This document shows positions 1 to 64,000 of a stretch of 64,000 bases of DNA, piece after piece. The position numbers and the translations under genes are program-made. Source of the stretch: Clostridia bacterium (GTDB lineage Bacteria; Bacillota; Clostridia; Christensenellales; CAG-138); the NCBI GenBank assembly GCA_017428025.1, contig JAFRRO010000015.1, positions 1 to 64,000 of the forward strand, given 5' to 3'. The notes under the pieces were generated by a model, which worked only from the letters and a program-made list of their open reading frames with translations, did no database searches and was not told where the DNA came from. Numbering within the stretch: the first letter of the stretch is position 1; each line of letters begins with the position of its first letter.

Positions 1-441
1 AGACGGCAGCTGTTGATCGACGGCATGACGGCGGAGCTTGCGTCCGGTTCGGCATACAGCTATCTCGATCTGTGCACCGCCTACGAAAGCTTCCTTCTGA
101 CCGGCACGATCCGCTTCGAGAAGAACGGCACGTTCGGACTTGCGTTCGACTACAACGGCAGAACGGACAAGTATAAGACGATCACGCTGGATCCTTCCGG
201 TGACAAGCTGTCTTTGCAGTTCAATGAGGGCAGCACGCTGATCACCGAAACGCCCGCCGCGATCGAACCGGGCAAGGACTACACGTTCACCTACGTGCAG
301 GAAGGCTCGGTCGGCATCTTCACGCTCGACGGCATCGCTTCGCTGACGGTTCGCCTGTACGGCGTTTCCGGCAAGCCCGTCCGTCTGTTCACGGAGAACA
401 ACACCGTGACGATTTCCGATCTGAAGCAATATACGCGATAA
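1..441 (+). CDS. C-terminal part of a probable glycoside hydrolase (beta-sandwich domain), 5' end outside window
   Basis: The reading frame is open from the first base and ends with TAA at 439-441, so only the last ~146 residues are present. They are rich in alternating beta strands (LTGTIRFEKNGTFGLAFDY, VGIFTLDGIASLTVRLYG, FTENNTVTISDL). This resembles the C-terminal beta-sandwich of GH32 fructan hydrolases and related glycosidases. No catalytic residues are in view. It lies 17 bp upstream of a DUF624 gene and a GH32 sucrose-6-phosphate hydrolase, so a role in fructan or sucrose breakdown is inferred from context. It could also be another carbohydrate-binding beta-sandwich. Confidence 0.5.
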   Translation, partial: RRQLLIDGMTAELASGSAYSYLDLCTAYESFLLTGTIRFEKNGTFGLAFDYNGRTDKYKTITLDPSGDKLSLQFNEGSTLITETPAAIEPGKDYTFTYVQEGSVGIFTLDGIASLTVRLYGVSGKPVRLFTENNTVTISDLKQYTR

Positions 442-458
442 CGAAAGGAGACCTTCCG

Positions 459-1103
459 ATGCGGAAGCTGCTCGACATCAACAATCCGATCATGCGCGGG
501 CTGGTCGCGATCTTTGATCTCATCGTACTCAGCGTGCTGTGGGTGATCTTCTCCCTGCCGGTGGTCACGATGGGCGCTGCGTCCGCCGCGCTGTATCACG
601 CGGTCTATCACCACGTCCGAAAGGGAGAGGACTATCTCTTCAACAGCTTCTGGTCGGCGTTCAGGGAAAATTTCAAGCGGCAGACGCTTTGCTGGCTGGT
701 GCCGCTTGCGCTGCTCGCATTGCTGACCGTCGACGCGATCATCCTGCGCAGCATGTATCTCGGCGGAAAACCGCTCGGCTGGCTCTATTATGCGGTGCTG
801 GCGATCATCGCCTTTGTGTCGGTGTGGACGGTGTACCTTGCGGCGTACGGCGCACGGTTCAACGGAACGGTCAAAGAAGTATTGAAATACAGCTTCATCC
901 TGTTCCGCGCGCATCCGCTGCTGATGCTCAGCGTGATGGTACTCGTGCTCGGCGGGATCGCGCTTGCGCTGACGCTGCCCGCGTTTGTGATCCTGATCCC
1001 GGCGGGCGTGTATCTCGGCGCGACGTTTCCGATCGAAGCAGCGTTCAGAAAGCATATGCGACCGGAAGATCTGGAACGTATGCAAGGGGAGAATGAGAAA
1101 TGA
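459..1103 (+). CDS. DUF624 (YesL-like) integral membrane protein
   Basis: A 214-residue polytopic membrane protein. Hydrophobic segments lie at about residues 17-45, 78-95, 107-130 and 150-190. The N-terminal NNPIMRGLVAIFDLIVLSVLW stretch and the LPVVTMGAASAALYH motif are typical of DUF624/YesL proteins. These sit beside sugar transporters or glycosidases in Firmicutes and have no established biochemical role. The start is preceded by a clear AGGAG (gaaaggagaccttccgATG). Its last codons overlap the next gene (ATGA at 1100-1103), so the two are translationally coupled within the sugar operon. Confidence 0.8.
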   Translation: MRKLLDINNPIMRGLVAIFDLIVLSVLWVIFSLPVVTMGAASAALYHAVYHHVRKGEDYLFNSFWSAFRENFKRQTLCWLVPLALLALLTVDAIILRSMYLGGKPLGWLYYAVLAIIAFVSVWTVYLAAYGARFNGTVKEVLKYSFILFRAHPLLMLSVMVLVLGGIALALTLPAFVILIPAGVYLGATFPIEAAFRKHMRPEDLERMQGENEK

Positions 1104-2587
1104 AACAGAAACTGCTGTTTGCAAGAGCATATGAGAAAGAAGCGGCAAAGCTGATCCCGGATGAAGCGCGTCCGCTGTTCCATCTGACACCCTATACGGG
1201 CTGGATGAACGATCCGAACGGATTCTCCTTCTATCAGGGCAAATTCCATTTATTCTATCAGTACAATCCGTACGACACGGTGTGGGATTCCATGCATTGG
1301 GGACATGCGGTAAGCGCTGACCTTCTGAAATGGGAGTATCTGCCCGCGGCTCTCGCGCCGGACAAACCGTATGACGACTTCGGCTGCTTCTCCGGCAGTG
1401 CGATCGAGCTCGACGACGGAAAACAGCTCCTGCTCTATACCGGTGTGCGCAAAGAGGGCGGGGAAGGCGAGAATCTGGACGTCCAGACGCAGTGCGTTGC
1501 CATCGGTGACGGACTGAATTACCGGAAGATCGCGCAGAATCCGGTTCTCGATGAAACGGACCTGCCGGAAGGGTGTGAACGCGCAAACTTCCGCGATCCA
1601 AAGATCTGGAGAGAAGCGGACGGCAGCTTTCGCTGTATCGTCGGCACCTGTGAAAAAAACGGGCTCGGAAAACTGCTGTTGTATCGCAGCGCCGACGGAA
1701 TCAAATGGGAATTTGAAAGCATCCTGATCGAAAACGACGGACGGCTCGGGCTGATGTGGGAATGCCCGGATCTGTTCGAACTGGACGGCAAGGCCGTGCT
1801 TCTCGTCAGCCCGCAGGATATGCTTCCCAAGTGCTTCGAGTATCACAACGGAAACGGCAATGTCTGCCTGATCGGCACGTTTGACAAAGAGAACGGGCAT
1901 TTCCTGCCGGAAAGCGATCACGCGGTCGATTACGGCATCGACTTTTATGCGCCGACGACGCTGCTTGCGCCGGACGGACGCCGCATCATGATCGGCTGGA
2001 TGCAGAATTGGGACACGACCAAGCTGACCGGCCGAAAGGATCGCAGATGGTTCGGGCAGATGACGCTTCCGCGGGAGCTTTCGATCCGAAACGGAAGGCT
2101 TTATCAGCAGCCGATCCGTGAGCTCGAGCAATACCGCAGCGGCTGCGTTCGCTTTGAAAGCAGAAAGATCGAAGGCGAAACGCGCCTTGACGGCGTGACG
2201 GGCAGGACGGTCGATCTCGAGCTGACGATCCGTCCGGATCATTCGACGGTGATGTATCACAGCTTTGCGATCCGTTTCATGCAGAACGAACAGTTCCACA
2301 CCGAGCTCAGTTACCGTCCGTATGAATCGCTGCTGCGGATCGATCGCAAGTTTTCCGGATCGCGCCGTGCGTATATCCATCAGCGGCGCTGCTACGTTCC
2401 GCCGCGCAACGGTGAGATCAAGCTTCGGCTGATCCTCGATCGGTTCAGCGCCGAAGTGTTCATCAACGACGGCGAGCAGGTCATGACGGCAACGGTTTTG
2501 ACCGAACTCTCCGCAAGCGACATCTCCTTCCATGTGGACGGACGCGTCTTCATGGACGTCACAAAATACGATCTGTTTCAGGAATAA
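1100..2587 (+). CDS. scrB: Glycoside hydrolase family 32, sucrose-6-phosphate hydrolase / beta-fructofuranosidase
   Basis: A 495-residue GH32 enzyme with no signal peptide, hence probably cytoplasmic. It carries the family signature WMNDPNG at residues 35-41 (nucleophile Asp38), FRDP at 164-167 (transition-state Asp) and WECPD at 220-224 (acid/base Glu221). The C-terminal beta-sandwich follows from about residue 345 and ends with FHVDGRVFMDVTKYDLF. The known reaction is hydrolysis of the fructosyl bond of sucrose-6-phosphate or related fructosides. The fructokinase gene starts 3 bp downstream, which fits sucrose or fructan catabolism. Phosphorylated versus free sucrose as substrate cannot be decided here because no PTS gene is visible. 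Confidence 0.9.
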   Translation: MKQKLLFARAYEKEAAKLIPDEARPLFHLTPYTGWMNDPNGFSFYQGKFHLFYQYNPYDTVWDSMHWGHAVSADLLKWEYLPAALAPDKPYDDFGCFSGSAIELDDGKQLLLYTGVRKEGGEGENLDVQTQCVAIGDGLNYRKIAQNPVLDETDLPEGCERANFRDPKIWREADGSFRCIVGTCEKNGLGKLLLYRSADGIKWEFESILIENDGRLGLMWECPDLFELDGKAVLLVSPQDMLPKCFEYHNGNGNVCLIGTFDKENGHFLPESDHAVDYGIDFYAPTTLLAPDGRRIMIGWMQNWDTTKLTGRKDRRWFGQMTLPRELSIRNGRLYQQPIRELEQYRSGCVRFESRKIEGETRLDGVTGRTVDLELTIRPDHSTVMYHSFAIRFMQNEQFHTELSYRPYESLLRIDRKFSGSRRAYIHQRRCYVPPRNGEIKLRLILDRFSAEVFINDGEQVMTATVLTELSASDISFHVDGRVFMDVTKYDLFQE

Positions 2588-2590
2588 GCT

Positions 2591-3550
2591 ATGAAATCGT
2601 TTGATGTGGTCGCCCTCGGCGAACTTCTCATTGACTTTACCGAGCACGGACTGAGCGAGCAGGGTAACCCGCTTTGGGAGGCAAATCCCGGCGGCGCGCC
2701 GTGTAACGTGCTCGCGATGCTAAGTAAACTCGGCAGAAAGACTGCCTTCATCGGCAAAGTCGGAAACGACGTTTATGGGCGTCAGCTTCGCGCTGTCGTA
2801 TCCGAAGCGGGCATCGATACGTCCACACTCTTAGACGATCCTTCGGTGCATACGACGCTTGCGGTCGTACATACGTTCGAAAACGGCGATCGCGACTTCT
2901 CGTTCTACCGCAATCCCGGCGCGGATATGATGCTTTCCGCGAACGATCTGCCCATGTCCATGCTGCAGAATTGCAGGATCTTCCATTTCGGCACACTGTC
3001 CATGACGCATGAGGGCGTGCGCGAAGCGACCGTACAGGCGGTGCAGTACGCAAAAGCATGCGGGGCGATCATTTCGTTCGATCCGAACCTGCGTCCGCCG
3101 CTGTGGAGTTCGCTTGCCGAGGCAAGAACGCAGATCGGCTGGGGTCTTAATCACAGCGACGTTGTCAAGATCGCCGATAACGAACTCGAGTTTCTCACCG
3201 GCGAAACCGACTTTGACAAAGGCGCGGCGATCCTTCGTGAATGGTTTCCGAACATCCGGCTTCTGAACGTGACCGCGGGACCCGAGGGCAGCTATTGCTA
3301 CTATGACAAAACGCGCGTCTATGTCTCTGCATTCCTTTTAGGCGGCACGATCGAAACGACCGGTGCGGGCGACACGTTCTGCGCGTGCGTGCTGCACGAC
3401 GTGCTCGAAAACGGCCTTGATGACCGCACGGAAGAAAGCTTAACGAATATGCTCCGCTATGCCAACGCGGCGGCATATCTCGTTACCACCAAGAAGGGCG
3501 CCATCCGCTCCATGCCGGCGCCCGAAGATATCGACCGGGTACTTTCATGA
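2591..3550 (+). CDS. scrK: Fructokinase, PfkB-family carbohydrate kinase
   Basis: A 319-residue ribokinase-fold kinase. The N-terminal substrate motif is GGAPCNVLAMLSKLG (about residues 35-49), followed by GKVGNDVYG. The C-terminal PfkB signature TTGAGDTFCACVL (about 256-268) contains the catalytic Asp of GAGD. It would phosphorylate the fructose released by the upstream GH32 enzyme to fructose-6-phosphate using ATP in the cytoplasm. It is the last gene of the operon. The ATG follows the GH32 stop by 3 bp, with AGGAA upstream. A strong hairpin lies just after the stop. Confidence 0.88.
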   Translation: MKSFDVVALGELLIDFTEHGLSEQGNPLWEANPGGAPCNVLAMLSKLGRKTAFIGKVGNDVYGRQLRAVVSEAGIDTSTLLDDPSVHTTLAVVHTFENGDRDFSFYRNPGADMMLSANDLPMSMLQNCRIFHFGTLSMTHEGVREATVQAVQYAKACGAIISFDPNLRPPLWSSLAEARTQIGWGLNHSDVVKIADNELEFLTGETDFDKGAAILREWFPNIRLLNVTAGPEGSYCYYDKTRVYVSAFLLGGTIETTGAGDTFCACVLHDVLENGLDDRTEESLTNMLRYANAAAYLVTTKKGAIRSMPAPEDIDRVLS

Positions 3551-3564
3551 TTACCCCCTCCTGT

Positions 3565-3600
3565 CAAACGCCCCGCCGGCGACGAACGGCGGGGCGTTTG
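3565..3600 (+). terminator. Hairpin after the sugar operon
   Basis: A perfect 13-bp stem: CAAACGCCCCGCC (3565-3577) pairs with GGCGGGGCGTTTG (3588-3600) around a 10-base loop. It sits 15 bp after the fructokinase stop. There is no long T-run, so termination efficiency is uncertain. Confidence 0.7.
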
Positions 3601-3965
3601 GCATATCACATCGAATCATCTTTCATGCGGGCGAAGACAGAAAAGAGTATACTCGGACAAGCGCAGAATTGAGTCGAAAAAGCATCAGTTTTTGGAGTTG
3701 TTGGAAAATTGTTGGAAATAGAAGGCCGTTCGTCCATTATCGAGGAGAGGCGGATAAATGAAAAAGCCCCAGAATTGGGGCTTTTTCAGTGGTTGCGGGG
3801 GAGATTTTCATCCGTTACACCGACGAAAACTTCCCGTTTCTGCTGGGCAGAGAACTGCGATTATACCTGTGATTTTCTTGAAATAATAACAAAGCACGAT
3901 GACAACATCGTGCTGTTTTATTGCAGAAATATGATCGACAAACCGGAATTTGTCAAGATAATTTA
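3601..3965. other. Gene-free AT-richer stretch with degenerate mobile-element debris
   Basis: I see no credible gene here. Bases 3668-3720 read on the plus strand as a short basic/aromatic peptide tail (SKKHQFLELLENCWK then TAG). That is the kind of tail seen on tyrosine integrases, but it is too short to assign. It is followed by the terminator-plus-tRNA-end remnant at 3762-3803. The base composition is clearly more AT-rich than the flanking operons. Confidence 0.4.
3762..3803 (-). other. Remnant of a tRNA-fMet 3' end plus terminator (candidate attachment site)
   Basis: On the minus strand this reads CCCCCGCAACCA followed directly by the hairpin aaaaagcccc-aattct-ggggcttttt. The 12 bases TGGTTGCGGGGG at 3792-3803 are identical to the 3' end, including CCA, of the intact initiator tRNA gene ending at 4991. 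Both copies are followed by a Rho-independent terminator in the same geometry. This is what integration into a tRNA 3' end leaves behind. The rest of the tRNA is absent here. The att interpretation is inference. Confidence 0.5.
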
Positions 3966-4526
3966 TTATTCGTTCCACTCTTTTCTCAGAATGGCGTACT
4001 GATACGTGTTTTCGTAATGCGGTGTGCCATCCGGGTTATTAACGAACGAGATGAATTCCAGAAACAGTCCTTCGCGGCGCATTCCGAGCTTTTCGCAAAG
4101 ACGCTGACTCGGTTTGTTATAGTCCTCGGTATATGCGTATATCCGACGCGCGCCTTTTTCATTGAACAGATAGTCAAAGAAAGCGTGCGCGGCTTCGTAG
4201 GCGTAACCTTTGCCGGTGTAGTTCAGATTCAGCATCCAGCAGGGGCTGAACGTGTCCTGCGGCGAGTTTTCGCCCTCGTGCGGCTCTCCGGCTTCGGGAA
4301 ACGCGTCGATCTCGCCGATCACCTTGCCGCTGTCTTTCAGTGTAATGGCAAAGTAGTATTCGGTCTCGCCAACGCGCTTTTTCATTTCCGCCTTTGCGTC
4401 CTCAATCGTATCCAACTTCATCGACGCAAAGCAGTTGACCGCCGGTTTATGTAAGTATTCAAATACGTCTTCCGCATCCGTTTCAACGAACGGACGAAGT
4501 ATAAGTCTTTCGGTATCAATTATCAT
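3966..4526 (-). CDS. GNAT-family N-acetyltransferase (RimJ/RimL-like)
   Basis: A 186-residue protein starting MIIDTERLILRPFVETDAEDV, the typical opening of the Acetyltransf_3/RimJ-RimL group. The central acetyl-CoA-binding part includes YAITLKDSGKVIGEID-like strands and NYTGKGYAYEAAHAFFDYLF (the Q/RxxGxG/A equivalent). The C-terminal NKPSQRLCEKLGMRREG motif is characteristic. I chose the ATG at 4526 because AGAGG lies 8 bases upstream and the family begins there; a longer frame upstream lacks such support. The substrate is unknown (protein N-terminus or small molecule). The gene lies inside the AT-richer patch between the two tRNA-fMet ends, suggesting it is accessory cargo. Confidence 0.85.
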   Translation of the reverse strand: MIIDTERLILRPFVETDAEDVFEYLHKPAVNCFASMKLDTIEDAKAEMKKRVGETEYYFAITLKDSGKVIGEIDAFPEAGEPHEGENSPQDTFSPCWMLNLNYTGKGYAYEAAHAFFDYLFNEKGARRIYAYTEDYNKPSQRLCEKLGMRREGLFLEFISFVNNPDGTPHYENTYQYAILRKEWNE

Positions 4527-4551
4527 TCTATTTGCCTCTTCAAACCGGGAA

Positions 4552-4734
4552 TTAAGAATATACCAATTCGAATTCTTCACACACAACTTGTGCGTTTTCG
4601 GTAAATGTTTTGTTTATTCTTGCGAGTTCACGAGTCAAAAAGTCTATGTGAACCTTTCTCCAATACTCTAATGATCTGTCGCCTTCGCCTTCCTTATAAG
4701 CATGTTCTGGTGAAACTTGATTAAATGCTATCAC
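4552..4734 (-). pseudogene. ASCH-domain protein, C-terminal fragment
   Basis: A 60-codon frame ending VVCEEFELVYS. Together with GEGDRSLEYWRKVHIDFLTREL this matches the C-terminal third of ASCH-domain proteins (an RNA-binding, PUA-like fold). Complete family members are usually 110-150 residues. Upstream there is an in-frame TAA just before the GTG codon and no remaining N-terminal beta-barrel, so the gene is truncated at its 5' end. It sits 25 bp upstream of the GNAT gene in the same orientation. Confidence 0.6.
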
Positions 4735-4849
4735 ATATAATTATAGCACAGAATATGTCATAAGCAAGGATCATCCAAAAGGATAATTTGCATAATAGGT
4801 TTTCGGACCTGTTTGAAATATTAAAAGTTCTTATCATTTTATGCATAAA

Positions 4850-4975
4850 ATGCTGAAAACGACGAGTGCTGAACTGTGTCTCTCTAAAGCCGGTGTCGTC
4901 AAAGTGTCGTCAAAGTGTCGTCAAAACCCCAAAATCGACGGCTTGCGAAAGAGCCAAAAAGGAAAAATGCCCTAA
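4850..4975 (+). pseudogene. Possible C-terminal tail of a lost integrase
   Basis: A 41-codon frame ending in a basic tail (KCRQNPKIDGLRKSQKGKMP) only 15 bp from the tRNA-fMet 3' end and convergent with it. That is the position an integrase gene takes in tRNA-integrated elements. The frame contains three tandem 11-bp copies of gtgtcgtcaaa (4893-4925). No catalytic Arg-His-Arg-Tyr residues are present, so identification rests only on position and composition and is weak. Confidence 0.25.
4893..4925. repeat. Three tandem 11-bp repeats (gtgtcgtcaaa)
   Basis: The unit gtgtcgtcaaa occurs at 4893-4903, 4904-4914 and 4915-4925 with no mismatch. It is too short and without spacers, so it is not a CRISPR. 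It lies at the edge of the probable element next to tRNA-fMet. Confidence 0.8.
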
Positions 4976-4990
4976 ATTAGGGCACTTTTT
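4961..4990 (-). terminator. Rho-independent terminator of tRNA-fMet
   Basis: On the minus strand the stem TGCCCTA/TAGGGCA (4968-4974 with 4978-4984) follows the tRNA CCA end and is followed by a run of T (A's at 4963-4967 on the plus strand). Confidence 0.85.
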
Positions 4991-5066
4991 TGGTTGCGGG
5001 GGCAGGACTTGAACCTGCGGCCTCCGGGTTATGAGCCCGACGAGCTACCGACTGCTCCACCCCGCG
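4991..5066 (-). tRNA. Initiator tRNA-fMet (CAU)
   Basis: A 76-nt cloverleaf on the minus strand that starts CGCGGGG and ends CCCCGCA-A-CCA, with the CCA encoded. Three features mark it as initiator rather than elongator tRNA-Met: the unpaired C1:A72 at the top of the acceptor stem, three consecutive G:C pairs in the anticodon stem (GGG CTCATAA CCC), and the anticodon CAU. The T arm is GGTTCAAGTCC-like and the D arm GCAGTCGGTAGC. The 3' end is duplicated at 3792-3803. Confidence 0.97.
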
Positions 5067-5077
5067 ATGCAAAATGT

Positions 5078-5106
5078 ATTATATCGCGGATAGCGGGTGT
5101 TGTCAA
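5078..5106 (-). promoter_or_regulatory. Consensus promoter of tRNA-fMet
   Basis: On the minus strand: TTGACA (5101-5106), a 17-bp spacer, TATAAT (5078-5083), with the tRNA 5' end 11 bp further on. Both hexamers match the vegetative consensus exactly. Confidence 0.9.
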
Positions 5107-5148
5107 GCCTTTTGCGGGGATTTCTTGCACGAATCTGATCGAACCGCT

Positions 5149-5189
5149 GCGCTTGCCCTCTTTGCAAGCGCAAAGGAATGTGCTATACT
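5149..5189 (+). promoter_or_regulatory. Promoter with an overlapping inverted repeat, upstream of the YARHG operon
   Basis: TTGCAA (5162-5167), a 16-bp spacer and TATACT (5184-5189), 18 bp before the first ATG. An 8-bp inverted repeat, GCGCTTGC (5149-5156) and GCAAGCGC (5164-5171), covers the -35 element. It could be a repressor site; this is inference from its position. Confidence 0.6.
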
Positions 5190-5207
5190 ATACGTTACGA
5201 GGCAGCT

Positions 5208-6455
5208 ATGGAAGACAATGCAAAGCGAAACAAGCGCATCAGTATGCTCGCGTGGATCGGCACCGCCGCGGTGCTGACGGTCTGCGTGATCCTGATCGTC
5301 GCGGTTTCGCTGCGCGGGCATCTGACGGTGATCGATCTCGAAAACTACGTGGCGGTCGGCACGGACGCGGGCGGAAATCCCGCGGTGCTGCTCGACGTGG
5401 ACGCGATCCTCAGAGACCTGCATCTGCCGAACCCGAACCGTCCGGGCGTGGACATGCACGATTATCCGGATGTGGAAGCGCTCTGCACTGCGAAGATGCA
5501 TCTTTCGTACCTTTCGGACGACCGCATGCGCGTGACGATCGACGCGGACACGGACACGCTGCGCCGTTACGGGATCGCGTTCAAGGCGTTGAGCTGGGAA
5601 CAGCAGATCAAGGGCTTTGTGGAGGGTGAGACGCCGACGCCGGTTCCGACGCCTGCGGAGACGCCGAACACGTCCGCAAGTCCGGCGCCGTCGGTGCAGG
5701 ACGGGTTTCTGACGTCGCTGCTTGATGAGGACGGAAACGGCCTGAATCTGCGGATTGTGTGCGAAGCGGTACAAAATGAACGAGATTTTACCTGTAACGA
5801 GGTATTTGGAAACAATTTTGATACAACTAAGACACAAGTGGTGTTTATAGTATATACGGGAGGCGTGCATCACAACCTCTACCGCGCAAGCTACACGGCG
5901 ACGTACAAGCCGGAGGACGGGCAGGAGCCGATCACGATCTGGTTCACGGTCGACCTCTACGACCTGTATCGGTTCAACGGCGAGATCGGCTACGGGCAGA
6001 TCGACGTTTCGATGTGCGGCAGCGAGGAGGAGAGCAGGCACATCTCGAGCAACGGCAGCGTGACGCGGCTTTCCGGCGGCGGCGTCAAGGTGAGCGGCAA
6101 GAACGGCTTCGACCAGAACGGCTTCGTGCGTTTTCCCGACTGTCCGACGAGCTACCGCATGGCGAACGGCGTCTACTGGTCGCCGACCTACGACGCGCTG
6201 ACGGAGGACATGATCTGGAAGTTGACCGCGGTGGAGGGGCACTCGCTTGCAAATCTGCTGCGCTATGCCAGAAAGGAAATCTACGCGCGCTACTACACGG
6301 CGTTCGATCCCAAAACGGAACGCGAATTCGACGCGCACTACAAGTCGTACAAATGGTATCAGGCACGCGAGCCGGACCTCAGCGGCCTGATGACGGAAAC
6401 GGAGCGGCAGAACATCCGTCTGCTGCGTGAAATTCAATCCTTGATCGAGAAATAG
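5208..6455 (+). CDS. Membrane-anchored extracytoplasmic protein with C-terminal YARHG-like domain
   Basis: A 415-residue protein. It has one N-terminal transmembrane segment (about residues 11-34) and then a module starting VIDLENYVAVGTDAGGNPAVLLDVDAIL. A proline/threonine linker (about 145-165) follows, then a central beta-rich part. The C-terminal region contains LRYARKEIYARYYTAFD...YKSYKWYQ, a YARHG-like motif known from extracellular proteins of unknown function. The start ATG at 5208 has GAGG 7 bp upstream. The N-terminal module recurs twice in the protein at 7169, so the two are paralogues. It ends in TAG and the next gene starts 9 bp later. Function unknown; a cell-envelope sensing or surface role is only a guess. 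Confidence 0.75.
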   Translation: MEDNAKRNKRISMLAWIGTAAVLTVCVILIVAVSLRGHLTVIDLENYVAVGTDAGGNPAVLLDVDAILRDLHLPNPNRPGVDMHDYPDVEALCTAKMHLSYLSDDRMRVTIDADTDTLRRYGIAFKALSWEQQIKGFVEGETPTPVPTPAETPNTSASPAPSVQDGFLTSLLDEDGNGLNLRIVCEAVQNERDFTCNEVFGNNFDTTKTQVVFIVYTGGVHHNLYRASYTATYKPEDGQEPITIWFTVDLYDLYRFNGEIGYGQIDVSMCGSEEESRHISSNGSVTRLSGGGVKVSGKNGFDQNGFVRFPDCPTSYRMANGVYWSPTYDALTEDMIWKLTAVEGHSLANLLRYARKEIYARYYTAFDPKTEREFDAHYKSYKWYQAREPDLSGLMTETERQNIRLLREIQSLIEK

Positions 6456-6464
6456 GAGGCATGT

Positions 6465-7154
6465 ATGAAAACGATTCGTACCATCCTTGCGACCTTCGGG
6501 GTCACAACACTGCTTTACGGGCTGCTCGCGCTGATCGCGATGCGCCTGGACCTGACGTTCACCGGACGTTCGATCTATCAGCTGTTCCGCAGCACGGGCT
6601 TTCCCGCGCTGGTGCTCGGCATCGGCTGCATCCTTTCGTTCGTGATCATGACGATCGCGATCGTGGCGTTCCGTGACGACGGCACGCGCAAGAAGCACGA
6701 CATGTTCGAGGACGCGGACGACGAGGAATTCCTCGAGGAGGAAACCGTGCCCGCCGAACGCGCGCAGGAAGCGGACGAAAGCTGGTCCCCCGAGATCAAG
6801 CGCAAGCAGCGCAAAGCGCTCTTTGCGGGCGACAGCGAGGAGGACGAGGCGCCCGACCTGTTTGCGGACGAGGATGAGGAGCCGGAACAGCCGGAGTCCG
6901 TGATCCCGATCCGGCAGCGCGCGGAAGAACCCGAGCCTGAGCCCGAACCCGAGCCGGAACCGGAACCCGAACCCGAGCCTGAGCCGGAACCCGAGCCTGA
7001 GCCGGAGCCCGAACCGAAGCCCGATCCCGAGCCCGAACCGGAGCCCGATCCGGAGGCGGGCGCGGCGACGATCCAGAAGAAGCGCTGCATCTACTGCGGA
7101 GAGATCATCGACGCGGATTCCGCGTTCTGCAACTTCTGCGGCAAGCGCGTCTGA
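6465..7154 (+). CDS. Membrane protein with Glu-Pro repeat linker and C-terminal zinc ribbon
   Basis: A 229-residue protein. Two hydrophobic segments (about residues 5-30 and 45-67) are followed by a very acidic stretch and a long uninterrupted Glu-Pro repeat (about 148-195). A C-terminal zinc ribbon, [20 protein letters not shown], closes it, with two CxxC pairs able to bind one zinc. Such zinc-ribbon proteins occur beside membrane sensors in Clostridia; no activity is established. The Glu-Pro repeat would form an extended rod and the DNA behind it (about 6930-7050) is prone to slippage. The start is preceded by taGGAGGcatgt. It is the second gene of the operon. Confidence 0.75.
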
Positions 7155-7168
7155 GGGGAGGGAACGGT

Positions 7169-8764
7169 ATGTCGAATCAAGCGATCAAACGGCTGATCGG
7201 CGGTCTCGGCACCGCACTGGTCCTGGTCATCTGCGGGATCATCATCGGGGCGCACTTCATGATGGAGCGCAATCTGCAGCGCATCAGCATTCCGAACTAC
7301 GTGGACGTGAAAAGCGACGGACAGGGCGGCTACACGTTCTCGCTCGACGTCGACCGGATGATCTTTTCCGAGCATCTGATCGATCCGCCGGCATCGGAGC
7401 AGGCGAACTATCCGGAGATCGCGGCGCTGAAAACGCTCGGCGTGCGCGCTTCGGAGCACAACGGCGCGTATGCGCTCGAAACCATCAGCACCTCGACGGA
7501 CGCGCATTTCAACGAAACGCTGAAGAAGGGCGGCATCAAGCTGATCAACACGCAGTGGACGTGGACGAAGGAGCAGCTTGCGGCAAAGCTCAACGAAGCA
7601 CGTCCGGCGGTGAAGCAGTTCAAATACGCGGACTACATCCGCACCAAGCGTGAGGCGGACGGCGCCTTTACGGCGGCGCTGGACCTTGCGCGGCTGATGC
7701 GCGAAGCGGACGTTTCCGAAACGGCGGATCCCGCGACCGATCCGGGCGCGCGCGCCATGCGCAGCCTCGGTATTGCCTGCACCGCGCAGGACGGCGGGTA
7801 TCTGCTGCAGGCGACGAGCACGCTGTCCACGATCAACGAGGACCTCGCCGCGGCGGGCGTGCAGATCGTCGGCACGAGCTGGACGTGGACGGAGGCGGAG
7901 ATGGAGGCGCACCTCGGCACGGTGGAGACGCCGAAGCCGTACGAGACGGCGGCGCCCGAAACGCAGCCGCCGGAGGAGCCGGAGGAGACGCCGGAGGAGC
8001 CGGAGGACACGCCCGCGCCGACCGACGAGCCCGAGCAAAACACGCCCGAACCGACCAAAGAGGCGGAGCGCAGCGACGACGCGATCGACACGCTGTACGG
8101 GTTCGACCAGACCGATCTTCGAAAGGCGATCCGCGCGGCGAAGGAAGCGCGCTACGGCAGCAGCCTCGAAAGCAGCGAGGTCAAGTACAACTACTTCGCG
8201 GTCGGAAACGATGAGACCGAGTATGCGAACGTGTTCCGCATCGTCTATACGATCACGACGTCGAAGGGCACGGAATACCTGATTGCGGACGTCTATGACG
8301 TCGAGAGCGAGACCGGCTACAAGGCGGGCGACGTGCATCTGGAAGCCGTGACCGATCGCGGCAAGGCGAAGAGCACCGAGGACCTCAAGGCATACAAGAT
8401 CCACACGCTCGAAGGCGGCAGCATGGTCTTCGACGAGAACAAGAACAAGTCGCCGTTCGACAAGGACGGGCTTGTGATGGAGAAGAGCCTCAACGAAAAG
8501 CTTTCGTACGACGAGCTGTGGAACATTCCGCAGACGAAGGACAAGACGCTGCTGCAGCTGCTGGGCTATGCGCGAAACGAGATGTTTGCGCGCGGCGGAC
8601 ACAAGTTCAGCGACACGAGCAATTATTATAAGTTCTACAAGCAGTACAAGTGGTACAAGCCGACGGGCAAGGTCACCGCAGACGAGCTCGCCGCGATGTA
8701 TCCGAAGACGAAGGACAACATCACCACGATCAAATTCCTCGAAAAGCTGATCAAGGAAGGCTGA
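7169..8764 (+). CDS. Membrane-anchored protein with duplicated N-terminal module and C-terminal YARHG-like domain
   Basis: A 531-residue paralogue of the protein at 5208. It has an N-terminal transmembrane segment (about residues 9-30). Two tandem copies of a ~105-residue module follow: copy 1 about 39-148 (IPNYVDVKSDGQGGYTFSLDVDRMIF ... WTWTKEQLAAKL) and copy 2 about 153-258 (YADYIRTKREADGAFTAALDLARLM ... WTWTEAEMEAHL). Next come a Glu/Pro/Thr linker (about 262-305) and a C-terminal domain with GYARNEMFARGGHKFSD...YKQYKWYKP (YARHG-like). It follows the zinc-ribbon gene by 14 bp with GGAGGG upstream. The module duplication is clear by eye; the function is not known. Confidence 0.75.
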   Translation: MSNQAIKRLIGGLGTALVLVICGIIIGAHFMMERNLQRISIPNYVDVKSDGQGGYTFSLDVDRMIFSEHLIDPPASEQANYPEIAALKTLGVRASEHNGAYALETISTSTDAHFNETLKKGGIKLINTQWTWTKEQLAAKLNEARPAVKQFKYADYIRTKREADGAFTAALDLARLMREADVSETADPATDPGARAMRSLGIACTAQDGGYLLQATSTLSTINEDLAAAGVQIVGTSWTWTEAEMEAHLGTVETPKPYETAAPETQPPEEPEETPEEPEDTPAPTDEPEQNTPEPTKEAERSDDAIDTLYGFDQTDLRKAIRAAKEARYGSSLESSEVKYNYFAVGNDETEYANVFRIVYTITTSKGTEYLIADVYDVESETGYKAGDVHLEAVTDRGKAKSTEDLKAYKIHTLEGGSMVFDENKNKSPFDKDGLVMEKSLNEKLSYDELWNIPQTKDKTLLQLLGYARNEMFARGGHKFSDTSNYYKFYKQYKWYKPTGKVTADELAAMYPKTKDNITTIKFLEKLIKEG

Positions 8765-8788
8765 GACCGGGGCAGAGGGGGCAAACCA

Positions 8789-10003
8789 ATGGCATGGAAA
8801 ATCGCGGTCGTCGCAGTCGTCACCGTCGTGTGGCTCTACGAGCTGTTTGTGCACAGGCTTACGCAGCGCTCCAAGGACAATCCGATCCCGGCGTGCGTCA
8901 GCGACGTCTATGACGAAGAAACCTATCGCAAACGTCTTGCGTACAGCGCGGAAAAGAGCCGGCTCGGCATGCTGCAGGGGACGGCGTCGTTTGTCGTCGA
9001 ACTCTTGCTGCTGATTCTAAATCTCTATGCCGCGTTTGCGGGGCTGTTTTCGAAGAATACCTGGATGCAGCTGTTTGCGGTGGTCCTGCTTTCGACGCTG
9101 GCGTCGCTCGTGTCGATCCCGTTTCAGTATTACGACACCATGCGGATCGAGGGCCGCTACGGCTTCAACCGCACAACGCGCGGCACGTTCGCTGCCGACC
9201 GCATCAAGGAGCTCGTGCTGCAGTTTCTGCTGATGCTCGGGCTTTCGTCGATGCTGATGGGACTGCACCGCTCGTTCGGCGACTGGCTGATCCTCGTGTT
9301 TGCGGGATTTTCCACGCTGTTCATCCTGTTCATCGTGTTCCTGTTTCCGTTCTTTAGCCGGATCTTCAACAAGTTCAAGCCGCTTGAGGACGGCGAACTC
9401 AGAGAAAAACTCACCGCGCTGCTGGAGCGCAACGGCTATCGCGTCCGCGCGATCAACGTTATGGACGCCTCGCGCCGCTCGACCAAGGCGAACGCGTACT
9501 TTGCGGGCTTCGGACGGATGAAGACGATCGTGCTGTACGATACGCTCGTCGAGACCATGACGCCCGACGAGATCGTTGCGGTGTTTGCGCACGAACTGGG
9601 GCACGGTCTGCATAAGGACACGCTGAAGAATCAGCTGCTGACGTTTTTGCAGATGCTGATTCTCGGTACGCTCGCTTATTTCACGCTGCGTTCGCCCGCG
9701 CTGTTTGCCGCATTCGGCTTTTCGGAGATCAACTACGGTTTTGCAGTCGTTCTCATCATGAGCGCGGAATTTGCTTTGATCGCGCCGCTGTTCGGGCTTC
9801 TGACCAACTGGTTTTCGCGCCGGGCCGAATACCGCGCCGACGCGCACGCGGTCAGGGAAGGCTATGGCGAAGCGCTGATCTCGGCGCTGAAAAAGCTTGC
9901 GCGGCAGAACTTCGGCGACCTTGCGCCGTCGCCGGCGCTCGTTGCGCTCACCTATTCGCATCCGACGCTCGCGCAGCGCATCGAGTCGATCCGGAAGGGC
10001 TGA
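8789..10003 (+). CDS. M48-family integral membrane metalloprotease (Ste24-like)
   Basis: A 404-residue protein with an N-terminal multi-helix membrane region (segments near 3-22, 65-88, 92-112, 143-160 and 168-190). The zinc-binding HELGH motif is at residues 268-272 in FAHELGHGLHKDTLKN. A downstream AEYRADAHAV provides the third ligand Glu and the conserved Asp. This matches the Ste24/CAAX-prenyl-protease branch of M48, which in bacteria degrades or processes membrane proteins. It is the last gene of the operon with the YARHG-like proteins, so these may be clients or regulators; that link is inference. Confidence 0.88.
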   Translation: MAWKIAVVAVVTVVWLYELFVHRLTQRSKDNPIPACVSDVYDEETYRKRLAYSAEKSRLGMLQGTASFVVELLLLILNLYAAFAGLFSKNTWMQLFAVVLLSTLASLVSIPFQYYDTMRIEGRYGFNRTTRGTFAADRIKELVLQFLLMLGLSSMLMGLHRSFGDWLILVFAGFSTLFILFIVFLFPFFSRIFNKFKPLEDGELREKLTALLERNGYRVRAINVMDASRRSTKANAYFAGFGRMKTIVLYDTLVETMTPDEIVAVFAHELGHGLHKDTLKNQLLTFLQMLILGTLAYFTLRSPALFAAFGFSEINYGFAVVLIMSAEFALIAPLFGLLTNWFSRRAEYRADAHAVREGYGEALISALKKLARQNFGDLAPSPALVALTYSHPTLAQRIESIRKG

Positions 10004-10034
10004 AAACGGTCGGAAAACAGGTAAAAATCGGGGC

Positions 10035-10063
10035 TTTACAAACCAAAACATTTCGGGTATAAT
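10035..10063 (+). promoter_or_regulatory. Promoter of the ileS T-box transcript
   Basis: TTTACA (10035-10040), a 17-bp spacer and TATAAT (10058-10063), immediately upstream of the T-box leader. Confidence 0.8.
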
Positions 10064-10074
10064 GACTTGAAATC

Positions 10075-10306
10075 GTTGAACGGGAAGAGTAGCGCGGGCA
10101 AAGTCCGAAGCGAGCCGCGTCCGGTGCAAGGCGGCGGCGGAACCTGCGTGAAAATCACCCGCGAGTGGAACGGCGAAGGACAGGTCTGCGTAGCCGCTCC
10201 CGTCTCCCGCGTTAAGGGGATCGAGCGGACAGGGGAAACTCTGTCAACCGAGGTGGTACCGCGAACGAGCTTCGTCCTTGGAACGGACGGAGCAATTGTT
10301 TTTTTT
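10075..10306 (+). promoter_or_regulatory. T-box riboswitch (isoleucine) with terminator, ileS leader
   Basis: The leader carries the T-box core TGGTACCGCG (10254-10263), which pairs with the uncharged tRNA acceptor end. A terminator follows: CTTCGTCC (10270-10277) with GGACGGAG (10285-10292), then eight T's. The proposed specifier ATC (Ile) at 10154-10156 sits in gcGTGAAaATCaCC. The thrS leader has ACC at the equivalent place in gcGTGAAgACCgCC, which supports both assignments. Uncharged tRNA-Ile is expected to stabilise the antiterminator and switch on ileS. Confidence 0.9.
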
Positions 10307-10316
10307 GGAGGAAAAG

Positions 10317-13300
10317 ATGTACAGGAAAGTATCGACAGACATGGACTTTGTTTCCCGCGAGAAGGAAACGCTGGCATTTTGGAAGGAAAACCGCGTCTTT
10401 GAAAAGAGCGTCGAGTGGCGCAAGGGCTGCCCCGCGTTCACGTTCTTCGACGGACCGCCCACGGCGAACGGAAAGCCGCATATCGGGCACGTCCTGACCA
10501 GAAGCATCAAGGACCTGATCCCGCGCTACAAGACCATGAAGGGCTACGACGTGCTGCGCAAAGCGGGCTGGGATACGCACGGGCTTCCGGTCGAACTCGA
10601 AGTCGAAAAATCGCTCGGGCTCGACGGCAAGGAGCAGATCGAGGCGTACGGCGTCGAACCGTTCATCAAGGCGTGCAAGCAGTCCGTGTGGAAGTATGAA
10701 TCCCAGTGGCGCGAGATGAGCGACCGCGTCGGCTTCTGGTGCGACATGGACAACCCCTACGTCACCTACAAGGACGACTATATCGAGTCCGAGTGGTGGG
10801 CGTTGAAGACGATCCACGAAAAGGGACTGCTCTATAAGGGGCACAAGATCGTCCCGTACTGCCCGCGCTGCGGCACGGCGCTTTCGAGCCACGAGGTCGC
10901 GCAGGGCTATCACGACGTCAAGGAAGTTTCGTGCATCGCGCGTTTCTATCTGAAGGACGGCAGCGGCACGGCGATCCTCGCGTGGACGACCACCCCGTGG
11001 ACCCTGCCTTCGAACGTCGCGCTGTGTGTCAATGCGCACGAGACGTACTGCAAGGTCGTTTCGGAGGGCAAAACCTATATCATGGCGGAAGCGCTCGTTC
11101 CGTCGGTGCTCGGCGAGGGCGCAAAGATCGTCGAAACCTTCTCCGGCGAGAGTCTGATCGGCACCGAGTACGAACCGCTGTTCGACCTTCCGGTGAACTT
11201 CCGCGGCAAGAAGCCGTACCGCATCGTGGCGGACGATTACGTTACGCTGACCGACGGCACCGGCGTCGTCCACATCGCGCCGGCGTTCGGCGAGGACGAC
11301 AACCGCGTCGGCAAGGTCTGGGATCTGCCGTTCCTGCAGCTCGTCAACACTTCCGGTCATATGTGCGGCGGCACGCCGTGGGACGGGCTGTTCGTCAAGG
11401 AAGCGGACAAGCCGATCCTCGAAGCTTTGAAGGAGAGCGGCAAGCTGTTCAAAGCGCTCCCGTTCGAGCACAGCTATCCGTTCTGCTGGCGCTGCGACAC
11501 GCCGTTGATCTACTACGCCCGCGAAAGCTGGTTCATCAAGATGACCGCGGTCAAGGACAAGCTGATCTCCTTCAACAAGGCGGTCAACTGGATCCCCGAG
11601 ACGATCGGCGAGGGCCGCATGGGCAACTTCCTCGAGAACGTCATCGACTGGGGCATCTCGCGCGAACGCTACTGGGGCACGCCGCTGCCGGTGTGGATGT
11701 GCGACTGCGGTCACGTCCACGTGATCGGAAGCCGCGCCGAGCTCAAAGCCATGAGCCGCAACTGCCCGGACGACATCGAGCTGCACAAGCCCTACATCGA
11801 CGCGGTCGAGGTCGTCTGCCCGAAGTGCGGAAAGATCATGAAGCGCGAACCGGTCGTCATCGACTGCTGGTTTGATTCCGGCTCCATGCCGTTTGCGCAG
11901 TGGCACTATCCCTTCGAAAACAAAGAGGAGTTCGAGCGCCGCTATCCCGCCGACTTCATTTCCGAGGCGGTCGATCAGACGCGCGGCTGGTTCTATACGC
12001 TGATGGCGGTGGCGACCTGCCTCTTTGACCGGACGCCGTTCGAAAACTGTGTGGTGCTCGGGCTCGTTTGCGACAAGGACGGCAAGAAGATGTCCAAGCA
12101 CATCGGCAACGTCATCGCGCCTGCGGACGTGCTCGAAAAACAGGGCGCCGACGCGGTCCGCTGGTACTTCTACACGGCGAGCGCGCCGTGGCTGCCGTCG
12201 CGCTTCTCGGGCGAGGCGGTCAGCGAATATCAGCGCAAGTTCATGGCGACGCTCTGGAACACCTACGCGTTCTATGTGCTCTACGCCGACATCGACGGCT
12301 TCAACCCGACCGAGCACACGCTCAAGAAGGAGAACCTCTCGCTGATGGATCGCTGGATCCTTTCGCGGCTGCAGACGCTGACCGCGCGCGTGGACGGCAA
12401 TCTCGAAGCGCTGCACATCACTGAGGCGGGCAGAGAGCTGATTGACTTTGCGGATGAACTTTCGAACTGGTACGTGCGCCGCTGCCGCGACCGCTACTGG
12501 GGACCGGAGATGACCGACGACAAGGAAGCGGCGTATATGACGCTGTACACCGTATTGAAGACGGTCGCGCTGCTGACCGCGCCGTTTTTGCCGTTCATGA
12601 CCGAGGCGATCTACCAGAACATCGTCCGCAGCGTCGATCCGGACGCGCCGATCTCCGTGCATCTCAACGACTATCCGACCGTCGACGCATCGTTCACCGA
12701 CGAGGCGCTGGAGGACGAGATGAAGAAGGTCCTCAACATCGTCACCGTCGGCAGAAGCGCGAGAAACACCGCGGCGCAGAAGACGCGTCAGCCGCTGCAG
12801 AAGATGTACGTGCAGGGCGAAGCGCTTTCGGAACGCGCGGCAAAGATCGTGCGCGAAGAGCTCAACGTCAAGGAGATCGCGTTCATCGCGAACGCCGACG
12901 ACCTGATGAGCTATAAGGTCAAGCCGCAGCTCCGCACGCTGGGACCGCGCTACGGAAAACTGCTCGGAAAGATCAGTGCGCACCTTGCCGCAAACGGCGA
13001 CGCGATCGTGCGCACGCACCACGCGGGCAAGGACTATACCTTCGAGGTCGACGGCACCGAGGTCGTGCTTTCGCCGGACGACGTGCTCGTTTCGACACAG
13101 CAGAAGGAAGGGCTCGTCTCCGAACAGGGCGGCGGCGTGACGGTCGTGCTCGACACGAACCTGACGCCGGAGCTCATCGAGGAGGGCGTTGTGCGCGAGC
13201 TCGTCTCGAAGATTCAGACGATGCGCAAGGAAGCCGGGTTCGAGGTCGCGGACCACATTCGCATCGGCTATGCGAATGGCGCCAAGACGGCGGCGATCCT

Positions 13301-13427
13301 CACGAAGTACGCGGACGGCATTCTGGCGGACACGCTTGCCGAGCGCGCCGAGGAGGGCGTCTTCGGCTACACCAAGGAATGGGACCTGAACGGCGACAGA
13401 ATCACCCTGTCGGTCGAACGGGTTTGA
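10317..13427 (+). CDS. ileS: Isoleucyl-tRNA synthetase, long (eukaryote-like, type 2) form
   Basis: A 1036-residue class I synthetase that charges tRNA-Ile. HIGH is at residues 55-58 (GKPHIGHVLTRSIKD), the editing (CP1) domain follows, and KMSKH is at 591-595 (in place of KMSKS). WDTHGLPVE and the DQTRGWFYTL motif are as expected. Overall length and the HIGH context match the type 2 IleRS common in Clostridia, archaea and eukaryotes rather than the E. coli type; type 2 enzymes are generally less sensitive to mupirocin (family knowledge). I chose ATG 10317 because GGAGG lies 5 bp upstream. An in-frame ATG further up overlaps the leader terminator and is not credible. Confidence 0.97.
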   Translation: MYRKVSTDMDFVSREKETLAFWKENRVFEKSVEWRKGCPAFTFFDGPPTANGKPHIGHVLTRSIKDLIPRYKTMKGYDVLRKAGWDTHGLPVELEVEKSLGLDGKEQIEAYGVEPFIKACKQSVWKYESQWREMSDRVGFWCDMDNPYVTYKDDYIESEWWALKTIHEKGLLYKGHKIVPYCPRCGTALSSHEVAQGYHDVKEVSCIARFYLKDGSGTAILAWTTTPWTLPSNVALCVNAHETYCKVVSEGKTYIMAEALVPSVLGEGAKIVETFSGESLIGTEYEPLFDLPVNFRGKKPYRIVADDYVTLTDGTGVVHIAPAFGEDDNRVGKVWDLPFLQLVNTSGHMCGGTPWDGLFVKEADKPILEALKESGKLFKALPFEHSYPFCWRCDTPLIYYARESWFIKMTAVKDKLISFNKAVNWIPETIGEGRMGNFLENVIDWGISRERYWGTPLPVWMCDCGHVHVIGSRAELKAMSRNCPDDIELHKPYIDAVEVVCPKCGKIMKREPVVIDCWFDSGSMPFAQWHYPFENKEEFERRYPADFISEAVDQTRGWFYTLMAVATCLFDRTPFENCVVLGLVCDKDGKKMSKHIGNVIAPADVLEKQGADAVRWYFYTASAPWLPSRFSGEAVSEYQRKFMATLWNTYAFYVLYADIDGFNPTEHTLKKENLSLMDRWILSRLQTLTARVDGNLEALHITEAGRELIDFADELSNWYVRRCRDRYWGPEMTDDKEAAYMTLYTVLKTVALLTAPFLPFMTEAIYQNIVRSVDPDAPISVHLNDYPTVDASFTDEALEDEMKKVLNIVTVGRSARNTAAQKTRQPLQKMYVQGEALSERAAKIVREELNVKEIAFIANADDLMSYKVKPQLRTLGPRYGKLLGKISAHLAANGDAIVRTHHAGKDYTFEVDGTEVVLSPDDVLVSTQQKEGLVSEQGGGVTVVLDTNLTPELIEEGVVRELVSKIQTMRKEAGFEVADHIRIGYANGAKTAAILTKYADGILADTLAERAEEGVFGYTKEWDLNGDRITLSVERV

Positions 13428-13436
13428 CACATTGCT

Positions 13437-13469
13437 TCCGCGATTCCCGCGGCGAACGGGAATCGCGGA
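13437..13469. terminator. Long perfect hairpin after ileS
   Basis: A 13-bp perfect stem, TCCGCGATTCCCG (13437-13449) with CGGGAATCGCGGA (13457-13469), 10 bp after the ileS stop. No T-run follows, so it may act as an mRNA 3' end stabiliser as well as, or instead of, a terminator. Confidence 0.55.
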
Positions 13470-13550
13470 GGATACGAAACAAAATGCGTCCTTTGAGGCG
13501 CGAACCATGACACACCGGATCAACGGACACCGAATAGGGGGGAGAAACAA

Positions 13551-14228
13551 ATGCGCGTGCTCATCGTGGAAGATGAACGGAACCTGGCGGAAACGCTGCA
13601 GCAGATGCTGAAAACCAACCGTTTCGACAGCGACATCTGTCTGGACGGGGAAAAAGGACTGAAGTACGCCAGAGAGGGAGCCTACGATCTCATCATTTTG
13701 GACATCATGCTGCCGAAGGTCAACGGCTTCACGATCGTGGAGCAGCTTCGGAACGAAAACAACGACACGCCGATCCTCGTGCTGACGGCGCGTTCGAGCG
13801 TGGAGGAATATGTGCACGGACTCGATCTCGGCGCGGACTACTATCTGACCAAGCCGTTCGAGATGCAGGAGCTGCTGGCGTGCGTGCGCGCGCTGACGCG
13901 CCGGCACGGCGAAGTCGTGATGGATACGCTTGCGTTCGGCGATCTCGTGCTCAACAAATCGACGTGCGAGCTTTCCTGCGGGGACCGCACGATCCGGCTC
14001 GGCAAGAAGGAGTTTTCGATCATGTACCTTTTTATGACGAACGGCAACGTCGTCGTGTCGAAGGAACAGATCCTGCACAACGCATGGGGCATCGAGTCCG
14101 AGGCGGAGGACAACAACGTCGAGGTTTACATCTCGTTTCTGCGCAAGAAGCTCCGCTTTCTGCATACGAACACGCAGATCGAGACGCTGCGCAAATTCGG
14201 CTATAAGCTGCAGGAACAGAAGGCATGA
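13551..14228 (+). CDS. OmpR/PhoB-family response regulator
   Basis: A 225-residue two-domain protein. The receiver domain is about residues 1-115, with the acidic pocket VEDE (7-10), phospho-acceptor Asp51 in LIILDIMLP and Lys101 in LTKPF. The winged-helix DNA-binding domain is about 127-222 (LGKKEFSIMYLFM ... VEVYISFLRKKL). It would be phosphorylated by the kinase encoded next to it. A GGGGGGAG ribosome-binding site precedes the ATG. The start of the kinase gene overlaps its stop (ATGA). No target gene is evident nearby. Confidence 0.93.
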   Translation: MRVLIVEDERNLAETLQQMLKTNRFDSDICLDGEKGLKYAREGAYDLIILDIMLPKVNGFTIVEQLRNENNDTPILVLTARSSVEEYVHGLDLGADYYLTKPFEMQELLACVRALTRRHGEVVMDTLAFGDLVLNKSTCELSCGDRTIRLGKKEFSIMYLFMTNGNVVVSKEQILHNAWGIESEAEDNNVEVYISFLRKKLRFLHTNTQIETLRKFGYKLQEQKA

Positions 14229-15475
14229 TTCGCAAACTGCACCGTCGCTTTCTCTGGAACGCATACCTTTGGGCATGCGTTTTTCTGCTGATCGTGGTGC
14301 TGATTGTCGTCGGCGCGCTCGCCGCCTACATGGACCGGAGCGTTGCCTCCACGCTGAACGACATCCTGCGTCTGCCGGAGGACGGTGAGATCAACACGGT
14401 CCGCACACGTCTGCCCGCGTATCTGGTGGAGATCCGGCAGGTCGCGCCGGATCCGCGCGCGGAGGTGCTGCACGAGGGCGACACGGCGGCGTTTGTGCGC
14501 GGCGCGCGCTCGGACTGGAGCGAAGCGGAGATCGCCGAGATCATCGGAGAAATGCTCATCAGCACCAAGCGCATCGACCGGGTGCGCGACGAAACGCTGT
14601 GCTACACCGTGGACCGCAGCAACATCCCCATCCGCATCGCGGCGGTCGATTATGCGGGCTATCTTTCGCTGCTGACGCGCTCGTGCCTCGGCGCGCTGCT
14701 GCTTTGGCACGCGATTGCGGGGGCGCTGTTTCTGGTGCTGAAGACGCTGGAGATCCGTCAGCTGCGGCCTGCGGAACGCGCGTGGGCGAATCAGGAACGC
14801 TTCGTCGAGGACGCCTCGCACGAGATCAAGACGCCGCTTTCGGTCATCCTGTCGAACGCGGAGCTCGGCGCGGGCGAACAGGCGGAGGAGACCGAAAAGC
14901 GCTTTTCGATGATCCTCAACGAGGCGCAGCGCATGAAGCTTTTGATCACGCGGATGCTCGAATCCGCGCGCATCGAGAACAGCGCGGCGAAGCGCAGAAA
15001 AGCCGATGTCTTCGCATTGAGCGACGCCGTCACCGAATGTGCGCTGCTGTGCGAGGAACCGCTTTACGAGCGCGGCATCGTTCTGCACACCTGGATCGAG
15101 GACGATCTGTACGTGCGCGCGGACGAAGCGCTGTTCAAGCAGGTCATGCTGTCGCTTCTGGAGAACGCGGGCAAGTATACGCCCGTCGGACGCGATGTGT
15201 ACGTCCGCGTCAAAAAGAACTGGTCGCGCGCGGTCGTCTCGGTGCGCAACGAGGGCGTCGGGCTTGACACCGAAGAGCGCGAACTGATCTTCGAGCGGTT
15301 CTACCGCGCCGACAAGGCGCGCACACATTCGGAGGGCAGCTACGGGCTGGGACTTTCGATCGTCAAAAACCGCATCGAATCGATGGGCGGCACCATCCGC
15401 TGCACGAGCGACGGCAGCACCTACACGGCGTTCATCCTCACGATCCGCCTCGCCCGCAAAAAACAGCGCAAATAA
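14225..15475 (+). CDS. Sensor histidine kinase, partner of the upstream regulator
   Basis: A 416-residue membrane kinase. Transmembrane segments lie at about residues 12-36 and 145-172, with a ~110-residue extracytoplasmic sensor region between them. The dimerisation/phosphorylation motif DASHEIKTPLSV contains His199. The ATP-binding domain has the N-box (LLENAGKYT), G1 (VRNEGVG) and G2 (GSYGLGLSIVKN) motifs. It overlaps the response regulator gene by 4 bp and is translationally coupled to it. The sensed signal cannot be deduced. Confidence 0.92.
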   Translation: MIRKLHRRFLWNAYLWACVFLLIVVLIVVGALAAYMDRSVASTLNDILRLPEDGEINTVRTRLPAYLVEIRQVAPDPRAEVLHEGDTAAFVRGARSDWSEAEIAEIIGEMLISTKRIDRVRDETLCYTVDRSNIPIRIAAVDYAGYLSLLTRSCLGALLLWHAIAGALFLVLKTLEIRQLRPAERAWANQERFVEDASHEIKTPLSVILSNAELGAGEQAEETEKRFSMILNEAQRMKLLITRMLESARIENSAAKRRKADVFALSDAVTECALLCEEPLYERGIVLHTWIEDDLYVRADEALFKQVMLSLLENAGKYTPVGRDVYVRVKKNWSRAVVSVRNEGVGLDTEERELIFERFYRADKARTHSEGSYGLGLSIVKNRIESMGGTIRCTSDGSTYTAFILTIRLARKKQRK

Positions 15476-15489
15476 ACGGACAAAACAGA

Positions 15490-15515
15490 AGCGCAGCTTT
15501 TCGGCTGCGCTTTTT
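15490..15515 (+). terminator. Terminator of the two-component operon
   Basis: A GCGCAGC/GCTGCGC stem (15491-15497 with 15504-15510) followed by five T's. It lies between the kinase and the convergent LRR gene. Confidence 0.85.
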
Positions 15516-15553
15516 CAATCGACAGAGACTCTTCTTTGGGAGGGCTTTCCGTC

Positions 15554-18538
15554 TTATTTCGTTTTTGTACTTAATACATTCGACCACTGCCCGTAATAGG
15601 TCATGCCCTCGAAGATGTGATAAGAGCGTACACGGACGTAGTAAGTCGTTTTCGCCTTCAGATCCCGCACCGTGGTTTCGTACGTCTTTGCTTTGTCGAT
15701 CTTAACCGTTTTGATGTTCTGCGTGAAGTCCTTATTGGTTGCGACCTGCACCTCGTAGCCGGTGAACACCGCGCTGCCCGTCCACTTCACGGTGATCCGG
15801 CTGGTGCTCTCCGGCTTCACGCTGTTCAGCACGCGCGTCGTGATGCGCACCGTCGTCTTCAGCGGGCCGACCAGACCGAGGTTATAGTTGTCCATCGGGT
15901 CCGCAAAGTACGCCTTGATCCCGTACTGATAGCGAGTACCGGCGTAGACCTTCGTGTCGGTCCAGACCGTGTCGGTCGTGTTGTTCCAGCGCAGAAAGTC
16001 CGTCCAGCCGTTAGTCGTGCTGCTCCACGCGCGGCGGTAGATGACGTAGCCCTTCGCGCCGGGAACCGCATTCCACGACAGATAGACGCCGTTCTGCACG
16101 TTCTCCACGGTCGTCGCACTCGTCGCGGGCAGGTAGATCTTAAACCAGCTGTCCGCTGTACCGCTATAGCCGTTTTTGAAGGTCAGCTCGACGCGCGCTG
16201 TGCCCGGTTTCGCGTTGTTCTTGTAGACCGCATCGTAGTAGAGCGGGCCGATGACGGCGCCGTTCTGATCCTTTACGACCAGTTCCGGCGTCTGTTCAAG
16301 ACCGTGCGCGACCACATATGGCGTCGTGCCCTTATAGGACACGCCCGTGCCGTATCCGACCGTCGCCTCGACCGGCCGCTCGCCCTCCAGAATATAATGC
16401 CACGCCGCGTTCTTGAACAGATCGTTGTCGAAGTTGCTGATGCCGATCTTCAGCTGCTCCTCGGTGCAGTTGAAGTACACGTCAGAAAGCTTCGTGCACC
16501 CGGTAAACGCCCAGTCGTTGACGTAAATATAACCCGGATTGAACCCGAAGATCACGTATTCCAGCGCGGTATCCTCATAGAAGGCCTGTACCCCGATCTT
16601 CGAAATGCCGTCCGGCAGGCGGATGGACGTCAGCGCCGTACAGCGGGAAAACGCGCTGTTGCCGATCTCCGTCACGCCGTCCGGGACGCGGATCGAGGTC
16701 AGCGAGGTACAGCCGCTGAACACGCCGTTGCTGATATGGTTCACGCTGTCCGGGATGGATATCGCCACAAGTCTGGTACACCCCGCGAACGCGTTCTCGC
16801 CGAGCGCGATCACACTGTCCGGGATCGTGACCGTCTTTAGCCCCGTGTAGCCGTTGAATCCGGAAAGGTACTGCACGGTGTCCGGGATCTCGATCGCGGT
16901 CAGCCTCGTGCAGCCGCCGAATACGCTTCGGTCGATCAGCGTGAATCCTTTGCCGAGCCGAAGGGATTTCAGCCCCGTGCAGCCGGAAAACGTATACCGT
17001 CCGAGATCCGTCACGCTGTCCGGGATCGTGATCGCGGAAAGCTTCGTGCAGTTGGAAAACGCATACTCGCCGAGCGTCGTCACGCTGTCCGGGATCGTGA
17101 ACGATTTGATCTTGCTGTTGTTATAAAACGTATACGCGCCGATATTTTGGATGCCCTCGTCCAGAATGACCGTCACGCTGCCCGCTTCGGTCCGATACCA
17201 CGGCGTATTCGTGTACGTCCGCTCGTTGTAATCGGGCAAGATGCCGGTACCCTTGGTGATATGCACCGTATTGATCGATTTGCTGTAATTGAACGCGTCG
17301 AGCGCCAGCCCGCACGGGACCGTGATCGACGTAAGCCCGGAGCATCCGGCAAACGCGTTATCGCCGAGCGTTTTGATCCCGTCCGGGACGGTCAGCGACT
17401 TGAGCCCGGTGCAGTTCTTGAACGCATCCTTGCCGATATACGTCACGCTTGCGGGGAAGTCGATCGCCTTCAGCGCGGCGCAGTCCTTGAACGTCCGTTC
17501 CTCGATCCGGGTGACGCCGTTCGACAGGTTTACCGTCTCCAGCGCCGCGCAGCTCTGGAACGCCGCATAGCCCATAGTCGTCACGCTGTCGGGGATCGTG
17601 ACCGACTTGATGTTGATCAGGTTGTTGAACGCCTCATAGCCGATGCTCTTCACGCCGTTCGGGATCGTCAGCGACGTAAGCGCCTTGCAGCCGGAGAACG
17701 CCGCGTTGCCGATGTATTCCATGCTGTTCGGGATCGAGAGCGTCTGCATCTCGTAACAGCCCAACAGCGCGAGGTCGGCGACGATCTTCGTGCCGTTGCG
17801 GATGACCAGATTCTTCGGGTACGTTCCCTTGCGGCCGATCAGGCAATGATCAATGTACACAACGCCGTTTTCCTGTGCGTTCCACCAACCGGTGTCCAAG
17901 AACGCATTCTTTCCGATATGCTGGATGCCGTCCTCGATTTTAATTGTCTTCAGCTTTGTGCAGTTCTGAAAGGCGCCCTCTCCGATGCTCTTTGCGCCTG
18001 CCTTAACCGTCAGGGACGTCATTCCCGTGCAGTTATAGAATGCGCGGTATCCGACGGATTCAATGCTGGCGGGAATGGTGACTGACTGCAGCGCGGTACA
18101 GCCGACAAACGCCGTGTCTCCGATTTTCTCTGCGCCGTCGCTGAACACAACGGTTTTCAGAGATGTGCAGTCTTTGAATGCATTCAGTGCGATCTCCTGA
18201 ACGGTTCCGGGGATGGTGACCGAAGTAAGTATTGTGCAGTTTCGGAAAGCGTCCTGCCCGATCGACTTAAGCCCGTCCGGAAGGATTAGGGTCTTGATCG
18301 ACCCGAGATATTCTCCCCACGGCGGCAGACTCAGCACGCCGTAATCGTCCGGATAGGAGTAGTTGTCCATATCGCCGAATCCTTCGATGGTCAGCTTTCC
18401 CGTGCCTGCATCGAACGTCCAGTAAAGATTCGCGCCGCAGGGGGTTTTGGACGATTCCTTATCTTCCGCGCCTGCAAACGCAGGGATTAGCGCCAGAAGC
18501 AGAAGACCAAGAAACCATGCAATCAGACGTTTTTTCAT
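15554..18538 (-). CDS. Secreted BspA-like leucine-rich-repeat protein with C-terminal fibronectin type III-like domains
   Basis: A 994-residue exported protein. The signal peptide is MKKRLIAWFLGLLLLALIPAFAGA. The body is built of ~23-residue LRR_5 (BspA/TpLRR) repeats of the form LTSITIPDSVTSIGxxAFxxCTG, running from about residue 80 to 690. Two fibronectin-like domains follow at about 805-900 (VENVQNGVYLSWNAVPGAKGYVIYRR) and 905-994 (TSRITVKWTGSAVFTGYEVQVATN). No LPXTG or dockerin is seen. BspA-like proteins mediate surface binding or adhesion in gut and oral bacteria; the ligand here is unknown. The ATG has AGGAGGG 8 bp upstream and its own promoter. Confidence 0.9.
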   Translation of the reverse strand: MKKRLIAWFLGLLLLALIPAFAGAEDKESSKTPCGANLYWTFDAGTGKLTIEGFGDMDNYSYPDDYGVLSLPPWGEYLGSIKTLILPDGLKSIGQDAFRNCTILTSVTIPGTVQEIALNAFKDCTSLKTVVFSDGAEKIGDTAFVGCTALQSVTIPASIESVGYRAFYNCTGMTSLTVKAGAKSIGEGAFQNCTKLKTIKIEDGIQHIGKNAFLDTGWWNAQENGVVYIDHCLIGRKGTYPKNLVIRNGTKIVADLALLGCYEMQTLSIPNSMEYIGNAAFSGCKALTSLTIPNGVKSIGYEAFNNLINIKSVTIPDSVTTMGYAAFQSCAALETVNLSNGVTRIEERTFKDCAALKAIDFPASVTYIGKDAFKNCTGLKSLTVPDGIKTLGDNAFAGCSGLTSITVPCGLALDAFNYSKSINTVHITKGTGILPDYNERTYTNTPWYRTEAGSVTVILDEGIQNIGAYTFYNNSKIKSFTIPDSVTTLGEYAFSNCTKLSAITIPDSVTDLGRYTFSGCTGLKSLRLGKGFTLIDRSVFGGCTRLTAIEIPDTVQYLSGFNGYTGLKTVTIPDSVIALGENAFAGCTRLVAISIPDSVNHISNGVFSGCTSLTSIRVPDGVTEIGNSAFSRCTALTSIRLPDGISKIGVQAFYEDTALEYVIFGFNPGYIYVNDWAFTGCTKLSDVYFNCTEEQLKIGISNFDNDLFKNAAWHYILEGERPVEATVGYGTGVSYKGTTPYVVAHGLEQTPELVVKDQNGAVIGPLYYDAVYKNNAKPGTARVELTFKNGYSGTADSWFKIYLPATSATTVENVQNGVYLSWNAVPGAKGYVIYRRAWSSTTNGWTDFLRWNNTTDTVWTDTKVYAGTRYQYGIKAYFADPMDNYNLGLVGPLKTTVRITTRVLNSVKPESTSRITVKWTGSAVFTGYEVQVATNKDFTQNIKTVKIDKAKTYETTVRDLKAKTTYYVRVRSYHIFEGMTYYGQWSNVLSTKTK

Positions 18539-18566
18539 ATGCGATCCCTCCTATGATTACAATTTT

Positions 18567-18595
18567 ATTATTTACAAGAACCTCGGGGCTGTCAA
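18567..18595 (-). promoter_or_regulatory. Promoter of the LRR protein gene
   Basis: On the minus strand: TTGACA (18590-18595), a 17-bp spacer and AATAAT (18567-18572), with the start codon about 30 bp further on. Confidence 0.7.
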
Positions 18596-18634
18596 CCTCC
18601 GTCTGCCGTTCATTATATAGACACTTCGGCAAAC

Positions 18635-18653
18635 CAAAATGTTACACATTTTG
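18635..18653. promoter_or_regulatory. Inverted repeat CAAAATG-N5-CATTTTG
   Basis: A perfect 7-bp dyad around ttaca, in the intergenic region upstream of the LRR gene promoter. It may be an operator; nothing else supports a specific regulator. Confidence 0.35.
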
Positions 18654-18714
18654 AAAATATATTATTTTTAACCGGCCGATCGCCGTGCGCTCGCCGGCAA
18701 AAGCATGAAAGGAA

Positions 18715-18744
18715 AAACTCAGCCATAGAAAGCTGCGTTTTAGC
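18715..18744 (-). terminator. Terminator after the deacetylase/TIGR04076 pair
   Basis: On the minus strand AAAACGCAGC pairs with GCTGAGTTTT with one mismatch, followed by T's. It lies just after the TIGR04076 stop. Confidence 0.6.
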
Positions 18745-18748
18745 ATCG

Positions 18749-18997
18749 TCATTCCTTCACCGTTTCACCCAGAACCCGGACGCGGCCGCCGTCGGGGCAG
18801 GCGGCTTCAAAGCATGCCTCGCGTGAATCGCCGTGATCCAATAAAGCCCCGTTTTGCAGAGCGAATACCTGCGGATAGATCACGCTCCAAAGCTCGTGGC
18901 ACAGCGGCGGACAGACGTTTTCCACGATGAACACGTCGCCCGCCTTGCACAGGCGGTCGCGGCAGCGGCTTTCCAGAATCGTCAGTTTCACCTTCAT
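18749..18997 (-). CDS. TIGR04076 family protein
   Basis: An 82-residue protein. MKVKLTILESRCRD...CKAGDVFIVENVCPPLCHELWSVIYPQVFALQNGA is a near-complete match to the TIGR04076 family, small cysteine-rich proteins of unknown function in anaerobes. Five cysteines could bind a metal or a cluster; this is inference. I chose the ATG at 18997 (AGGG 8 bp upstream, overlapping the deacetylase TAG stop) over the TTG six bases earlier. It follows the deacetylase gene directly and is probably cotranscribed. Confidence 0.8.
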   Translation of the reverse strand: MKVKLTILESRCRDRLCKAGDVFIVENVCPPLCHELWSVIYPQVFALQNGALLDHGDSREACFEAACPDGGRVRVLGETVKE

Positions 18998-19007
18998 ACG
19001 CAATTCC

Positions 19008-19985
19008 CTATTTCGCCGACGAATAGATCCAGCCGGCGTGGAAGCCGTCTTCGGAACAGTGCAGCAGCTCCGAGACGGTCACGAACTGATACCCGCGCGA
19101 AAGCAGCTCCGGCACGATGCGCGCAAACGCGTCCGCCGTCTTTTTCGTCTTGTCGTGGCAGAGGATGATCGAACCGTCCAGCCCTTTGCCGAGCTCGTCG
19201 GTCTCCTGTACGCCGCGCTGATAGATCATGTCCGCGGTGTATTTGTCGTAGGTGTCGTGCGTGCTGCGCGTGTGGTTGATCACCGCCATGTCCCATTCGT
19301 TCATCAGCGCGATCAGCGTGTTGCGCGTGTCGCTGCCCTTGTCGCCGTACTTGATGTAGGGCGGGCGGAACAGCTTGATCGTGTATCCGAACCGGTCGTA
19401 GATCGCATCGTTGACCTTGCCGATCTCCTCGCGCATCTCGGAGGCGGAGAGCTCCTCCACATTCGTGTGCATCCAGGTGTGGTTGCCGATCTCGCAGCCG
19501 AGCGAAAGCATGCGCATCAGCTGCTCCTCGTGGGAGGCGATGTTGTCGCCCTTGATGAAGAACGTCGCGCGTACGCCGTACTGCTCGCAGACGTCGAGGA
19601 TCCAGTCGGTGATATCGTCGCGCGGACCGTCGTCGAAGGTGAACGCCACCATCTTCCGATCGGGATCGATCGTCATGGTCGCCATGCGCGCCTGAATCGC
19701 CGCCTCGTCGGGACAGTTGCCGTAGGCGCGCACGTAGTGCTCGATCGAAGCGAGGCGCTGTTCCTCCCACGTGGGTTCGGGCGTCGCGGTCGGGACCGCG
19801 GTCACGGCGGCGGTCGGCGAGGGGGAGGGCGTTGCTTCCGCTTCCGGTTCGACGCGCGTCGCCCCGCAGGTGCAGGACAAAAGCCAGATCACCGCGCCGA
19901 GCGCAAGCAGCACGACGATGCCGATCACAGCCAGAAACTGCACCGGCGCTTTGACGACATAACGTTTTTTCTTCTTCTTTCCCAT
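19008..19985 (-). CDS. Membrane-anchored polysaccharide deacetylase (NodB/CE4 family)
   Basis: A 325-residue protein. It has a Lys-rich N-terminus (MGKKKKKR), a transmembrane anchor at about residues 17-38, and a Pro/Thr/Ser/Ala linker. The NodB domain carries the metal/catalytic motif TFDDGPRDD and the second metal motif NHTWMH, then FRPPY and ILCHDK near the end. CE4 enzymes remove N- or O-acetyl groups from peptidoglycan or other cell-wall glycans outside the membrane. I chose the ATG at 19985 because the strong promoter places transcription start at it. The stop is TAG. Confidence 0.88.
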   Translation of the reverse strand: MGKKKKKRYVVKAPVQFLAVIGIVVLLALGAVIWLLSCTCGATRVEPEAEATPSPSPTAAVTAVPTATPEPTWEEQRLASIEHYVRAYGNCPDEAAIQARMATMTIDPDRKMVAFTFDDGPRDDITDWILDVCEQYGVRATFFIKGDNIASHEEQLMRMLSLGCEIGNHTWMHTNVEELSASEMREEIGKVNDAIYDRFGYTIKLFRPPYIKYGDKGSDTRNTLIALMNEWDMAVINHTRSTHDTYDKYTADMIYQRGVQETDELGKGLDGSIILCHDKTKKTADAFARIVPELLSRGYQFVTVSELLHCSEDGFHAGWIYSSAK

Positions 19986-19992
19986 ATGGAAA

Positions 19993-20021
19993 ATGATAAC
20001 ACAGCTGTCGAATACTGTCAA
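19993..20021 (-). promoter_or_regulatory. Promoter placing transcription start on the deacetylase ATG (leaderless mRNA)
   Basis: On the minus strand: TTGACA (20016-20021), exactly 17 bp, TATCAT (19993-19998), then TTTCCAT and ATG. The start codon is therefore 7-8 bases after the -10 element, where transcription should begin. No Shine-Dalgarno sequence precedes the ATG. Confidence 0.65.
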
Positions 20022-20043
20022 TTTTCGGAGTTGTAAATAATGA

Positions 20044-20071
20044 TTGACAAACCGAAGTCTTGTGGTATAAT
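20044..20071 (+). promoter_or_regulatory. Promoter of the thrS T-box transcript
   Basis: TTGACA (20044-20049), a 16-bp spacer and an extended -10 TGGTATAAT (20063-20071). It is divergent from the deacetylase promoter, whose -35 lies 22 bp away. Confidence 0.85.
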
Positions 20072-20077
20072 GTTTCT

Positions 20078-20274
20078 ATCTTTGAGGCGATTCCGGAAGC
20101 AGTAGCGCTTACCGGCTTCGGAAAGCGAGCGACGGACGGTGAAAGCGTCGCACGAAGCACAGCGTGAAGACCGCCGGAGGATCAGAGCGGGATTGCCCGA
20201 TACAGCAAACAGAGCACCAAATAGGGTGGAACCACGCAAACCACGGCGTCCCTTGTACGAGGGGCGCTTTTTTG
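20078..20274 (+). promoter_or_regulatory. T-box riboswitch (threonine) with terminator, thrS leader
   Basis: The T-box core TGGAACCACG lies at 20227-20236. The terminator is GCGTCCC (20246-20252) with GGGGCGC (20261-20267) and a T-run. The proposed specifier ACC (Thr) at 20170-20172 lies in the same GTGAA-N context as the ATC of the ileS leader. Confidence 0.9.
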
Positions 20275-20299
20275 ATTTTCGAAAGAGGAGGATATCATC

Positions 20300-22204
20300 A
20301 TGATCATTACATTCCCGGACGGCTCGAAACGCGAATTCGAGAACGGCATGACCGCACTGGACATCGCAGGCGCGATTTCGAACGGTCTCAAAAAGGCGAC
20401 GCTCTGCTGCGCAATCAACGGCGAGCGCGCGGACGCGTTCCGTCCGATCAACGAGGACTGCGAACTCAGGCTTCTGACGTTTGCGGACGAGGACGGACGC
20501 TGGGCGTACCGGCATACCGGCTCGCACATTCTGGCGCAGGCGGTCAAGCGTCTGTGGCCGGAGGTCAAGCTTGCCATCGGTCCCGCGATCGCGGACGGCT
20601 TCTATTACGACTTCGACGCGCCGAACCCGTTCACACCCGAAGATCTCAAAAAGATCGAGAAGGAGATGGACCGCATCGTCAACGAGAACCACAAGCTGGA
20701 GCGCTTCGAGCTCCCGCGCGAGGAGGCGATCGCGTTCATGAAGGAAAAGGACGAGCCCTACAAGGTCGAGCTCATTGAGGATCTGCCCGAGGGCGAGACG
20801 ATCAGCTTCTACCGTCAGGGCGAGTTTGTCGACCTGTGCGCCGGCCCGCACGTTGCTTCGACCGGCAAGGTCAAGAACATCAAGCTCATGAGCGTCGCGG
20901 GCGCGTACTGGCGCGGCTCGGAGAAGAACAAGATGCTGCAGCGCATCTATGCGACCGCGTTTGAAAAGAAGGCGGACCTCGACGCGTACATCACCCGCAT
21001 CGAGGAAGCCAAGAAGCGCGACCACAGAAAGCTCGGCAAGGACCTCGGTCTGTTCCTGCTTCTGGACGAAGGTCCGGGCTTCCCGTTCTTCCTGCCGAAG
21101 GGCATGCAGCTTCGCAACACCCTGATCGAGTACTGGCGCGAGGTGCATAAGCGCTACGGCTACGTCGAGGTCTCGACACCGATCATCCTGCGCCGCACCC
21201 TCTGGGAGCGCAGCGGACACTGGGAGCACTACAAGGAGAACATGTACACCACGGTCATCGACGACGAGGATTTCGCGATCAAGCCGATGAACTGTCCGGG
21301 CGGCATGCTCGTCTATGCGAACGAACCGCATTCCTACCGCGATCTGCCCCTGCGCTGCGGCGAGCTCGGTCTCGTACACCGGCATGAGCTTTCCGGCGCG
21401 CTGCGCGGCCTGTTCCGCGTGCGCTGCTTCACCCAGGACGACGCGCATATCTTCATGACGCCCGAGCAGATGAAGGACGAGATCAAGAACGTCGTCCGCC
21501 TGTTCGACGAGGTGTATTCGACCTTCGGACTCAACTACACCGTCGAGCTGTCCACCATGCCGGAGAGCCACATCGGCACCGTCGAGGAGTGGGAGCACAA
21601 CCAGGACATCCTCAAGGAAGCGATCACCGAGATGGGCAAGGAGTTCGTGATCAACGAGGGCGACGGCGCGTTCTACGGACCGAAGCTCGACTTCCACATC
21701 GAGGATTGCCTCGGACGTACCTGGCAGTGCGGCACGATCCAGCTTGACAGCCAGCTGCCGGAGCGGTTCGAGCTTGAATACGTCGGCGCGGACGGCGAAC
21801 GGCACCGTCCGGTCATGATTCACCGCGTCGTGTTCGGCTCGATCGAGCGCTTCATCGGCGTCATCACCGAGCATTTTGCGGGCGCGTTCCCGACCTGGCT
21901 CGCGCCGGTGCAGGTCAAGATCCTCACGATCACCGACCGCGCGAACGAAGCCGCAGAGGCGATCCAAAAGAAGCTCGACGCGATGGGCGTACGCGCGGAG
22001 ACCGACCTTAGGAACGAGAAGATCGGCTTCAAGATCCGCGAGGCGCAGATGATGAAGATCCCGTACATGCTCGTCATCGGCGACAAGGAAGCCGAAAACG
22101 GCACCGTCGCGGTGCGTTCGAGATGCAACGGCGATCTCGGCGCCATGCCGGTCGAAGCGTTTATGGCAAAGATCAAAGAAGAGATCGACACCAAGGCGAA
22201 ATGA
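20300..22204 (+). CDS. thrS: Threonyl-tRNA synthetase
   Basis: A 634-residue class II synthetase that charges tRNA-Thr. It has an N-terminal TGS domain (about 1-60, MIITFPDGSKREFENGMTALDIA), an editing domain with HxxxH (RHTGSHILAQAV), the class II catalytic core (MNCPGGMLVYANEPHSYRDLPLR, and HRHELSGALRGLFRVRCFTQDDAHIF), and a C-terminal anticodon-binding domain (from about 535). AGAGGAGG precedes the ATG. Expression is governed by the T-box leader. Confidence 0.97.
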   Translation: MIITFPDGSKREFENGMTALDIAGAISNGLKKATLCCAINGERADAFRPINEDCELRLLTFADEDGRWAYRHTGSHILAQAVKRLWPEVKLAIGPAIADGFYYDFDAPNPFTPEDLKKIEKEMDRIVNENHKLERFELPREEAIAFMKEKDEPYKVELIEDLPEGETISFYRQGEFVDLCAGPHVASTGKVKNIKLMSVAGAYWRGSEKNKMLQRIYATAFEKKADLDAYITRIEEAKKRDHRKLGKDLGLFLLLDEGPGFPFFLPKGMQLRNTLIEYWREVHKRYGYVEVSTPIILRRTLWERSGHWEHYKENMYTTVIDDEDFAIKPMNCPGGMLVYANEPHSYRDLPLRCGELGLVHRHELSGALRGLFRVRCFTQDDAHIFMTPEQMKDEIKNVVRLFDEVYSTFGLNYTVELSTMPESHIGTVEEWEHNQDILKEAITEMGKEFVINEGDGAFYGPKLDFHIEDCLGRTWQCGTIQLDSQLPERFELEYVGADGERHRPVMIHRVVFGSIERFIGVITEHFAGAFPTWLAPVQVKILTITDRANEAAEAIQKKLDAMGVRAETDLRNEKIGFKIREAQMMKIPYMLVIGDKEAENGTVAVRSRCNGDLGAMPVEAFMAKIKEEIDTKAK

Positions 22205-22212
22205 GGGGGAAA

Positions 22213-22579
22213 ACAACCCCTCAGTCTCGCTTCGCGATCCGGCGATGGCCTCACATGGTCGCAGCGCGTCGCTATTCGCTTTCTTCTGCTCCCTGTTCGG
22301 CCCGCGCTTCCGCCTCGCTTCATCCCGCACTGCGGGCGCTCGGCTCCGCGCCCCCTTGCACAGGGGGCCTCTTTTTTTATGCAGCATACAAAAAGACTCC
22401 CTGTATATTTCACAGGGGAGCCTTTGCTTGTGAGTGGGTAAGGCTTCCCCTCCAGGGGGGAAGGCCTTTGGCTTCGCATAAAGCAATCTTCCCACGCAGA
22501 AAGCCTCCTTTTACACGCAAGTAAAAGCCCTCCCTGTGTAAGGGAGGGTGGATCGGCGAAGCCGAGACGGGAGGGTTGT
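22213..22579. repeat. MITE-like repeat, copy 1 (composite), containing the thrS terminator
   Basis: It begins ACAACCCCTCAGTC (22213-22226) and ends GACGGGAGGGTTGT (22566-22579), imperfect inverted ends. A core of over 100 bp (about 22244-22367) is nearly identical to 36965-37075. The hairpin GCCCCCT/AGGGGGC with seven T's (22350-22378) can serve as the thrS terminator. The right part holds the TCGGCgaaGCCGA mini-hairpin shared by other copies. No coding sequence is supported in this 380-bp gap. Confidence 0.75.
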
Positions 22580-22584
22580 TACCC

Positions 22585-23919
22585 TCATTCTTCCTGCAGC
22601 GTGCGGAAACGCGTGTATTCGCCCTGGAAGACGAGGCGGCAGGTCTCGATCGGACCGTGGCGGTTCTTGGCGACGATCGCTTCGCTCTCGTTGCCCGCGT
22701 TCTCGTCGTAGACCGCGGCGCGGTACAGCAGGATGACCATATCCGCGTCCTGCTCGATCGAGCCGGATTCGCGAAGGTCCGAGATCATCGGACGGTGATC
22801 CTGACGCATTTCGGGACCGCGGTTCAGCTGCGAAAGCAGGATGATCGGCACGTTGAGCTCACGCGCAAGAAGCTTCATCGCGCGCGTCATGTCGGAGATC
22901 TCCTGCTGGCGGTTGTCGTTCTTGCGGTTGCCCGCGCCGGTGCCCTGCATGAGCTGCATATAGTCGATGATGACAAGATCGAGCCCCTGCTGCGCCTTCA
23001 AGCGGCGGCACTTCGAACGGATGCTCGCGACCGTCGCGCCCGCGGAGTCGTCGATGAACAGCTTGCTGCTCTGCAGCGGTTCTGCGACCTCGATGAGACG
23101 CTGCATCTCGGTGTCGCTCAGCGAGCCGTCCTTGATCTTCTGCGAGTCGACCGACGCTTCGGTGCACATAATGCGCATCATCAGCTGTTCTTTGCTCATT
23201 TCGAGCGAGAACACGGCGACGGAGCGTCCGTCGTGCAAGGCGGCGTACTGCGCAATATTCATCGCGAACGCCGATTTGCCCATCGCGGGACGCGCGGCAA
23301 GAATGATCAGGTCGCTCTTCTGCAGGCCGTTCGTCAGCCGGTCGATCTTCGAAAAGCCGGTGGCGATGCCGGTCAGCTTGCCCTTGCGGCTCGCGATCTC
23401 GCCGATCTGGTTGACCGTGTTCGGGACGATCTCGGACGCGGGGGAGAGGGATTCCTCGGTCTTGCGCATCGAGATGTCGTAGATCTTGCGCTCCGCGTCG
23501 TTCAGGGACTGTTCGACGTCGCGCTGATCGTTCATACCGTCGCGGATCATGTCGTTGCCGACGCGGATCAGCGCGCGCTGGATGCTGTGCTCCTCGACGA
23601 TGCGCTCGTAGTGCTGCACGTTGGCGGCGGTCGGGACAAAGCTCATCAGCTCGGTGAGGTAGATCGTGCCGCCCGCGCTCTCGAGCTTGCCGCTGCGTTC
23701 GAGCGCGTTGGTCAGCGTCACAACGTCGACCGCGTCGCCGTCCTGACGAATCTTGCGCATCGCCTCAAAGATCTGCGCGTGCGCCGCCTGATAGAAATCT
23801 TCCGGCCGCAGCTGTTCGAGCATGGAATCGAGCGCGCCGACGTCCAACAGCATGGAGCCGAGCACGGAGCGTTCCGCTTCTGCGCTGTGCGGCAGGGCTT
23901 GCAGGGTTTGCTGTTCCAT
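22585..23919 (-). CDS. dnaB: Replicative DNA helicase DnaB
   Basis: A 444-residue hexameric helicase that unwinds DNA at the replication fork. The N-terminal primase-interacting domain (about 1-105, LPHSAEAERSVLGSMLLD) is followed by a RecA-like motor domain with Walker A (AARPAMGKSAFAMNIA), Walker B (LDLVIIDYMQLM) and SREL-like/NRGPE motifs. It is the last gene of the yybS-gdpP-rplI-dnaB operon, and its ATG directly follows the rplI TAA. This is the order found in Bacillus. Confidence 0.96.
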   Translation of the reverse strand: MEQQTLQALPHSAEAERSVLGSMLLDVGALDSMLEQLRPEDFYQAAHAQIFEAMRKIRQDGDAVDVVTLTNALERSGKLESAGGTIYLTELMSFVPTAANVQHYERIVEEHSIQRALIRVGNDMIRDGMNDQRDVEQSLNDAERKIYDISMRKTEESLSPASEIVPNTVNQIGEIASRKGKLTGIATGFSKIDRLTNGLQKSDLIILAARPAMGKSAFAMNIAQYAALHDGRSVAVFSLEMSKEQLMMRIMCTEASVDSQKIKDGSLSDTEMQRLIEVAEPLQSSKLFIDDSAGATVASIRSKCRRLKAQQGLDLVIIDYMQLMQGTGAGNRKNDNRQQEISDMTRAMKLLARELNVPIILLSQLNRGPEMRQDHRPMISDLRESGSIEQDADMVILLYRAAVYDENAGNESEAIVAKNRHGPIETCRLVFQGEYTRFRTLQEE

Positions 23920-24360
23920 TTATTCCTCTACAATCACTTTGACGGTCGCGGATACGCCCTCGAAGAGCGACAGCTTTGCCGTATATTCGCCCAATGCGCG
24001 GATCGGATCGACCGATATCTTCTTGCGGTCGATTTCGATACCCTTCTGTTCCTGCAGCGCGGCGGCGATCTCCTTGCCGGAGACCGTGCCGAACATCTTG
24101 CCGTTTTCTCCGACGCGCGCCTTGACGTGCACTGCCTGCCCGTCGAGCGCCTTTGCCTGTTCGCGCGCCTTGACGCCTGCGGTGAATTTGCGGTGCTGCG
24201 CGGCGCTCTTCTGAATGTTCGCCGCGTTGATCGCCTGCGCGTCCGCGGGATCCGCAAGCTTTCTCGGCAGCAGGAAATTGCGCGCGTAACCGTCGCTGAC
24301 GTTGACCACTTCACCCTTTTTGCCGGTGCCCTTCACGTCCTGTAAAAGCAATACCTTCAT
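23920..24360 (-). CDS. rplI: 50S ribosomal protein L9
   Basis: A 146-residue protein, the normal length. The N-terminal rRNA-binding domain [36 protein letters not shown] is diagnostic, followed by the long connecting helix and the C-terminal domain. It lies between gdpP and dnaB. Confidence 0.97.
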
Positions 24361-24384
24361 CTTCCGTATCCGTCCTTTCTTGCA

Positions 24385-26325
24385 CTATTGCTGGGGAGTT
24401 TCCCGTTCGTATTCGTCGATGGCGGCTTCGAGCCGTTCGATCGCTTCCTCGACCGTCACGCCCTTGAGCTGTGCGCCCGCCATCGTCAGGTGTCCGCCGC
24501 CGCCCAGTTTTTCGAGAATCATCTGGACGTTGATCTGTCCGTAGCTTCTGCCGGAGATCGCCACCTGTTCGTCCGTCTCGGCAAGCACGAACGCCGCATA
24601 GATGCTGCGGATGCCGAGTAGCTCGTCCGCCGCCTGCGCCGCAAGCAGCATGGCGTCCGGCGTGTTCTTTTCGACGACCGAGATCGCGATCCCGCTCTTG
24701 CGGATCGTTGCGCGCTCCACGACGTTCGCGCAGCGCACATAGCTTGAAAAATCGTTCTGGAACATCATCTTGACCGAGCTGAGGTCCGCGCCGTTGCGCC
24801 TAAGATACCCGGCCGCATCGAACGTGCGCGAGCCGACGTTGAACGCAAACTGCTTGGTGTCCACGGTGATGCCGGCGAGCAGCGCGCTGCAGGTGAACGC
24901 CGCGGGCTTGACGTTGTCCGCAAAGTACTGCATGACCTCGGTCACCATCTCGCTCGCGCTCGACGCGCGCGTTTCGAGGTAGTGCAGCGTCGCGTTGTCG
25001 ATGTAGTCCGCGTTGCGGCGGTGATGGTCGATGAGTACGATGTGCTCCGTGAGCTTTAAAAGCTCCGGTGCAACCGTGTTCGAGGCGCGCTGCGTGTCGA
25101 CGACGACGAGCACCGAATTCGGCTTCATCATCTCGGCCGCCTGCGACGGCTCTATGATCAGCGAGGCGGCGCCGGAGCGCTCGAGCGTGTGCACCGCGTC
25201 CTCGATCGTGGTGTTGACGGCGTCGAGCACGATGTAGGCGTGCGCGCCGACGTGGTTCGCGCAGGTCATGACGCCGAGCGCCGCGCCGAGGCAGTCCATG
25301 TCGGAGTTCTTGTGCCCCATGATAAAGATGTCGCCGCTGTTCTCAAACAGCTGGAACAGCGCCTTGGAGAACAGACGCGCCTTGACGCGCGACTGGCGGG
25401 CGTCGTGCTGCCGCTTGCCGCCGTAGAAGCGGTAGTCCGTGCCGTCCTTGACGACGACCTGATCGCCGCCGCGTCCGAGAGCAAGCTCCATGGCGCGCCG
25501 CGCGTCCGTTTCCGACTGCGCGAGCCGCGGCGCGATGCCGAAGCCGATCGACAGCGAGACCGCCGCCGCCGAACCCGTGTCGATGTGATGCGCCTGTTCG
25601 AGGATCGCAAAGCGCTCCTGTTCGAGCTGCTGCAGCTGCTTCGACTCGAGGATCAGCAGGAACCGTCCGTTGTCGTAGCGCCGGTAGAGCCCGCCGAGAC
25701 GTTTCGAAAGATCGCCGATCAGCCGTTCGACCTCTGCAAGCACCGCGGTGCTGTGTACCTGCGCGTCGCTCAAAAGCTCCTCATAGTTGTCCACAAAGAT
25801 CATCGCTACGTACGGGCGCTGTTCGGTGTACAGCCGTTGATAGTGCGCCGCCTCGGTGCGGTCGAGCCAGTATTCGAGCACGAGCTGCCGTTCGTGTTCG
25901 CGCTGCACCAGCATGTGCATGACCTGATAGTTCGAGCCGTTGTACTCGACCTGCAGCACGCGGATCGGATGCGAGCCGTCAAATTCCGGCGCGATGTCGT
26001 GCACGTTGTTGCTGTCGGTCAGCGCGGCAAACGCGTTGTTGCGCCACGTGATGCGCCCCGAAAGGTCGAGGATCGCGCAGGGGATCGAGATGTTCTGCAC
26101 GAGCGAGGCGACCGCGCTTTCGTTTTCGCGGAACACGCTGTCCATCTTTGACTGCTGCCGCTTCGCAATGCCCGTCAGAAGCGCCGTCATCACGCCGAGC
26201 CAGATCAGCCCGACGCCGAGCACGGCAAGCGCCAGCCGGTACTGCTTCGTGAACAGCGCGATCGCGCCCGCGCCGAGCGCGAGCAGCACGCCGAAAGCAA
26301 TGAGAATTCCGCTGTATTGCTTCAT
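24385..26325 (-). CDS. gdpP: Cyclic-di-AMP phosphodiesterase GdpP (DHH-DHHA1)
   Basis: A 646-residue membrane enzyme that hydrolyses c-di-AMP, controlling cell-wall and osmotic homeostasis. Two N-terminal membrane helices (about 5-50) precede a PAS-like region (NISIPCAILDLSGRITWRNNAF), a degenerate GGDEF domain (YDNGRFLLILE), the DHH domain (FIMGHKNSDMDCLGAALG ... VLIDHHRR) and a C-terminal DHHA1 domain (GGGGHLTMAGAQL). I chose the ATG at 26325: it overlaps the stop of the upstream gene (ATGA) and begins the membrane anchor. A longer open frame upstream lies inside the yybS coding region. The stop is TAG. Confidence 0.94.
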   Translation of the reverse strand: MKQYSGILIAFGVLLALGAGAIALFTKQYRLALAVLGVGLIWLGVMTALLTGIAKRQQSKMDSVFRENESAVASLVQNISIPCAILDLSGRITWRNNAFAALTDSNNVHDIAPEFDGSHPIRVLQVEYNGSNYQVMHMLVQREHERQLVLEYWLDRTEAAHYQRLYTEQRPYVAMIFVDNYEELLSDAQVHSTAVLAEVERLIGDLSKRLGGLYRRYDNGRFLLILESKQLQQLEQERFAILEQAHHIDTGSAAAVSLSIGFGIAPRLAQSETDARRAMELALGRGGDQVVVKDGTDYRFYGGKRQHDARQSRVKARLFSKALFQLFENSGDIFIMGHKNSDMDCLGAALGVMTCANHVGAHAYIVLDAVNTTIEDAVHTLERSGAASLIIEPSQAAEMMKPNSVLVVVDTQRASNTVAPELLKLTEHIVLIDHHRRNADYIDNATLHYLETRASSASEMVTEVMQYFADNVKPAAFTCSALLAGITVDTKQFAFNVGSRTFDAAGYLRRNGADLSSVKMMFQNDFSSYVRCANVVERATIRKSGIAISVVEKNTPDAMLLAAQAADELLGIRSIYAAFVLAETDEQVAISGRSYGQINVQMILEKLGGGGHLTMAGAQLKGVTVEEAIERLEAAIDEYERETPQQ

Positions 26326-27374
26326 ACCAAAGTTCCGTCCTTCCCGTCGTTCATAGGTTTGCTCAGCGACGCGATCATGCCGATCAACGAAAGCATCGTC
26401 AGCCCGAAGGTCGGCAGCGTCAGCGCGCCGCAGCATACGATCACGAAGATCCAACGCTTCTTCAACTTGGCCGCGATCCCGTACACCGTCGCCAGACCGG
26501 CAAGCGCGCAGGGGAGCCGCCACACGAGCATCGCCACGGCGGACAGCGCATCCATGCCGTTGACGTTCATCATCGCCAGCACATAGCTCACGATCGTCAG
26601 CGCCGTCGCCGCGTAGACGAACGGGCGTTCGCACCGCCATTGCGCAAACGGGGGAAGCGCGGTAAGCTCCGCGCCGCCTCTGCGGTTCAGAAGATGCGAG
26701 AACAGCACGTTCGAAAGCCCCGCGCACATCGCGGGCGCGGCGAGGACCGGTATGCCGATCGCGTACGCGTTGAGCCGGTACGACGCAACGATGTCGAGAA
26801 TCGCCGTATAGCGCGCGTCGACCTCGCCGCTCTCGGCGGTAAAGTACGGGGCAAACGACTGCGCCATGCGCTCGTACGCCGAGATCACGGTTTTGAACGG
26901 CAGGTACGCGTCGCCGTTCTCGATGAGATCCCGCAGGCACACATAGCCGAACAGCGCGAACAGCAGCGCCACCGACGCATAGAGCACCGTGCGGAAGTTC
27001 GAAAGCTTCAGCCGCTGCAGCACATACAGTCCCGCGCCGGGCAGCGCCGCAAGCAAAAGCGCGTACAGCGCGGCAGCCGCGTCTCGCGTGAGGAAGAATC
27101 CGAACCCGAATGCAAGCGCCGACAGCGCGATCAACGTCCACAGCCCGAACGCATGCGCCGCGCGCGCCCAGAGCGCCGGCACGATCAGCAGCAGCGCAAC
27201 GGTCAGGATCTGCTTGAGCAGGTATGCCGAAAGCAGCGCGTACGGATCGCCGTCCGCGGGCGGGTTCAGCCATGCCGCGCTCGGGACGAACACCAAAAGC
27301 AGCGTGCCGATCGCGGCACACAAAAGCCACAGCCGTTCCGGGGTATTTGTTTGCGGTCGCTTATAAAAATCCAT
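26322..27374 (-). CDS. yybS: YybS-like DUF2232 membrane protein
   Basis: A 350-residue polytopic membrane protein with about eight hydrophobic segments and no visible catalytic motif. Position immediately before gdpP-rplI-dnaB and the membrane topology identify it as the YybS/DUF2232 protein of Firmicutes. Its function is not established. It overlaps gdpP by 4 bp. It is the first gene of the operon, with the iteron-like palindrome array about 120 bp upstream of its start. Confidence 0.8.
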   Translation of the reverse strand: MDFYKRPQTNTPERLWLLCAAIGTLLLVFVPSAAWLNPPADGDPYALLSAYLLKQILTVALLLIVPALWARAAHAFGLWTLIALSALAFGFGFFLTRDAAAALYALLLAALPGAGLYVLQRLKLSNFRTVLYASVALLFALFGYVCLRDLIENGDAYLPFKTVISAYERMAQSFAPYFTAESGEVDARYTAILDIVASYRLNAYAIGIPVLAAPAMCAGLSNVLFSHLLNRRGGAELTALPPFAQWRCERPFVYAATALTIVSYVLAMMNVNGMDALSAVAMLVWRLPCALAGLATVYGIAAKLKKRWIFVIVCCGALTLPTFGLTMLSLIGMIASLSKPMNDGKDGTLV

Positions 27375-27495
27375 ACTCCCATTTTACGCATTTTTGCGCA
27401 AGCCGTCAAGTGCCAACCGAAAGATTGCGCCGCCCGCCGGGCCCTCCGGCGCCGCCGATCGCCGGGGGCGTTTCTTCCTATGTAACGAAACCTTA

Positions 27496-27600
27496 TATAT
27501 ATCGGATCCGATATATAACGGATACTGAAATATAACGGATTCGCTATATACCGGATCCGGTATAAAGAGAAGAATGAAATATAATACCGTATCCGTTACA
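27496..27600. repeat. Array of palindromic TATA-N-CGGAT iterons
   Basis: A perfect 22-bp palindrome centred on GGATCC (27496-27517) and a perfect 18-bp palindrome also centred on GGATCC (27547-27564) flank two further copies of TATAACGGAT. The CGGAT cores start at 27503, 27519, 27536 and 27552, a spacing of 16-17 bp. An inverted copy (CGTATCCGTTA) lies at 27588-27598. Regular spacing and symmetry suggest cooperative binding of a dimeric protein upstream of the yybS-gdpP operon. Confidence 0.8.
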
Positions 27601-27765
27601 GCGGAGAACGTTTTGTTCATCTTCTCTTTGAAACGAAGAACCGACGCTTTCTCTCTTGCCGGTTCCATTATAGCATGTTGAATTGTGACGGATTACACAC
27701 TTTTTTTACAAATGCGATTTTTTCCCGTTTGTCTCTGAATTGTGTCAAATTCACTCCGGTTTGAA

Positions 27766-27792
27766 AAAAACGCCCGAAAACAGGGCGTTTTT
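27766..27792 (-). terminator. Terminator of the RND exporter gene
   Basis: AAAAACGCCC (27766-27775) pairs with GGGCGTTTTT (27783-27792). The T-run on the minus strand is on the correct side of the RND gene stop at 27846. It is symmetrical and could act both ways. Confidence 0.85.
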
Positions 27793-27845
27793 CAGAGGTT
27801 AAAATCGGTTGAAAAAAGGGAAATTTTCCGCTGCCTTTTATGGTA

Positions 27846-30800
27846 TCATTCGGATGGTAGGGAGGATTCCTTCAGAGCCGCTTCCTCCGCGGCGATGCGG
27901 TTGAACCACTTCTTCGACGCACCGGCGTTGCGCCGCAGAAGATCGTAGAGCACCGGTATGATGAACGCAGTCATCAGCGTGGCATAGGTCAGTCCGCCGA
28001 TACACACGACCGCCACCGGCTGTACGATCTCCGCGCCCGTGCCGAATCCGATCGCAAGCGGCAACAGCCCGAGGATCGTGGTCAGCGCCGTCATCAGCAC
28101 CGGACGGAGACGGATCACCGTGGCTTTGACGATCGCTTCGCGCTTGTCCATGCCCTCCTCGCGAAGGCGGTTGGCACAGTCTACGAGTACGATGCCGTTG
28201 TTGACCGCGATGCCGACGAGCATGATGAAGCCGATCATCGCGACGATGCTGACCTCGCTGCCGGTGATGAGCAGCCCCAGGAACCCGCCCGCAAACGCCA
28301 GCGGCACCGTGCCGATCACGATGAACGGGGAGAGCAGCGACTGGAACTGCGCGACCATGATGAGGTAGATGATGAGAATGCCGAGCAGTAGCATCCACAG
28401 CAGGTCCTTCAAAGCGCTGTTGATCGTCTCATTCTGCCCGTCGTAGACGATGGAGCAGCCCGCGGGCAGGTCGATCGCGTTGACCGCCTTCTGCACGTCG
28501 CGGCTCACGAGCGTGATGTTGTAGCCGTCTTTGAGCGTACCGGTCACGGACAGGCAGCGCCGCTGATCCAGACGGTTGACCGACGCGAGCGTCGTCGTTT
28601 CGGTGATCGTCGCGATCTCGGAGAGCTTGACGGTTTCGACCGACTGATCGAGCCGTGTGACCGTGAAGGTCAGGTCCTCCAGCGCCTGTCTCGAGTGCGG
28701 TACGCCGCTGTCCGAAATGATCGTGACGTCGAGAGAGGTTGTGTTCGAGGCGACGGAGGTGGAGGAGGCGCTGTTCTTCAGAAGCGCCGCCAGCTTCAGG
28801 TACGTTTCCGCTACGGTCAGCCCGCGCTCTGCCGCCTTTGCCTTGTCGACCGATACGTGCAGCGTCGGCGTCGTCTTGTCCGCGCCGCCCTTGACCTCGC
28901 CGATGCCGTCCACGGTCAGAAGCGCAGCCGAAACGCGTTCGGACACGTCCGCAAGCACCGACAGGTCGTTCGCGTAGATCGTGATGCCGACGTCGTCGCC
29001 GGACAGCGTGCCGGACATGCTCATCGTGCTCATGCCCGCCACGGTATAGGGATAGCGCTTGCCGAGCTCGCCCAGCGCCGCGTCGATCTCATCGTGAATG
29101 TCGAGGCTCGATTTGCCGCTCTTTTCGTCGATCAGCGCGTACATCGTGAGCTCGCTCGCCGCGCTGTTGCGCGAATCGGTCAGCCCGATGATCGAGGCAA
29201 TGCCGTTGCCGAGCATGCCGCCCGTGTCGGACAGACCATCGACCGTGTACATCGCCGCCATGAATTCGTCCGCGATCGCAACCGCGTCCTCAAAGGAGGT
29301 GTCCTCCGGCAGCGGCACCGTGACCGAGACCTGTTTGCCGCCGCTCTCGGGGAAGTAGGCGAACCCGCGCCGGATGACGAGCCACGCCGAGCCCAGCAGG
29401 ATCACAAGCGCAAGGAGCAGCGCGATCGCGCGGTGGTTCAGCACAAAGCGCAGCGCCTTTTCGAACGCCGCCATCAGCTTTTCGCGGCGCACGCTCTGCT
29501 GTTTGACGGGACGGCGCAGCACGCCGGTCACCATCGCCGGAATGACGGTCATCGCAATGATCAGGCTCGCGAGCAGCGAGTAGGTCACGGTCAGTACCAT
29601 GTCCATGAAGATCTGCCGCGTCAGCCCCTGCACAAACAGGATCGGCACGAACACGCAGATGGTCGTGAGCGTCGACGCGGTGATCGCGCCCGCCACCTCC
29701 TTGACGCCCTGCACCGCCGCGGTCTTGACCGCCACGCCTTCGCTGCGCAGACGGTAGATGTTTTCGATGACGACGATCGAGTTGTCGACGAGCATGCCGA
29801 TGCCGATCGCAAGACCGGACATGGAGATGATGTTCATCGTCACGCCCGAGAAGTACATCAGCACGAGCGCGAACAGCACCGACACCGGAATCGAGATGCC
29901 GACAATCAGCGTCGGACGGAGATCGCGCAGGAAGAGGAAGAGGATCAGGATCGCGAGCGCGGCGCCGATCAGCAGGTTTTCGACGACCGACGAGATCGCC
30001 ATGTGGATGTATTCGCCCTGGCTCATCAGCGCGGTAAAGGTCAGCCCGTCGTACTGACCTTCGAGCTCTTTAAATCGCGCCTCCACGTTGTCGGACACCG
30101 TCGCCGTCGCGTAGGCGGACTGCTTTGAGAACGCGAGCAGCACGCCGTTTTCGCCGTTGATCTTTGCGTAGGTCGCGCCGGAGTTGTCCGTGATCTGTAC
30201 ATGCGCAAGGTCGCCGAGCGTGATCGTGCCGAGCGAGCCGATCCCCGCCGAGAACAGCGGCACCGATTCGAGAAACGCCACGTCCTCGATCGTGTCGCCG
30301 ACCGACACGAGCCACTGCATGTCGCCCGCGTCGAGATAGCCTGCGGGCATCGCGAAGTTCTGCGCCTGCAGCAGCTTTGCGACCATGTCCTTGGTCAGAA
30401 TGGTCTTGAGATTCGCCGCGTCCTTGGCGGCGGCAAGCTGTTCTGCGGCGGCCTGTTCCGCCTGTTCGAGCTGCAGCCTGCCCGCTTCGAGCTCCTTCTC
30501 GCCGGCTTCGAGCGCAAGCTTGCCCTCGTTCAGCTTGTTCTGCGCGCTGTTCAGCTGCGCGTAGACCGACTGCTTCTGCTTGTTGAGCTCGGCATAGCCG
30601 TTTTCGACGTCCGCCTTGCCGCTTTCCGCCTGCGAGATCAGCTCGTCGATCGATTGAAGCCCCTGTTCCATCTCGGGGATCGCCGCGTCCAGCTGCGCGA
30701 TCGTATCGTCGATCGAATCGCGCGAAAGCCCGTACGCCGCAAGCTGTTCGTCCGCCTGCGCAAGGCTGTCCGCAATCGTCCGGTATTCCTCGCTCGTGCG

Positions 30801-31811
30801 GATCGCGTCGATGTAATTCTGTTTCTGTTCGTCCGTGAGCGCCGGATCGCTCTCGATCGCCGCGATCGACTGATCGAGCAGCGACTTGCCCGCCTCAAGC
30901 GTCTGGATCGTGTATTTCAGCGCGATGAGCTGCGTGCGCATGGACTGCGCCGTTTCGAGCTGCGCGGTGAGCGTATCGCGGTTCTTGTACAGCTCGTCCA
31001 GAAGCGCGTTCAGCTGTTCGTTCGCTTCGTCGAGCTGACTCTGCGCCTCGCCGAATTTGCGGTTCGCCTGGCTGCGTCCGGCGTCGAGCTGACTCTGCCC
31101 CTCGTCGAGCTTTTCGCGGTTCTCGTCGATCTGCGCCTGACCTTCCTTAACCTTTTCGCGCGCTTCGCCGAGCTCCGCGGTCGCCTCCTCGAACTCCTCG
31201 TCGATCGCCGCGAACAGCCGTTCGTTCAGCGCTTCGATCTTGTCGTCGTCGAGCACGATCTCCACCTGCCGCACGATCAGTCCCGACGTCGTCACCGACG
31301 CCACGCCCGTCACGCCTTCGAGCTTCGGCAGCAGCGTATCGCGCACGAACGCCGAAAGCTCGAGCGAATCCATGTCGCGGCAGTTGACCGCCGCGACGGT
31401 GACGGGGATCAGGTCGGTGCTGAGCTCGAGCATGACCGGCGTGCCGATCGATTCGCCCCACGAGGGCGTCAGCATGCCGATTGCCTTCTGCACGTCGATC
31501 GACGCCATATCGACGTCGGTGCCGTCCTCGAAGGTCAGGTACACGGTCGAGTAGTTCTCCGCCGAAATCGACTGCACGCTCTTCATGTGGTCGACGGCGG
31601 ACATCGCCTGTTCGAGCGGCTTCGTGACGGTCGCTTCGACCTCCTCCGGCGACGCGCCGATGTAGGTTGTGAACAGCACGATATAGGGGAAGCTCAGGTC
31701 CGGCAGCAGGTCCGGCGTCATCTTCCCGACGGAAACGTACCCGAGCACCAGGATCAGGATCACGGCGACGAGCACGGTAAACGGTTTTTTCACGCTGAAT
31801 TTTGCGAGCAT
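27846..31811 (-). CDS. RND-family exporter (AcrB/SwrC-like) with a large coiled-coil insertion
   Basis: A 1321-residue protein, longer than the usual ~1040. It has the RND layout: TM1 (about 10-30), first porter loop, TM2-6 block (from about 590, NLLIGAALAILILFLFLRDLRPT), second loop, and TM8-12 block ending ALTTILGLLPLAIGFGTG. The conserved LAIGIGMLVDNSIVVIENI (TM4, proton relay Asp) and VGIAVNNGIVLVD are present. About 265 residues (203-467) of Glu/Gln/Leu-rich heptad sequence interrupt the first porter loop. RND pumps use proton-motive force to export amphiphiles. The start at 31811 has GGAG upstream. A longer frame extends into the divergent gene and is rejected. Confidence 0.9.
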   Translation of the reverse strand: MLAKFSVKKPFTVLVAVILILVLGYVSVGKMTPDLLPDLSFPYIVLFTTYIGASPEEVEATVTKPLEQAMSAVDHMKSVQSISAENYSTVYLTFEDGTDVDMASIDVQKAIGMLTPSWGESIGTPVMLELSTDLIPVTVAAVNCRDMDSLELSAFVRDTLLPKLEGVTGVASVTTSGLIVRQVEIVLDDDKIEALNERLFAAIDEEFEEATAELGEAREKVKEGQAQIDENREKLDEGQSQLDAGRSQANRKFGEAQSQLDEANEQLNALLDELYKNRDTLTAQLETAQSMRTQLIALKYTIQTLEAGKSLLDQSIAAIESDPALTDEQKQNYIDAIRTSEEYRTIADSLAQADEQLAAYGLSRDSIDDTIAQLDAAIPEMEQGLQSIDELISQAESGKADVENGYAELNKQKQSVYAQLNSAQNKLNEGKLALEAGEKELEAGRLQLEQAEQAAAEQLAAAKDAANLKTILTKDMVAKLLQAQNFAMPAGYLDAGDMQWLVSVGDTIEDVAFLESVPLFSAGIGSLGTITLGDLAHVQITDNSGATYAKINGENGVLLAFSKQSAYATATVSDNVEARFKELEGQYDGLTFTALMSQGEYIHMAISSVVENLLIGAALAILILFLFLRDLRPTLIVGISIPVSVLFALVLMYFSGVTMNIISMSGLAIGIGMLVDNSIVVIENIYRLRSEGVAVKTAAVQGVKEVAGAITASTLTTICVFVPILFVQGLTRQIFMDMVLTVTYSLLASLIIAMTVIPAMVTGVLRRPVKQQSVRREKLMAAFEKALRFVLNHRAIALLLALVILLGSAWLVIRRGFAYFPESGGKQVSVTVPLPEDTSFEDAVAIADEFMAAMYTVDGLSDTGGMLGNGIASIIGLTDSRNSAASELTMYALIDEKSGKSSLDIHDEIDAALGELGKRYPYTVAGMSTMSMSGTLSGDDVGITIYANDLSVLADVSERVSAALLTVDGIGEVKGGADKTTPTLHVSVDKAKAAERGLTVAETYLKLAALLKNSASSTSVASNTTSLDVTIISDSGVPHSRQALEDLTFTVTRLDQSVETVKLSEIATITETTTLASVNRLDQRRCLSVTGTLKDGYNITLVSRDVQKAVNAIDLPAGCSIVYDGQNETINSALKDLLWMLLLGILIIYLIMVAQFQSLLSPFIVIGTVPLAFAGGFLGLLITGSEVSIVAMIGFIMLVGIAVNNGIVLVDCANRLREEGMDKREAIVKATVIRLRPVLMTALTTILGLLPLAIGFGTGAEIVQPVAVVCIGGLTYATLMTAFIIPVLYDLLRRNAGASKKWFNRIAAEEAALKESSLPSE

Positions 31812-31839
31812 GCGGGTTCTCCGTCTGTTATGATTCTGT

Positions 31840-31848
31840 ATTATATCA
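31840..31848 (-). promoter_or_regulatory. Extended -10 promoter of the RND gene
   Basis: On the minus strand TGATATAAT, an extended -10, about 29 bp before the ATG. A TTGCAA lies 15 bp further upstream, a short spacing for a -35. Confidence 0.55.
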
Positions 31849-31974
31849 CACTTTCCGCGATTGCAATGTAGCAAAGATGTGAAACTTTGGGCGAATCCGG
31901 AAATGTTTTGGCAGAATTTACATCTATTTCGCATCCGGTGTGGTATACTGTACGTTAAGAACACGGAGGTTCCC

Positions 31975-33330
31975 ATGGAAACGATCGAAACCCCGAAACC
32001 GAAACGCCAGGTCTTAGCGCCGCTGATCTCGGTCTGCGGCACGCTTCTGCTGCTGTGCGCGGGCGCGTACTGGCTGATCCGTAACGAACCGAGCGTGCCC
32101 GGCATCTGCGCCGCGGCGCTGTCGCTCGGGCTGTTCATCGTCGGCTGCTGGCGGTTCGTGCCGGGTTGGCTCGCGTTCTGGAAAACGGACGCGGACGCGC
32201 TGCAGGAAAGCGGCGAGCCGAAGCACATCGTGCTCATCGTCGCGCTGCTCTCCGTCGCGGTCGAGCTGCTGCTGTTCTTCGGCGTGGAGCTTGCGCTCGT
32301 CATCGACCGCGGCGTGTTCTCCGTGCAGAGCGGCATGTGGATCTGGCGCTGCCTCGACAGCCAGCACTATCTCGACATCACGCGCGAATGGTACGTGTTC
32401 GGCGAGGAATGGGGACGCACGGTGCAGCTCGTGTTCCTGCCGGGCTATCCGCTTGCGATCTATCCGCTGTACCGGCTGTTCGACAACGATCTCTATGCCG
32501 GCATGCTCGTGTCGGCCGTCGCGTTCCCCGCGGCGTGCTGCGTGTTCTACCGGCTTTTAAGGCTCGATCTTCCGCACAAAGCAGCGTTCCGCGCCGTGTC
32601 GTTCCTGTGGCTGCTGCCCGGCGGGTTCTTCTTCGTCGCGCCGATGAGCGAGTCGCTCTATCTGCTGATGTGCCTGCTGTCGCTGTACTGCATGCGAAAG
32701 GAACGGTTCCCGATTGCGGGCGTGTTCGGCGCGTACGCCGCGTTCACGCGTTCGCTCGGCCTGCTGCTCGTCGTGCCGCTGTTCTTCGAATGGGCGCACC
32801 GATTCAAAGCGCGCGGCGTCAGACAGCGCGTGCTGTCGCTGCTGCCGGTGCTGATCGTGCCGGTCGGTTTCTTGTGCTATCTGCAGATCAATTACGTCGT
32901 GTCCGGCAACGCGTTCCAGTTTCTGACCTATCAGCGCGACCACTGGGGACAGAGGCTCGGCTGGTTCTTCTCGACCGCCGCGTATCAGACCGACCTGCTG
33001 ATCCAGAACTTCGGCGCCGACCGTGAGCTGTTCTGCGGGCTGTGGCTGCCGAACCTCGTCTGGCATTTCGGCGCGCTCACGCTGTTCGCGGCGGGCTCGA
33101 AGCGCCTGCGCCCCTCGTACGCCGCGTGGTTCATCCTCTATTTTGCGATCGCGATCGGCACGACGTGGCTTCTGTCCGGTCCGCGCTACCTGCTTGCCAT
33201 GCCTGCCGTTGCCATGCTGCTTGCGCACCTCTGCGATAAAAAATGGAAGTATTGGCTGTCCGCCGCCCTCCTTGTCCCGCTGTCCGTGCTGTACCTCATC
33301 GCGTTCGCCCTGCGCTGGCAGGTGTGGTAA
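31975..33330 (+). CDS. PIG-V-like mannosyltransferase-related multi-pass membrane protein
   Basis: A 451-residue protein with about ten hydrophobic segments. Its opening loop contains WRCLDSQHYLDITREWY, with the acidic/His cluster typical of GT-C glycosyltransferases. FLPGYPLAIYPLYRLF and NFGADRELFCGLW-type loops recall the PIG-V family. Eukaryotic PIG-V adds the second mannose to GPI; bacterial homologues use polyprenyl-phosphate sugars for unknown acceptors. I chose the ATG at 31975 (CGGAGG 7 bp upstream). An extended -10 TGGTATACT lies about 31941-31949. It is divergent from the RND exporter. Confidence 0.75.
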   Translation: METIETPKPKRQVLAPLISVCGTLLLLCAGAYWLIRNEPSVPGICAAALSLGLFIVGCWRFVPGWLAFWKTDADALQESGEPKHIVLIVALLSVAVELLLFFGVELALVIDRGVFSVQSGMWIWRCLDSQHYLDITREWYVFGEEWGRTVQLVFLPGYPLAIYPLYRLFDNDLYAGMLVSAVAFPAACCVFYRLLRLDLPHKAAFRAVSFLWLLPGGFFFVAPMSESLYLLMCLLSLYCMRKERFPIAGVFGAYAAFTRSLGLLLVVPLFFEWAHRFKARGVRQRVLSLLPVLIVPVGFLCYLQINYVVSGNAFQFLTYQRDHWGQRLGWFFSTAAYQTDLLIQNFGADRELFCGLWLPNLVWHFGALTLFAAGSKRLRPSYAAWFILYFAIAIGTTWLLSGPRYLLAMPAVAMLLAHLCDKKWKYWLSAALLVPLSVLYLIAFALRWQVW

Positions 33331-33388
33331 GTACAAGATGCAGCCGTATTCCGTTTACGTCGCTGTGTTTGACTTTTTTCAAAAACCC

Positions 33389-33417
33389 TGTAAGATTTCC
33401 CGTTGTTTCGCGTCATA
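33389..33417 (+). promoter_or_regulatory. Probable ECF-type autoregulatory promoter
   Basis: TGTAAGATTT (33389-33398) and CGTCATA (33411-33417), spaced like a Firmicute ECF promoter (TGTAAc-type -35 and CGTC-type -10), just upstream of an ECF sigma gene. Autoregulation is inferred from this match. Confidence 0.6.
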
Positions 33418-33435
33418 TAGACGGAAGGTTCAAGG

Positions 33436-33915
33436 ATGGATACGATCGAACGCATTTATCGCGCATATTTCACGGACGTGTATCGCTACTGCATGCGGCT
33501 CACGGGCGACGCCGACGCCGCCGAGGAGCTGACAAGCGAGACGTTCTTTGCCGCCATGCAGAAGATCGACCGCTTTCGCGGCGACTGTGAACTCAGAGTA
33601 TGGCTGTGCGAGATTGCGAAAAACAAGTATCTGAGTGAACAGCGCAGAAAGCCGACCGTGCCGCTGGACGAAACCGCCGAAAGCCCCGACGATTCGCCCG
33701 AAGCGCTTGCGGTGCAAAGGGACAGCGCCGACCGCGCGACCGAGGCGGTGCACCGCCTTGAGGAGCCGTATAAGGAGGTTTTCCTTTTACGCGTGTACGG
33801 CGAAATGCCCTTCGAGCAGATCGGCAGGCTCTTCGGCAAGACGGCAAACTGGGCGTGCGTGACCTTCCACCGGGCGAAAGCCCGCGTCAAAAGCGAATTG
33901 GAGGAACACAAATGA
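33436..33915 (+). CDS. ECF-type RNA polymerase sigma factor
   Basis: A 159-residue protein. Region 2 (about 5-70) contains YRAYFTDVYRYCMRLTGDADAAEELTSETFFAA. Region 4 (about 100-155) contains LEEPYKEVFLLRVYGEMPFEQIGRLFGKTANWACVTFHRAKARV, the DNA-binding helix-turn-helix for the -35 element. Region 3 is absent, as in ECF factors. It overlaps the zinc-finger anti-sigma gene by 4 bp (ATGA), so the pair is translationally coupled. Confidence 0.93.
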   Translation: MDTIERIYRAYFTDVYRYCMRLTGDADAAEELTSETFFAAMQKIDRFRGDCELRVWLCEIAKNKYLSEQRRKPTVPLDETAESPDDSPEALAVQRDSADRATEAVHRLEEPYKEVFLLRVYGEMPFEQIGRLFGKTANWACVTFHRAKARVKSELEEHK

Positions 33916-35216
33916 AAACCTGTGAAATCGTAAAAGACCTGCTGCCTCTGGTGGCGGAACACATGGCGAGCGAGGAATCGACCGCCTTTGTCAACGAACA
34001 CCTGAAAACCTGCGAGACCTGCCGTGCCGCGTTCGACGCCATGCAGAAACCGGTCGAAACCGAACCCGCCGCGCCTTTGAAAACCGCGCGCAAGGCGGTA
34101 CGCCGCCGCGGATGGCTGATTGCGGGACTCGTCGCGTGTCTCGTGGCAGCTATGGTCGTGGGCATCCTTGCGAATCTGACCAAACCGATCCCGCTTCATT
34201 CCGTAAACGATGCGTTCGACACGGTGACGGTCAGCGTGCCGAAGAAGGGCGCGCAGTATGCGGAGGGGGAGGATGTCGTGCTTCCCTTGAGCGCAGAGGA
34301 ACTGGAAGCGCTTTTGGACAAACGCGCAGCATCGTCGTCTCTGTCCGTGACGCCGGAACTGATGAAATTGGAGGTCGAGGCGGACGGAATGCTGCATCGG
34401 GAAGGCGCATGCAGCAACACGGAACTGTTCTATCTGCTCGATCTTCGGGAGCCGACCGTTTCCGGCGCGCAGACGCTTTCCTATGAAGCGCTGCAGGAGA
34501 TTGTACGGCAACAGGGCTGGGTGCTGCTTGACGCGGAACCGCATACGGCAACCGGAGAACGGTATCCGGAGCTGATCATGCCGGACCGCATATCCGTGGA
34601 AACATGGACCGATTCCGGCGTCATGCTGCAAATCGTCTACGGCGGGACGACGTTTTCGAACCCTCCGTCGGCACTGGAGGACCTGCTTTTGGGCAGCACG
34701 GGCGATTCGTCTCTGCTGCGCGATCCGTCGGATAAGACCATGACGATCGCCGCATACACGACGCATCTTGCACGGCTGAAAGCGGCGCTGGGACTGCAGG
34801 ACGGCGTCAGACATTCCCATCGATTCGTCCTGAGTCGTGACGAGCTTGACGAGATTTCCTTCGAACCGTACGACAACACGGAGCGCGTCATCCTCTATCA
34901 GCGCGACGGTTACGAATCCGAATCGGGCTTTGCACTGCCGCGGCTGGTGATGAACTATTACTTTGCGATCGCGCTTGCGGGAACGGCGATCCTTGCGGTC
35001 GTGTGGCTCGTGCTGCGGCTCTGCAAAAAAGAGAAGGCAAGCCGCGTGTTCGGCGTGCTGCTGATCCTTGCGGGGAGTTTCGTGATCGCGTTCCTTGCGG
35101 CGGGCTTTCCGGCAACGACGATCGCGCCGGTGCAGGAGCTTGCATTCGTGCTCGTGATCGCGCTGCTTCTGATCGGCGCCGGACTGTGCGGACGGAAGCT
35201 GCTTTGGAAGGAGTGA
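33912..35216 (+). CDS. Membrane-spanning anti-sigma factor with N-terminal zinc finger (zf-HC2)
   Basis: A 434-residue protein. The N-terminal zinc-finger anti-sigma domain (about 1-45) has CEIVKDLLPLVAEHMASEE...VNEHLKTCETC, i.e. the HxxxCxxC zinc ligands. It is followed by a transmembrane helix (about 67-90), an extracytoplasmic domain of ~260 residues, and two further C-terminal membrane helices (about 353-375 and 387-420). It should hold the neighbouring sigma factor at the membrane until a signal arrives. The large external part is longer than usual and its ligand is unknown. I chose the start that overlaps the sigma gene stop. Confidence 0.85.
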   Translation: MKTCEIVKDLLPLVAEHMASEESTAFVNEHLKTCETCRAAFDAMQKPVETEPAAPLKTARKAVRRRGWLIAGLVACLVAAMVVGILANLTKPIPLHSVNDAFDTVTVSVPKKGAQYAEGEDVVLPLSAEELEALLDKRAASSSLSVTPELMKLEVEADGMLHREGACSNTELFYLLDLREPTVSGAQTLSYEALQEIVRQQGWVLLDAEPHTATGERYPELIMPDRISVETWTDSGVMLQIVYGGTTFSNPPSALEDLLLGSTGDSSLLRDPSDKTMTIAAYTTHLARLKAALGLQDGVRHSHRFVLSRDELDEISFEPYDNTERVILYQRDGYESESGFALPRLVMNYYFAIALAGTAILAVVWLVLRLCKKEKASRVFGVLLILAGSFVIAFLAAGFPATTIAPVQELAFVLVIALLLIGAGLCGRKLLWKE

Positions 35217-35220
35217 AGAT

Positions 35221-35326
35221 TGACCTCCCTCTGATGAGGGAGGTGGATCGGCGAAGCCGATACGGAGGGAGAGACGGCTACCCCTCAGTCTGTTGACACA
35301 GACAGCTCCCCTGACAAGGGGCGCTC
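35221..35326. repeat. MITE-like repeat, copy 2 (rearranged)
   Basis: It contains CCTCCCT-ctgatg-AGGGAGG, the GGATCGGCGAAGCCGA mini-hairpin, CCCCTCAGTC and the tgttgacacagaca/CTCCCC-tgacaa-GGGG blocks of the family in altered order. It lies between the anti-sigma gene and pyrH. Confidence 0.7.
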
Positions 35327-35434
35327 GAAAGATGTCGACGAGGTTGTGAAAATCCTGTGGAGATTTTTGCAGCCTCTTTCTTTTTGGCAAAAAGTGTGTT
35401 ATACTGCTGCTTGATATAAGTGGAGGTATGCGGG

Positions 35435-36127
35435 ATGAAACGGGTTTTGATCAAGGTTTCCGGCGAGGCGCTGTCGAGCGCGAACCAGCCGGTGTGTTTT
35501 GAAAAGGTCGAGGAGACCGCAAAGGAGATCAAGCTGCTCTACGACGCGGGGCTTGAAATCGGCATCGTGGTCGGCGGCGGCAACATCGTGCGCGGACGCG
35601 ACACGGTCATGCAGGAGCGCTCGCGCATGGACAGCATGGGTATGCTCTCCACCGCGATCAACACGCTTGCGCTGCAGGACTGTCTCGAACGGCAGGGCAT
35701 GCCGACGCTTGCGATGAGTTCGATTGCGATGACGCGCTTTATCGACGAGTACACCGCAAGAGGCGCAAGAAAGGCGCTTGACGAAGGCAAGGTCGTGCTG
35801 TTTGCCTGCGGCACCGGCTGTCCGTACTTTTCGACCGATACGGCGTCCGCTCTCAGGGCACTGGAGATCGGCGCGGACACGCTTTTGATGGCAAAGAACA
35901 TCGACGCGGTTTACAGCGCGGATCCGAAGAAGGATCCGAACGCGATCCGCTACGATCATCTCAGTTACGACAAGGTCATTGCGGACAACCTGCAGGCGAT
36001 CGATCTCCCTGCAATCACGATGTGCCGCGACAATCATCTGCCGATTCTGGTCTTCGCAAGGAGCGAGATTGACAAGGTTGCGGCGGGAATTCCGGTCGGA
36101 ACGCGCATCGACGGAAAAGATGCTTGA
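35435..36127 (+). CDS. pyrH: Uridylate kinase (UMP kinase)
   Basis: A 230-residue amino-acid-kinase-fold enzyme converting UMP to UDP with ATP. Motifs are KRVLIKVSGEAL (N-terminal nucleotide site), GIVVGGGNIVRGR and CGTGCPYFSTDTASALRA (the bacterial hexameric UMPK signature). I chose the ATG at 35435, with GGAGG 9 bp upstream. It starts the conserved pyrH-frr-uppS-dxr-rseP-ispG-polC block. Confidence 0.95.
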   Translation: MKRVLIKVSGEALSSANQPVCFEKVEETAKEIKLLYDAGLEIGIVVGGGNIVRGRDTVMQERSRMDSMGMLSTAINTLALQDCLERQGMPTLAMSSIAMTRFIDEYTARGARKALDEGKVVLFACGTGCPYFSTDTASALRALEIGADTLLMAKNIDAVYSADPKKDPNAIRYDHLSYDKVIADNLQAIDLPAITMCRDNHLPILVFARSEIDKVAAGIPVGTRIDGKDA

Positions 36128-36153
36128 AACCGGACGGACAGCTGTTGTATAAT
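36124..36153 (+). promoter_or_regulatory. Promoter of frr
   Basis: TTGAAA (36124-36129), an 18-bp spacer and TATAAT (36148-36153). The -35 overlaps the pyrH stop, so frr and downstream genes can be transcribed separately. Confidence 0.7.
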
Positions 36154-36188
36154 ATCTTTTTGAGAACAGATCAAAGGAGGGATCCGAT

Positions 36189-36746
36189 ATGCCGATGGAA
36201 CTGATCGACGAAACCAAAGAAAAAATGACAAAGACGCTCAACGTCCTGAAATCCGAGCTTTCGAGCCTGCGCGCGGGCCGCGCCAACGCACAGGTGCTGG
36301 ATCGCATTGCGGTCGACTATTACGGCACGATGACGCCGATCAATCAGCTCGGCAATATCTCCTCGCCCGAACCGCGCATGCTGATCATTGCGCTGTGGGA
36401 TCCGAAGATGATTCCCGCGGTCGAAAAGGCGATCCAGAAGTCCGATCTCGGCATCAACCCCGCGAACGACGGCAAGATCATCCGTCTCATCTTCCCGGAG
36501 CTGACCGAGGAGCGCAGAAAGGACCTCGTCAAGACCGTGCGTAAAAAGGGTGAGGAGAGCAAGGTGGCGATCCGCAACATCCGCCGCGATCTCAACGAGC
36601 AGATCAAGAAGCAGAAGTAGGACGGCACGCTGACCGAGGACGATCAGAAGCGTCTTGAGGAAAAGGGACAGAAGCTGACCGACGAGTTCATCAAGGACAT
36701 CGATACGATCCTCGCCGCCAAGGAAAAGGAGATTCTCTCGGTTTGA
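36189..36746 (+). CDS. frr: Ribosome recycling factor interrupted by an in-frame TAG at codon 144
   Basis: RRF splits post-termination ribosomes together with EF-G and is normally essential. The gene starts [40 protein letters not shown] after AAGGAGGG. It keeps one frame for 185 codons, the usual RRF length, to TGA at 36744-36746. The single exception is TAG at 36618-36620. After the TAG the frame continues [19 protein letters not shown]...AAKEKEIL, which matches the C-terminal helix of domain I. The interrupted position is usually Lys or Glu in relatives, so one base change (AAG or GAG to TAG) explains it. Possible causes are a sequencing error, a real nonsense mutation, or readthrough. The truncated 143-residue product would lack part of the three-helix bundle. 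Confidence 0.9.
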
Positions 36747-37132
36747 GAAGCGTCCTTGGCCTCGATCTCGATACCGCGGCAGCGCTGCTTCAAGCGGAAG
36801 GGAAGCCGGTCCGTCTGGTCGAGGTACGTTCGAGAAAAGGCCCGAAGGGCGCCGACCGCCGCGTGATCAAGACGACCGAGACCGACGCGGAGATCGTGCT
36901 GTACTGGTCCGCGTTTCGCACGGAGGTGACAACCCCTCAGTCACCTGTCGGTGACAGCGATGGTCTCACATGGTCGCAGCGCGTCGCATGCACTCCTTCT
37001 GCTCCCTGTTCGACCCGCGCTTCCGCCTCGCTTCATCCCGCACCGCGGGCGCTCGGCTCCGCGCCCCCTTACACAGGGGAGCCGAACCCAAAAGCCCTCC
37101 CTGTGCAAGGGAGGGTGGCAACCGAAGGTTGA
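36743..37132 (+). CDS. Small conserved-looking protein whose C-terminus runs into a MITE-like repeat
   Basis: The frame starts with TTG overlapping the frr stop (TTGA), suggesting translational coupling. The first ~62 residues (LDLDTAAALLQAEGKPVRLVEVRSRKG ... DAEIVLYWSAFRTEV) look like a compact domain of about that size. From 36929 on, all residues are encoded by the repeat, so the natural stop seems to have been displaced and ~65 low-value residues added. Function unknown; I recognise no named family. The real protein may end near 36930 in relatives. Confidence 0.5.
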   Translation: MRSVLGLDLDTAAALLQAEGKPVRLVEVRSRKGPKGADRRVIKTTETDAEIVLYWSAFRTEVTTPQSPVGDSDGLTWSQRVACTPSAPCSTRASASLHPAPRALGSAPPYTGEPNPKALPVQGRVATEG

Positions 37133-37144
37133 CGGGAGGGTTGT
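36929..37144. repeat. MITE-like repeat, copy 3 (216 bp)
   Basis: Left end ACAACCCCTCAGTC (36929-36942) and right end GACGGGAGGGTTGT (37131-37144) are imperfect inverted repeats of each other. The interior is nearly identical to copy 1 over more than 100 bp (CATGGTCGCAGCGCGTCGC onward). It also contains CCCTCCCTGTGCAAGGGAGGG. It directly precedes the DUF559 gene. Confidence 0.8.
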
Positions 37145-37147
37145 GCC

Positions 37148-37564
37148 TTGACCGATCAACCTGTGATGAGAAAGCACAATCCGAGGCTTACGGCAAATGC
37201 GCGCGAGCTTCGAAAGAACATGACAGAAGAGGAACGGCATCTTTGGTTTGATTTTCTGCGGGATTATCCGGTCCGCTTCTATCGCCAGAAGGTCCTCGGC
37301 GCATATATCGCGGATTTCTATTGCGCAAAAGCAAAGCTGATCATTGAGCTTGACGGATCACAGCATTTCGGCAAGGAAGGTGCGGCTTATGATGCGAAGC
37401 GAACACAGTTTCTGAGCGATTATGACTGCCTGGTTCTGCGGATTCCGAACCATGAAATCAACTGTGATTTCAAAGGCGTTTGCGAATGGATCGACCTGCA
37501 TGTGAAAACGACGCTTGCGGGAGAGAATCCGCTTGCGGCGGGAGACAACCCCTCAGTCACTTGA
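37148..37564 (+). CDS. DUF559 endonuclease-like protein embedded between repeat copies
   Basis: A 138-residue product from TTG 37148, or 132 from ATG 37166. MRKHNPRLTANARELRKNMTEEERHLW ... RQKVLGAYIADFYC...LIIELDGSQH is characteristic of DUF559, a Vsr/PD-(D/E)xK-like nuclease fold. Counted from the ATG, candidate active-site residues are Asp50, Glu61 and Asp63. No substrate is established for the family. The TTG start has GGGAGGG, the last bases of the upstream repeat, as its only Shine-Dalgarno; the ATG has none. The last codons (DNPSVT) and the stop lie in the downstream repeat. It interrupts the usual frr-uppS order and looks like mobile cargo. Confidence 0.8.
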   Translation: MTDQPVMRKHNPRLTANARELRKNMTEEERHLWFDFLRDYPVRFYRQKVLGAYIADFYCAKAKLIIELDGSQHFGKEGAAYDAKRTQFLSDYDCLVLRIPNHEINCDFKGVCEWIDLHVKTTLAGENPLAAGDNPSVT

Positions 37565-37735
37565 CGGTGACAACCCTCCCGTCAGCCTGACGGCTGCCAC
37601 CCTCCCTTGCACAGGGAGGGCTTCGGGATAGCGTATATGCCTCCCCTGTGCAAGGGGAGGTGGATCGGCGAAGCCGAGACGGAAGGGTTGTGACAAAAAC
37701 GATATGGATCGGCGAAGCCGAGACGGAAGGGTTGC
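37545..37735. repeat. MITE-like repeat, copy 4
   Basis: It begins ACAACCCCTCAGTC (37545-37558) in the same orientation as copy 3 and ends GACGGAAGGGTTGT (37678-37691). A second partial right end (GGATCGGCGAAGCCGAGACGG) lies at 37706-37726. It contains two hairpins built on CCCTCCCTTGCACAGGGAGGG-type arms. Confidence 0.75.
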
Positions 37736-37804
37736 GGCAATAACGATGATTACGGGGGCGTTGCGGCAGACGCAACAGCCCCTGTTGTATGAAACGGAGC
37801 GCGT

Positions 37805-38548
37805 ATGAGAAAATACACCGACAGCGAGATACGGGCGTTCGGGCTGAATCCCGAGCGCATTCCGAAACACATTGCGATCGTCATGGACGGCAACGGACGC
37901 TGGGCGACGGACAGGGGACTGCCGCGCGCGGCGGGACATCGCGCGGGCGTGAACGCGCTGCGGGAGATCATCCGCTTCTGCTCGGACATCGGCGTGGAAT
38001 CGCTGACGCTCTATGCGTTCTCGACCGAGAACCGCAGGCGTCCCAAGGAGGAGATCGGCATCCTGTGCGGGCTTCTGATCGAGTATTTCAACCGCGAGAT
38101 CGACGAGCTGCACGCGAACGCCGTGCGCATCAAAAGCATCGGCGACCTTTCGTGGTTCCCGCCCGCGGTGCGCGAAGCGGTGCAGAACGCGATGACGAAG
38201 ACCGCCGAAAACGCGGGACTCAAGCTGAATATCGCGCTGAACTACGGCGGCAGGGCGGAGCTTGTGCATGCCGCGCGGCTTGCGCTCGAACACGGCGAGC
38301 CGCTTGACGAGGGAACGCTTTCGAAGTATCTGGACACCGCGGATTCGGGCGACGTCGATCTAATGATTCGCACCGGCGGCGAGCTGCGCGTTTCGAACTT
38401 CCTGCTGTGGCAGATCGCCTATGCGGAACTGTACTTTACCGACACGAAGTGGCCGGACTTTACGCGCGAAGAACTGATCAAAGCGCTCAATGACTTTGCG
38501 GGGCGCGAACGGCGCTTCGGCGGACTGAAAACGGACGGGGCGAAATAG
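37805..38548 (+). CDS. uppS: Undecaprenyl diphosphate synthase (isoprenyl transferase)
   Basis: A 247-residue cis-prenyltransferase making the C55 lipid carrier for cell-wall synthesis from FPP and IPP. It shows HIAIVMDGNGRWATDRGLPRAAGHRAG (catalytic Asp and Arg-Gly-His region), TLYAFSTENRRRP and DLMIRTGGELRVSNFLLWQIAYAELYF. GGAG precedes the ATG. The stop is TAG and dxr begins 1 bp later. Confidence 0.95.
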   Translation: MRKYTDSEIRAFGLNPERIPKHIAIVMDGNGRWATDRGLPRAAGHRAGVNALREIIRFCSDIGVESLTLYAFSTENRRRPKEEIGILCGLLIEYFNREIDELHANAVRIKSIGDLSWFPPAVREAVQNAMTKTAENAGLKLNIALNYGGRAELVHAARLALEHGEPLDEGTLSKYLDTADSGDVDLMIRTGGELRVSNFLLWQIAYAELYFTDTKWPDFTREELIKALNDFAGRERRFGGLKTDGAK

Positions 38549-38549
38549 A

Positions 38550-39698
38550 ATGAAACAATCGGTACTCATCCTCGGCAGCACCGGCTCGATCGGCACACAG
38601 ACGGTCGACGTGCTCACACGTTTGCCGGACCGGTTCGAAACGGTCGGGCTCTGCTGCGGAAACGACGCGGAAACGCTCTGCCGGCAGGCGAACGCACTCA
38701 AACCGCGCTTTGTCGCGGCGCGCGTACCGCTCGATCAAAACCGTCTGCCCGAAGGCACGGTCGTCTTTACCGGCGAGGACGCCGCCGAACGCATTGCGGC
38801 GGAGGCGAAAGCAGACGTCACGGTGCTGGCGATCTCCGGCTATGCGGCATTGAAACCGCTGCTTGCCGCAATCAAACACGGCGGACGCATTGCGATCGCG
38901 AACAAGGAAAGTCTGGTCTGCGGCGGCGCGCTGGTCGATGCGGCGCTGAAAGCGTCCGGCGCGGAGCTTGTGCCGATCGATTCCGAGCAAAGCGCGATCT
39001 TCCAGTGCCTGCAAAACGGACGCAGGGAGGAGGTCAGACGCCTGATCCTCACGGCGTCGGGCGGCCCGTTCTTCCGAAAAACGCGCGAAGAACTGAAAAC
39101 CGTTTCGCTTGCCGACGCGCTCAACCATCCGACGTGGAAGATGGGCCGAAAGATCACGCTCGATTCGGCGACGCTCATGAACAAGGGACTGGAGATCATC
39201 GAGGCGAGCCGGCTCTTTCATTTCGGCGCGGAACAAATCTCGGTATTGATCCATCCGCAGTCGATCGTGCACAGCATGGTCGAATACCGCGACGGTACGA
39301 TCACGGCAAACCTCAGTAAGCCCGACATGCGCCTGCCGATCCAGTACGCGCTGACGTACCCCGAGCGTACGCAAAGCCCGTGCGAGCCTTTGCGGCTCGA
39401 CCTTGCGCACCCGCTGGAGTTCTATCCGGTCGATACGGGACGATTCCGGGCGATCGGCATGGCGTACGACGTGCTGCGCGCCGACGGCATCATGCCCACG
39501 GTCTACAACGGCGCGAACGAACGCGCGGCGCAGGCGTACTTTGACGGACAGATCGGCTTTGCGGACATCGAGGACTGCGTGGCGTACGCGCTCGAAACGG
39601 TTTCAAACCGTCCGGCGGATTCGATCGAAGCGATCGCCGAAGCGGACGAACAGGCGCGCAGGGCGGCGGACGCATTTGTCCGGAAGAATTTGAATTAA
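38550..39698 (+). CDS. dxr: 1-deoxy-D-xylulose 5-phosphate reductoisomerase
   Basis: A 382-residue NADPH-dependent enzyme, second step of the MEP isoprenoid pathway. N-terminal ILGSTGSIGTQTVDV (NADPH binding), ANKESLVCGG, the metal site PIDSEQSAIFQCL, TASGGPF and MNKGLEIIEASRLF are all present. cdsA, which commonly lies between uppS and dxr, is missing. Confidence 0.96.
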   Translation: MKQSVLILGSTGSIGTQTVDVLTRLPDRFETVGLCCGNDAETLCRQANALKPRFVAARVPLDQNRLPEGTVVFTGEDAAERIAAEAKADVTVLAISGYAALKPLLAAIKHGGRIAIANKESLVCGGALVDAALKASGAELVPIDSEQSAIFQCLQNGRREEVRRLILTASGGPFFRKTREELKTVSLADALNHPTWKMGRKITLDSATLMNKGLEIIEASRLFHFGAEQISVLIHPQSIVHSMVEYRDGTITANLSKPDMRLPIQYALTYPERTQSPCEPLRLDLAHPLEFYPVDTGRFRAIGMAYDVLRADGIMPTVYNGANERAAQAYFDGQIGFADIEDCVAYALETVSNRPADSIEAIAEADEQARRAADAFVRKNLN

Positions 39699-39707
39699 GG
39701 AAACGAT

Positions 39708-40850
39708 ATGCATTCAATCTGGTACATTTTACTGGCAATCCTGGGCATCTCGGTGCTCGTCATCACGCACGAGCTCGGGCACTACCTGATGGGCAAGCGG
39801 CTCGGCTTCACGATCGTGGAGTTTTCGGTCGGGCTCGGTCCCAAGCTGTTCGGCATCAAGGGCAAGGAGACGGAGTTCACGCTCCGTGCGCTGCCGATCG
39901 GCGGCTCCTGCCGCTTCTACGGCGAGGATCAGGAGGTGCAGGACGAGCGCTGCTTCAATTCGAAACCCGCGTGGAAGCGCTTTTTGGTCGTGCTTGCGGG
40001 ACCGCTGATGAACATTCTGACCTGCGTGGTGCTGTGCTTCGTGATGCTGCTTGCATTCGGTGCGAGCGAGATGACGGACGCGGAATATCTGTCCGTGCTC
40101 GAAGTTCTGCCGAACGGTCCTGCGGCGGAAGCCGGCGTGGAAACGGGCGATGTGCTGCTTGCGATCAACGGCGAACGGTTCGATACCTACGAGACATTTC
40201 AACAGGCGATCAAGCGCGCGGACGTCAACGGCTTCGACCTGACGGTGCTGCGCGGCGCGACGACGGAACAGGAAACGACGCAGGACGGGCGGCTGACCGT
40301 GACGCGCAATTTCTTTGCGGGCGGCGTCGAGCAGACGATCCGCATCGGCAATGTGCTCGATCAGGAGACCGGAAACAAGCTGCTGCGCATCACGCTTATA
40401 CGCACCGCGCATTCCTACACGCACAAATCCTACAACGTCCCGCAGGCGTTCGGCGCGGCATTTCCGGAGACGGCGTATTTCGGCGGGCTTGTGTACAAGT
40501 CGATCGGCATGCTCATCAGGGGCGAGGCAAGCTGCCGCGACATGACCGGCATCGTCGGTACGGTGGACGCGATCTCCGATACGATGGCGCAGGCGGGGAC
40601 GGCAAAGGGCGCGGCGCAGGTGTTCCTCTGGCTGTTGGCACTGATCGCGGTCAACCTCGGCATCGTCAACCTGTTCCCGCTGCCCGCGCTGGACGGCGGA
40701 CGGCTGATCTTCCTCCTCATCGAAATGATCCGGAAAAAACCGGTGCCGCCCGAAAAGGAGGGCATCGTGCATCTGGTCGGGATGGTTCTTTTGCTCGCGC
40801 TGATGGTCGCGCTGACCGTCAGCGACATCATGCGCTGCTTCGGAGGCTGA
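39708..40850 (+). CDS. rseP: Site-2 membrane metalloprotease RseP
   Basis: A 380-residue M50 intramembrane protease. HELGH is at residues 21-25 in the first helix and the second motif LPALDGGRL is near 320. A PDZ domain lies between (VLPNGPAAEAGVETGDVLLAINGERF). It cleaves membrane-bound anti-sigma factors and remnant signal peptides. The ECF anti-sigma factor at 33912 is a possible client, which is inference. Confidence 0.94.
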   Translation: MHSIWYILLAILGISVLVITHELGHYLMGKRLGFTIVEFSVGLGPKLFGIKGKETEFTLRALPIGGSCRFYGEDQEVQDERCFNSKPAWKRFLVVLAGPLMNILTCVVLCFVMLLAFGASEMTDAEYLSVLEVLPNGPAAEAGVETGDVLLAINGERFDTYETFQQAIKRADVNGFDLTVLRGATTEQETTQDGRLTVTRNFFAGGVEQTIRIGNVLDQETGNKLLRITLIRTAHSYTHKSYNVPQAFGAAFPETAYFGGLVYKSIGMLIRGEASCRDMTGIVGTVDAISDTMAQAGTAKGAAQVFLWLLALIAVNLGIVNLFPLPALDGGRLIFLLIEMIRKKPVPPEKEGIVHLVGMVLLLALMVALTVSDIMRCFGG

Positions 40851-40851
40851 T

Positions 40852-41901
40852 ATGGCGGATTTTGTCAAGGTCGGAAACGTGCAGATCGGCGGCGGCGCGC
40901 CGGTCTCCGTACAGTCCATGTGCAACACCGACACGCGCGACGTGAACGCGACGGTCGATCAGATTCTTCGTCTCGAACAGGCGGGGTGCGAGATCATCCG
41001 CGTCGCGGTCTTTGACGAGGCGGCGGCGGAGGCGGTCAGGGGCATCAAGGAGCGCATTCATATTCCGCTCGTCGCCGACGTGCATTTCAACTACCGGCTT
41101 GCGATCAAAGCCGTCGAAAACGGCGTGGACAAGCTGCGCATCAATCCGGGCAACATCGGTTCGCCCGAGCGCGTGAGCATGGTCGCGGACTGCTGCAAAG
41201 CGCATCATGTGCCGATCCGCATCGGCATCAACGGCGGCTCGATCGAAAAGCAGTTTCTGCCGCTGTATCGCGAGAATCCCGCCGAGGCGATGTGCCGCAG
41301 CGCGATGGGACACGCAAAGCTTTTGGAGGACTGCGGGTTTTCGGACATCGTGATTTCCTTGAAATGCACGACCGTGTCCGAGACCGTGCACAGCTATCGC
41401 ATGGCGCAGGCGCGGATGGACTATCCGCTGCACATCGGCATCACCGAGACGGGACCGATCGAAACCGGCGTCATCAAGAGCGCGGCGGGCTTAGGCGCGC
41501 TGCTTCTATCCGGCATCGGCGATACGATGCGCGTCTCTTTGACCGGCGATCCGGTCCGCGAGGTTGAGACGGCGCTTGCGATCTTACGCGCCGTGGGCTT
41601 AAGGAAGGATGACGTGGAGATCGTTTCCTGCCCGACCTGCGGACGGACGCGCTGCGACGTCGAGAAGGCCGCGGCGTATGTCAACGAACATGTGCTGCAC
41701 AACAAGGGGTATCTCAAGATCGCGGTCATGGGATGCGCGGTCAACGGACCGGGCGAAGCGCGCGAGGCGGATATGGGCGTCGCGTTCGGCGACGGCAACG
41801 GCGTGCTGTTCCGTCACGGCGAGATCGTCGGGCACGGCGATTATGAGGAGATTTTGCGCCGCCTTGTCGACGAGGCGAATGCGGTGTTGGAAAGCAAATG
41901 A
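40852..41901 (+). CDS. ispG: (E)-4-hydroxy-3-methylbut-2-enyl-diphosphate synthase
   Basis: A 349-residue Fe-S enzyme of the MEP pathway that makes HMBPP from MEcPP. It shows VQSMCNTDTRDVNATVDQI near the N-terminus and the [4Fe-4S] ligands CPTCGRTRCDVE and GCAVNGPGEA. Length matches the short bacterial type. It follows rseP by one base, with GGAGG inside the rseP end, and overlaps polC by 4 bp. Confidence 0.96.
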   Translation: MADFVKVGNVQIGGGAPVSVQSMCNTDTRDVNATVDQILRLEQAGCEIIRVAVFDEAAAEAVRGIKERIHIPLVADVHFNYRLAIKAVENGVDKLRINPGNIGSPERVSMVADCCKAHHVPIRIGINGGSIEKQFLPLYRENPAEAMCRSAMGHAKLLEDCGFSDIVISLKCTTVSETVHSYRMAQARMDYPLHIGITETGPIETGVIKSAAGLGALLLSGIGDTMRVSLTGDPVREVETALAILRAVGLRKDDVEIVSCPTCGRTRCDVEKAAAYVNEHVLHNKGYLKIAVMGCAVNGPGEAREADMGVAFGDGNGVLFRHGEIVGHGDYEEILRRLVDEANAVLESK

Positions 41902-44900
41902 AAGAAGAACTGAAAGCGGCATACGACGCGGCGCGCGTGGATCCGGAAAGCCTGAAGATTCTCGCGGTCGCGCTCTCGCGCGAAACCGGCACGCTGACCG
42001 TGGAGGTCGAACGCAGCACACGGCTGACGTCCGACGAGCAGGTTTCGACGTGGGAAACTGAGATCCGCGCGCTCATCGGGGCGTACGCGGTCTCTTTCGT
42101 GTACCGCGAGGCGGCGCCCGCGCCGGTCGCGCATGCCGCGCCGTCCAAAAAGAAGAACGAGGTCGAGGTGCCGATCCCCGAAAACGGCGCGATCTTCGGA
42201 CGTCCGATCCCGCAAAGCGCGGAGAACCGTTCGATCTTCGAGCTCGACGGCGAGAGCGGCGACGTCGCGGTGTTCGTCGGGCGGCTCGTTTCCGCGGAAC
42301 TGCGCGACGACTGGTCGCAGCGCGTCAAGCGCCCGAACTGCCGCGTTCTGTTCAACGTGACCGACCTCAACGATTCGATCTACTGCACCGCAAGCTTTCA
42401 GGAGGAATGGCAGGCGAAGCGCCTGCTCTACTGGATGTCCGAAGCGCAGAAGTCCGAAAAGGATCTGCGCATCAAGGGCGTGTGCCGCATCGTGAAAAAG
42501 ACCGGCGAGCGCTCGTTCTATGTCGACGCGATCAACCTTGAACCGCGCGCGTTCCGCTCCGACGACGCAGGGGAAAAGCGCGTCGAGCTGCATCTGCACT
42601 CGCGCATGTCCACGATGGACGGCATCACGAATCTGACCGAGGCGTTCCGCACCGCGAAGCGTTGGGGGCACAAGGCGCTTGCGATCACCGATCACGGCGT
42701 CGTGCAGGCGTTCCCCGAAGCCGCAAAGGCGGCGGCGAAGACCGGCGTCAAGGCAATTTTCGGCGTCGAGGGCTATCTGATCCCCGACTGCGACGCGATC
42801 CCGATGGACGGCGAATTCACGGTGTTCGACATCGAGACGACCGGACTCAAAGCGGAGAGCAGCGACATCATCGAGATCGGCGCGGTACGCCTCCGGAACG
42901 GTGAGATCGTCGGCACGTTTCAGTCCTTCATCGACGACGGCGTCGTCATTCCGAACAACATCACCAAACTCACCGGCATCACGCAGTCGATGCTCGAGGG
43001 CGCGCCGTCCACGCGCGAGGTTCTGGAGCGCTTCCGCGCGTTTGCGGAGGGCAGCACGCTCGTCGCGCACAACGCGGCGTTCGACACCGGTTTTATCACG
43101 CACCACGGCGAACGGTTCGGGATCCGCTTCCCGATGCCGTACGCGGACACGCTGATGCTTTCGCGCTATCTTCTTCGCGACGTGCTCGAAAACCACAAGC
43201 TGGACACGATCTCCGCGTATTTCGACATCGACATGGGCAGCCATCACCGCGCGGACGACGATGCGCGCACCTGCGCGCAGATTCTGCTGCGCTTCTTCGG
43301 CATGATGCGGGAACGCGGCGTCGATAAGCTGCCGGTCGTGCCGTCCGCGGAGGAGGCGCACAAAAAACGCTCGCAGAAGGAGAAGCACGGCACGAACCAT
43401 ATCATCCTGCTTGCCAGCACGCAGAAGGGCATGAAGGACCTCTACAAGCTCGTAAGCTACGCGCATCTGGACTATCTGCACGGAAAGCCGCAGATTCCGA
43501 AATCGCTGCTGATGCTCTTTCGGAGCGATCTCATCGTCGGCTCCGCCTGCGAGGCGGGCGAGCTGTTCCGCGCCGTTCTCAACAACGAACCGCAGGAGAC
43601 GGTCGAGAAGATCGCCGCGTTCTATGACTATTTCGAGATTCAGCCGATCGGCAACAACGCGTTTCTGGTGCGCGAGGGCAAGGTCGAAAACGACGAGGGA
43701 CTGCGCGAGCTGAACCGCAGAATCGTCGCTTTGGGCGAACGCATGCAAAAGCCCGTGGCGGCGACCGGCGACGTGCATTTTCTCGAACCGACCGACGCGA
43801 TCTACCGCGCGATCCTCATGAGCAAGCTCGGCTTCGAGGACGCCGAGCAGCAGTCGCCGCTGTATTTCAGGACGACCGCCGACATGCTCGAAGAATTCTC
43901 CTATCTCGGCGAAGAAAAGGCGCACGAGGTCGTCATCGACGTGCCGAACCGGATCGCGGACCTGTGCGATACCTTAAAACCGTTCCCGGACGGCACGCAT
44001 TCGCCGATGATCGAGAACGCGGAGGAGGAGCTCAAGAACACCGCGATCACGCGGGCGCACGAGATCTACGGCGATCCGCTGCCGCCGATCGTGCAGGCGC
44101 GGCTCGACAAGGAGCTCAATTCCATCATCGGCAACCACTACGCCTCGCTGTATCTGATGGCGCAGCGGCTCGTCAAGAAATCGCTGTCCGACGGGTATCT
44201 GGTGGGCTCCAGAGGTTCGGTCGGCTCGTCGGTCGTCGCGATGCTTGCGGGCATCACCGAGGTCAACGCGCTTGCGCCGCACTACGTCTGCCCGAACTGT
44301 CGCTTCTCCGATTTCGACATCGACAAAACCCGTTACAGCGTCGGCGCCGACATGCCGGACCGCGCGTGCCCGAACTGCGGCACGATGCTCCGCAAGGAGG
44401 GCTTTGAGATCCCGTTCGAGGTCTTCCTCGGCTTCAAAGGCGACAAGGTCCCCGATATCGACCTCAATTTCTCCGGCGAATATCAGCCGGTCGCGCACAA
44501 ATACGTCGAGGAGATGTTCGGCAAGGGACACGCGTTCCGAGCCGGAACGATCTCCGGTCTTGCGGAAAAGAAAGCCTACGAATGCGTGTTCTCGTTCGCC
44601 GAGACGACGGGACGCACGTTCTCGTCCGCCGAGGTGCAGCGGCTCGAAAAGGGCTGCGAGGGCGTGAAGGTCACGACCGGTCAGCATCCCGGCGGCATCG
44701 TCATCGTGCCGCGCGATCACGACGAATACACCGAGGTCTACGACTATACGCCGATCCAGTATCCGGCGGACAAGGTCGACAAGAACACGATCACCACGCA
44801 CTTCGACTTCCATGCGATGGACGACCGCCTCGTGAAGCTCGACATCCTCGGGCACGACGATCCGACGGCGCTGCACATGCTCGAAGCGCTGACCGGTCTG

Positions 44901-45905
44901 AACCCGCGCGAGATCCCGCTCGACGATCCCGAAACGCGCCGCCTGTTCTCGACCGTCGAACCGCTGCACATCGATCTGAGTGAGATCGACTGCTCGCTCG
45001 GCACGCTCGGCGTGCCGGAGTTCGGCACCGGCTTTGTGCGGCAGGTTCTGGAGAACACGCGTCCGACGACGTTCGAGGAGCTGATCCGCATTGCGGGACT
45101 GACGCACGGCACCGATGTGTGGCTGAACAACGCCGAACCGCTGGTCACCGGCGGCATCGCCAAGCTCAACGAGGTCCTCTGCACGCGCGACGACATCATG
45201 AATTATCTCATCGCGCACGGCATGGAGGCGTCGCTCTCATTCAAGATCATGGAGCGCGTCCGAAAGGGCAGAGGGCTTACCGATGAGATGGAGCAGGCGA
45301 TGGTCGAAGGCGCGATCCCGACGTGGTTCATCGATTCGTGCAAGAAGATCAAGTACATGTTCCCGCGCGGTCACGCCGTCGCGTATTCGATGAGCTCGTT
45401 CCGCATCGCGTACTACAAGGTGCATCACCCGCTCGCGTTCTACGCGGTGTACTTCACCGTGCGCGCGGACGCGTTCGATCTCACCCGCGCGCAGGGCGGC
45501 GCGGACACGGTCAAGAAGCAGATCGACGAGATCGAATCGGGCTCGGCGCAGAAGACCGACAGCGAGAAGAAGAAGGACAAGGAGCTTGTGACGATTCTGG
45601 AGCTTGTCTACGAGATGAACAAACGCGGCATCGAACTGCTGCCCGTCGACATCTACAAATCCGACGCAACGAAGTTTTTGATCGAGGGCAACGCCCTGCG
45701 TCCGCCGTTCAACGCGCTCCCGGGCGTCGGCGCCGGACAGGCGATCGGCATCTGCGAACGGCGCAAACCGGGCGTGCGCTACGCCACGATCGAGGACTTT
45801 GCAAACGAGACCGGCGCGAACTCCGCGATCGTCGCCATGCTCGAACAAAACGGCTGTTTCGGCGACATGCCGAAGAACAAACAGATTTCGCTGTTCGACT
45901 TTTAA
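41898..45905 (+). CDS. polC: DNA polymerase III alpha subunit, Gram-positive PolC type
   Basis: A 1335-residue replicase. An N-terminal region and OB fold (about 115-215) precede a PHP domain (from about 228, RVELHLHSRMSTMDGITN). Inserted in the PHP domain is a DEDDh proofreading exonuclease (about 307-470, FTVFDIETTGLKAESSDIIEIGAV). The polymerase palm/fingers follow, with zinc-binding CPNCRFSDF...ACPNCGTML, PDIDLNFSGEYQPVAH and a C-terminal helix-hairpin-helix region. The PHP-Exo arrangement is specific to PolC. Stop TAA. Confidence 0.97.
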   Translation: MKEELKAAYDAARVDPESLKILAVALSRETGTLTVEVERSTRLTSDEQVSTWETEIRALIGAYAVSFVYREAAPAPVAHAAPSKKKNEVEVPIPENGAIFGRPIPQSAENRSIFELDGESGDVAVFVGRLVSAELRDDWSQRVKRPNCRVLFNVTDLNDSIYCTASFQEEWQAKRLLYWMSEAQKSEKDLRIKGVCRIVKKTGERSFYVDAINLEPRAFRSDDAGEKRVELHLHSRMSTMDGITNLTEAFRTAKRWGHKALAITDHGVVQAFPEAAKAAAKTGVKAIFGVEGYLIPDCDAIPMDGEFTVFDIETTGLKAESSDIIEIGAVRLRNGEIVGTFQSFIDDGVVIPNNITKLTGITQSMLEGAPSTREVLERFRAFAEGSTLVAHNAAFDTGFITHHGERFGIRFPMPYADTLMLSRYLLRDVLENHKLDTISAYFDIDMGSHHRADDDARTCAQILLRFFGMMRERGVDKLPVVPSAEEAHKKRSQKEKHGTNHIILLASTQKGMKDLYKLVSYAHLDYLHGKPQIPKSLLMLFRSDLIVGSACEAGELFRAVLNNEPQETVEKIAAFYDYFEIQPIGNNAFLVREGKVENDEGLRELNRRIVALGERMQKPVAATGDVHFLEPTDAIYRAILMSKLGFEDAEQQSPLYFRTTADMLEEFSYLGEEKAHEVVIDVPNRIADLCDTLKPFPDGTHSPMIENAEEELKNTAITRAHEIYGDPLPPIVQARLDKELNSIIGNHYASLYLMAQRLVKKSLSDGYLVGSRGSVGSSVVAMLAGITEVNALAPHYVCPNCRFSDFDIDKTRYSVGADMPDRACPNCGTMLRKEGFEIPFEVFLGFKGDKVPDIDLNFSGEYQPVAHKYVEEMFGKGHAFRAGTISGLAEKKAYECVFSFAETTGRTFSSAEVQRLEKGCEGVKVTTGQHPGGIVIVPRDHDEYTEVYDYTPIQYPADKVDKNTITTHFDFHAMDDRLVKLDILGHDDPTALHMLEALTGLNPREIPLDDPETRRLFSTVEPLHIDLSEIDCSLGTLGVPEFGTGFVRQVLENTRPTTFEELIRIAGLTHGTDVWLNNAEPLVTGGIAKLNEVLCTRDDIMNYLIAHGMEASLSFKIMERVRKGRGLTDEMEQAMVEGAIPTWFIDSCKKIKYMFPRGHAVAYSMSSFRIAYYKVHHPLAFYAVYFTVRADAFDLTRAQGGADTVKKQIDEIESGSAQKTDSEKKKDKELVTILELVYEMNKRGIELLPVDIYKSDATKFLIEGNALRPPFNALPGVGAGQAIGICERRKPGVRYATIEDFANETGANSAIVAMLEQNGCFGDMPKNKQISLFDF

Positions 45906-45931
45906 AAATCCTTAAACGGCACACGGAACCC

Positions 45932-45962
45932 GAAGATTCTCCGCGGGAGAGTCTTCTTTTTT
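45932..45962 (+). terminator. Terminator after polC
   Basis: An 11-bp stem, GAAGATTCTCC with GGAGAGTCTTC (45932-45942, 45946-45956, one G-U pair), followed by six T's. It ends the pyrH-polC block. Confidence 0.9.
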
Positions 45963-45963
45963 C

Positions 45964-45991
45964 TTGCATTTGTGCGGAGTAGTGATAAAAT
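45964..45991 (+). promoter_or_regulatory. Promoter of the amylase gene
   Basis: TTGCAT (45964-45969), a 16-bp spacer and TAAAAT (45986-45991), directly after the polC terminator. Confidence 0.65.
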
Positions 45992-46030
45992 ATATAAAGA
46001 GGAGATGGGTTCTCAAAGGAGGATGTGCGT

Positions 46031-49000
46031 ATGAAACGGAAACTGTTGGCACTGTTGCTGGCACTCGTCATGGTGCTCAGTCTGCTGCCCGCGGCACTTG
46101 TGCCGGACACGGCGGTTGCGGACGGCAACAATGAAGATCTTGCACAGGCTACGGTGCAGGGCGGTGCGATTCTGCACTGCTTCAACTGGTCGTATAAGGC
46201 CATCATCGACAATTTGGATGACATTGCAGCGGCGGGTTATACCGCGGTGCAGACTTCGCCGGTACAGCCGCCGAAGGATTACAACGCTGCATGGGACAAC
46301 ACCAAGGGCGGATGGTGGAAGTTCTATCAGCCGCTCGATTTCCGCATTGCGGGCGAAGGCGAGACATGGCTTTGCGAGGGCGGCAAAACGCTTGCCGATC
46401 TGTGCACGGAAGCACACAAAAAGGGCATCAAGGTCATTGTCGACGTCGTTGCAAACCACACGGCGAACAAAGCCGGCGGCGGTGTCCTGAAGGACGGCGA
46501 GTACAACGTCAGCGAACAGGTCGCGGAACGTCTGCAGGACCCGGACAACTCCAAGAAAATCTATCATTGGAATGAAAATAACATCGGCAATAGCCGCTAC
46601 GAAATGACGCAGTATCAAATGGATTTGCCGGATTTGAATACCGGCAATCCGGTCGTGCAGGAGATGGTACTGGATTTCCTCAAGGATTGCGCGGACTGCG
46701 GCGTCGACGGCTTCCGCTTTGACGCGGCAAAGCATATTGAATTGCCGAAAAGCATTGACGGAAATGATACCGGCAGCGACTTCTGGCCTTATGTCATCAA
46801 CGGTATCAACAGCCACAAATCCGGTCTTTATCTTTACGGCGAGATTCTGTATAGTGCCGGAACGGATATCGGGAACTACACGCAGTATATGGCGGTGACG
46901 GACAAAACAACCGGCGACAATGTACGCGATGCGGTGGTTAATCTGAATGCCGGAACGCTCGCTGTCGGTACCTATGCAATCGGTTCAACTCCGGAAAAGA
47001 GCGTCCTCTGGGCGGAATCGCACGACACCTATGAAGACGGTGCTTCCGCCGGTTACTCAAACGAGAATATCGTCAAGTCTTGGGCGATCGTCGGCGCAAG
47101 AGCGAATTCCACATCCCTGTATCTGGCGCGTCCGAACAATGTGTTGGGCAAGGCAAGCTCGGATACGACTTGGAAATCCACCGCGGTTGCCGAGGTCAAC
47201 AAGTTCAAGAATCATTTTGACGGCACAGGCGAATGGCTCGGATATAATCAGGACAATCAGTATGCATATATTCTGCGCGGCAATGACGGCAGCGCAGGTA
47301 TTGTCATTGACAATCTCAAGGGCGCTGGGGAAATCGAAATTACGCTCCCTACGGATGAAAACGCACCGCAAATGGCACCCGATACGTACAAGGACGAGGT
47401 CAGCGGCAATATCTTTACGGTAGCGGATGGCAAGATTAAGGGTTATGTCAACACAACCGGCGTTGCGGTCGTTTACAAGAGAACGACGGATTCGCCGAGA
47501 ACAATCACCGCTTCGACCTTGTATTTACGACCTGGCGATGACGGAGAATGGAACAAAGATGGTGCGCATATAGCAGTATATTTGTTTAATGCAGTCGGTG
47601 ATTATGCATGGGTGGAAATGGAAAGTGTAGGAGATAATTTCTATTCTGCCGCGGTGCCGACCGATCATGAATGGACAAGTGTGATCTTCTGTCGACTGGG
47701 CGCCGCTGTCACGGATGATAATCAAACTAATTGGAATAACAAATGGAATCAGACAAGTGATCTCATACCGGACGATGGAAAGAATTGCTACGTATTTGCT
47801 TTAGATGATAATTGGAATACCACATACGCCACATGGAGCAACTACGGCGACGGCGGCTACTTTGTGGTCGGCACCATGAACAGCTGGAGCCTCGATCCCG
47901 CGTTCAAGATGACGAAGGTCGACGGTACAAACGAATACACCGTTGAAACCGAGCTGATGACCAACAGCGAGTTCAAGGTTGTCAAATCTTGGGACGGTAT
48001 TACGCCTGCAGCATGGTATCCGGCAGAAGGCGACAATTACGGACATAAGGCTGATGGCCAACCGGATGTCATTACAGCCGACGGTATCTATAAGATCAGA
48101 TTCTGTCCGGACGGTAACGTAGAGGGTTGGCACTATGGCTATATCACGGTCGAGCAGACCAAGTATGCCGTCAAGGTGGATAACAGAGGCGCGCAAGGCA
48201 CGGTTGCGGTCAGCAAGGAACGCGCAGCGGCCGATGAGCCCATTACGCTGACGATTACCCCGAACGAGGGTTATGTGCTCGATACGGTGACGGTCACCAC
48301 GGCGCGCGGCAGAACGGTGGAGGTCAATAACAATACATTCACAATGCCCGCGGAGAATGTGACCGTCAAGGCGACGTTCAAGGCGCTTCCCAAGTTCGAG
48401 AGCTGCTCGGTGGTGCTTTCCGGTCAGATCGGCATGAACTTCTATATGACGATTCCGGAAGAGTATATCGATACAAATACAAATCCAGAGGTGACTTTCA
48501 CCATCGCAGCTGATGAAAAAAGCAGAACAACAACAGCGATCGGTAAAAAGCTGGATGACGGACGCTACAGATTCACCTGTTATCTGACGTCGGTTGAAAT
48601 GACAGATCAGATTACGGCCGTGTACAACTACGAGGTTGACGGCGAACCAATGACTGCTTCCATGGAGACGAGTATTCAAGGATACTTGAACAAGATCATT
48701 GAAAATAAAGAAAATGATCCGGAGTTTGAAAGAGCGAAGGACCTTGCAAAGGCGCTCTGGACGTACGGATACTATGCGCATGATGCGGTAACTGACGGTC
48801 CGAATCATAAGCAGATGGATATTGGAAATGTCAATATGATAAATGATCCGTCGATCGTAGGCTTTGATCTAACTGTGATTAAGGGAAGCGAAGTCGCGAA
48901 GATCACCTATTCGCTGTCGCTTGACTCAGAAACCGCTCTGAACATCTATCTGACGCCGGCAGGGGACGCGGCGTTCACGAAAGACAATGTCATTGTCCGA

Positions 49001-49267
49001 ATAGAGACTGAGATTTATGAAAACTACATAGTGGAGAAGGTCGGAGCCCGCTATCGTGTGAAGATCACGGGCATCGGCGCGCATGAACTTGGTACAGGCT
49101 TCAATGTGGATGTCGGTACACGCGCGAATACTACCATCTCTAATGTATCCGTTGTATCCATTGTGAAGAAGTATCTTGCGAATGACACAATAAAGACTGA
49201 AACAAAGAACGCTGCGACAGCGCTGTATTATTACTATCAAGCGGCAATCGCGTATAAGGAGGGCTGA
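46031..49267 (+). CDS. Secreted multidomain alpha-amylase (GH13)
   Basis: A 1078-residue exported enzyme hydrolysing alpha-1,4-glucans. The signal peptide is at about residues 1-30. The GH13 barrel has VDVVANH (137-143), GFRFDAAKH with nucleophile Asp231, YGEIL with acid/base Glu271, and SHDTY with Asp332. C-terminal modules follow: a starch-binding CBM26-like domain (about 490-600, TLYLRPGDDGEWNKDGAHIAVYLF), a second carbohydrate-binding-like domain (about 610-705, YFVVGTMNSWSLD), an InlB-type beta-repeat (about 710-785), and a tail of ~290 residues without a recognised family. I chose ATG 46031 because AAGGAGG lies 8 bp upstream; a GTG six bases earlier is too close. Codon usage is visibly less GC-rich than in neighbours. 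Confidence 0.92.
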   Translation: MKRKLLALLLALVMVLSLLPAALVPDTAVADGNNEDLAQATVQGGAILHCFNWSYKAIIDNLDDIAAAGYTAVQTSPVQPPKDYNAAWDNTKGGWWKFYQPLDFRIAGEGETWLCEGGKTLADLCTEAHKKGIKVIVDVVANHTANKAGGGVLKDGEYNVSEQVAERLQDPDNSKKIYHWNENNIGNSRYEMTQYQMDLPDLNTGNPVVQEMVLDFLKDCADCGVDGFRFDAAKHIELPKSIDGNDTGSDFWPYVINGINSHKSGLYLYGEILYSAGTDIGNYTQYMAVTDKTTGDNVRDAVVNLNAGTLAVGTYAIGSTPEKSVLWAESHDTYEDGASAGYSNENIVKSWAIVGARANSTSLYLARPNNVLGKASSDTTWKSTAVAEVNKFKNHFDGTGEWLGYNQDNQYAYILRGNDGSAGIVIDNLKGAGEIEITLPTDENAPQMAPDTYKDEVSGNIFTVADGKIKGYVNTTGVAVVYKRTTDSPRTITASTLYLRPGDDGEWNKDGAHIAVYLFNAVGDYAWVEMESVGDNFYSAAVPTDHEWTSVIFCRLGAAVTDDNQTNWNNKWNQTSDLIPDDGKNCYVFALDDNWNTTYATWSNYGDGGYFVVGTMNSWSLDPAFKMTKVDGTNEYTVETELMTNSEFKVVKSWDGITPAAWYPAEGDNYGHKADGQPDVITADGIYKIRFCPDGNVEGWHYGYITVEQTKYAVKVDNRGAQGTVAVSKERAAADEPITLTITPNEGYVLDTVTVTTARGRTVEVNNNTFTMPAENVTVKATFKALPKFESCSVVLSGQIGMNFYMTIPEEYIDTNTNPEVTFTIAADEKSRTTTAIGKKLDDGRYRFTCYLTSVEMTDQITAVYNYEVDGEPMTASMETSIQGYLNKIIENKENDPEFERAKDLAKALWTYGYYAHDAVTDGPNHKQMDIGNVNMINDPSIVGFDLTVIKGSEVAKITYSLSLDSETALNIYLTPAGDAAFTKDNVIVRIETEIYENYIVEKVGARYRVKITGIGAHELGTGFNVDVGTRANTTISNVSVVSIVKKYLANDTIKTETKNAATALYYYYQAAIAYKEG

Positions 49268-49269
49268 TT

Positions 49270-49371
49270 ATGAAAGAATACGAACGTTTGGAAATGGAAG
49301 TAATCGTATTGAATACGGAAGACGTCATCACTGACAGCGGCGGTCCAACTGATACGGAAGAAGTAGAATAA
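49270..49371 (+). CDS. 33-residue acidic peptide gene directly after the amylase
   Basis: ATG at 49270, 2 bp after the amylase stop, runs to TAA 49369-49371. The peptide starts MKEYERLEMEVIVLNTEDVI and ends with a Gly/Pro/Thr/Glu-rich tail, with no signal peptide or cysteine. A terminator follows within 20 bp, so it ends the amylase transcript. Peptides beginning MKxYxxPxMEvixlxxEDVI are, to my knowledge, common short ORFs near secreted proteins or peptide-maturation genes in gut Clostridia, with no known role. It is too short for most gene finders. Confidence 0.6.
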   Translation: MKEYERLEMEVIVLNTEDVITDSGGPTDTEEVE

Positions 49372-49388
49372 GATTGACAGAACTGCAC

Positions 49389-49415
49389 AGGCGGGGGCAA
49401 ACGCTCCCGCCTTTT
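49389..49415 (+). terminator. Terminator of the amylase operon
   Basis: An AGGCGGG/CCCGCCT stem (49389-49395 with 49406-49412) followed by T's. Confidence 0.85.
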
Positions 49416-49480
49416 CTGTTTCCTGCGACGCGGGCTGCATAATATATTATAAAGAAAGTATGTCTTTTGGGGTTCGGAAC

Positions 49481-49509
49481 TTGACTTTGAGCGCTCAAAC
49501 GTTTAAAAT
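49481..49509 (+). promoter_or_regulatory. rny promoter with a 14-bp palindrome in the spacer
   Basis: TTGACT (49481-49486), a 17-bp spacer and TAAAAT (49504-49509). The spacer contains the perfect palindrome TTTGAGCGCTCAAA (49486-49499), followed by the 8-bp palindrome AAACGTTT (49497-49504). Position between -35 and -10 is that of a repressor operator. A leader of about 170 nt without an obvious gene separates it from the rny ATG. Confidence 0.7.
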
Positions 49510-49688
49510 ACTATTGAGTAATCCTGCACTGCCAAGGTGCGTTCGTCATAGATAGAGTAGATAGATTTACGGAATTGCGTGATCGCGCATGCTTTGCGCG
49601 TACAGATACCCGAAAACTTGAATCGATCGTGCGGAATAGCCGGGCAGTTTGCTCGGTTATATTTATGATAGATCGGAGAAGAATCCCC

Positions 49689-51239
49689 ATGCAATGGTTC
49701 CATTACGTTTTGATCGCCGCAGGGCTGCTGGTCGGCGCGGCGGTCGGATTCGTAATCGGCTATTTCTATCGTAAAAATGTTGCGGAGGCGAAGGTTGAAA
49801 AGGCGGAAGACGCCGTCAAGCGCCTGTACGACGATGCGGAGAAGAAGGCCGAGGAGATCCGAAAAGAAAAGGTGTTGGAGGCAAAGGAAGAGGTTTACAA
49901 GCTTCGCAACGATGCCGAAAAGGAAAACAGAGAACGCAGAGCAGAGCTGCAGCGCACCGAGCGCCGGTTGTTCCAGCGGGAAGAATCGCTCGATAAGAAG
50001 CTTGAAGGCGTCGAGAACCGCGAACAGCAGCTGAACGAGCGCACCAAGAAGCTCGACAAGGTCGAGGAGGAGATCAACGCCCTGTACAAAAAGCAGGAGG
50101 AGGAGCTCGAACGCATCTCCGGCATCACGCTCGACGAGGCAAAGGCCATGGTGCTCGCCCGCGCGGAGGAGGACGCCAAGCACGACGTTGCGCTGATGCT
50201 CCGCGATCTCGAACAGCGCGCCAAGGAGGAAGCCGACAAGAAGGCGAGGGACATCGTCTCTCTGGCGATCCAGCGCTGTGCGGCGGACCATGTGGCGGAA
50301 GCGACGGTTTCCGTCGTGCCGCTGCCCAATGACGAAATGAAGGGCCGCATCATCGGCCGCGAGGGACGCAACATCCGCGCGCTCGAAACGGCGACCGGCG
50401 TCGACCTGATCATCGACGATACGCCCGAAGCGGTCATCCTGTCCGCGTTCGATCCGGTGCGCAGAGAGATCGCGCGCATCAGTCTCGAAAAGCTGATCAT
50501 GGACGGACGCATCCATCCGGCGCGCATCGAGGAAATGGTCGAGAAGGCGCGCAAGGAAGTCGATCAGCAGATTCGCGAGGCGGGCGAAGCCGCGGTGCTC
50601 GAAGTCGGCGTACACGGTCTGCATCATGAACTGATCCGGTACCTCGGCAGAATGCGCTTCCGCACCAGCTACGGTCAGAACGTCCTGCGACACTCGATCG
50701 AGGTCGCGCACCTCGCCGGCATCATGGCGGCGGAGATCGGTGCCAACGTGCAGCTTGCAAAGCGCGCAGGTCTGCTGCACGATATCGGCAAGTCGATCGA
50801 TCACGAGGTCGAGGGCAGCCACGCGCAGATCGGCGCGGACCTCGCCAAGAAGTACCTCGAGAACAACGCGGTCATCCACTGCATCATGGCGCACCACGGC
50901 GACGTCGATCCAAACTCGATCGAAGCCGTGCTCGTGCAGGCGGCGGACGCCATCTCGGCGGCACGTCCCGGCGCGCGTCGTGAAACGCTCGAAGCGTACA
51001 TCAAGCGTCTTGAAAAGCTCGAGGAGATCGCCAACTCGTTCGAGGGCGTCGACTACTCCTACGCGATCCAGGCGGGCCGCGAGGTTCGCATCATCGTCAA
51101 GCCGGAGCGCGTCAGCGACACCGAGACGGTCATCATGGCAAAGGATATCGCAAAGCGCATCGAGAGCGAGCTCGAATATCCGGGCCAGATCAAGGTCAAC
51201 GTCATTCGCGAGACCCGCACGGTCGACTACGCAAAATAA
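49689..51239 (+). CDS. rny: Ribonuclease Y
   Basis: A 516-residue membrane-anchored endoribonuclease that initiates mRNA decay. It has an N-terminal transmembrane helix (about 5-25, [23 protein letters not shown]), a long Glu/Lys/Arg coiled coil (about 30-190), a KH RNA-binding domain ([27 protein letters not shown]), and an HD domain with [11 protein letters not shown] and [11 protein letters not shown] chose ATG 49689, which begins the membrane anchor and has GGAG upstream. Confidence 0.96.
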
Positions 51240-51247
51240 GGGACAAG

Positions 51248-51357
51248 ACAACCCCTCAGTCGCCGTTCGGCGACAGCTCCCCTTACACAGGGGAGCCAAG
51301 CATTTTGCCCTCCCTATGCAAGGATGGGTGGATCGCGAAGCGAGACGGGAGGGTTGT
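51248..51357. repeat. MITE-like repeat, copy 5 (110 bp)
   Basis: It runs from ACAACCCCTCAGTC (51248-51261) to GACGGGAGGGTTGT (51344-51357). The interior holds cgccgttcggcg and CTCCCCTTACACAGGGGAG hairpins and GGATCGCGAAGCGAGAC. It is the shortest complete copy. Confidence 0.8.
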
Positions 51358-51431
51358 AAAGTATCAAGGGGTTGCAGAGACAACCCCTTTCGTATTCGGG
51401 AGCAAAAGCCCATGAAAGGAAGCAAACGCCT

Positions 51432-51848
51432 ATGAAATACAGTGTGAAGCTGATCATCAAATCGACGGCGGAGACCGGCGAGGTATCTCTGGAGGAATCC
51501 ATTCTGATGATGAACGCGGATTCCTTTGACGACGCATATGATAAAGCGGAGCGTTACGTAGAGGAGTACGGGGTCTGCGACCCGTATGAAAACATCTTCG
51601 GGAAGCGCGTGACGGTCGAGGTCGTTTCCTATGCGGACTGTTTTCGGGTCGATGAAGATGAAGACGAAACGGTCACGGAGGTTTATTCCTCTATCGTCCG
51701 GCCGAATGCGGAGCTGACCGAGGAAACGATCGTTGCCGTGCACGAGGCTTCCGCCTCGGAGGAGGAAAGAAAGCCGTTCCGGTACGCGGAATTCGCAAAC
51801 TTAAGCGTCGAGGAACTGGAAGAACTGTTGAGAAAGGCGAAGAAATGA
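51432..51848 (+). CDS. DUF4288-like small acidic protein
   Basis: A 138-residue protein. MKYSVKLIIKSTAETGEVSLEESILMMNADSFDDAYDKAERYVEEYG resembles DUF4288 (immunity-like or uncharacterised) proteins. The C-terminal LSVEELEELLRKAKK is a short helix. I chose the ATG at 51432 (AGGAAGC upstream). It overlaps the dipeptidase gene by 4 bp (ATGA), so the two are coupled. Function unknown; the family call is moderate. Confidence 0.55.
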   Translation: MKYSVKLIIKSTAETGEVSLEESILMMNADSFDDAYDKAERYVEEYGVCDPYENIFGKRVTVEVVSYADCFRVDEDEDETVTEVYSSIVRPNAELTEETIVAVHEASASEEERKPFRYAEFANLSVEELEELLRKAKK

Positions 51849-52771
51849 AGTTTTACACAGCGGACGCGCATTGCGACTTTTTGTTCGGCGCGATGGAATA
51901 CGGCTGGGACATCGGCACGCAGAAGCGCGATCAGACGATCACAAAGGAGAATCTTCAAAGAGGCTGCACGGCGATCCAGTTTCTGGCGGCGTGGAGCGAT
52001 ACAAAGCTTCGCGTTCCGCCGCTCGAGCAGGTGCTGATCATGATCGACCGCTATCACAACCTGCACGAGAAGCATCCGGAATTCGTCCCGCTCACAAAGG
52101 ATTTCACGCCGGACTGCGGCAGGATCGCGACGGTGCTGACCGTGGAGGGGGCGGAATGCCTCGGAGCGTCGCCTTCGATCCTTCGCGATCTCTACCGGCT
52201 CGGCGTACGCGCCATGACCTTTACGTGGAATTCGGACAACGAGCTTGCGGGCGCGGGCGAGGGCAAAAAACGCAGAGGGCTTTCCGAAGCCGGACGCGAG
52301 ATCCTAAAAGAAATGAACCGCCTCGGCATGGCGTTCGACGTGTCGCATCTCAGTGACGCGGGCATCGAGGACGCGCTTTCGCTGAGTACGCAGCCGATCT
52401 TTGCTTCGCATTCCAACTGCCGCGCGCTGATGAATGCGCCGCGCTGCCTCGAAGACGACTATATCCGCGCGATCGCAAAGAAAGGCGGCGTGGTCGGGAT
52501 CAATTTCTACGGTCCGCAGCTTTGTAAATCCGGCTATGCCGAGATCAGGGACATCGTCCGGCACATCTGTCACGCGGTCAGCCTGGGCGGTGTCGGCGCG
52601 GTGTGCATCGGCTCGGACTTTGACGGCATGCAGCGCTATCCGAAAGACCTTAAAAACCCCTCCGATCTGCCTGCGCTCCATCAGGCGCTGCTTGCGGAGG
52701 GCTTCACCCCGGCCGAGGTCCATCGCATTGCGTATCAGAATCTGCATGACTATATCGTGCAGTTCCTGTAA
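51845..52771 (+). CDS. M19-family (renal-type) dipeptidase
   Basis: A 308-residue amidohydrolase-fold zinc dipeptidase. DAHCDFLFG supplies the first metal ligands (HxD), TVEGAECLG the bridging Glu, FDVSHLSDAGIEDAL and FASHSNCRAL two His ligands, and IGSDFDGMQRYPKDL the active-site Asp. No signal peptide, so cytoplasmic. It cleaves dipeptides, often including D-amino-acid forms. Confidence 0.9.
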   Translation: MKFYTADAHCDFLFGAMEYGWDIGTQKRDQTITKENLQRGCTAIQFLAAWSDTKLRVPPLEQVLIMIDRYHNLHEKHPEFVPLTKDFTPDCGRIATVLTVEGAECLGASPSILRDLYRLGVRAMTFTWNSDNELAGAGEGKKRRGLSEAGREILKEMNRLGMAFDVSHLSDAGIEDALSLSTQPIFASHSNCRALMNAPRCLEDDYIRAIAKKGGVVGINFYGPQLCKSGYAEIRDIVRHICHAVSLGGVGAVCIGSDFDGMQRYPKDLKNPSDLPALHQALLAEGFTPAEVHRIAYQNLHDYIVQFL

Positions 52772-52820
52772 GAAATCCCGACAATCCCGATTCATTTACA
52801 AAGAATTGCGCATATGGAGA

Positions 52821-52868
52821 TTTGCTGTTGTATTTTACGAAAGATTATGTTATAATAATAACAGCAAA
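52821..52868 (+). promoter_or_regulatory. Toxin-antitoxin promoter enclosed by a 9-bp inverted repeat
   Basis: -35 TTGTAT (52828-52833), 17 bp, -10 TATAAT (52851-52856). TTTGCTGTT (52821-52829) and AACAGCAAA (52860-52868) are perfect inverted repeats bracketing the core promoter. This fits autorepression by the antitoxin complex (inference). Confidence 0.75.
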
Positions 52869-52888
52869 ATGCGAAAGGAGATTCAATC

Positions 52889-53143
52889 ATGCCGAACATC
52901 AAGCCGGTATCCGATCTGCGGAATTATAATGAGGTACTGCGCGATATCGCCGTCGGCGAGCCCGTTTTCTTGACAAAAAACGGTCGTGGGCGTTATGCGA
53001 TCCTTGACATCGAGGAATATGAAAAAACGCAAGCGATTGTGAAACTGATGGGAGAACTTGCAAAGGGAGAACGCAGCGGAGCGGAAAAAGGATGGCTCGG
53101 CATTGATGAAGTGGAGAAAGCGTTGGGAATCAATCATGATTGA
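52889..53143 (+). CDS. Phd/YefM-family antitoxin
   Basis: An 84-residue protein. MPNIKPVSDLRNYNEVLRDIAVGEPVFLTKNGRGRYAILDIEEYEK is the typical DNA-binding Phd/YefM fold; the C-terminal half should wrap the toxin. AAAGGAG precedes the ATG. It overlaps the toxin gene by 8 bp and should autoregulate through the inverted repeat upstream. Confidence 0.9.
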   Translation: MPNIKPVSDLRNYNEVLRDIAVGEPVFLTKNGRGRYAILDIEEYEKTQAIVKLMGELAKGERSGAEKGWLGIDEVEKALGINHD

Positions 53144-53450
53144 AATCCGGTTTTCGTCCGAGGCACTTTCAGATCTGCAGCAGGCACAAAACTATATCAC
53201 AGAGGAATTGTGCAGCGAATCCGCTGCGATTCATACGATCTCCGTCATCGTGAAGCGGATTCGTACGCTGTCGGAATTTCCGGAAGCCGGCGCGTCTCTT
53301 TCCGCAATCGTCGGTTTCGATACAGGATACCGTTATCTGGTCTGCGGAAACTATAACGTTTTCTATTTGTATGAACATCATACGGTTCATATCATGCGTG
53401 TGCTGTACAGCAGAAGGGACTTTATGCGAATTCTGTTCGATACAGAGTAA
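53136..53450 (+). CDS. RelE/ParE-family toxin
   Basis: A 104-residue protein. MIEIRFSSEALSDLQQAQNYITEELCSESAA ... FPEAGASLSAI ... YRYLVCGNYNVFYLYEHHTVHIMRVLYSRRDFMRIL is a full RelE/ParE fold. The YRYLVCGNYNVFY and VLYSRRDF segments are characteristic of the ParE-like branch. Whether it acts on mRNA (RelE) or gyrase (ParE) cannot be told. I chose ATG 53136 within the antitoxin end. It forms a type II pair with the upstream gene. Confidence 0.88.
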   Translation: MIEIRFSSEALSDLQQAQNYITEELCSESAAIHTISVIVKRIRTLSEFPEAGASLSAIVGFDTGYRYLVCGNYNVFYLYEHHTVHIMRVLYSRRDFMRILFDTE

Positions 53451-53484
53451 TCAATCAGGAGATGCGCGCACATAGAAAAAACAC

Positions 53485-53513
53485 TTGCAATTTGCCTGCG
53501 GCTGTGGTATGAT
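53485..53513 (+). promoter_or_regulatory. Promoter of tRNA-Trp
   Basis: TTGCAA (53485-53490), a 17-bp spacer and TATGAT (53508-53513) with an upstream TG extension. Confidence 0.8.
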
Positions 53514-53531
53514 ACCGCTTGCAGCAGAAAT

Positions 53532-53605
53532 AGGGGCATGATGTAATGGTAACATAGCGGTCTCCAAAACCGTTCTTGAGGGTTCGAGTCCTTCTGCCCC
53601 TGCCA
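53532..53605 (+). tRNA. tRNA-Trp (CCA)
   Basis: A 74-nt cloverleaf. Acceptor AGGGGCA pairs with TGCCCCT, discriminator G, encoded CCA. D stem ATGT/ACAT. Anticodon loop CTCCAAA gives anticodon CCA (Trp). T arm GAGGG-TTCGAGT-CCTTC. Confidence 0.97.
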
Positions 53606-53610
53606 GAAAA

Positions 53611-53636
53611 TAGCACGCGAAAGCGTGCTTTTTTCA
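53611..53636 (+). terminator. Terminator of tRNA-Trp
   Basis: An AGCACGC-gaaa-GCGTGCT stem followed by T's, 6 bp after the CCA end. Confidence 0.9.
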
Positions 53637-53638
53637 AC

Positions 53639-53891
53639 GATGTGTTCCGCAGGCGCGGAACGTGATGGATCCTTCGGATGAGATGTTCGGCTTCGCCGAG
53701 TGATGTGCGCTTCGCGCATGAAAAGCGGAACACATCATATCACTTTGCGACAGAGCCGCAAAACATCACTGTGCCGCAGGCACAACATCACTTGCACCGC
53801 AGTGCAAACATCACTTTACGAGCATTTTGCAAATCAAGTCGCTTTTATCATGCGGCGCAAGCCGTATATCATATCGCAGAGCGATATAACA
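53639..53891. repeat. Ladder of short hairpins joined by GATG / CATCACT linkers
   Basis: Successive perfect mini-hairpins: GTTCCGC-aggc-GCGGAAC (53644-53661), ATCC-ttc-GGAT, TCGGC-ttc-GCCGA (53687-53699), TGCGC-ttc-GCGCA (53706-53718), TTGCG-N7-CGCAA, GTGCC-gca-GGCAC, TTGCAC-cgca-GTGCAA, CGGC-gcaa-GCCG and ATATCGC-aga-GCGATAT (to 53891). Linkers read tgatg/agatg in the left half and atcact/atcat in the right. GATGTGTTCCGC (53639-53650) is inverted at 53725-53736 and encloses the left half. No coding capacity is supported. Confidence 0.85.
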
Positions 53892-53985
53892 TTCTTCCGT
53901 TTGAAGGATGATACAGCGTTCCGTTTGTGCACTCTTGCATACTTTGCCTTTCCGCGCAGTTCGGCACGAATTGCGCCGATAAAGA

Positions 53986-54014
53986 TTGATTCCGGCGGAG
54001 GGTTGTGGTATACT
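53986..54014 (+). promoter_or_regulatory. Promoter of the lipoprotein gene
   Basis: TTGATT (53986-53991), a 17-bp spacer and extended -10 TGGTATACT ending at 54014. Confidence 0.7.
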
Positions 54015-54045
54015 GTCGATACGGTTGAGACGGAGGTGTACGGAG

Positions 54046-54570
54046 ATGAAAAAGATTCTGGCGTTCACGATGTGCCTGATGACGGCATTTTCCTTTTTCG
54101 GCTGCCGCGGCAGGACGAATACGGGGACGAACGGCAAGACGTACAAGATCCCGAGGGACGGCGTCTGCGTGGTCGGCAGGGACATCGAACAAGAGGACAT
54201 CACGGAGTTCTACTTCACGATCAGCACGTCGACCTGTCCGGCGTTCTATCAGCGGTACCGCTTCTATACGGAGAACGGCAAATACTACATGTTCCATGAG
54301 ACGCGCAAGGGCGAGGAATGGCCGCTGACGGAGAAATATACCACGAAGATCGGCACGGTGAAGCTGACCGACGCGCAGTGGAACGAGTTCTATGAATTCC
54401 TGAAGGACGGCAGGGTGACCGCAAGAAGCGAGAATCTCGAGGACGGCGCCAGCGGCCCGTGGATGTATCTTTACTGGCCGGGCGACTGCGGCGATTATCA
54501 GGAGTTTTCGTTTGCGCAGTCCGGCATGAAGCTCTCCTTTGAGGATTTCTGCGAATCGCTGTGCGAATAA
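54046..54570 (+). CDS. Putative lipoprotein of unknown function
   Basis: A 174-residue protein. MKKILAFTMCLMTAFSFFGCRGR is a lipoprotein signal with the lipobox Cys at residue 20. The rest is a soluble domain of alternating strands and helices (EQEDITEFYFTISTSTCPAFYQRYRFYTENGKYYMFHETRKGEEWPL) without a family I recognise. I chose ATG 54046 (CGGAG 5 bp upstream). It precedes the MATE gene by 40 bp in the same direction. Confidence 0.7.
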   Translation: MKKILAFTMCLMTAFSFFGCRGRTNTGTNGKTYKIPRDGVCVVGRDIEQEDITEFYFTISTSTCPAFYQRYRFYTENGKYYMFHETRKGEEWPLTEKYTTKIGTVKLTDAQWNEFYEFLKDGRVTARSENLEDGASGPWMYLYWPGDCGDYQEFSFAQSGMKLSFEDFCESLCE

Positions 54571-54610
54571 CGAAGAAAGTACCGGACGAAACAACGGAGA
54601 CGAGGAAACG

Positions 54611-56362
54611 ATGATCAAGAAACTGTTTCGTGATATGCTTGTCACGCAGATCGTTTCATCCATGACCGTAACCTTATGCATGCTGATCGACAGCATCATG
54701 ATCGGACGTTTTTTGGGTGTGGATTCCATGAGCGCATACGGCTTTGCAACGCCGCTGCTGCTTGTGTTTGCCGCACTCGGAAGCATGATCTCCGCCGGTG
54801 TTCAGGTGGTTTGCGGCAAGTGCATCGGCAACGGCGACCGTGAGGGGACAGACGTGTACTATTCCGTGTCTGTGCTGCTCGCGGTTTTGATTTCGGTCGT
54901 CGGACTTGCGGCGGTATTTGCGCTGCTCAATCCTCTGACGAGACTGCTCGGCGCGGGACGTCCTTCGCCGGACAATCCGGTGTTCGGGCTGACAAGAGAC
55001 TATATCATCGGCTTCATCCTCGGCGCGCCGGCGTTTCTCTGCGCGCAGATCATGGTGCCGTTTCTGCAGCTCTCCGGCAAACGGACGCGCCTTGTCGTCG
55101 CGGTGCTTGTCATGACGGTTTCCGATATCGTATTCGACCTTCTGAATGTGTTCGTCTTCCACGGCGGCACGCTCGGGATGGGGCTTGCTTCGACGCTGAG
55201 CTATTATATCGCGTTCGCGATCGGCGTCGCATACTTCTTCGGAAAGGACTGTATGTTCCGCTTCCGCCGCCGGATGATCCGGGCAAAGGCTGTGCGTGAA
55301 CTGCTTTCCTTCGGCGTACCGACCGTCATCAATCAGGTCAGCACGGTGCTGCTTGTCTTTGCGCTGAACCGTATGCTGCTGGCGCAGGAGGGGACGGTTG
55401 CGGTTGCGGCGTATTCGGTCATATCCACGGTAGGCAACATCTGCTACTGCTTCGGCTCCGGCATCGGCGCGGTCGCCATGATTCTGGCGTCGGTGTTCTA
55501 CAGCGACCGGGACCGGACCGCCATCCGTCAGCTGGTGCGTCTCATGACCGTCTATGCGATCCTGTTGGACCTTGTCGTCATGGGGATCGAGCTTCTCATC
55601 GCGACGCCGCTCGTCAGACTGTTCCTGACGGATGCGGCAGCCGTCGAGACGGCGGCGTTCGGACTCAGGCTGTTCGTGCTCTCGCTCGTACCGTCGTCGC
55701 TGAATTCCGCGTTCAAGAATTACTATCAGGGCGTCAACCGGATCGGCTTTGCCGAGGTGATCTCGGCGCTGCAGAACTTCGCGTTTCCGGTCCTGTTTGC
55801 ATATGTTTTGAGTCGCTTCATCGGGATTACCGGCATCTGGCTCGGATTCCTTTGCGGCGAGACGGCGGCGCTGATTGTGTTTTCGATCGTCGTCTGGGCG
55901 CATCACGGACGCATCTCGCTGTCCGCCGACGCCTACAGTATGCTGAGACCGGATTTCGGCACCGCGCCGGAACACTGCATGGAGTGTGTCATCCAAAACG
56001 AACGGGATGTGATCGAAGCGTCGAAGAATGCCGTCCGTTTCTGTGAAGCGCAGGGGATCGCGCGGCGCGACTGCATGATGATCGGACTCTGCATCGAGGA
56101 AATGGCGATCAACATCGTGACATACGGCTTTTCGGCGGACCGGAAAAAGCATCATATCGACGTGCGTCTGGTGCTTGACGGAAACGACCGGGTGATCCGC
56201 ATCCGCGACGATTGCGCGCATTTCGATCCGGTGCATTATCTGGAGCTGCATGAGGCGGACGATCCGACGGCGCACGTCGGCATCCGCATGGTGATGAAGA
56301 CCGCAAAGAACGCAAACTATCTGAACTCTCTCGGCTGGAACAACCTGACCGTCGCGTTCTGA
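54611..56362 (+). CDS. MATE-family transporter fused to a C-terminal anti-sigma-like (GHKL) ATPase domain
   Basis: A 583-residue protein. Residues 1 to about 440 form a twelve-helix MATE transporter (FRDMLVTQIVSSMTVTLCMLIDSIMIGRFLG ... NYYQGVNRIGFAEVISALQN). Residues about 446-583 form a HATPase_c_2/SpoIIAB-like domain: N-box IEEMAIN (495-501), G1 RDDCAHFDP (from 532, with Cys535 where Gly is usual) and G2 HVGIRMV (555-561) before LGWNNLTV. MATE proteins export organic substrates on a cation gradient; the ATPase part suggests regulation by nucleotide or by partner binding. It heads the acyl cluster (lipase starts 19 bp later). I chose ATG 54611, the start of the first helix. Confidence 0.85.
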   Translation: MIKKLFRDMLVTQIVSSMTVTLCMLIDSIMIGRFLGVDSMSAYGFATPLLLVFAALGSMISAGVQVVCGKCIGNGDREGTDVYYSVSVLLAVLISVVGLAAVFALLNPLTRLLGAGRPSPDNPVFGLTRDYIIGFILGAPAFLCAQIMVPFLQLSGKRTRLVVAVLVMTVSDIVFDLLNVFVFHGGTLGMGLASTLSYYIAFAIGVAYFFGKDCMFRFRRRMIRAKAVRELLSFGVPTVINQVSTVLLVFALNRMLLAQEGTVAVAAYSVISTVGNICYCFGSGIGAVAMILASVFYSDRDRTAIRQLVRLMTVYAILLDLVVMGIELLIATPLVRLFLTDAAAVETAAFGLRLFVLSLVPSSLNSAFKNYYQGVNRIGFAEVISALQNFAFPVLFAYVLSRFIGITGIWLGFLCGETAALIVFSIVVWAHHGRISLSADAYSMLRPDFGTAPEHCMECVIQNERDVIEASKNAVRFCEAQGIARRDCMMIGLCIEEMAINIVTYGFSADRKKHHIDVRLVLDGNDRVIRIRDDCAHFDPVHYLELHEADDPTAHVGIRMVMKTAKNANYLNSLGWNNLTVAF

Positions 56363-56381
56363 AACAGCAAGGGGCAAAGGC

Positions 56382-57170
56382 ATGGCATATCGACGGCTTC
56401 CGTACGAGGAATACTTCATCAATACGAGCGAGGACTTTACGCGCACCGGCAGGGCGACCTATCCGGTGCACTATACCGCGGTCAAATACAACACGACGAA
56501 GTTCTGGAAGATCTTCGGCATCTCGCACGAGGTCAATTACGAGATCCACTACGAGCCGGAACGCGACGTGATCCAGATGCATTTTCAGCGCACGATCGAC
56601 GCGATCGACTGGTTTGCGAACATCTTCGAGTTTGCGAGCCGCTACTACCGCGCAATCGATTTTATGGGCGAGCATCTGCAGCTGCGCGTGCATCACGGCT
56701 GGGGCGATATGTACCTTGCGATCAAGCACGAGGTGCGCGAAAAATGGAAGGAGCTGCACGACGCGCATCCGACGGCGGCGACGGAGATCCTCGGCTGGTC
56801 TCTGGGCTCCGGCATCGCGTGTCTTGCCTGTCAGGACCTGAACTTCAACTTCGGCGTCAAGCCGTATCTCTACACCTTCGGCAGCGTCCGCCCGTTCAAG
56901 TGCACGCCTTTGAACAAAAAGCGCATGCACCAGTACCTTTCGACGCTCTGCACCGACTGCGAGAACTTCGCGGACGTCAACGATGTCATCAGCTACATGC
57001 CGCCGTTCCGCGGGTTCACGATGATCCGGCGCGTCAACGTCGGGACCGAGCAGAAGCGCTCGTTTCTGAAGCTGCTGCATCCGCTGCGCTACCACGTGCA
57101 TTACGACCGACCGGAGCTGTACCGGCGGCTTTCGGACAGGGAAGCGGAGCAGACGAATGAAAGCCGGTAG
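56382..57170 (+). CDS. Lipase class 3-like alpha/beta-hydrolase
   Basis: A 262-residue protein. The nucleophile elbow GWSLGSG (138-144, Ser140) is preceded by HPTAATEIL and followed by a FGSVRPF strand, as in class 3 lipases (FGxPR). Candidate Asp and His residues follow (NVNDVISYMPPF, LHPLRYHVHYD). No signal peptide, so it would act inside the cell on lipid or acyl ester. It lies between the exporter and the adenylating enzyme. Stop TAG. Confidence 0.75.
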   Translation: MAYRRLPYEEYFINTSEDFTRTGRATYPVHYTAVKYNTTKFWKIFGISHEVNYEIHYEPERDVIQMHFQRTIDAIDWFANIFEFASRYYRAIDFMGEHLQLRVHHGWGDMYLAIKHEVREKWKELHDAHPTAATEILGWSLGSGIACLACQDLNFNFGVKPYLYTFGSVRPFKCTPLNKKRMHQYLSTLCTDCENFADVNDVISYMPPFRGFTMIRRVNVGTEQKRSFLKLLHPLRYHVHYDRPELYRRLSDREAEQTNESR

Positions 57171-57196
57171 ACAAGACGGCGAATTTACGGTATAAT
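57168..57196 (+). promoter_or_regulatory. Internal promoter of the acyl cluster
   Basis: TAGACA (57168-57173), a 17-bp spacer and TATAAT (57191-57196). The -35 overlaps the lipase stop. It could drive 57235-63196 separately from the exporter and lipase. Confidence 0.65.
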
Positions 57197-57234
57197 ATCT
57201 TTTCAGATACTTCGGGGACAGATTTGAGGGACAC

Positions 57235-59154
57235 ATGAAGGCAAAGCATCTCGGCGAATACAAAACCGTCAACGCGTTCGTCCGGCACAAGCTGGACGCA
57301 TTCCGCGACAGCGACCGCACGATGGGCGCGCTGTTCGGATTCATGTATTCGGAGGGCGAAAACATCATGATCGAGCGGACCGACGGCTATACGATCGAGC
57401 GGCGCACCTACGCGCAGTGCAGGCAACAGGCGATCGACCTGTCCGAACGGCTGCACGCGCTGCTTGCCGATGCACAGCCGAACGCGATCGTGGGGCTTTG
57501 CATGGACAATTCCGCCGAGTGGATCGCGCTTTTCTGGGCGATTCTGCGCTGCGGGTTCCGTCCGCTTCTGATGAACACCCGTCTCGACGACGCGACGCTC
57601 GACGAGATTCTAATCACCTACGGCGTCGTCTGCGTACTGTCCGACGGACGGCGGTTTGCGGCGCAGACGGTTCTGCTGCCCGAGCTGGAAGCCGTTGCCG
57701 GCGCGCCGTTCGAGCCCGCGTTTGCAAACGAGGTGCTTCTGATGACCTCCGGCACGAGCGAGCACGTCAAGCTCTGCGCGTACACCGGCGAGCAGTTCTT
57801 TCACCAGATCGAGAGCAGCGCCGAGATCATCCGCGTGTCCAAGCGCATGCAGGAGCATTACGAGGGCGAACTCAAGCATCTGACGTTTCTGCCGTTCTAT
57901 CACATCTTCGGACTGACGGCGGTGTACATCTGGTTCGCGTTCTTCTCGCGCACGTTCGTGCTTTTGAAAGATTTCAGCCCCAAGACGCTTCTGAACACGG
58001 TCAAAAAGCACAAGGTCACGCACATCTTCGCGATCCCGCTGCTGTGGGAGCGCATCTATGAGACCGCGATCGCGGAGATCGAAAAGCGCGGCGAAAAGAC
58101 CGCGAAGAAGTTTCAAAAGGGCATGGCGATCATGGACCGCATCGGCGACGTGCCGGTGCTCGGCGATCTGTTCGCAAAGCTGGCGTTCCGCGAGGTGCGC
58201 GAAGGCATCTTCGGCGAAAGCCCGCGGTTTATGATCAGCGGCGGCAGCCGCATCTCGCCCGACGCGCTGCGGTTCTTCAACCGCATCGGGTACCGGCTTG
58301 CGAACGGCTACGGCATGAGCGAGATCGGCATTGCGTCGGTCGAGCTTTCGAACCGGCGCAGCCTGCTCGGCGACGGCGCGGTCGGACGTCCGATCGCGGG
58401 GTACGAATGCCGCATCGAGGCGAACGGCGAACTTGCGGTCAAAGGCGAAAGCGCGGCGAGCGCGATCTGTCTCGACGGCAAACGCACCGATCTCGGCGGC
58501 GACTGGTTTCTGACGCACGACATGGCGCGCATCGAGGACGGACGGCTGTTCATTCTCGGCCGCGCCGACGATCTCATCGTCTGCGAAAACGGCGAGAATC
58601 TGAATCCGGATCAGGTCGAAGCCCGCATCCGGCTCTCAAACCGGCGTCCGATCTGTCTGTTGACGGCGAACGGCGAACCGACGCTCGTGATCGAGCTGTC
58701 CGAATACGCGAACGCCGCGGCGGCGCAGGAGATCCGCGAGGAGGCGCGCGCCGCATTGAAGACCTTGCGGCTCGACGGCGCGGTGCGCCGCATCGTGCTC
58801 ACGAAAACGCCGCTGATGGGAGCGCAGGAATTCAAGGTCAGCCGCGCGCGTGTGCGCCGCGCGCTCGAAAGCGGCGAGATTGCGCCGTACACCTTCGAAG
58901 CCGGATCGGAACAGCGGGAGGACGCCGCACTTGTGCGGCGCGTCACCGTTCACTTTGCCGAAGCGCTCAGAAAGGCGCCGGAGGAGATCGCGCCGGATGC
59001 GCATTTCTTCTACGACCTCGGCGGCACGAGCCTCGACTATTTTGCGATGGTCGCGGCGATTCAGGGCGAATACAACGTCGGATTCCCGACGGACGCGGGG
59101 CAGAGCCTGTCGACGGTCAACGAGATCTGCCGGTTTATCCGCGAGCAGGGGTGA
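57235..59154 (+). CDS. AMP-forming acyl/aryl ligase fused to a C-terminal carrier-protein domain
   Basis: A 639-residue enzyme. The adenylation domain (about 1-540) has a deviating A3 loop, LLMTSGTSEHVKL, in place of TSGTTGxPKG. The rest is regular: YGMSEIG (A5), THDMARIEDGRLFILGRADD (A7/A8), NLNPDQVE and a terminal Lys in GAQEFKVSR (A10). A peptidyl/acyl-carrier domain follows (about 565-639) with DLGGTSLDYF and phosphopantetheine Ser599. It would adenylate a carboxylic acid and load it on its own carrier. The substrate is unknown. GAGGG precedes the ATG. Confidence 0.85.
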   Translation: MKAKHLGEYKTVNAFVRHKLDAFRDSDRTMGALFGFMYSEGENIMIERTDGYTIERRTYAQCRQQAIDLSERLHALLADAQPNAIVGLCMDNSAEWIALFWAILRCGFRPLLMNTRLDDATLDEILITYGVVCVLSDGRRFAAQTVLLPELEAVAGAPFEPAFANEVLLMTSGTSEHVKLCAYTGEQFFHQIESSAEIIRVSKRMQEHYEGELKHLTFLPFYHIFGLTAVYIWFAFFSRTFVLLKDFSPKTLLNTVKKHKVTHIFAIPLLWERIYETAIAEIEKRGEKTAKKFQKGMAIMDRIGDVPVLGDLFAKLAFREVREGIFGESPRFMISGGSRISPDALRFFNRIGYRLANGYGMSEIGIASVELSNRRSLLGDGAVGRPIAGYECRIEANGELAVKGESAASAICLDGKRTDLGGDWFLTHDMARIEDGRLFILGRADDLIVCENGENLNPDQVEARIRLSNRRPICLLTANGEPTLVIELSEYANAAAAQEIREEARAALKTLRLDGAVRRIVLTKTPLMGAQEFKVSRARVRRALESGEIAPYTFEAGSEQREDAALVRRVTVHFAEALRKAPEEIAPDAHFFYDLGGTSLDYFAMVAAIQGEYNVGFPTDAGQSLSTVNEICRFIREQG

Positions 59155-59157
59155 GTC

Positions 59158-59790
59158 ATGTCGAGACTGCTGATCGGTTTTGTGAAGCTCACCGGCTGGC
59201 CGGTGCAATGGCTGTGCTTCCGCACGAAGGTCTCGTATGAGAACCGCGCGGTGCAGTCGCGGCGCATCAAGGGAAGCGCGATCGTCGTGTCGAATCACAC
59301 TGCGCTGTACGACTATGCCGTGCTGCTGTTCGTGTTCTTCGGACGCGTCCTGCGCACGCAGATGGCGGAGGTGCTGTTCGAAAAAGGGTTGTTGGGTCGG
59401 TTTCTGACGTGCATGGGCGGCATTCGCGTCGACCGCAATTCGCACAACATGGGCTTTGTCGAACAGTCCTTAAAGATTCTCGAAAAGAGCGGTGTGCTGT
59501 GCGTGTTTCCGGAAGCGCGGCTGGCGCGGGAGGGCGAAACCCGACCGCTGCCGTTTCAGACGAGCCCGTTCTATATCGCGCTGGAAAGCGGCGCGCCGAT
59601 CATTCCGGTGTATACGAACGGGAGCTATTTTCAAAAGAAACGCGCGCGTGTGCGCATCGGTACGCCGATCGACGCGCGGGCGATGTGGCGTCCGGAGGAG
59701 GACGAAAAGACCAATTTACTGCGCATCACCGAAGCCGTGCGGCAGAAGGTGATCGAACTGGGGCGGGAACTTGAACGGGAACAAGCGTAA
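59158..59790 (+). CDS. PlsC-family acyltransferase (first copy)
   Basis: A 210-residue protein. NHTALYD supplies the HX4D catalytic motif (His47, Asp52), GGIRVDRNSHNMGF the acceptor-binding motif, FPEARLAREGETRPL the FPEG-like motif and APIIPVYTNGSYF the last block. These enzymes move acyl groups from a thioester (ACP or CoA) to a hydroxyl. It starts 3 bp after the ligase and overlaps the second acyltransferase. Confidence 0.88.
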   Translation: MSRLLIGFVKLTGWPVQWLCFRTKVSYENRAVQSRRIKGSAIVVSNHTALYDYAVLLFVFFGRVLRTQMAEVLFEKGLLGRFLTCMGGIRVDRNSHNMGFVEQSLKILEKSGVLCVFPEARLAREGETRPLPFQTSPFYIALESGAPIIPVYTNGSYFQKKRARVRIGTPIDARAMWRPEEDEKTNLLRITEAVRQKVIELGRELEREQA

Positions 59791-60448
59791 GCAGGCGAAG
59801 CTGTTCGCATGGAAATACACCTTTCTCGACATTGCGCGGGCGCTGGCGGCGCCGAGCGTGTTTCTGTTCCTGCGTCCGAAACGGCTCTATGAAAGCGACG
59901 CGGCGAAGCAGCCGGTGCGCGGCGGCGCGGTGGTCATCACCAACCACGACAGCTTTCTCGATCCGATGTACGTGATGGTCGCGCTCTGGTACCGGCGGGT
60001 GCGATTCGTGGCGACGAGCGATCTCTACTATCACAAGTCGCTGGCGTTCTTTCTGAACCTGGTGCGCTGCATCGAGGTCGACAAGAAGAACTTCAACTTC
60101 GCGACGTTCCGCAAGGTGAACGAAGCGCTCGACGAGGGCGAGGTCGTCGCGATCTTTCCCGAGGGCAGTATCAACGACGGCAGCCGCGAGTCGGTGCGCG
60201 TGTTCAAGTCGGGCGCGGTGCTGATGGCGCAGAAGGCCGGCGCGCCGATCGTGCCGATCTACATCGATCAACGACCGCACTGGTACAACCGGCAGCGCTA
60301 CATGATCGGCGAGCCGATCGGAATGGAGCGGAAGGAGGGCGAACGCGCGTCGCTTGCGGACATCGACCGCATCACGGAAACGCTCTATCAAAAGGAACTC
60401 AAGCTGAAAAGCATGATGATGGAATACAACAGCAAACGGAGGAAATGA
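59771..60448 (+). CDS. PlsC-family acyltransferase (second copy)
   Basis: A 225-residue protein starting with TTG inside the end of the first copy, with GGGCGGG upstream. It has NHDSFLD (HX4D, His59 and Asp64), a CIEVDKKNFNF block, FPEGSINDG and GAPIVPIYID. It is divergent in sequence from the first copy, so it probably has a different acceptor or acyl preference rather than being a recent duplicate. Confidence 0.88.
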   Translation: MNGNKRKQAKLFAWKYTFLDIARALAAPSVFLFLRPKRLYESDAAKQPVRGGAVVITNHDSFLDPMYVMVALWYRRVRFVATSDLYYHKSLAFFLNLVRCIEVDKKNFNFATFRKVNEALDEGEVVAIFPEGSINDGSRESVRVFKSGAVLMAQKAGAPIVPIYIDQRPHWYNRQRYMIGEPIGMERKEGERASLADIDRITETLYQKELKLKSMMMEYNSKRRK

Positions 60449-60450
60449 AC

Positions 60451-61917
60451 ATGTTTGAACAGTATACCGATCCCGTAACCTACGCAAAGATCGTCGACTG
60501 GCCGAACGTCACCGCGATGTGGCGCAACAGCCTTAAGGAATACGGCAAAAACCTTGCCGTGGAGGACGGCGAGACGGCGCTGACGTATGAAGAACTCGAC
60601 GCCCGCGTTGCGGCGATGCGCGGCGCTTTGAAGGCACAGGGAATCGAACGGGGCGACCGCGTCGGCGTGTTTGCGCTCAACGGCTGCGGCTTTGTCGTTT
60701 CGTACCTGGCGATCGTTACAAGCGGCGCGTGCGCGGCGCTTCTGCCGCCGCAGCTCGACGGCATGACCGTGGCGGGGCTGTCCCGCATGTTCGGTCTCAA
60801 AGCGCTCGTCGTCGATGCGGCGCTGAAAGCCAAGCTTCCCGATCCGATGCCCGTCGCGACGCTCGGCACCGATGCGCAGGGCGAACCCGCGGAGGCGGTC
60901 GAGGTGCAGCCGGAGGATCCGTGCGTGATCATGTTCACCGGCGGCACGACCGGCCGGAGCAAGGGCGCGCTCTTAAGCAACCGCGCGGTCATGACCGGCA
61001 CCAAGTACGGCTGCTACGGCATCAGGGAGATCTTCGAACAGCGGTATTTCCTCGTGCTGCCGCTGACGCACGTGTTCGGTCTCATCCGCAACCTGATGGC
61101 GTGCCTCTATACCGGCAGCGCGCTGCACATCTGCCGCAACAACAAGGACATGTTCCGCGAGATCGCGATGTTCCGCCCGACCGTGTGGGTGGTGGTGCCC
61201 GCGCTGGCGGAGATGGCGCTGAATCTGTCCAGACAGTTCAAGCGCAACATGCTCGGCGATTCGATGAAGACGATCATCTGCGGCGCGGCGCCTGTTGCGC
61301 CGTACCTCGTGCGCGAATATCACAAGCTCGGCATCGATCTGTTCCCGGGCTACGGTCTGACCGAGAGCGCGAACCTTGTCTCCGGCAATCCCGACAACCT
61401 GAACCGTCCGGAATCCGTCGGTCTGCCGTTCCCCGGACAGGAGCTGAAGATCGTCGACGGCGAGCTGTGGCTCAAGGGACCGAACATGATGGACGGCTAC
61501 GTGGGCAACCCGCAGGAGAACGCCGCGGCGTTCGAGGACGGCTGGTTCAAGACCGGCGACCTTGCGCGCTTCGACGAGGACGGCTTCCTGTACATCACCG
61601 GCAGAACGAAGGAGATCATCGTGCTGTCGAACGGCGAGAACGTGTCGCCCGCGGAGGTTGAGGCGAAGTTCAACGAGCTCGAAACGGTGCAGGATTCGCT
61701 GGTGACGGCGGAGAACGACGTGCTGGTATTGGAGGTCGTGCCGAGAAACACCGTGCTGATGACGAAGGGACTTCAGGATCCGATCGCGTACCTGCGCGAG
61801 CAGCTCAACGAGGTCAACCGCGTGCTGCCGACGTATCAGCGCGTTGCGAAGATCGTCATCCGCGACACCGATTTCAAGCGCAGCCCGAGCATGAAGATTT
61901 TGAGGAACCAGAAATGA
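60451..61917 (+). CDS. AMP-dependent acyl-acid synthetase/ligase (second adenylating enzyme)
   Basis: A 488-residue class I adenylate-forming enzyme with canonical motifs: IMFTGGTTGRSKGALLSN (A3), GYGLTESANLVSGN (A5), TGDLARFDEDGFLYITGRTKEIIVLSNGENVSPAEVE (A7/A8) and Lys in SPSMKILRN (A10). No carrier domain of its own, but a free ACP gene follows with 4-bp overlap. I chose ATG 60451 because GGAGG lies 7 bp upstream; the ATG at 60445 is only one base from it. Confidence 0.88.
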   Translation: MFEQYTDPVTYAKIVDWPNVTAMWRNSLKEYGKNLAVEDGETALTYEELDARVAAMRGALKAQGIERGDRVGVFALNGCGFVVSYLAIVTSGACAALLPPQLDGMTVAGLSRMFGLKALVVDAALKAKLPDPMPVATLGTDAQGEPAEAVEVQPEDPCVIMFTGGTTGRSKGALLSNRAVMTGTKYGCYGIREIFEQRYFLVLPLTHVFGLIRNLMACLYTGSALHICRNNKDMFREIAMFRPTVWVVVPALAEMALNLSRQFKRNMLGDSMKTIICGAAPVAPYLVREYHKLGIDLFPGYGLTESANLVSGNPDNLNRPESVGLPFPGQELKIVDGELWLKGPNMMDGYVGNPQENAAAFEDGWFKTGDLARFDEDGFLYITGRTKEIIVLSNGENVSPAEVEAKFNELETVQDSLVTAENDVLVLEVVPRNTVLMTKGLQDPIAYLREQLNEVNRVLPTYQRVAKIVIRDTDFKRSPSMKILRNQK

Positions 61918-62165
61918 ACCGGCAGGAAATCTTTGAAAAACTGAAGGAGATCGCGGAGCTGACGGTACAGGATCCGGCGGTCCTTGCGAACATGAACGAG
62001 GATTCCGACCTCAGCACCGATCTGGGGCTCTCGTCGGTGGGCATGCTCTACATCGTGATCGCGATCGAGGAGATGTTCTATATCCGCATGGACGACGTCA
62101 GCTTCGGCGATTTCAGGACGGTCCGCGACGTCGTGGACTACATCGAAAAGAAGATCGCGGAATGA
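61914..62165 (+). CDS. Stand-alone acyl carrier protein
   Basis: An 83-residue acidic four-helix carrier. DLGLSSVGMLYIVIAIEEMF is the phosphopantetheine site with Ser41 as the modified residue (DLGxDSL-type, here LSSV). It overlaps both neighbours by 4 bp (ATGA on each side), tying it to the ligase before and the PPTase fusion after. Confidence 0.9.
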   Translation: MNRQEIFEKLKEIAELTVQDPAVLANMNEDSDLSTDLGLSSVGMLYIVIAIEEMFYIRMDDVSFGDFRTVRDVVDYIEKKIAE

Positions 62166-63196
62166 AATGGAAGCTCACCGAGCCGCGCTTCGGCGACATC
62201 GTGCGCGTGCTTGCGGGACAGTTCTATCACTACGGGATCTACGCAAGCGATGACGAGATCATCCAGTTCGGTCCCACGCCGGACGCCGAGCACTCGCTGC
62301 TCGACGCGGATATCCGCGTCTGCACGTCGGACGTCAACGGCTTTCTGAAAGGCGGCTTTTTGGAGGTCGCCTCTTTTTCGTTCACGGAACGGCTTAAGGC
62401 GGCAAAACCGGAGGAGATCGTTGCGCGCGCACGAAAAGAACTCGGCACGGGCGGGTACGATATTCTCAAGAACAACTGCGAGCACTTCGTCAACGGCTGC
62501 GCGTTCGGCACGAAATCGAGCGAGCAGGTGGACAGCGTACGCGCGTTCTGGCAGAATCTGCCGGTGCTCGACGTCTATGTGGCGGTGCAGCCCGAAACGC
62601 TTGCGGAAGGGAAGGTCGAGCCGCCCGCCCGGCAGAAGGAGCTGGACGAGACGCACAACGACGCGCTGAAAGCGCAGCGGACCTTCGCGTGGCGCGTGCT
62701 CTGCACCGGCATCAAGCGGAGTCTCGGGCTCGACGTGAGCCGGATCGATCTCAGACGCGACGCGCACAACAAATGGATCGCAAACGGCTGCGCGGTCTCG
62801 ATCTCGCACTGCAAAGGCGCGGTGTGCGCCGCGGTGTCGAAGCGTCCGGTCGGCGTGGATATGGAACCGAAGGACGATCCGCGCTACCGCGAAGCGCTGA
62901 TCGAACGCATTGCGAGCGACGCCGAAAAACAAATGATCGCGCCGCTTTCGATGCAGGAGGGACTTGCGAAGCTGTGGACGCGCAAGGAAGCCGCGTTCAA
63001 GCGCGCGGGCGGGGAACGCTTTCTCCCCGAACAGACGGACGCGACCGGCGACGCGATCCGCACGATCCGCATCCGCCTCGATCACGACTACATCGTGTCG
63101 GTCGCGGGAGAGAACCTCGGCAATCTGCGCGTCTACGAGGTCGGGGGAACCGACGAGCTGCACGCCGCGCGCAGGACCGATTTCGAGACGCTGTAA
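62162..63196 (+). CDS. Fusion of LRAT/PLAAT-like acyltransferase and 4'-phosphopantetheinyl transferase
   Basis: A 344-residue two-domain protein. Residues 1 to about 135 form an LRAT/NlpC-P60-type fold: HYGIY with His23, Gln35 at the position of the second His of vertebrate PLAATs, and NNCEHFVN with nucleophile Cys106. Residues about 165-344 form an Sfp-type PPTase: ISHCKGAVCAA, PVGVDMEPKDD (Mg-binding, 230-239) and LWTRKEAAFKRAGG (271-284). The PPTase would attach the 4'-phosphopantetheine arm to the cluster's carriers. The LRAT part could transfer an acyl chain by a Cys-thioester intermediate. The reading frame is continuous across the join. Confidence 0.85.
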   Translation: MKWKLTEPRFGDIVRVLAGQFYHYGIYASDDEIIQFGPTPDAEHSLLDADIRVCTSDVNGFLKGGFLEVASFSFTERLKAAKPEEIVARARKELGTGGYDILKNNCEHFVNGCAFGTKSSEQVDSVRAFWQNLPVLDVYVAVQPETLAEGKVEPPARQKELDETHNDALKAQRTFAWRVLCTGIKRSLGLDVSRIDLRRDAHNKWIANGCAVSISHCKGAVCAAVSKRPVGVDMEPKDDPRYREALIERIASDAEKQMIAPLSMQEGLAKLWTRKEAAFKRAGGERFLPEQTDATGDAIRTIRIRLDHDYIVSVAGENLGNLRVYEVGGTDELHAARRTDFETL

Positions 63197-63232
63197 CGCA
63201 TAGGAACGGCGGATTCTGCGCATGTTAAGCGC

Positions 63233-64000
63233 ATGAAGCACGCCATCCGCAATCTGCTGCAATTTGATTTGCCGTACCGGCAGTTTGAACTGAAAGAGAC
63301 GGAGCCCGAAGGGACGCCGTCCTTTTTTGCGCACAAAAAAGCGGGAAAAGCACGGATCGCGCCGATCGAGGGCAATCTGTCCGCAAGGCTCGAAACGAAC
63401 CGGAAAACGCTGCTTGCGCTGTTTCACGGCGAGGAAAACACCGATCTCATCTGTACGCCGTTTCGCATCGGCATGCGCGTGCATGCGCTTGCGGTGAGCC
63501 TCAACGGCATGGCGGACGAGACGAAGATCGGCGATTTCATCCTGCGTCCGTGCCACAAGGCGCAGGCGGAGGACGTGCCGAAGCGCGGCAGGATCGCGTA
63601 TCTTGCGGAAAGCGTGCTGACGACGGCGGAGACGGAGCGCAAATCGGACTGGCAGTCAGTCGCGGATGCGGTCACGGAGGGACGCACCGCGGTGCTGGTC
63701 GACGGCGAGACGGAGGCGATCCTCTGCGACACGCGCGGCTTTGTGTCGCGTCCGGTCGGCGCGCCGCAGAACGAGATGACGATCCTCGGTCCGAAGGAGG
63801 CGTTCACGGAAAACATCCGCACGAACGTGACGCTGCTGCGGCGCATCCTCAAGCGCCCCGATTTCGTCTGCAGGTTTCGCGACGCGGGCGGCACGAACCG
63901 CACCAAACTCGTCGTTGCGTACCTCGACGGCACCGTGAATCCGTCGCTGCGCGCGGAGGTCGAACGGCGGCTCGACCGTATCCGCACAAACGATACGCTC
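63233..64000 (+). CDS. GerA-family spore germination protein, N-terminal part (continues past window)
   Basis: 256 codons are open from ATG 63233 to the window end with no stop. The diagnostic part is TAVLVDGETEAILCDTRGFVSRPVGAPQNEMTILGPKEAFTENIRTNVTLLRRILKRPDF, which matches the soluble N-terminal domain of GerKA/GerAA (the GP-EGF-E-TN-LIR pattern). The first ~60 residues are basic and not conserved. GerA-type receptors sit in the inner spore membrane and trigger germination with nutrients. Membrane helices would lie beyond the window. It begins 36 bp after the PPTase fusion and has no strong ribosome-binding site. Confidence 0.85.
   Translation, partial: MKHAIRNLLQFDLPYRQFELKETEPEGTPSFFAHKKAGKARIAPIEGNLSARLETNRKTLLALFHGEENTDLICTPFRIGMRVHALAVSLNGMADETKIGDFILRPCHKAQAEDVPKRGRIAYLAESVLTTAETERKSDWQSVADAVTEGRTAVLVDGETEAILCDTRGFVSRPVGAPQNEMTILGPKEAFTENIRTNVTLLRRILKRPDFVCRFRDAGGTNRTKLVVAYLDGTVNPSLRAEVERRLDRIRTNDTL

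Follow-up and report, generated by a model that had tools for sequence, protein, structure and literature searches.

Upstream of a yybS-like gene in the DNA analyzed here (the window, a stretch of 64,000 nucleotides) lies a dense array of palindromic and repeated sites, which raises the question of what reads such an array and whether it serves the adjoining gene. An earlier note on the window had described two perfect palindromes, two intervening sites with regularly spaced cores and an inverted site, and sequence inspection agrees: we find the 22-bp palindrome TATATATCGGATCCGATATATA at 27496-27517, the 18-bp palindrome TATACCGGATCCGGTATA at 27547-27564, two TATAACGGAT sites (27514-27523 and 27531-27540), and the inverted site ATACCGTATCCGTTAC. 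The CGGAT cores begin at positions 27503, 27519, 27536, and 27552, i.e., in steps of 16, 17, and 16 bp.

The array and its unit

The sites of the array are well above shuffled sequence. With at most one mismatch, TATAACGGAT matches nine times in the 64-kb window, and seven of these matches are at 27498-27600; 1.1 are expected by chance and the maximum among 100 shuffles of the window is four. Likewise, TATAYCGGATCCGRTATA with up to three mismatches gives three matches in the window, confined to the array, compared to an expectation of 0.03. No Rfam match was obtained at the array.

Alignment with arrays elsewhere (see below) divides the array into 16-bp units, each composed of a 7-bp half-site, a 2-bp center, and a second 7-bp half-site (Table 1). 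Arm pairing across the 2-nt spacer is 55 vs. 16 in shuffles. However, inverted repeats with spacers of 0, 4, and 6 are enriched about as much as those with a spacer of 2, and hence the exact unit boundary rests on the between-species alignment. Taken one by one, the dyads of the window array, and of some arrays in this genome (G000) and its closest congener (G001), exceed shuffles modestly or not at all. A contiguous 14-bp dyad was also considered as the unit; it is weak in many of the G000 and G001 arrays, and the 7+2+7 arrangement was used instead.

The array is intergenic, with the end of an RND-type efflux gene on one side and the yybS-like gene on the other, both on the minus strand. A TTTGGTACATAGGAAG variant of the constant end that closes the array is present on G000 contig C32, in G001, and in G008, with near variants in G016 and G021, while the end TTTCTTCCTATGTAACGAAAC is exactly common to the window, C15, C34, and C57 arrays and occurs as a variant in C32. 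The putative extended -10-like element that reads into the array has a counterpart, TGGTATAAT, at the matching position in G001, and a short potential stem-loop follows each of them. Elsewhere in the window, a T-box leader (RF00230; 10067-10282, plus strand) is located directly 5′ of an IleRS-like ORF (10278-13427).

Table 1. Coordinates of the array units and of features in the flanking DNA (window positions)
Feature	Position	Strand	Remarks
Unit 1, ATATCGGATCCGATAT	27499..27514		7/7 dyad
Unit 2, ATAACGGATACTGAAA	27515..27530	+	One good half-site; holds one of the two TATAACGGAT sites
Unit 3, ATAACGGATTCGCTAT	27532..27547	+	5/7 dyad
Unit 4, ATACCGGATCCGGTAT	27548..27563		7/7 dyad
Unit 5, ATACCGTATCCGTTAC (the inverted site)	27584..27599	-	Form common in other G000 arrays and in G001 arrays
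Constant end, TTCGTTACATAGGAAGAAAC	27470..27489	-	Closes the array; identical at G000 C15, C34, C57, and one congener contig
Putative extended -10-like element, TGCTATAAT	27667..27675	-	Reads into the array
Stretch homologous to the C57 wHTH gene upstream region	27724..27826		blastn, 82%, 103 bp, E 1e-23
Terminator-like hairpin, AAAAACGCCCGAAAACAGGGCGTTTTT	27765..27793		Also upstream of the wHTH gene
Putative wHTH gene promoter relic, GGGAAAT ... TGGTATCAT	27818..27849	+	Gene gone; from alignment with C57 and G001
yybS promoter, TTGACG-N17-TAAAAT	27381..27409	-	Conserved in congeners without the array
yybS-like gene	26322..27374	-	Downstream of the array; followed by a GdpP-like (DHH) coding region, then ribosomal protein L9

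Dispersed arrays and a winged-helix gene

The earlier note proposed a search for further copies, which yielded at least five more arrays in G000, a Christensenella-like gut-bacterium MAG, on contigs C57, C32, C34, C15, and C58. G001 carries several, one of them upstream of yybS in the matching position. Allowing one mismatch, ATACCGTATCCGTTA matches 13 times in G000, 26 times in G001, and 0-2 times in other congeners; its reversed control has no matches in G000 and G001. As to proximity to the origin, in the genomes checked dnaA is on contigs other than those with arrays, except for one dnaA on G008 C79. Lipoprotein genes adjoin the arrays at C58, C15, and G001 C40 (loci L012, L013, and L093), and the one on C58 matches DUF6034.

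The statement that nothing encoded nearby explains the array holds for the window; the same genome does, however, encode a candidate protein at another locus. On C57, the array is flanked by gdhA and by the gene (C57:7573-8151) of a 193-residue winged-helix (wHTH) protein. A wHTH gene also adjoins an array in G008 (C79) and G021 (C50), and homologs were found at 10 further loci in nine congeners (G003, G006, G008 C18, G009, G010 C161, G011, G012 [two], G013, and G014). Each of these 10 loci has its own upstream array, with a palindrome that differs from the unit in the window. At most of them the array separates the wHTH gene from a divergent NlpC/P60-like gene, and an RluA-like gene follows (gene names assigned by reading). 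Upstream of the wHTH genes at L157, L174, and L161, a long hairpin of the type GATCATAATCATGC...GCATGATTATGATC lies within the array region. All genomes are drafts; most look like metagenome bins and some bins are mixed. Between G010 C53 (L098) and G000 the wHTH proteins are 98% identical, as against 50% for the yybS proteins; this discrepancy is suggestive of a contaminated bin or of recent transfer, and the gene is not counted as independent. Moreover, the G008 bin has two full-length dnaA genes (on C79, L203, and on C71), and its two wHTH/array types may therefore come from two organisms.

The AF2 model of the protein has a block with pLDDT 81-90 at about residues 21-89 that forms the winged helix, followed by a predicted disordered linker and a C-terminal helix. 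Foldseek returned generic matches to ArsR/MarR-type wHTH chains (best E 2e-3). No curated family matched above its cut-off, and the sub-threshold Pfam/NCBIfam matches were to HTH_36, HTH_IclR, MarR, and DnaD_N. Beyond the wHTH, the model contains a linker and short helices and no helicase/primase-recruiting C-terminal domain. Hence, of the features expected of an iteron-regulated replicon (RepA_N or Rep_3), a site array beside the protein gene is present, and an initiator with a recruiting C-terminal domain is not. The comparison with plasmid iterons or cooperative operators made in the earlier note stands in kind, given a genome-wide family, dyad units, and a winged-helix candidate binder; its link to the c-di-AMP phosphodiesterase operon is not supported, since the other readable yybS loci keep the promoter without an array (see below) and the arrays in other species are at other genes or between convergent genes.

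Collectively, we regard it as fairly probable that the window array comprises putative 16-bp dyad (7+2+7) sites and that their cognate protein is the small winged-helix protein encoded on C57. In such a model, wHTH dimers would fill the array side by side, about 1.5 helical turns apart. The protein would control transcription at its own locus, and the dispersed arrays might act as further docking sites. As one protein must fit all its sites, the protein and the arrays would be expected to change together. The differently spelled arrays of the relatives suggest a rapidly evolving protein and its sites more than they suggest a switch for the adjoining c-di-AMP gene.

How the array came to lie upstream of yybS is suggested by its flank. 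The 27724-27826 stretch is homologous to the region upstream of the C57 wHTH gene, hairpin and promoter included, and the window array is therefore probably a copy of that upstream region (array, terminator, and promoter relic) without the gene; here we infer the direction of copying between the C57 region and the window. In G001, the same stretch matches (blastn) the yybS-upstream region at 79% and the wHTH promoter region at 72%. The array upstream of yybS has probably been present since the ancestor of G000 and G001.

Other congeners carry arrays of their own units away from the wHTH gene. Those of G006, its AATAAACCTGTTTATT arrays, are on C9 (downstream of ksgA), C10 (upstream of thrC), and C3; those of G014 are on C63 (downstream of ksgA) and C66 (upstream of thrC); and in the G008 bin one array, on C52, adjoins an htpG-like gene. 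The ksgA, C3, and C52 sites are between convergent genes and the thrC site between divergent genes. The thrC locus has arrays in G006, G014, G021, G008, and G013, no array in six genomes without a detected wHTH gene, and none of this type in eight genomes with a wHTH match, two of which (G002 and G020) have only distant homologs. The association between thrC array and wHTH gene is thus suggestive, not strong. G016 has a remnant-like array and no detected wHTH gene. A different kind of array, with 9-bp direct repeats TTTACAATA/TTTACAGTA and inverted copies, is found upstream of thrC in G003 and G010 (L217 and L225), which are among the eight genomes with a wHTH match and no thrC array of the first type.

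The units are species-specific. The sharing of 8-mers is 0.26 within a unit group vs. 0.03 between groups. For the orthologous yybS arrays of G000 and G001 the value is 0.166, below the within-genome means (0.226 and 0.258). Sharing between orthologs is likewise no greater than sharing within a genome for the ksgA pair and, by a slight margin, for the C57/C6 pair. However, the arrays at G000 C32 and G001 C47 share 0.91 and the thrC arrays of G006 and G014 share 0.45, in both cases more than within those genomes, and concerted change of the arrays in a genome therefore appears to be a tendency and not a rule.

Less probable readings: RNA genes, mobile elements, and a yybS operator

Could the arrays function as RNA? 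A promoter of the type AGGAWW-N11-14-GNCGWATWW is positioned directly 5′ of arrays in G006 (three), G014 (two), G008 (two), G011, and G013, and all nine matches to this pattern in 0.9 Mb of fetched loci, which were picked around arrays and a few genes and do not amount to a whole-genome count, directly precede arrays. These AGAGGAWWT-N-GTCGAAT-type leaders fit the sigma-H consensus of Firmicutes regulon promoters (PMC4754846), with a AGAGGATTT-like -35 and a GTCGAAT-like -10 element in each of the five species. A sigma-H homolog, below the NCBIfam cut-off, was detected in 22 of the 23 genomes, such that both the consensus elements and a homolog of the sigma factor expected for sigma-H-dependent units are found in these other species. 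Unlike typical sigma-H promoters, several of these array sites lack a same-orientation protein gene downstream.

The promoters, the hairpins that follow several arrays, and the very stable predicted RNAs of the sigma-H-preceded units (z -5 to -10.7) would be accounted for if the arrays were non-coding RNA genes, each with its own promoter, a hairpin end, and RNA rods with regular internal loops. Good folding is, however, expected of any dyad array, and RNA structure was for this reason rejected as the main signal despite the strong z-scores. The arm mismatches (13% G·T) display no G·U preference and no sign of selection for RNA pairing, and the orientation of the unit relative to the promoter varies within G006 (CCTG in C9 and C10, CAGG in C3). 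Moreover, no sigma-H-type -35/-10 match precedes the array in the window. We therefore consider RNA genes an unlikely explanation.

Considerably less probable is an origin by transposition, in which a transposase would have spread a REP/BIME-like or other miniature mobile element and the arrays would be its copies. A common end, several copies, and presence or absence at orthologous sites would all be in keeping with such an element; yet the species have wholly different units although leaders and some sites persist, and the arrays are linked to the wHTH gene family. A phage element was also considered and rejected: the constant end has no exact match in viral contigs.

The reading in the earlier note, by which the array would serve the yybS/GdpP operon as a dedicated operator, is favored by the location of the array, some 80 bp 5′ of the yybS -35 element, and by its retention upstream of yybS in G001. 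The gene is present in 23 of 23 genomes of the genus, and in the 13 in which the upstream region could be read from a clear promoter match, the array is restricted to G000 and its sister species G001. The other readable loci keep the promoter (TTGAC-N17-TAAAAT type) and are all without the array, which is thus unneeded for the yybS promoter as such. On these comparative data, and with like arrays at unrelated loci, a dedicated operator is very unlikely and was rejected.

Relation to known systems

With respect to the putative wHTH sites, a broader model is conceivable, although we hold it only tentatively: a chromosomal system in which a single wHTH protein derived from a replication initiator, together with dispersed arrays of its cognate sites (in several species within sigma-H-driven units and often between convergent genes), would serve chromosome organization or segregation/copy control, with specificity turning over between species while some genomic positions are kept. 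The data point to a chromosomal role, hitherto undescribed, for a replication-initiator-like domain together with dispersed arrays, possibly under sigma-H control; literature searches on Christensenella relatives returned no account of arrays of this kind. In addition, the genus offers a natural series of candidate matched protein-site pairs from which to learn how a winged-helix protein shifts its DNA target.

Judged from the literature, the arrangement resembles that of StbA of plasmid R388, whose own gene is preceded by stbDRs arrays, with additional copies in other promoters on the same replicon (PMC3098194); in both, a DNA-binding protein would be paired with arrays of short sites at its own gene and elsewhere. 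StbA, however, belongs to a plasmid conjugation module and has 9-bp direct repeats spaced by 2, whereas the arrays discussed here are chromosomal with 16-bp dyads. The N-terminal winged-helix domain is also shared with the RepA_N initiators of staphylococcal plasmids and DnaD-type phage replication proteins [for the RepA_N-DnaD similarity, see PMC5703833]. The array-linked proteins differ from these in being chromosomal and 136-205 residues long and in having the helicase/primase-recruiting domain replaced by a linker and a short C-terminal helix. In tblastn searches, the winged-helix domain gave weak matches, with 28-36% identity, to phage replication proteins and to ICE/plasmid DUF6017 proteins.
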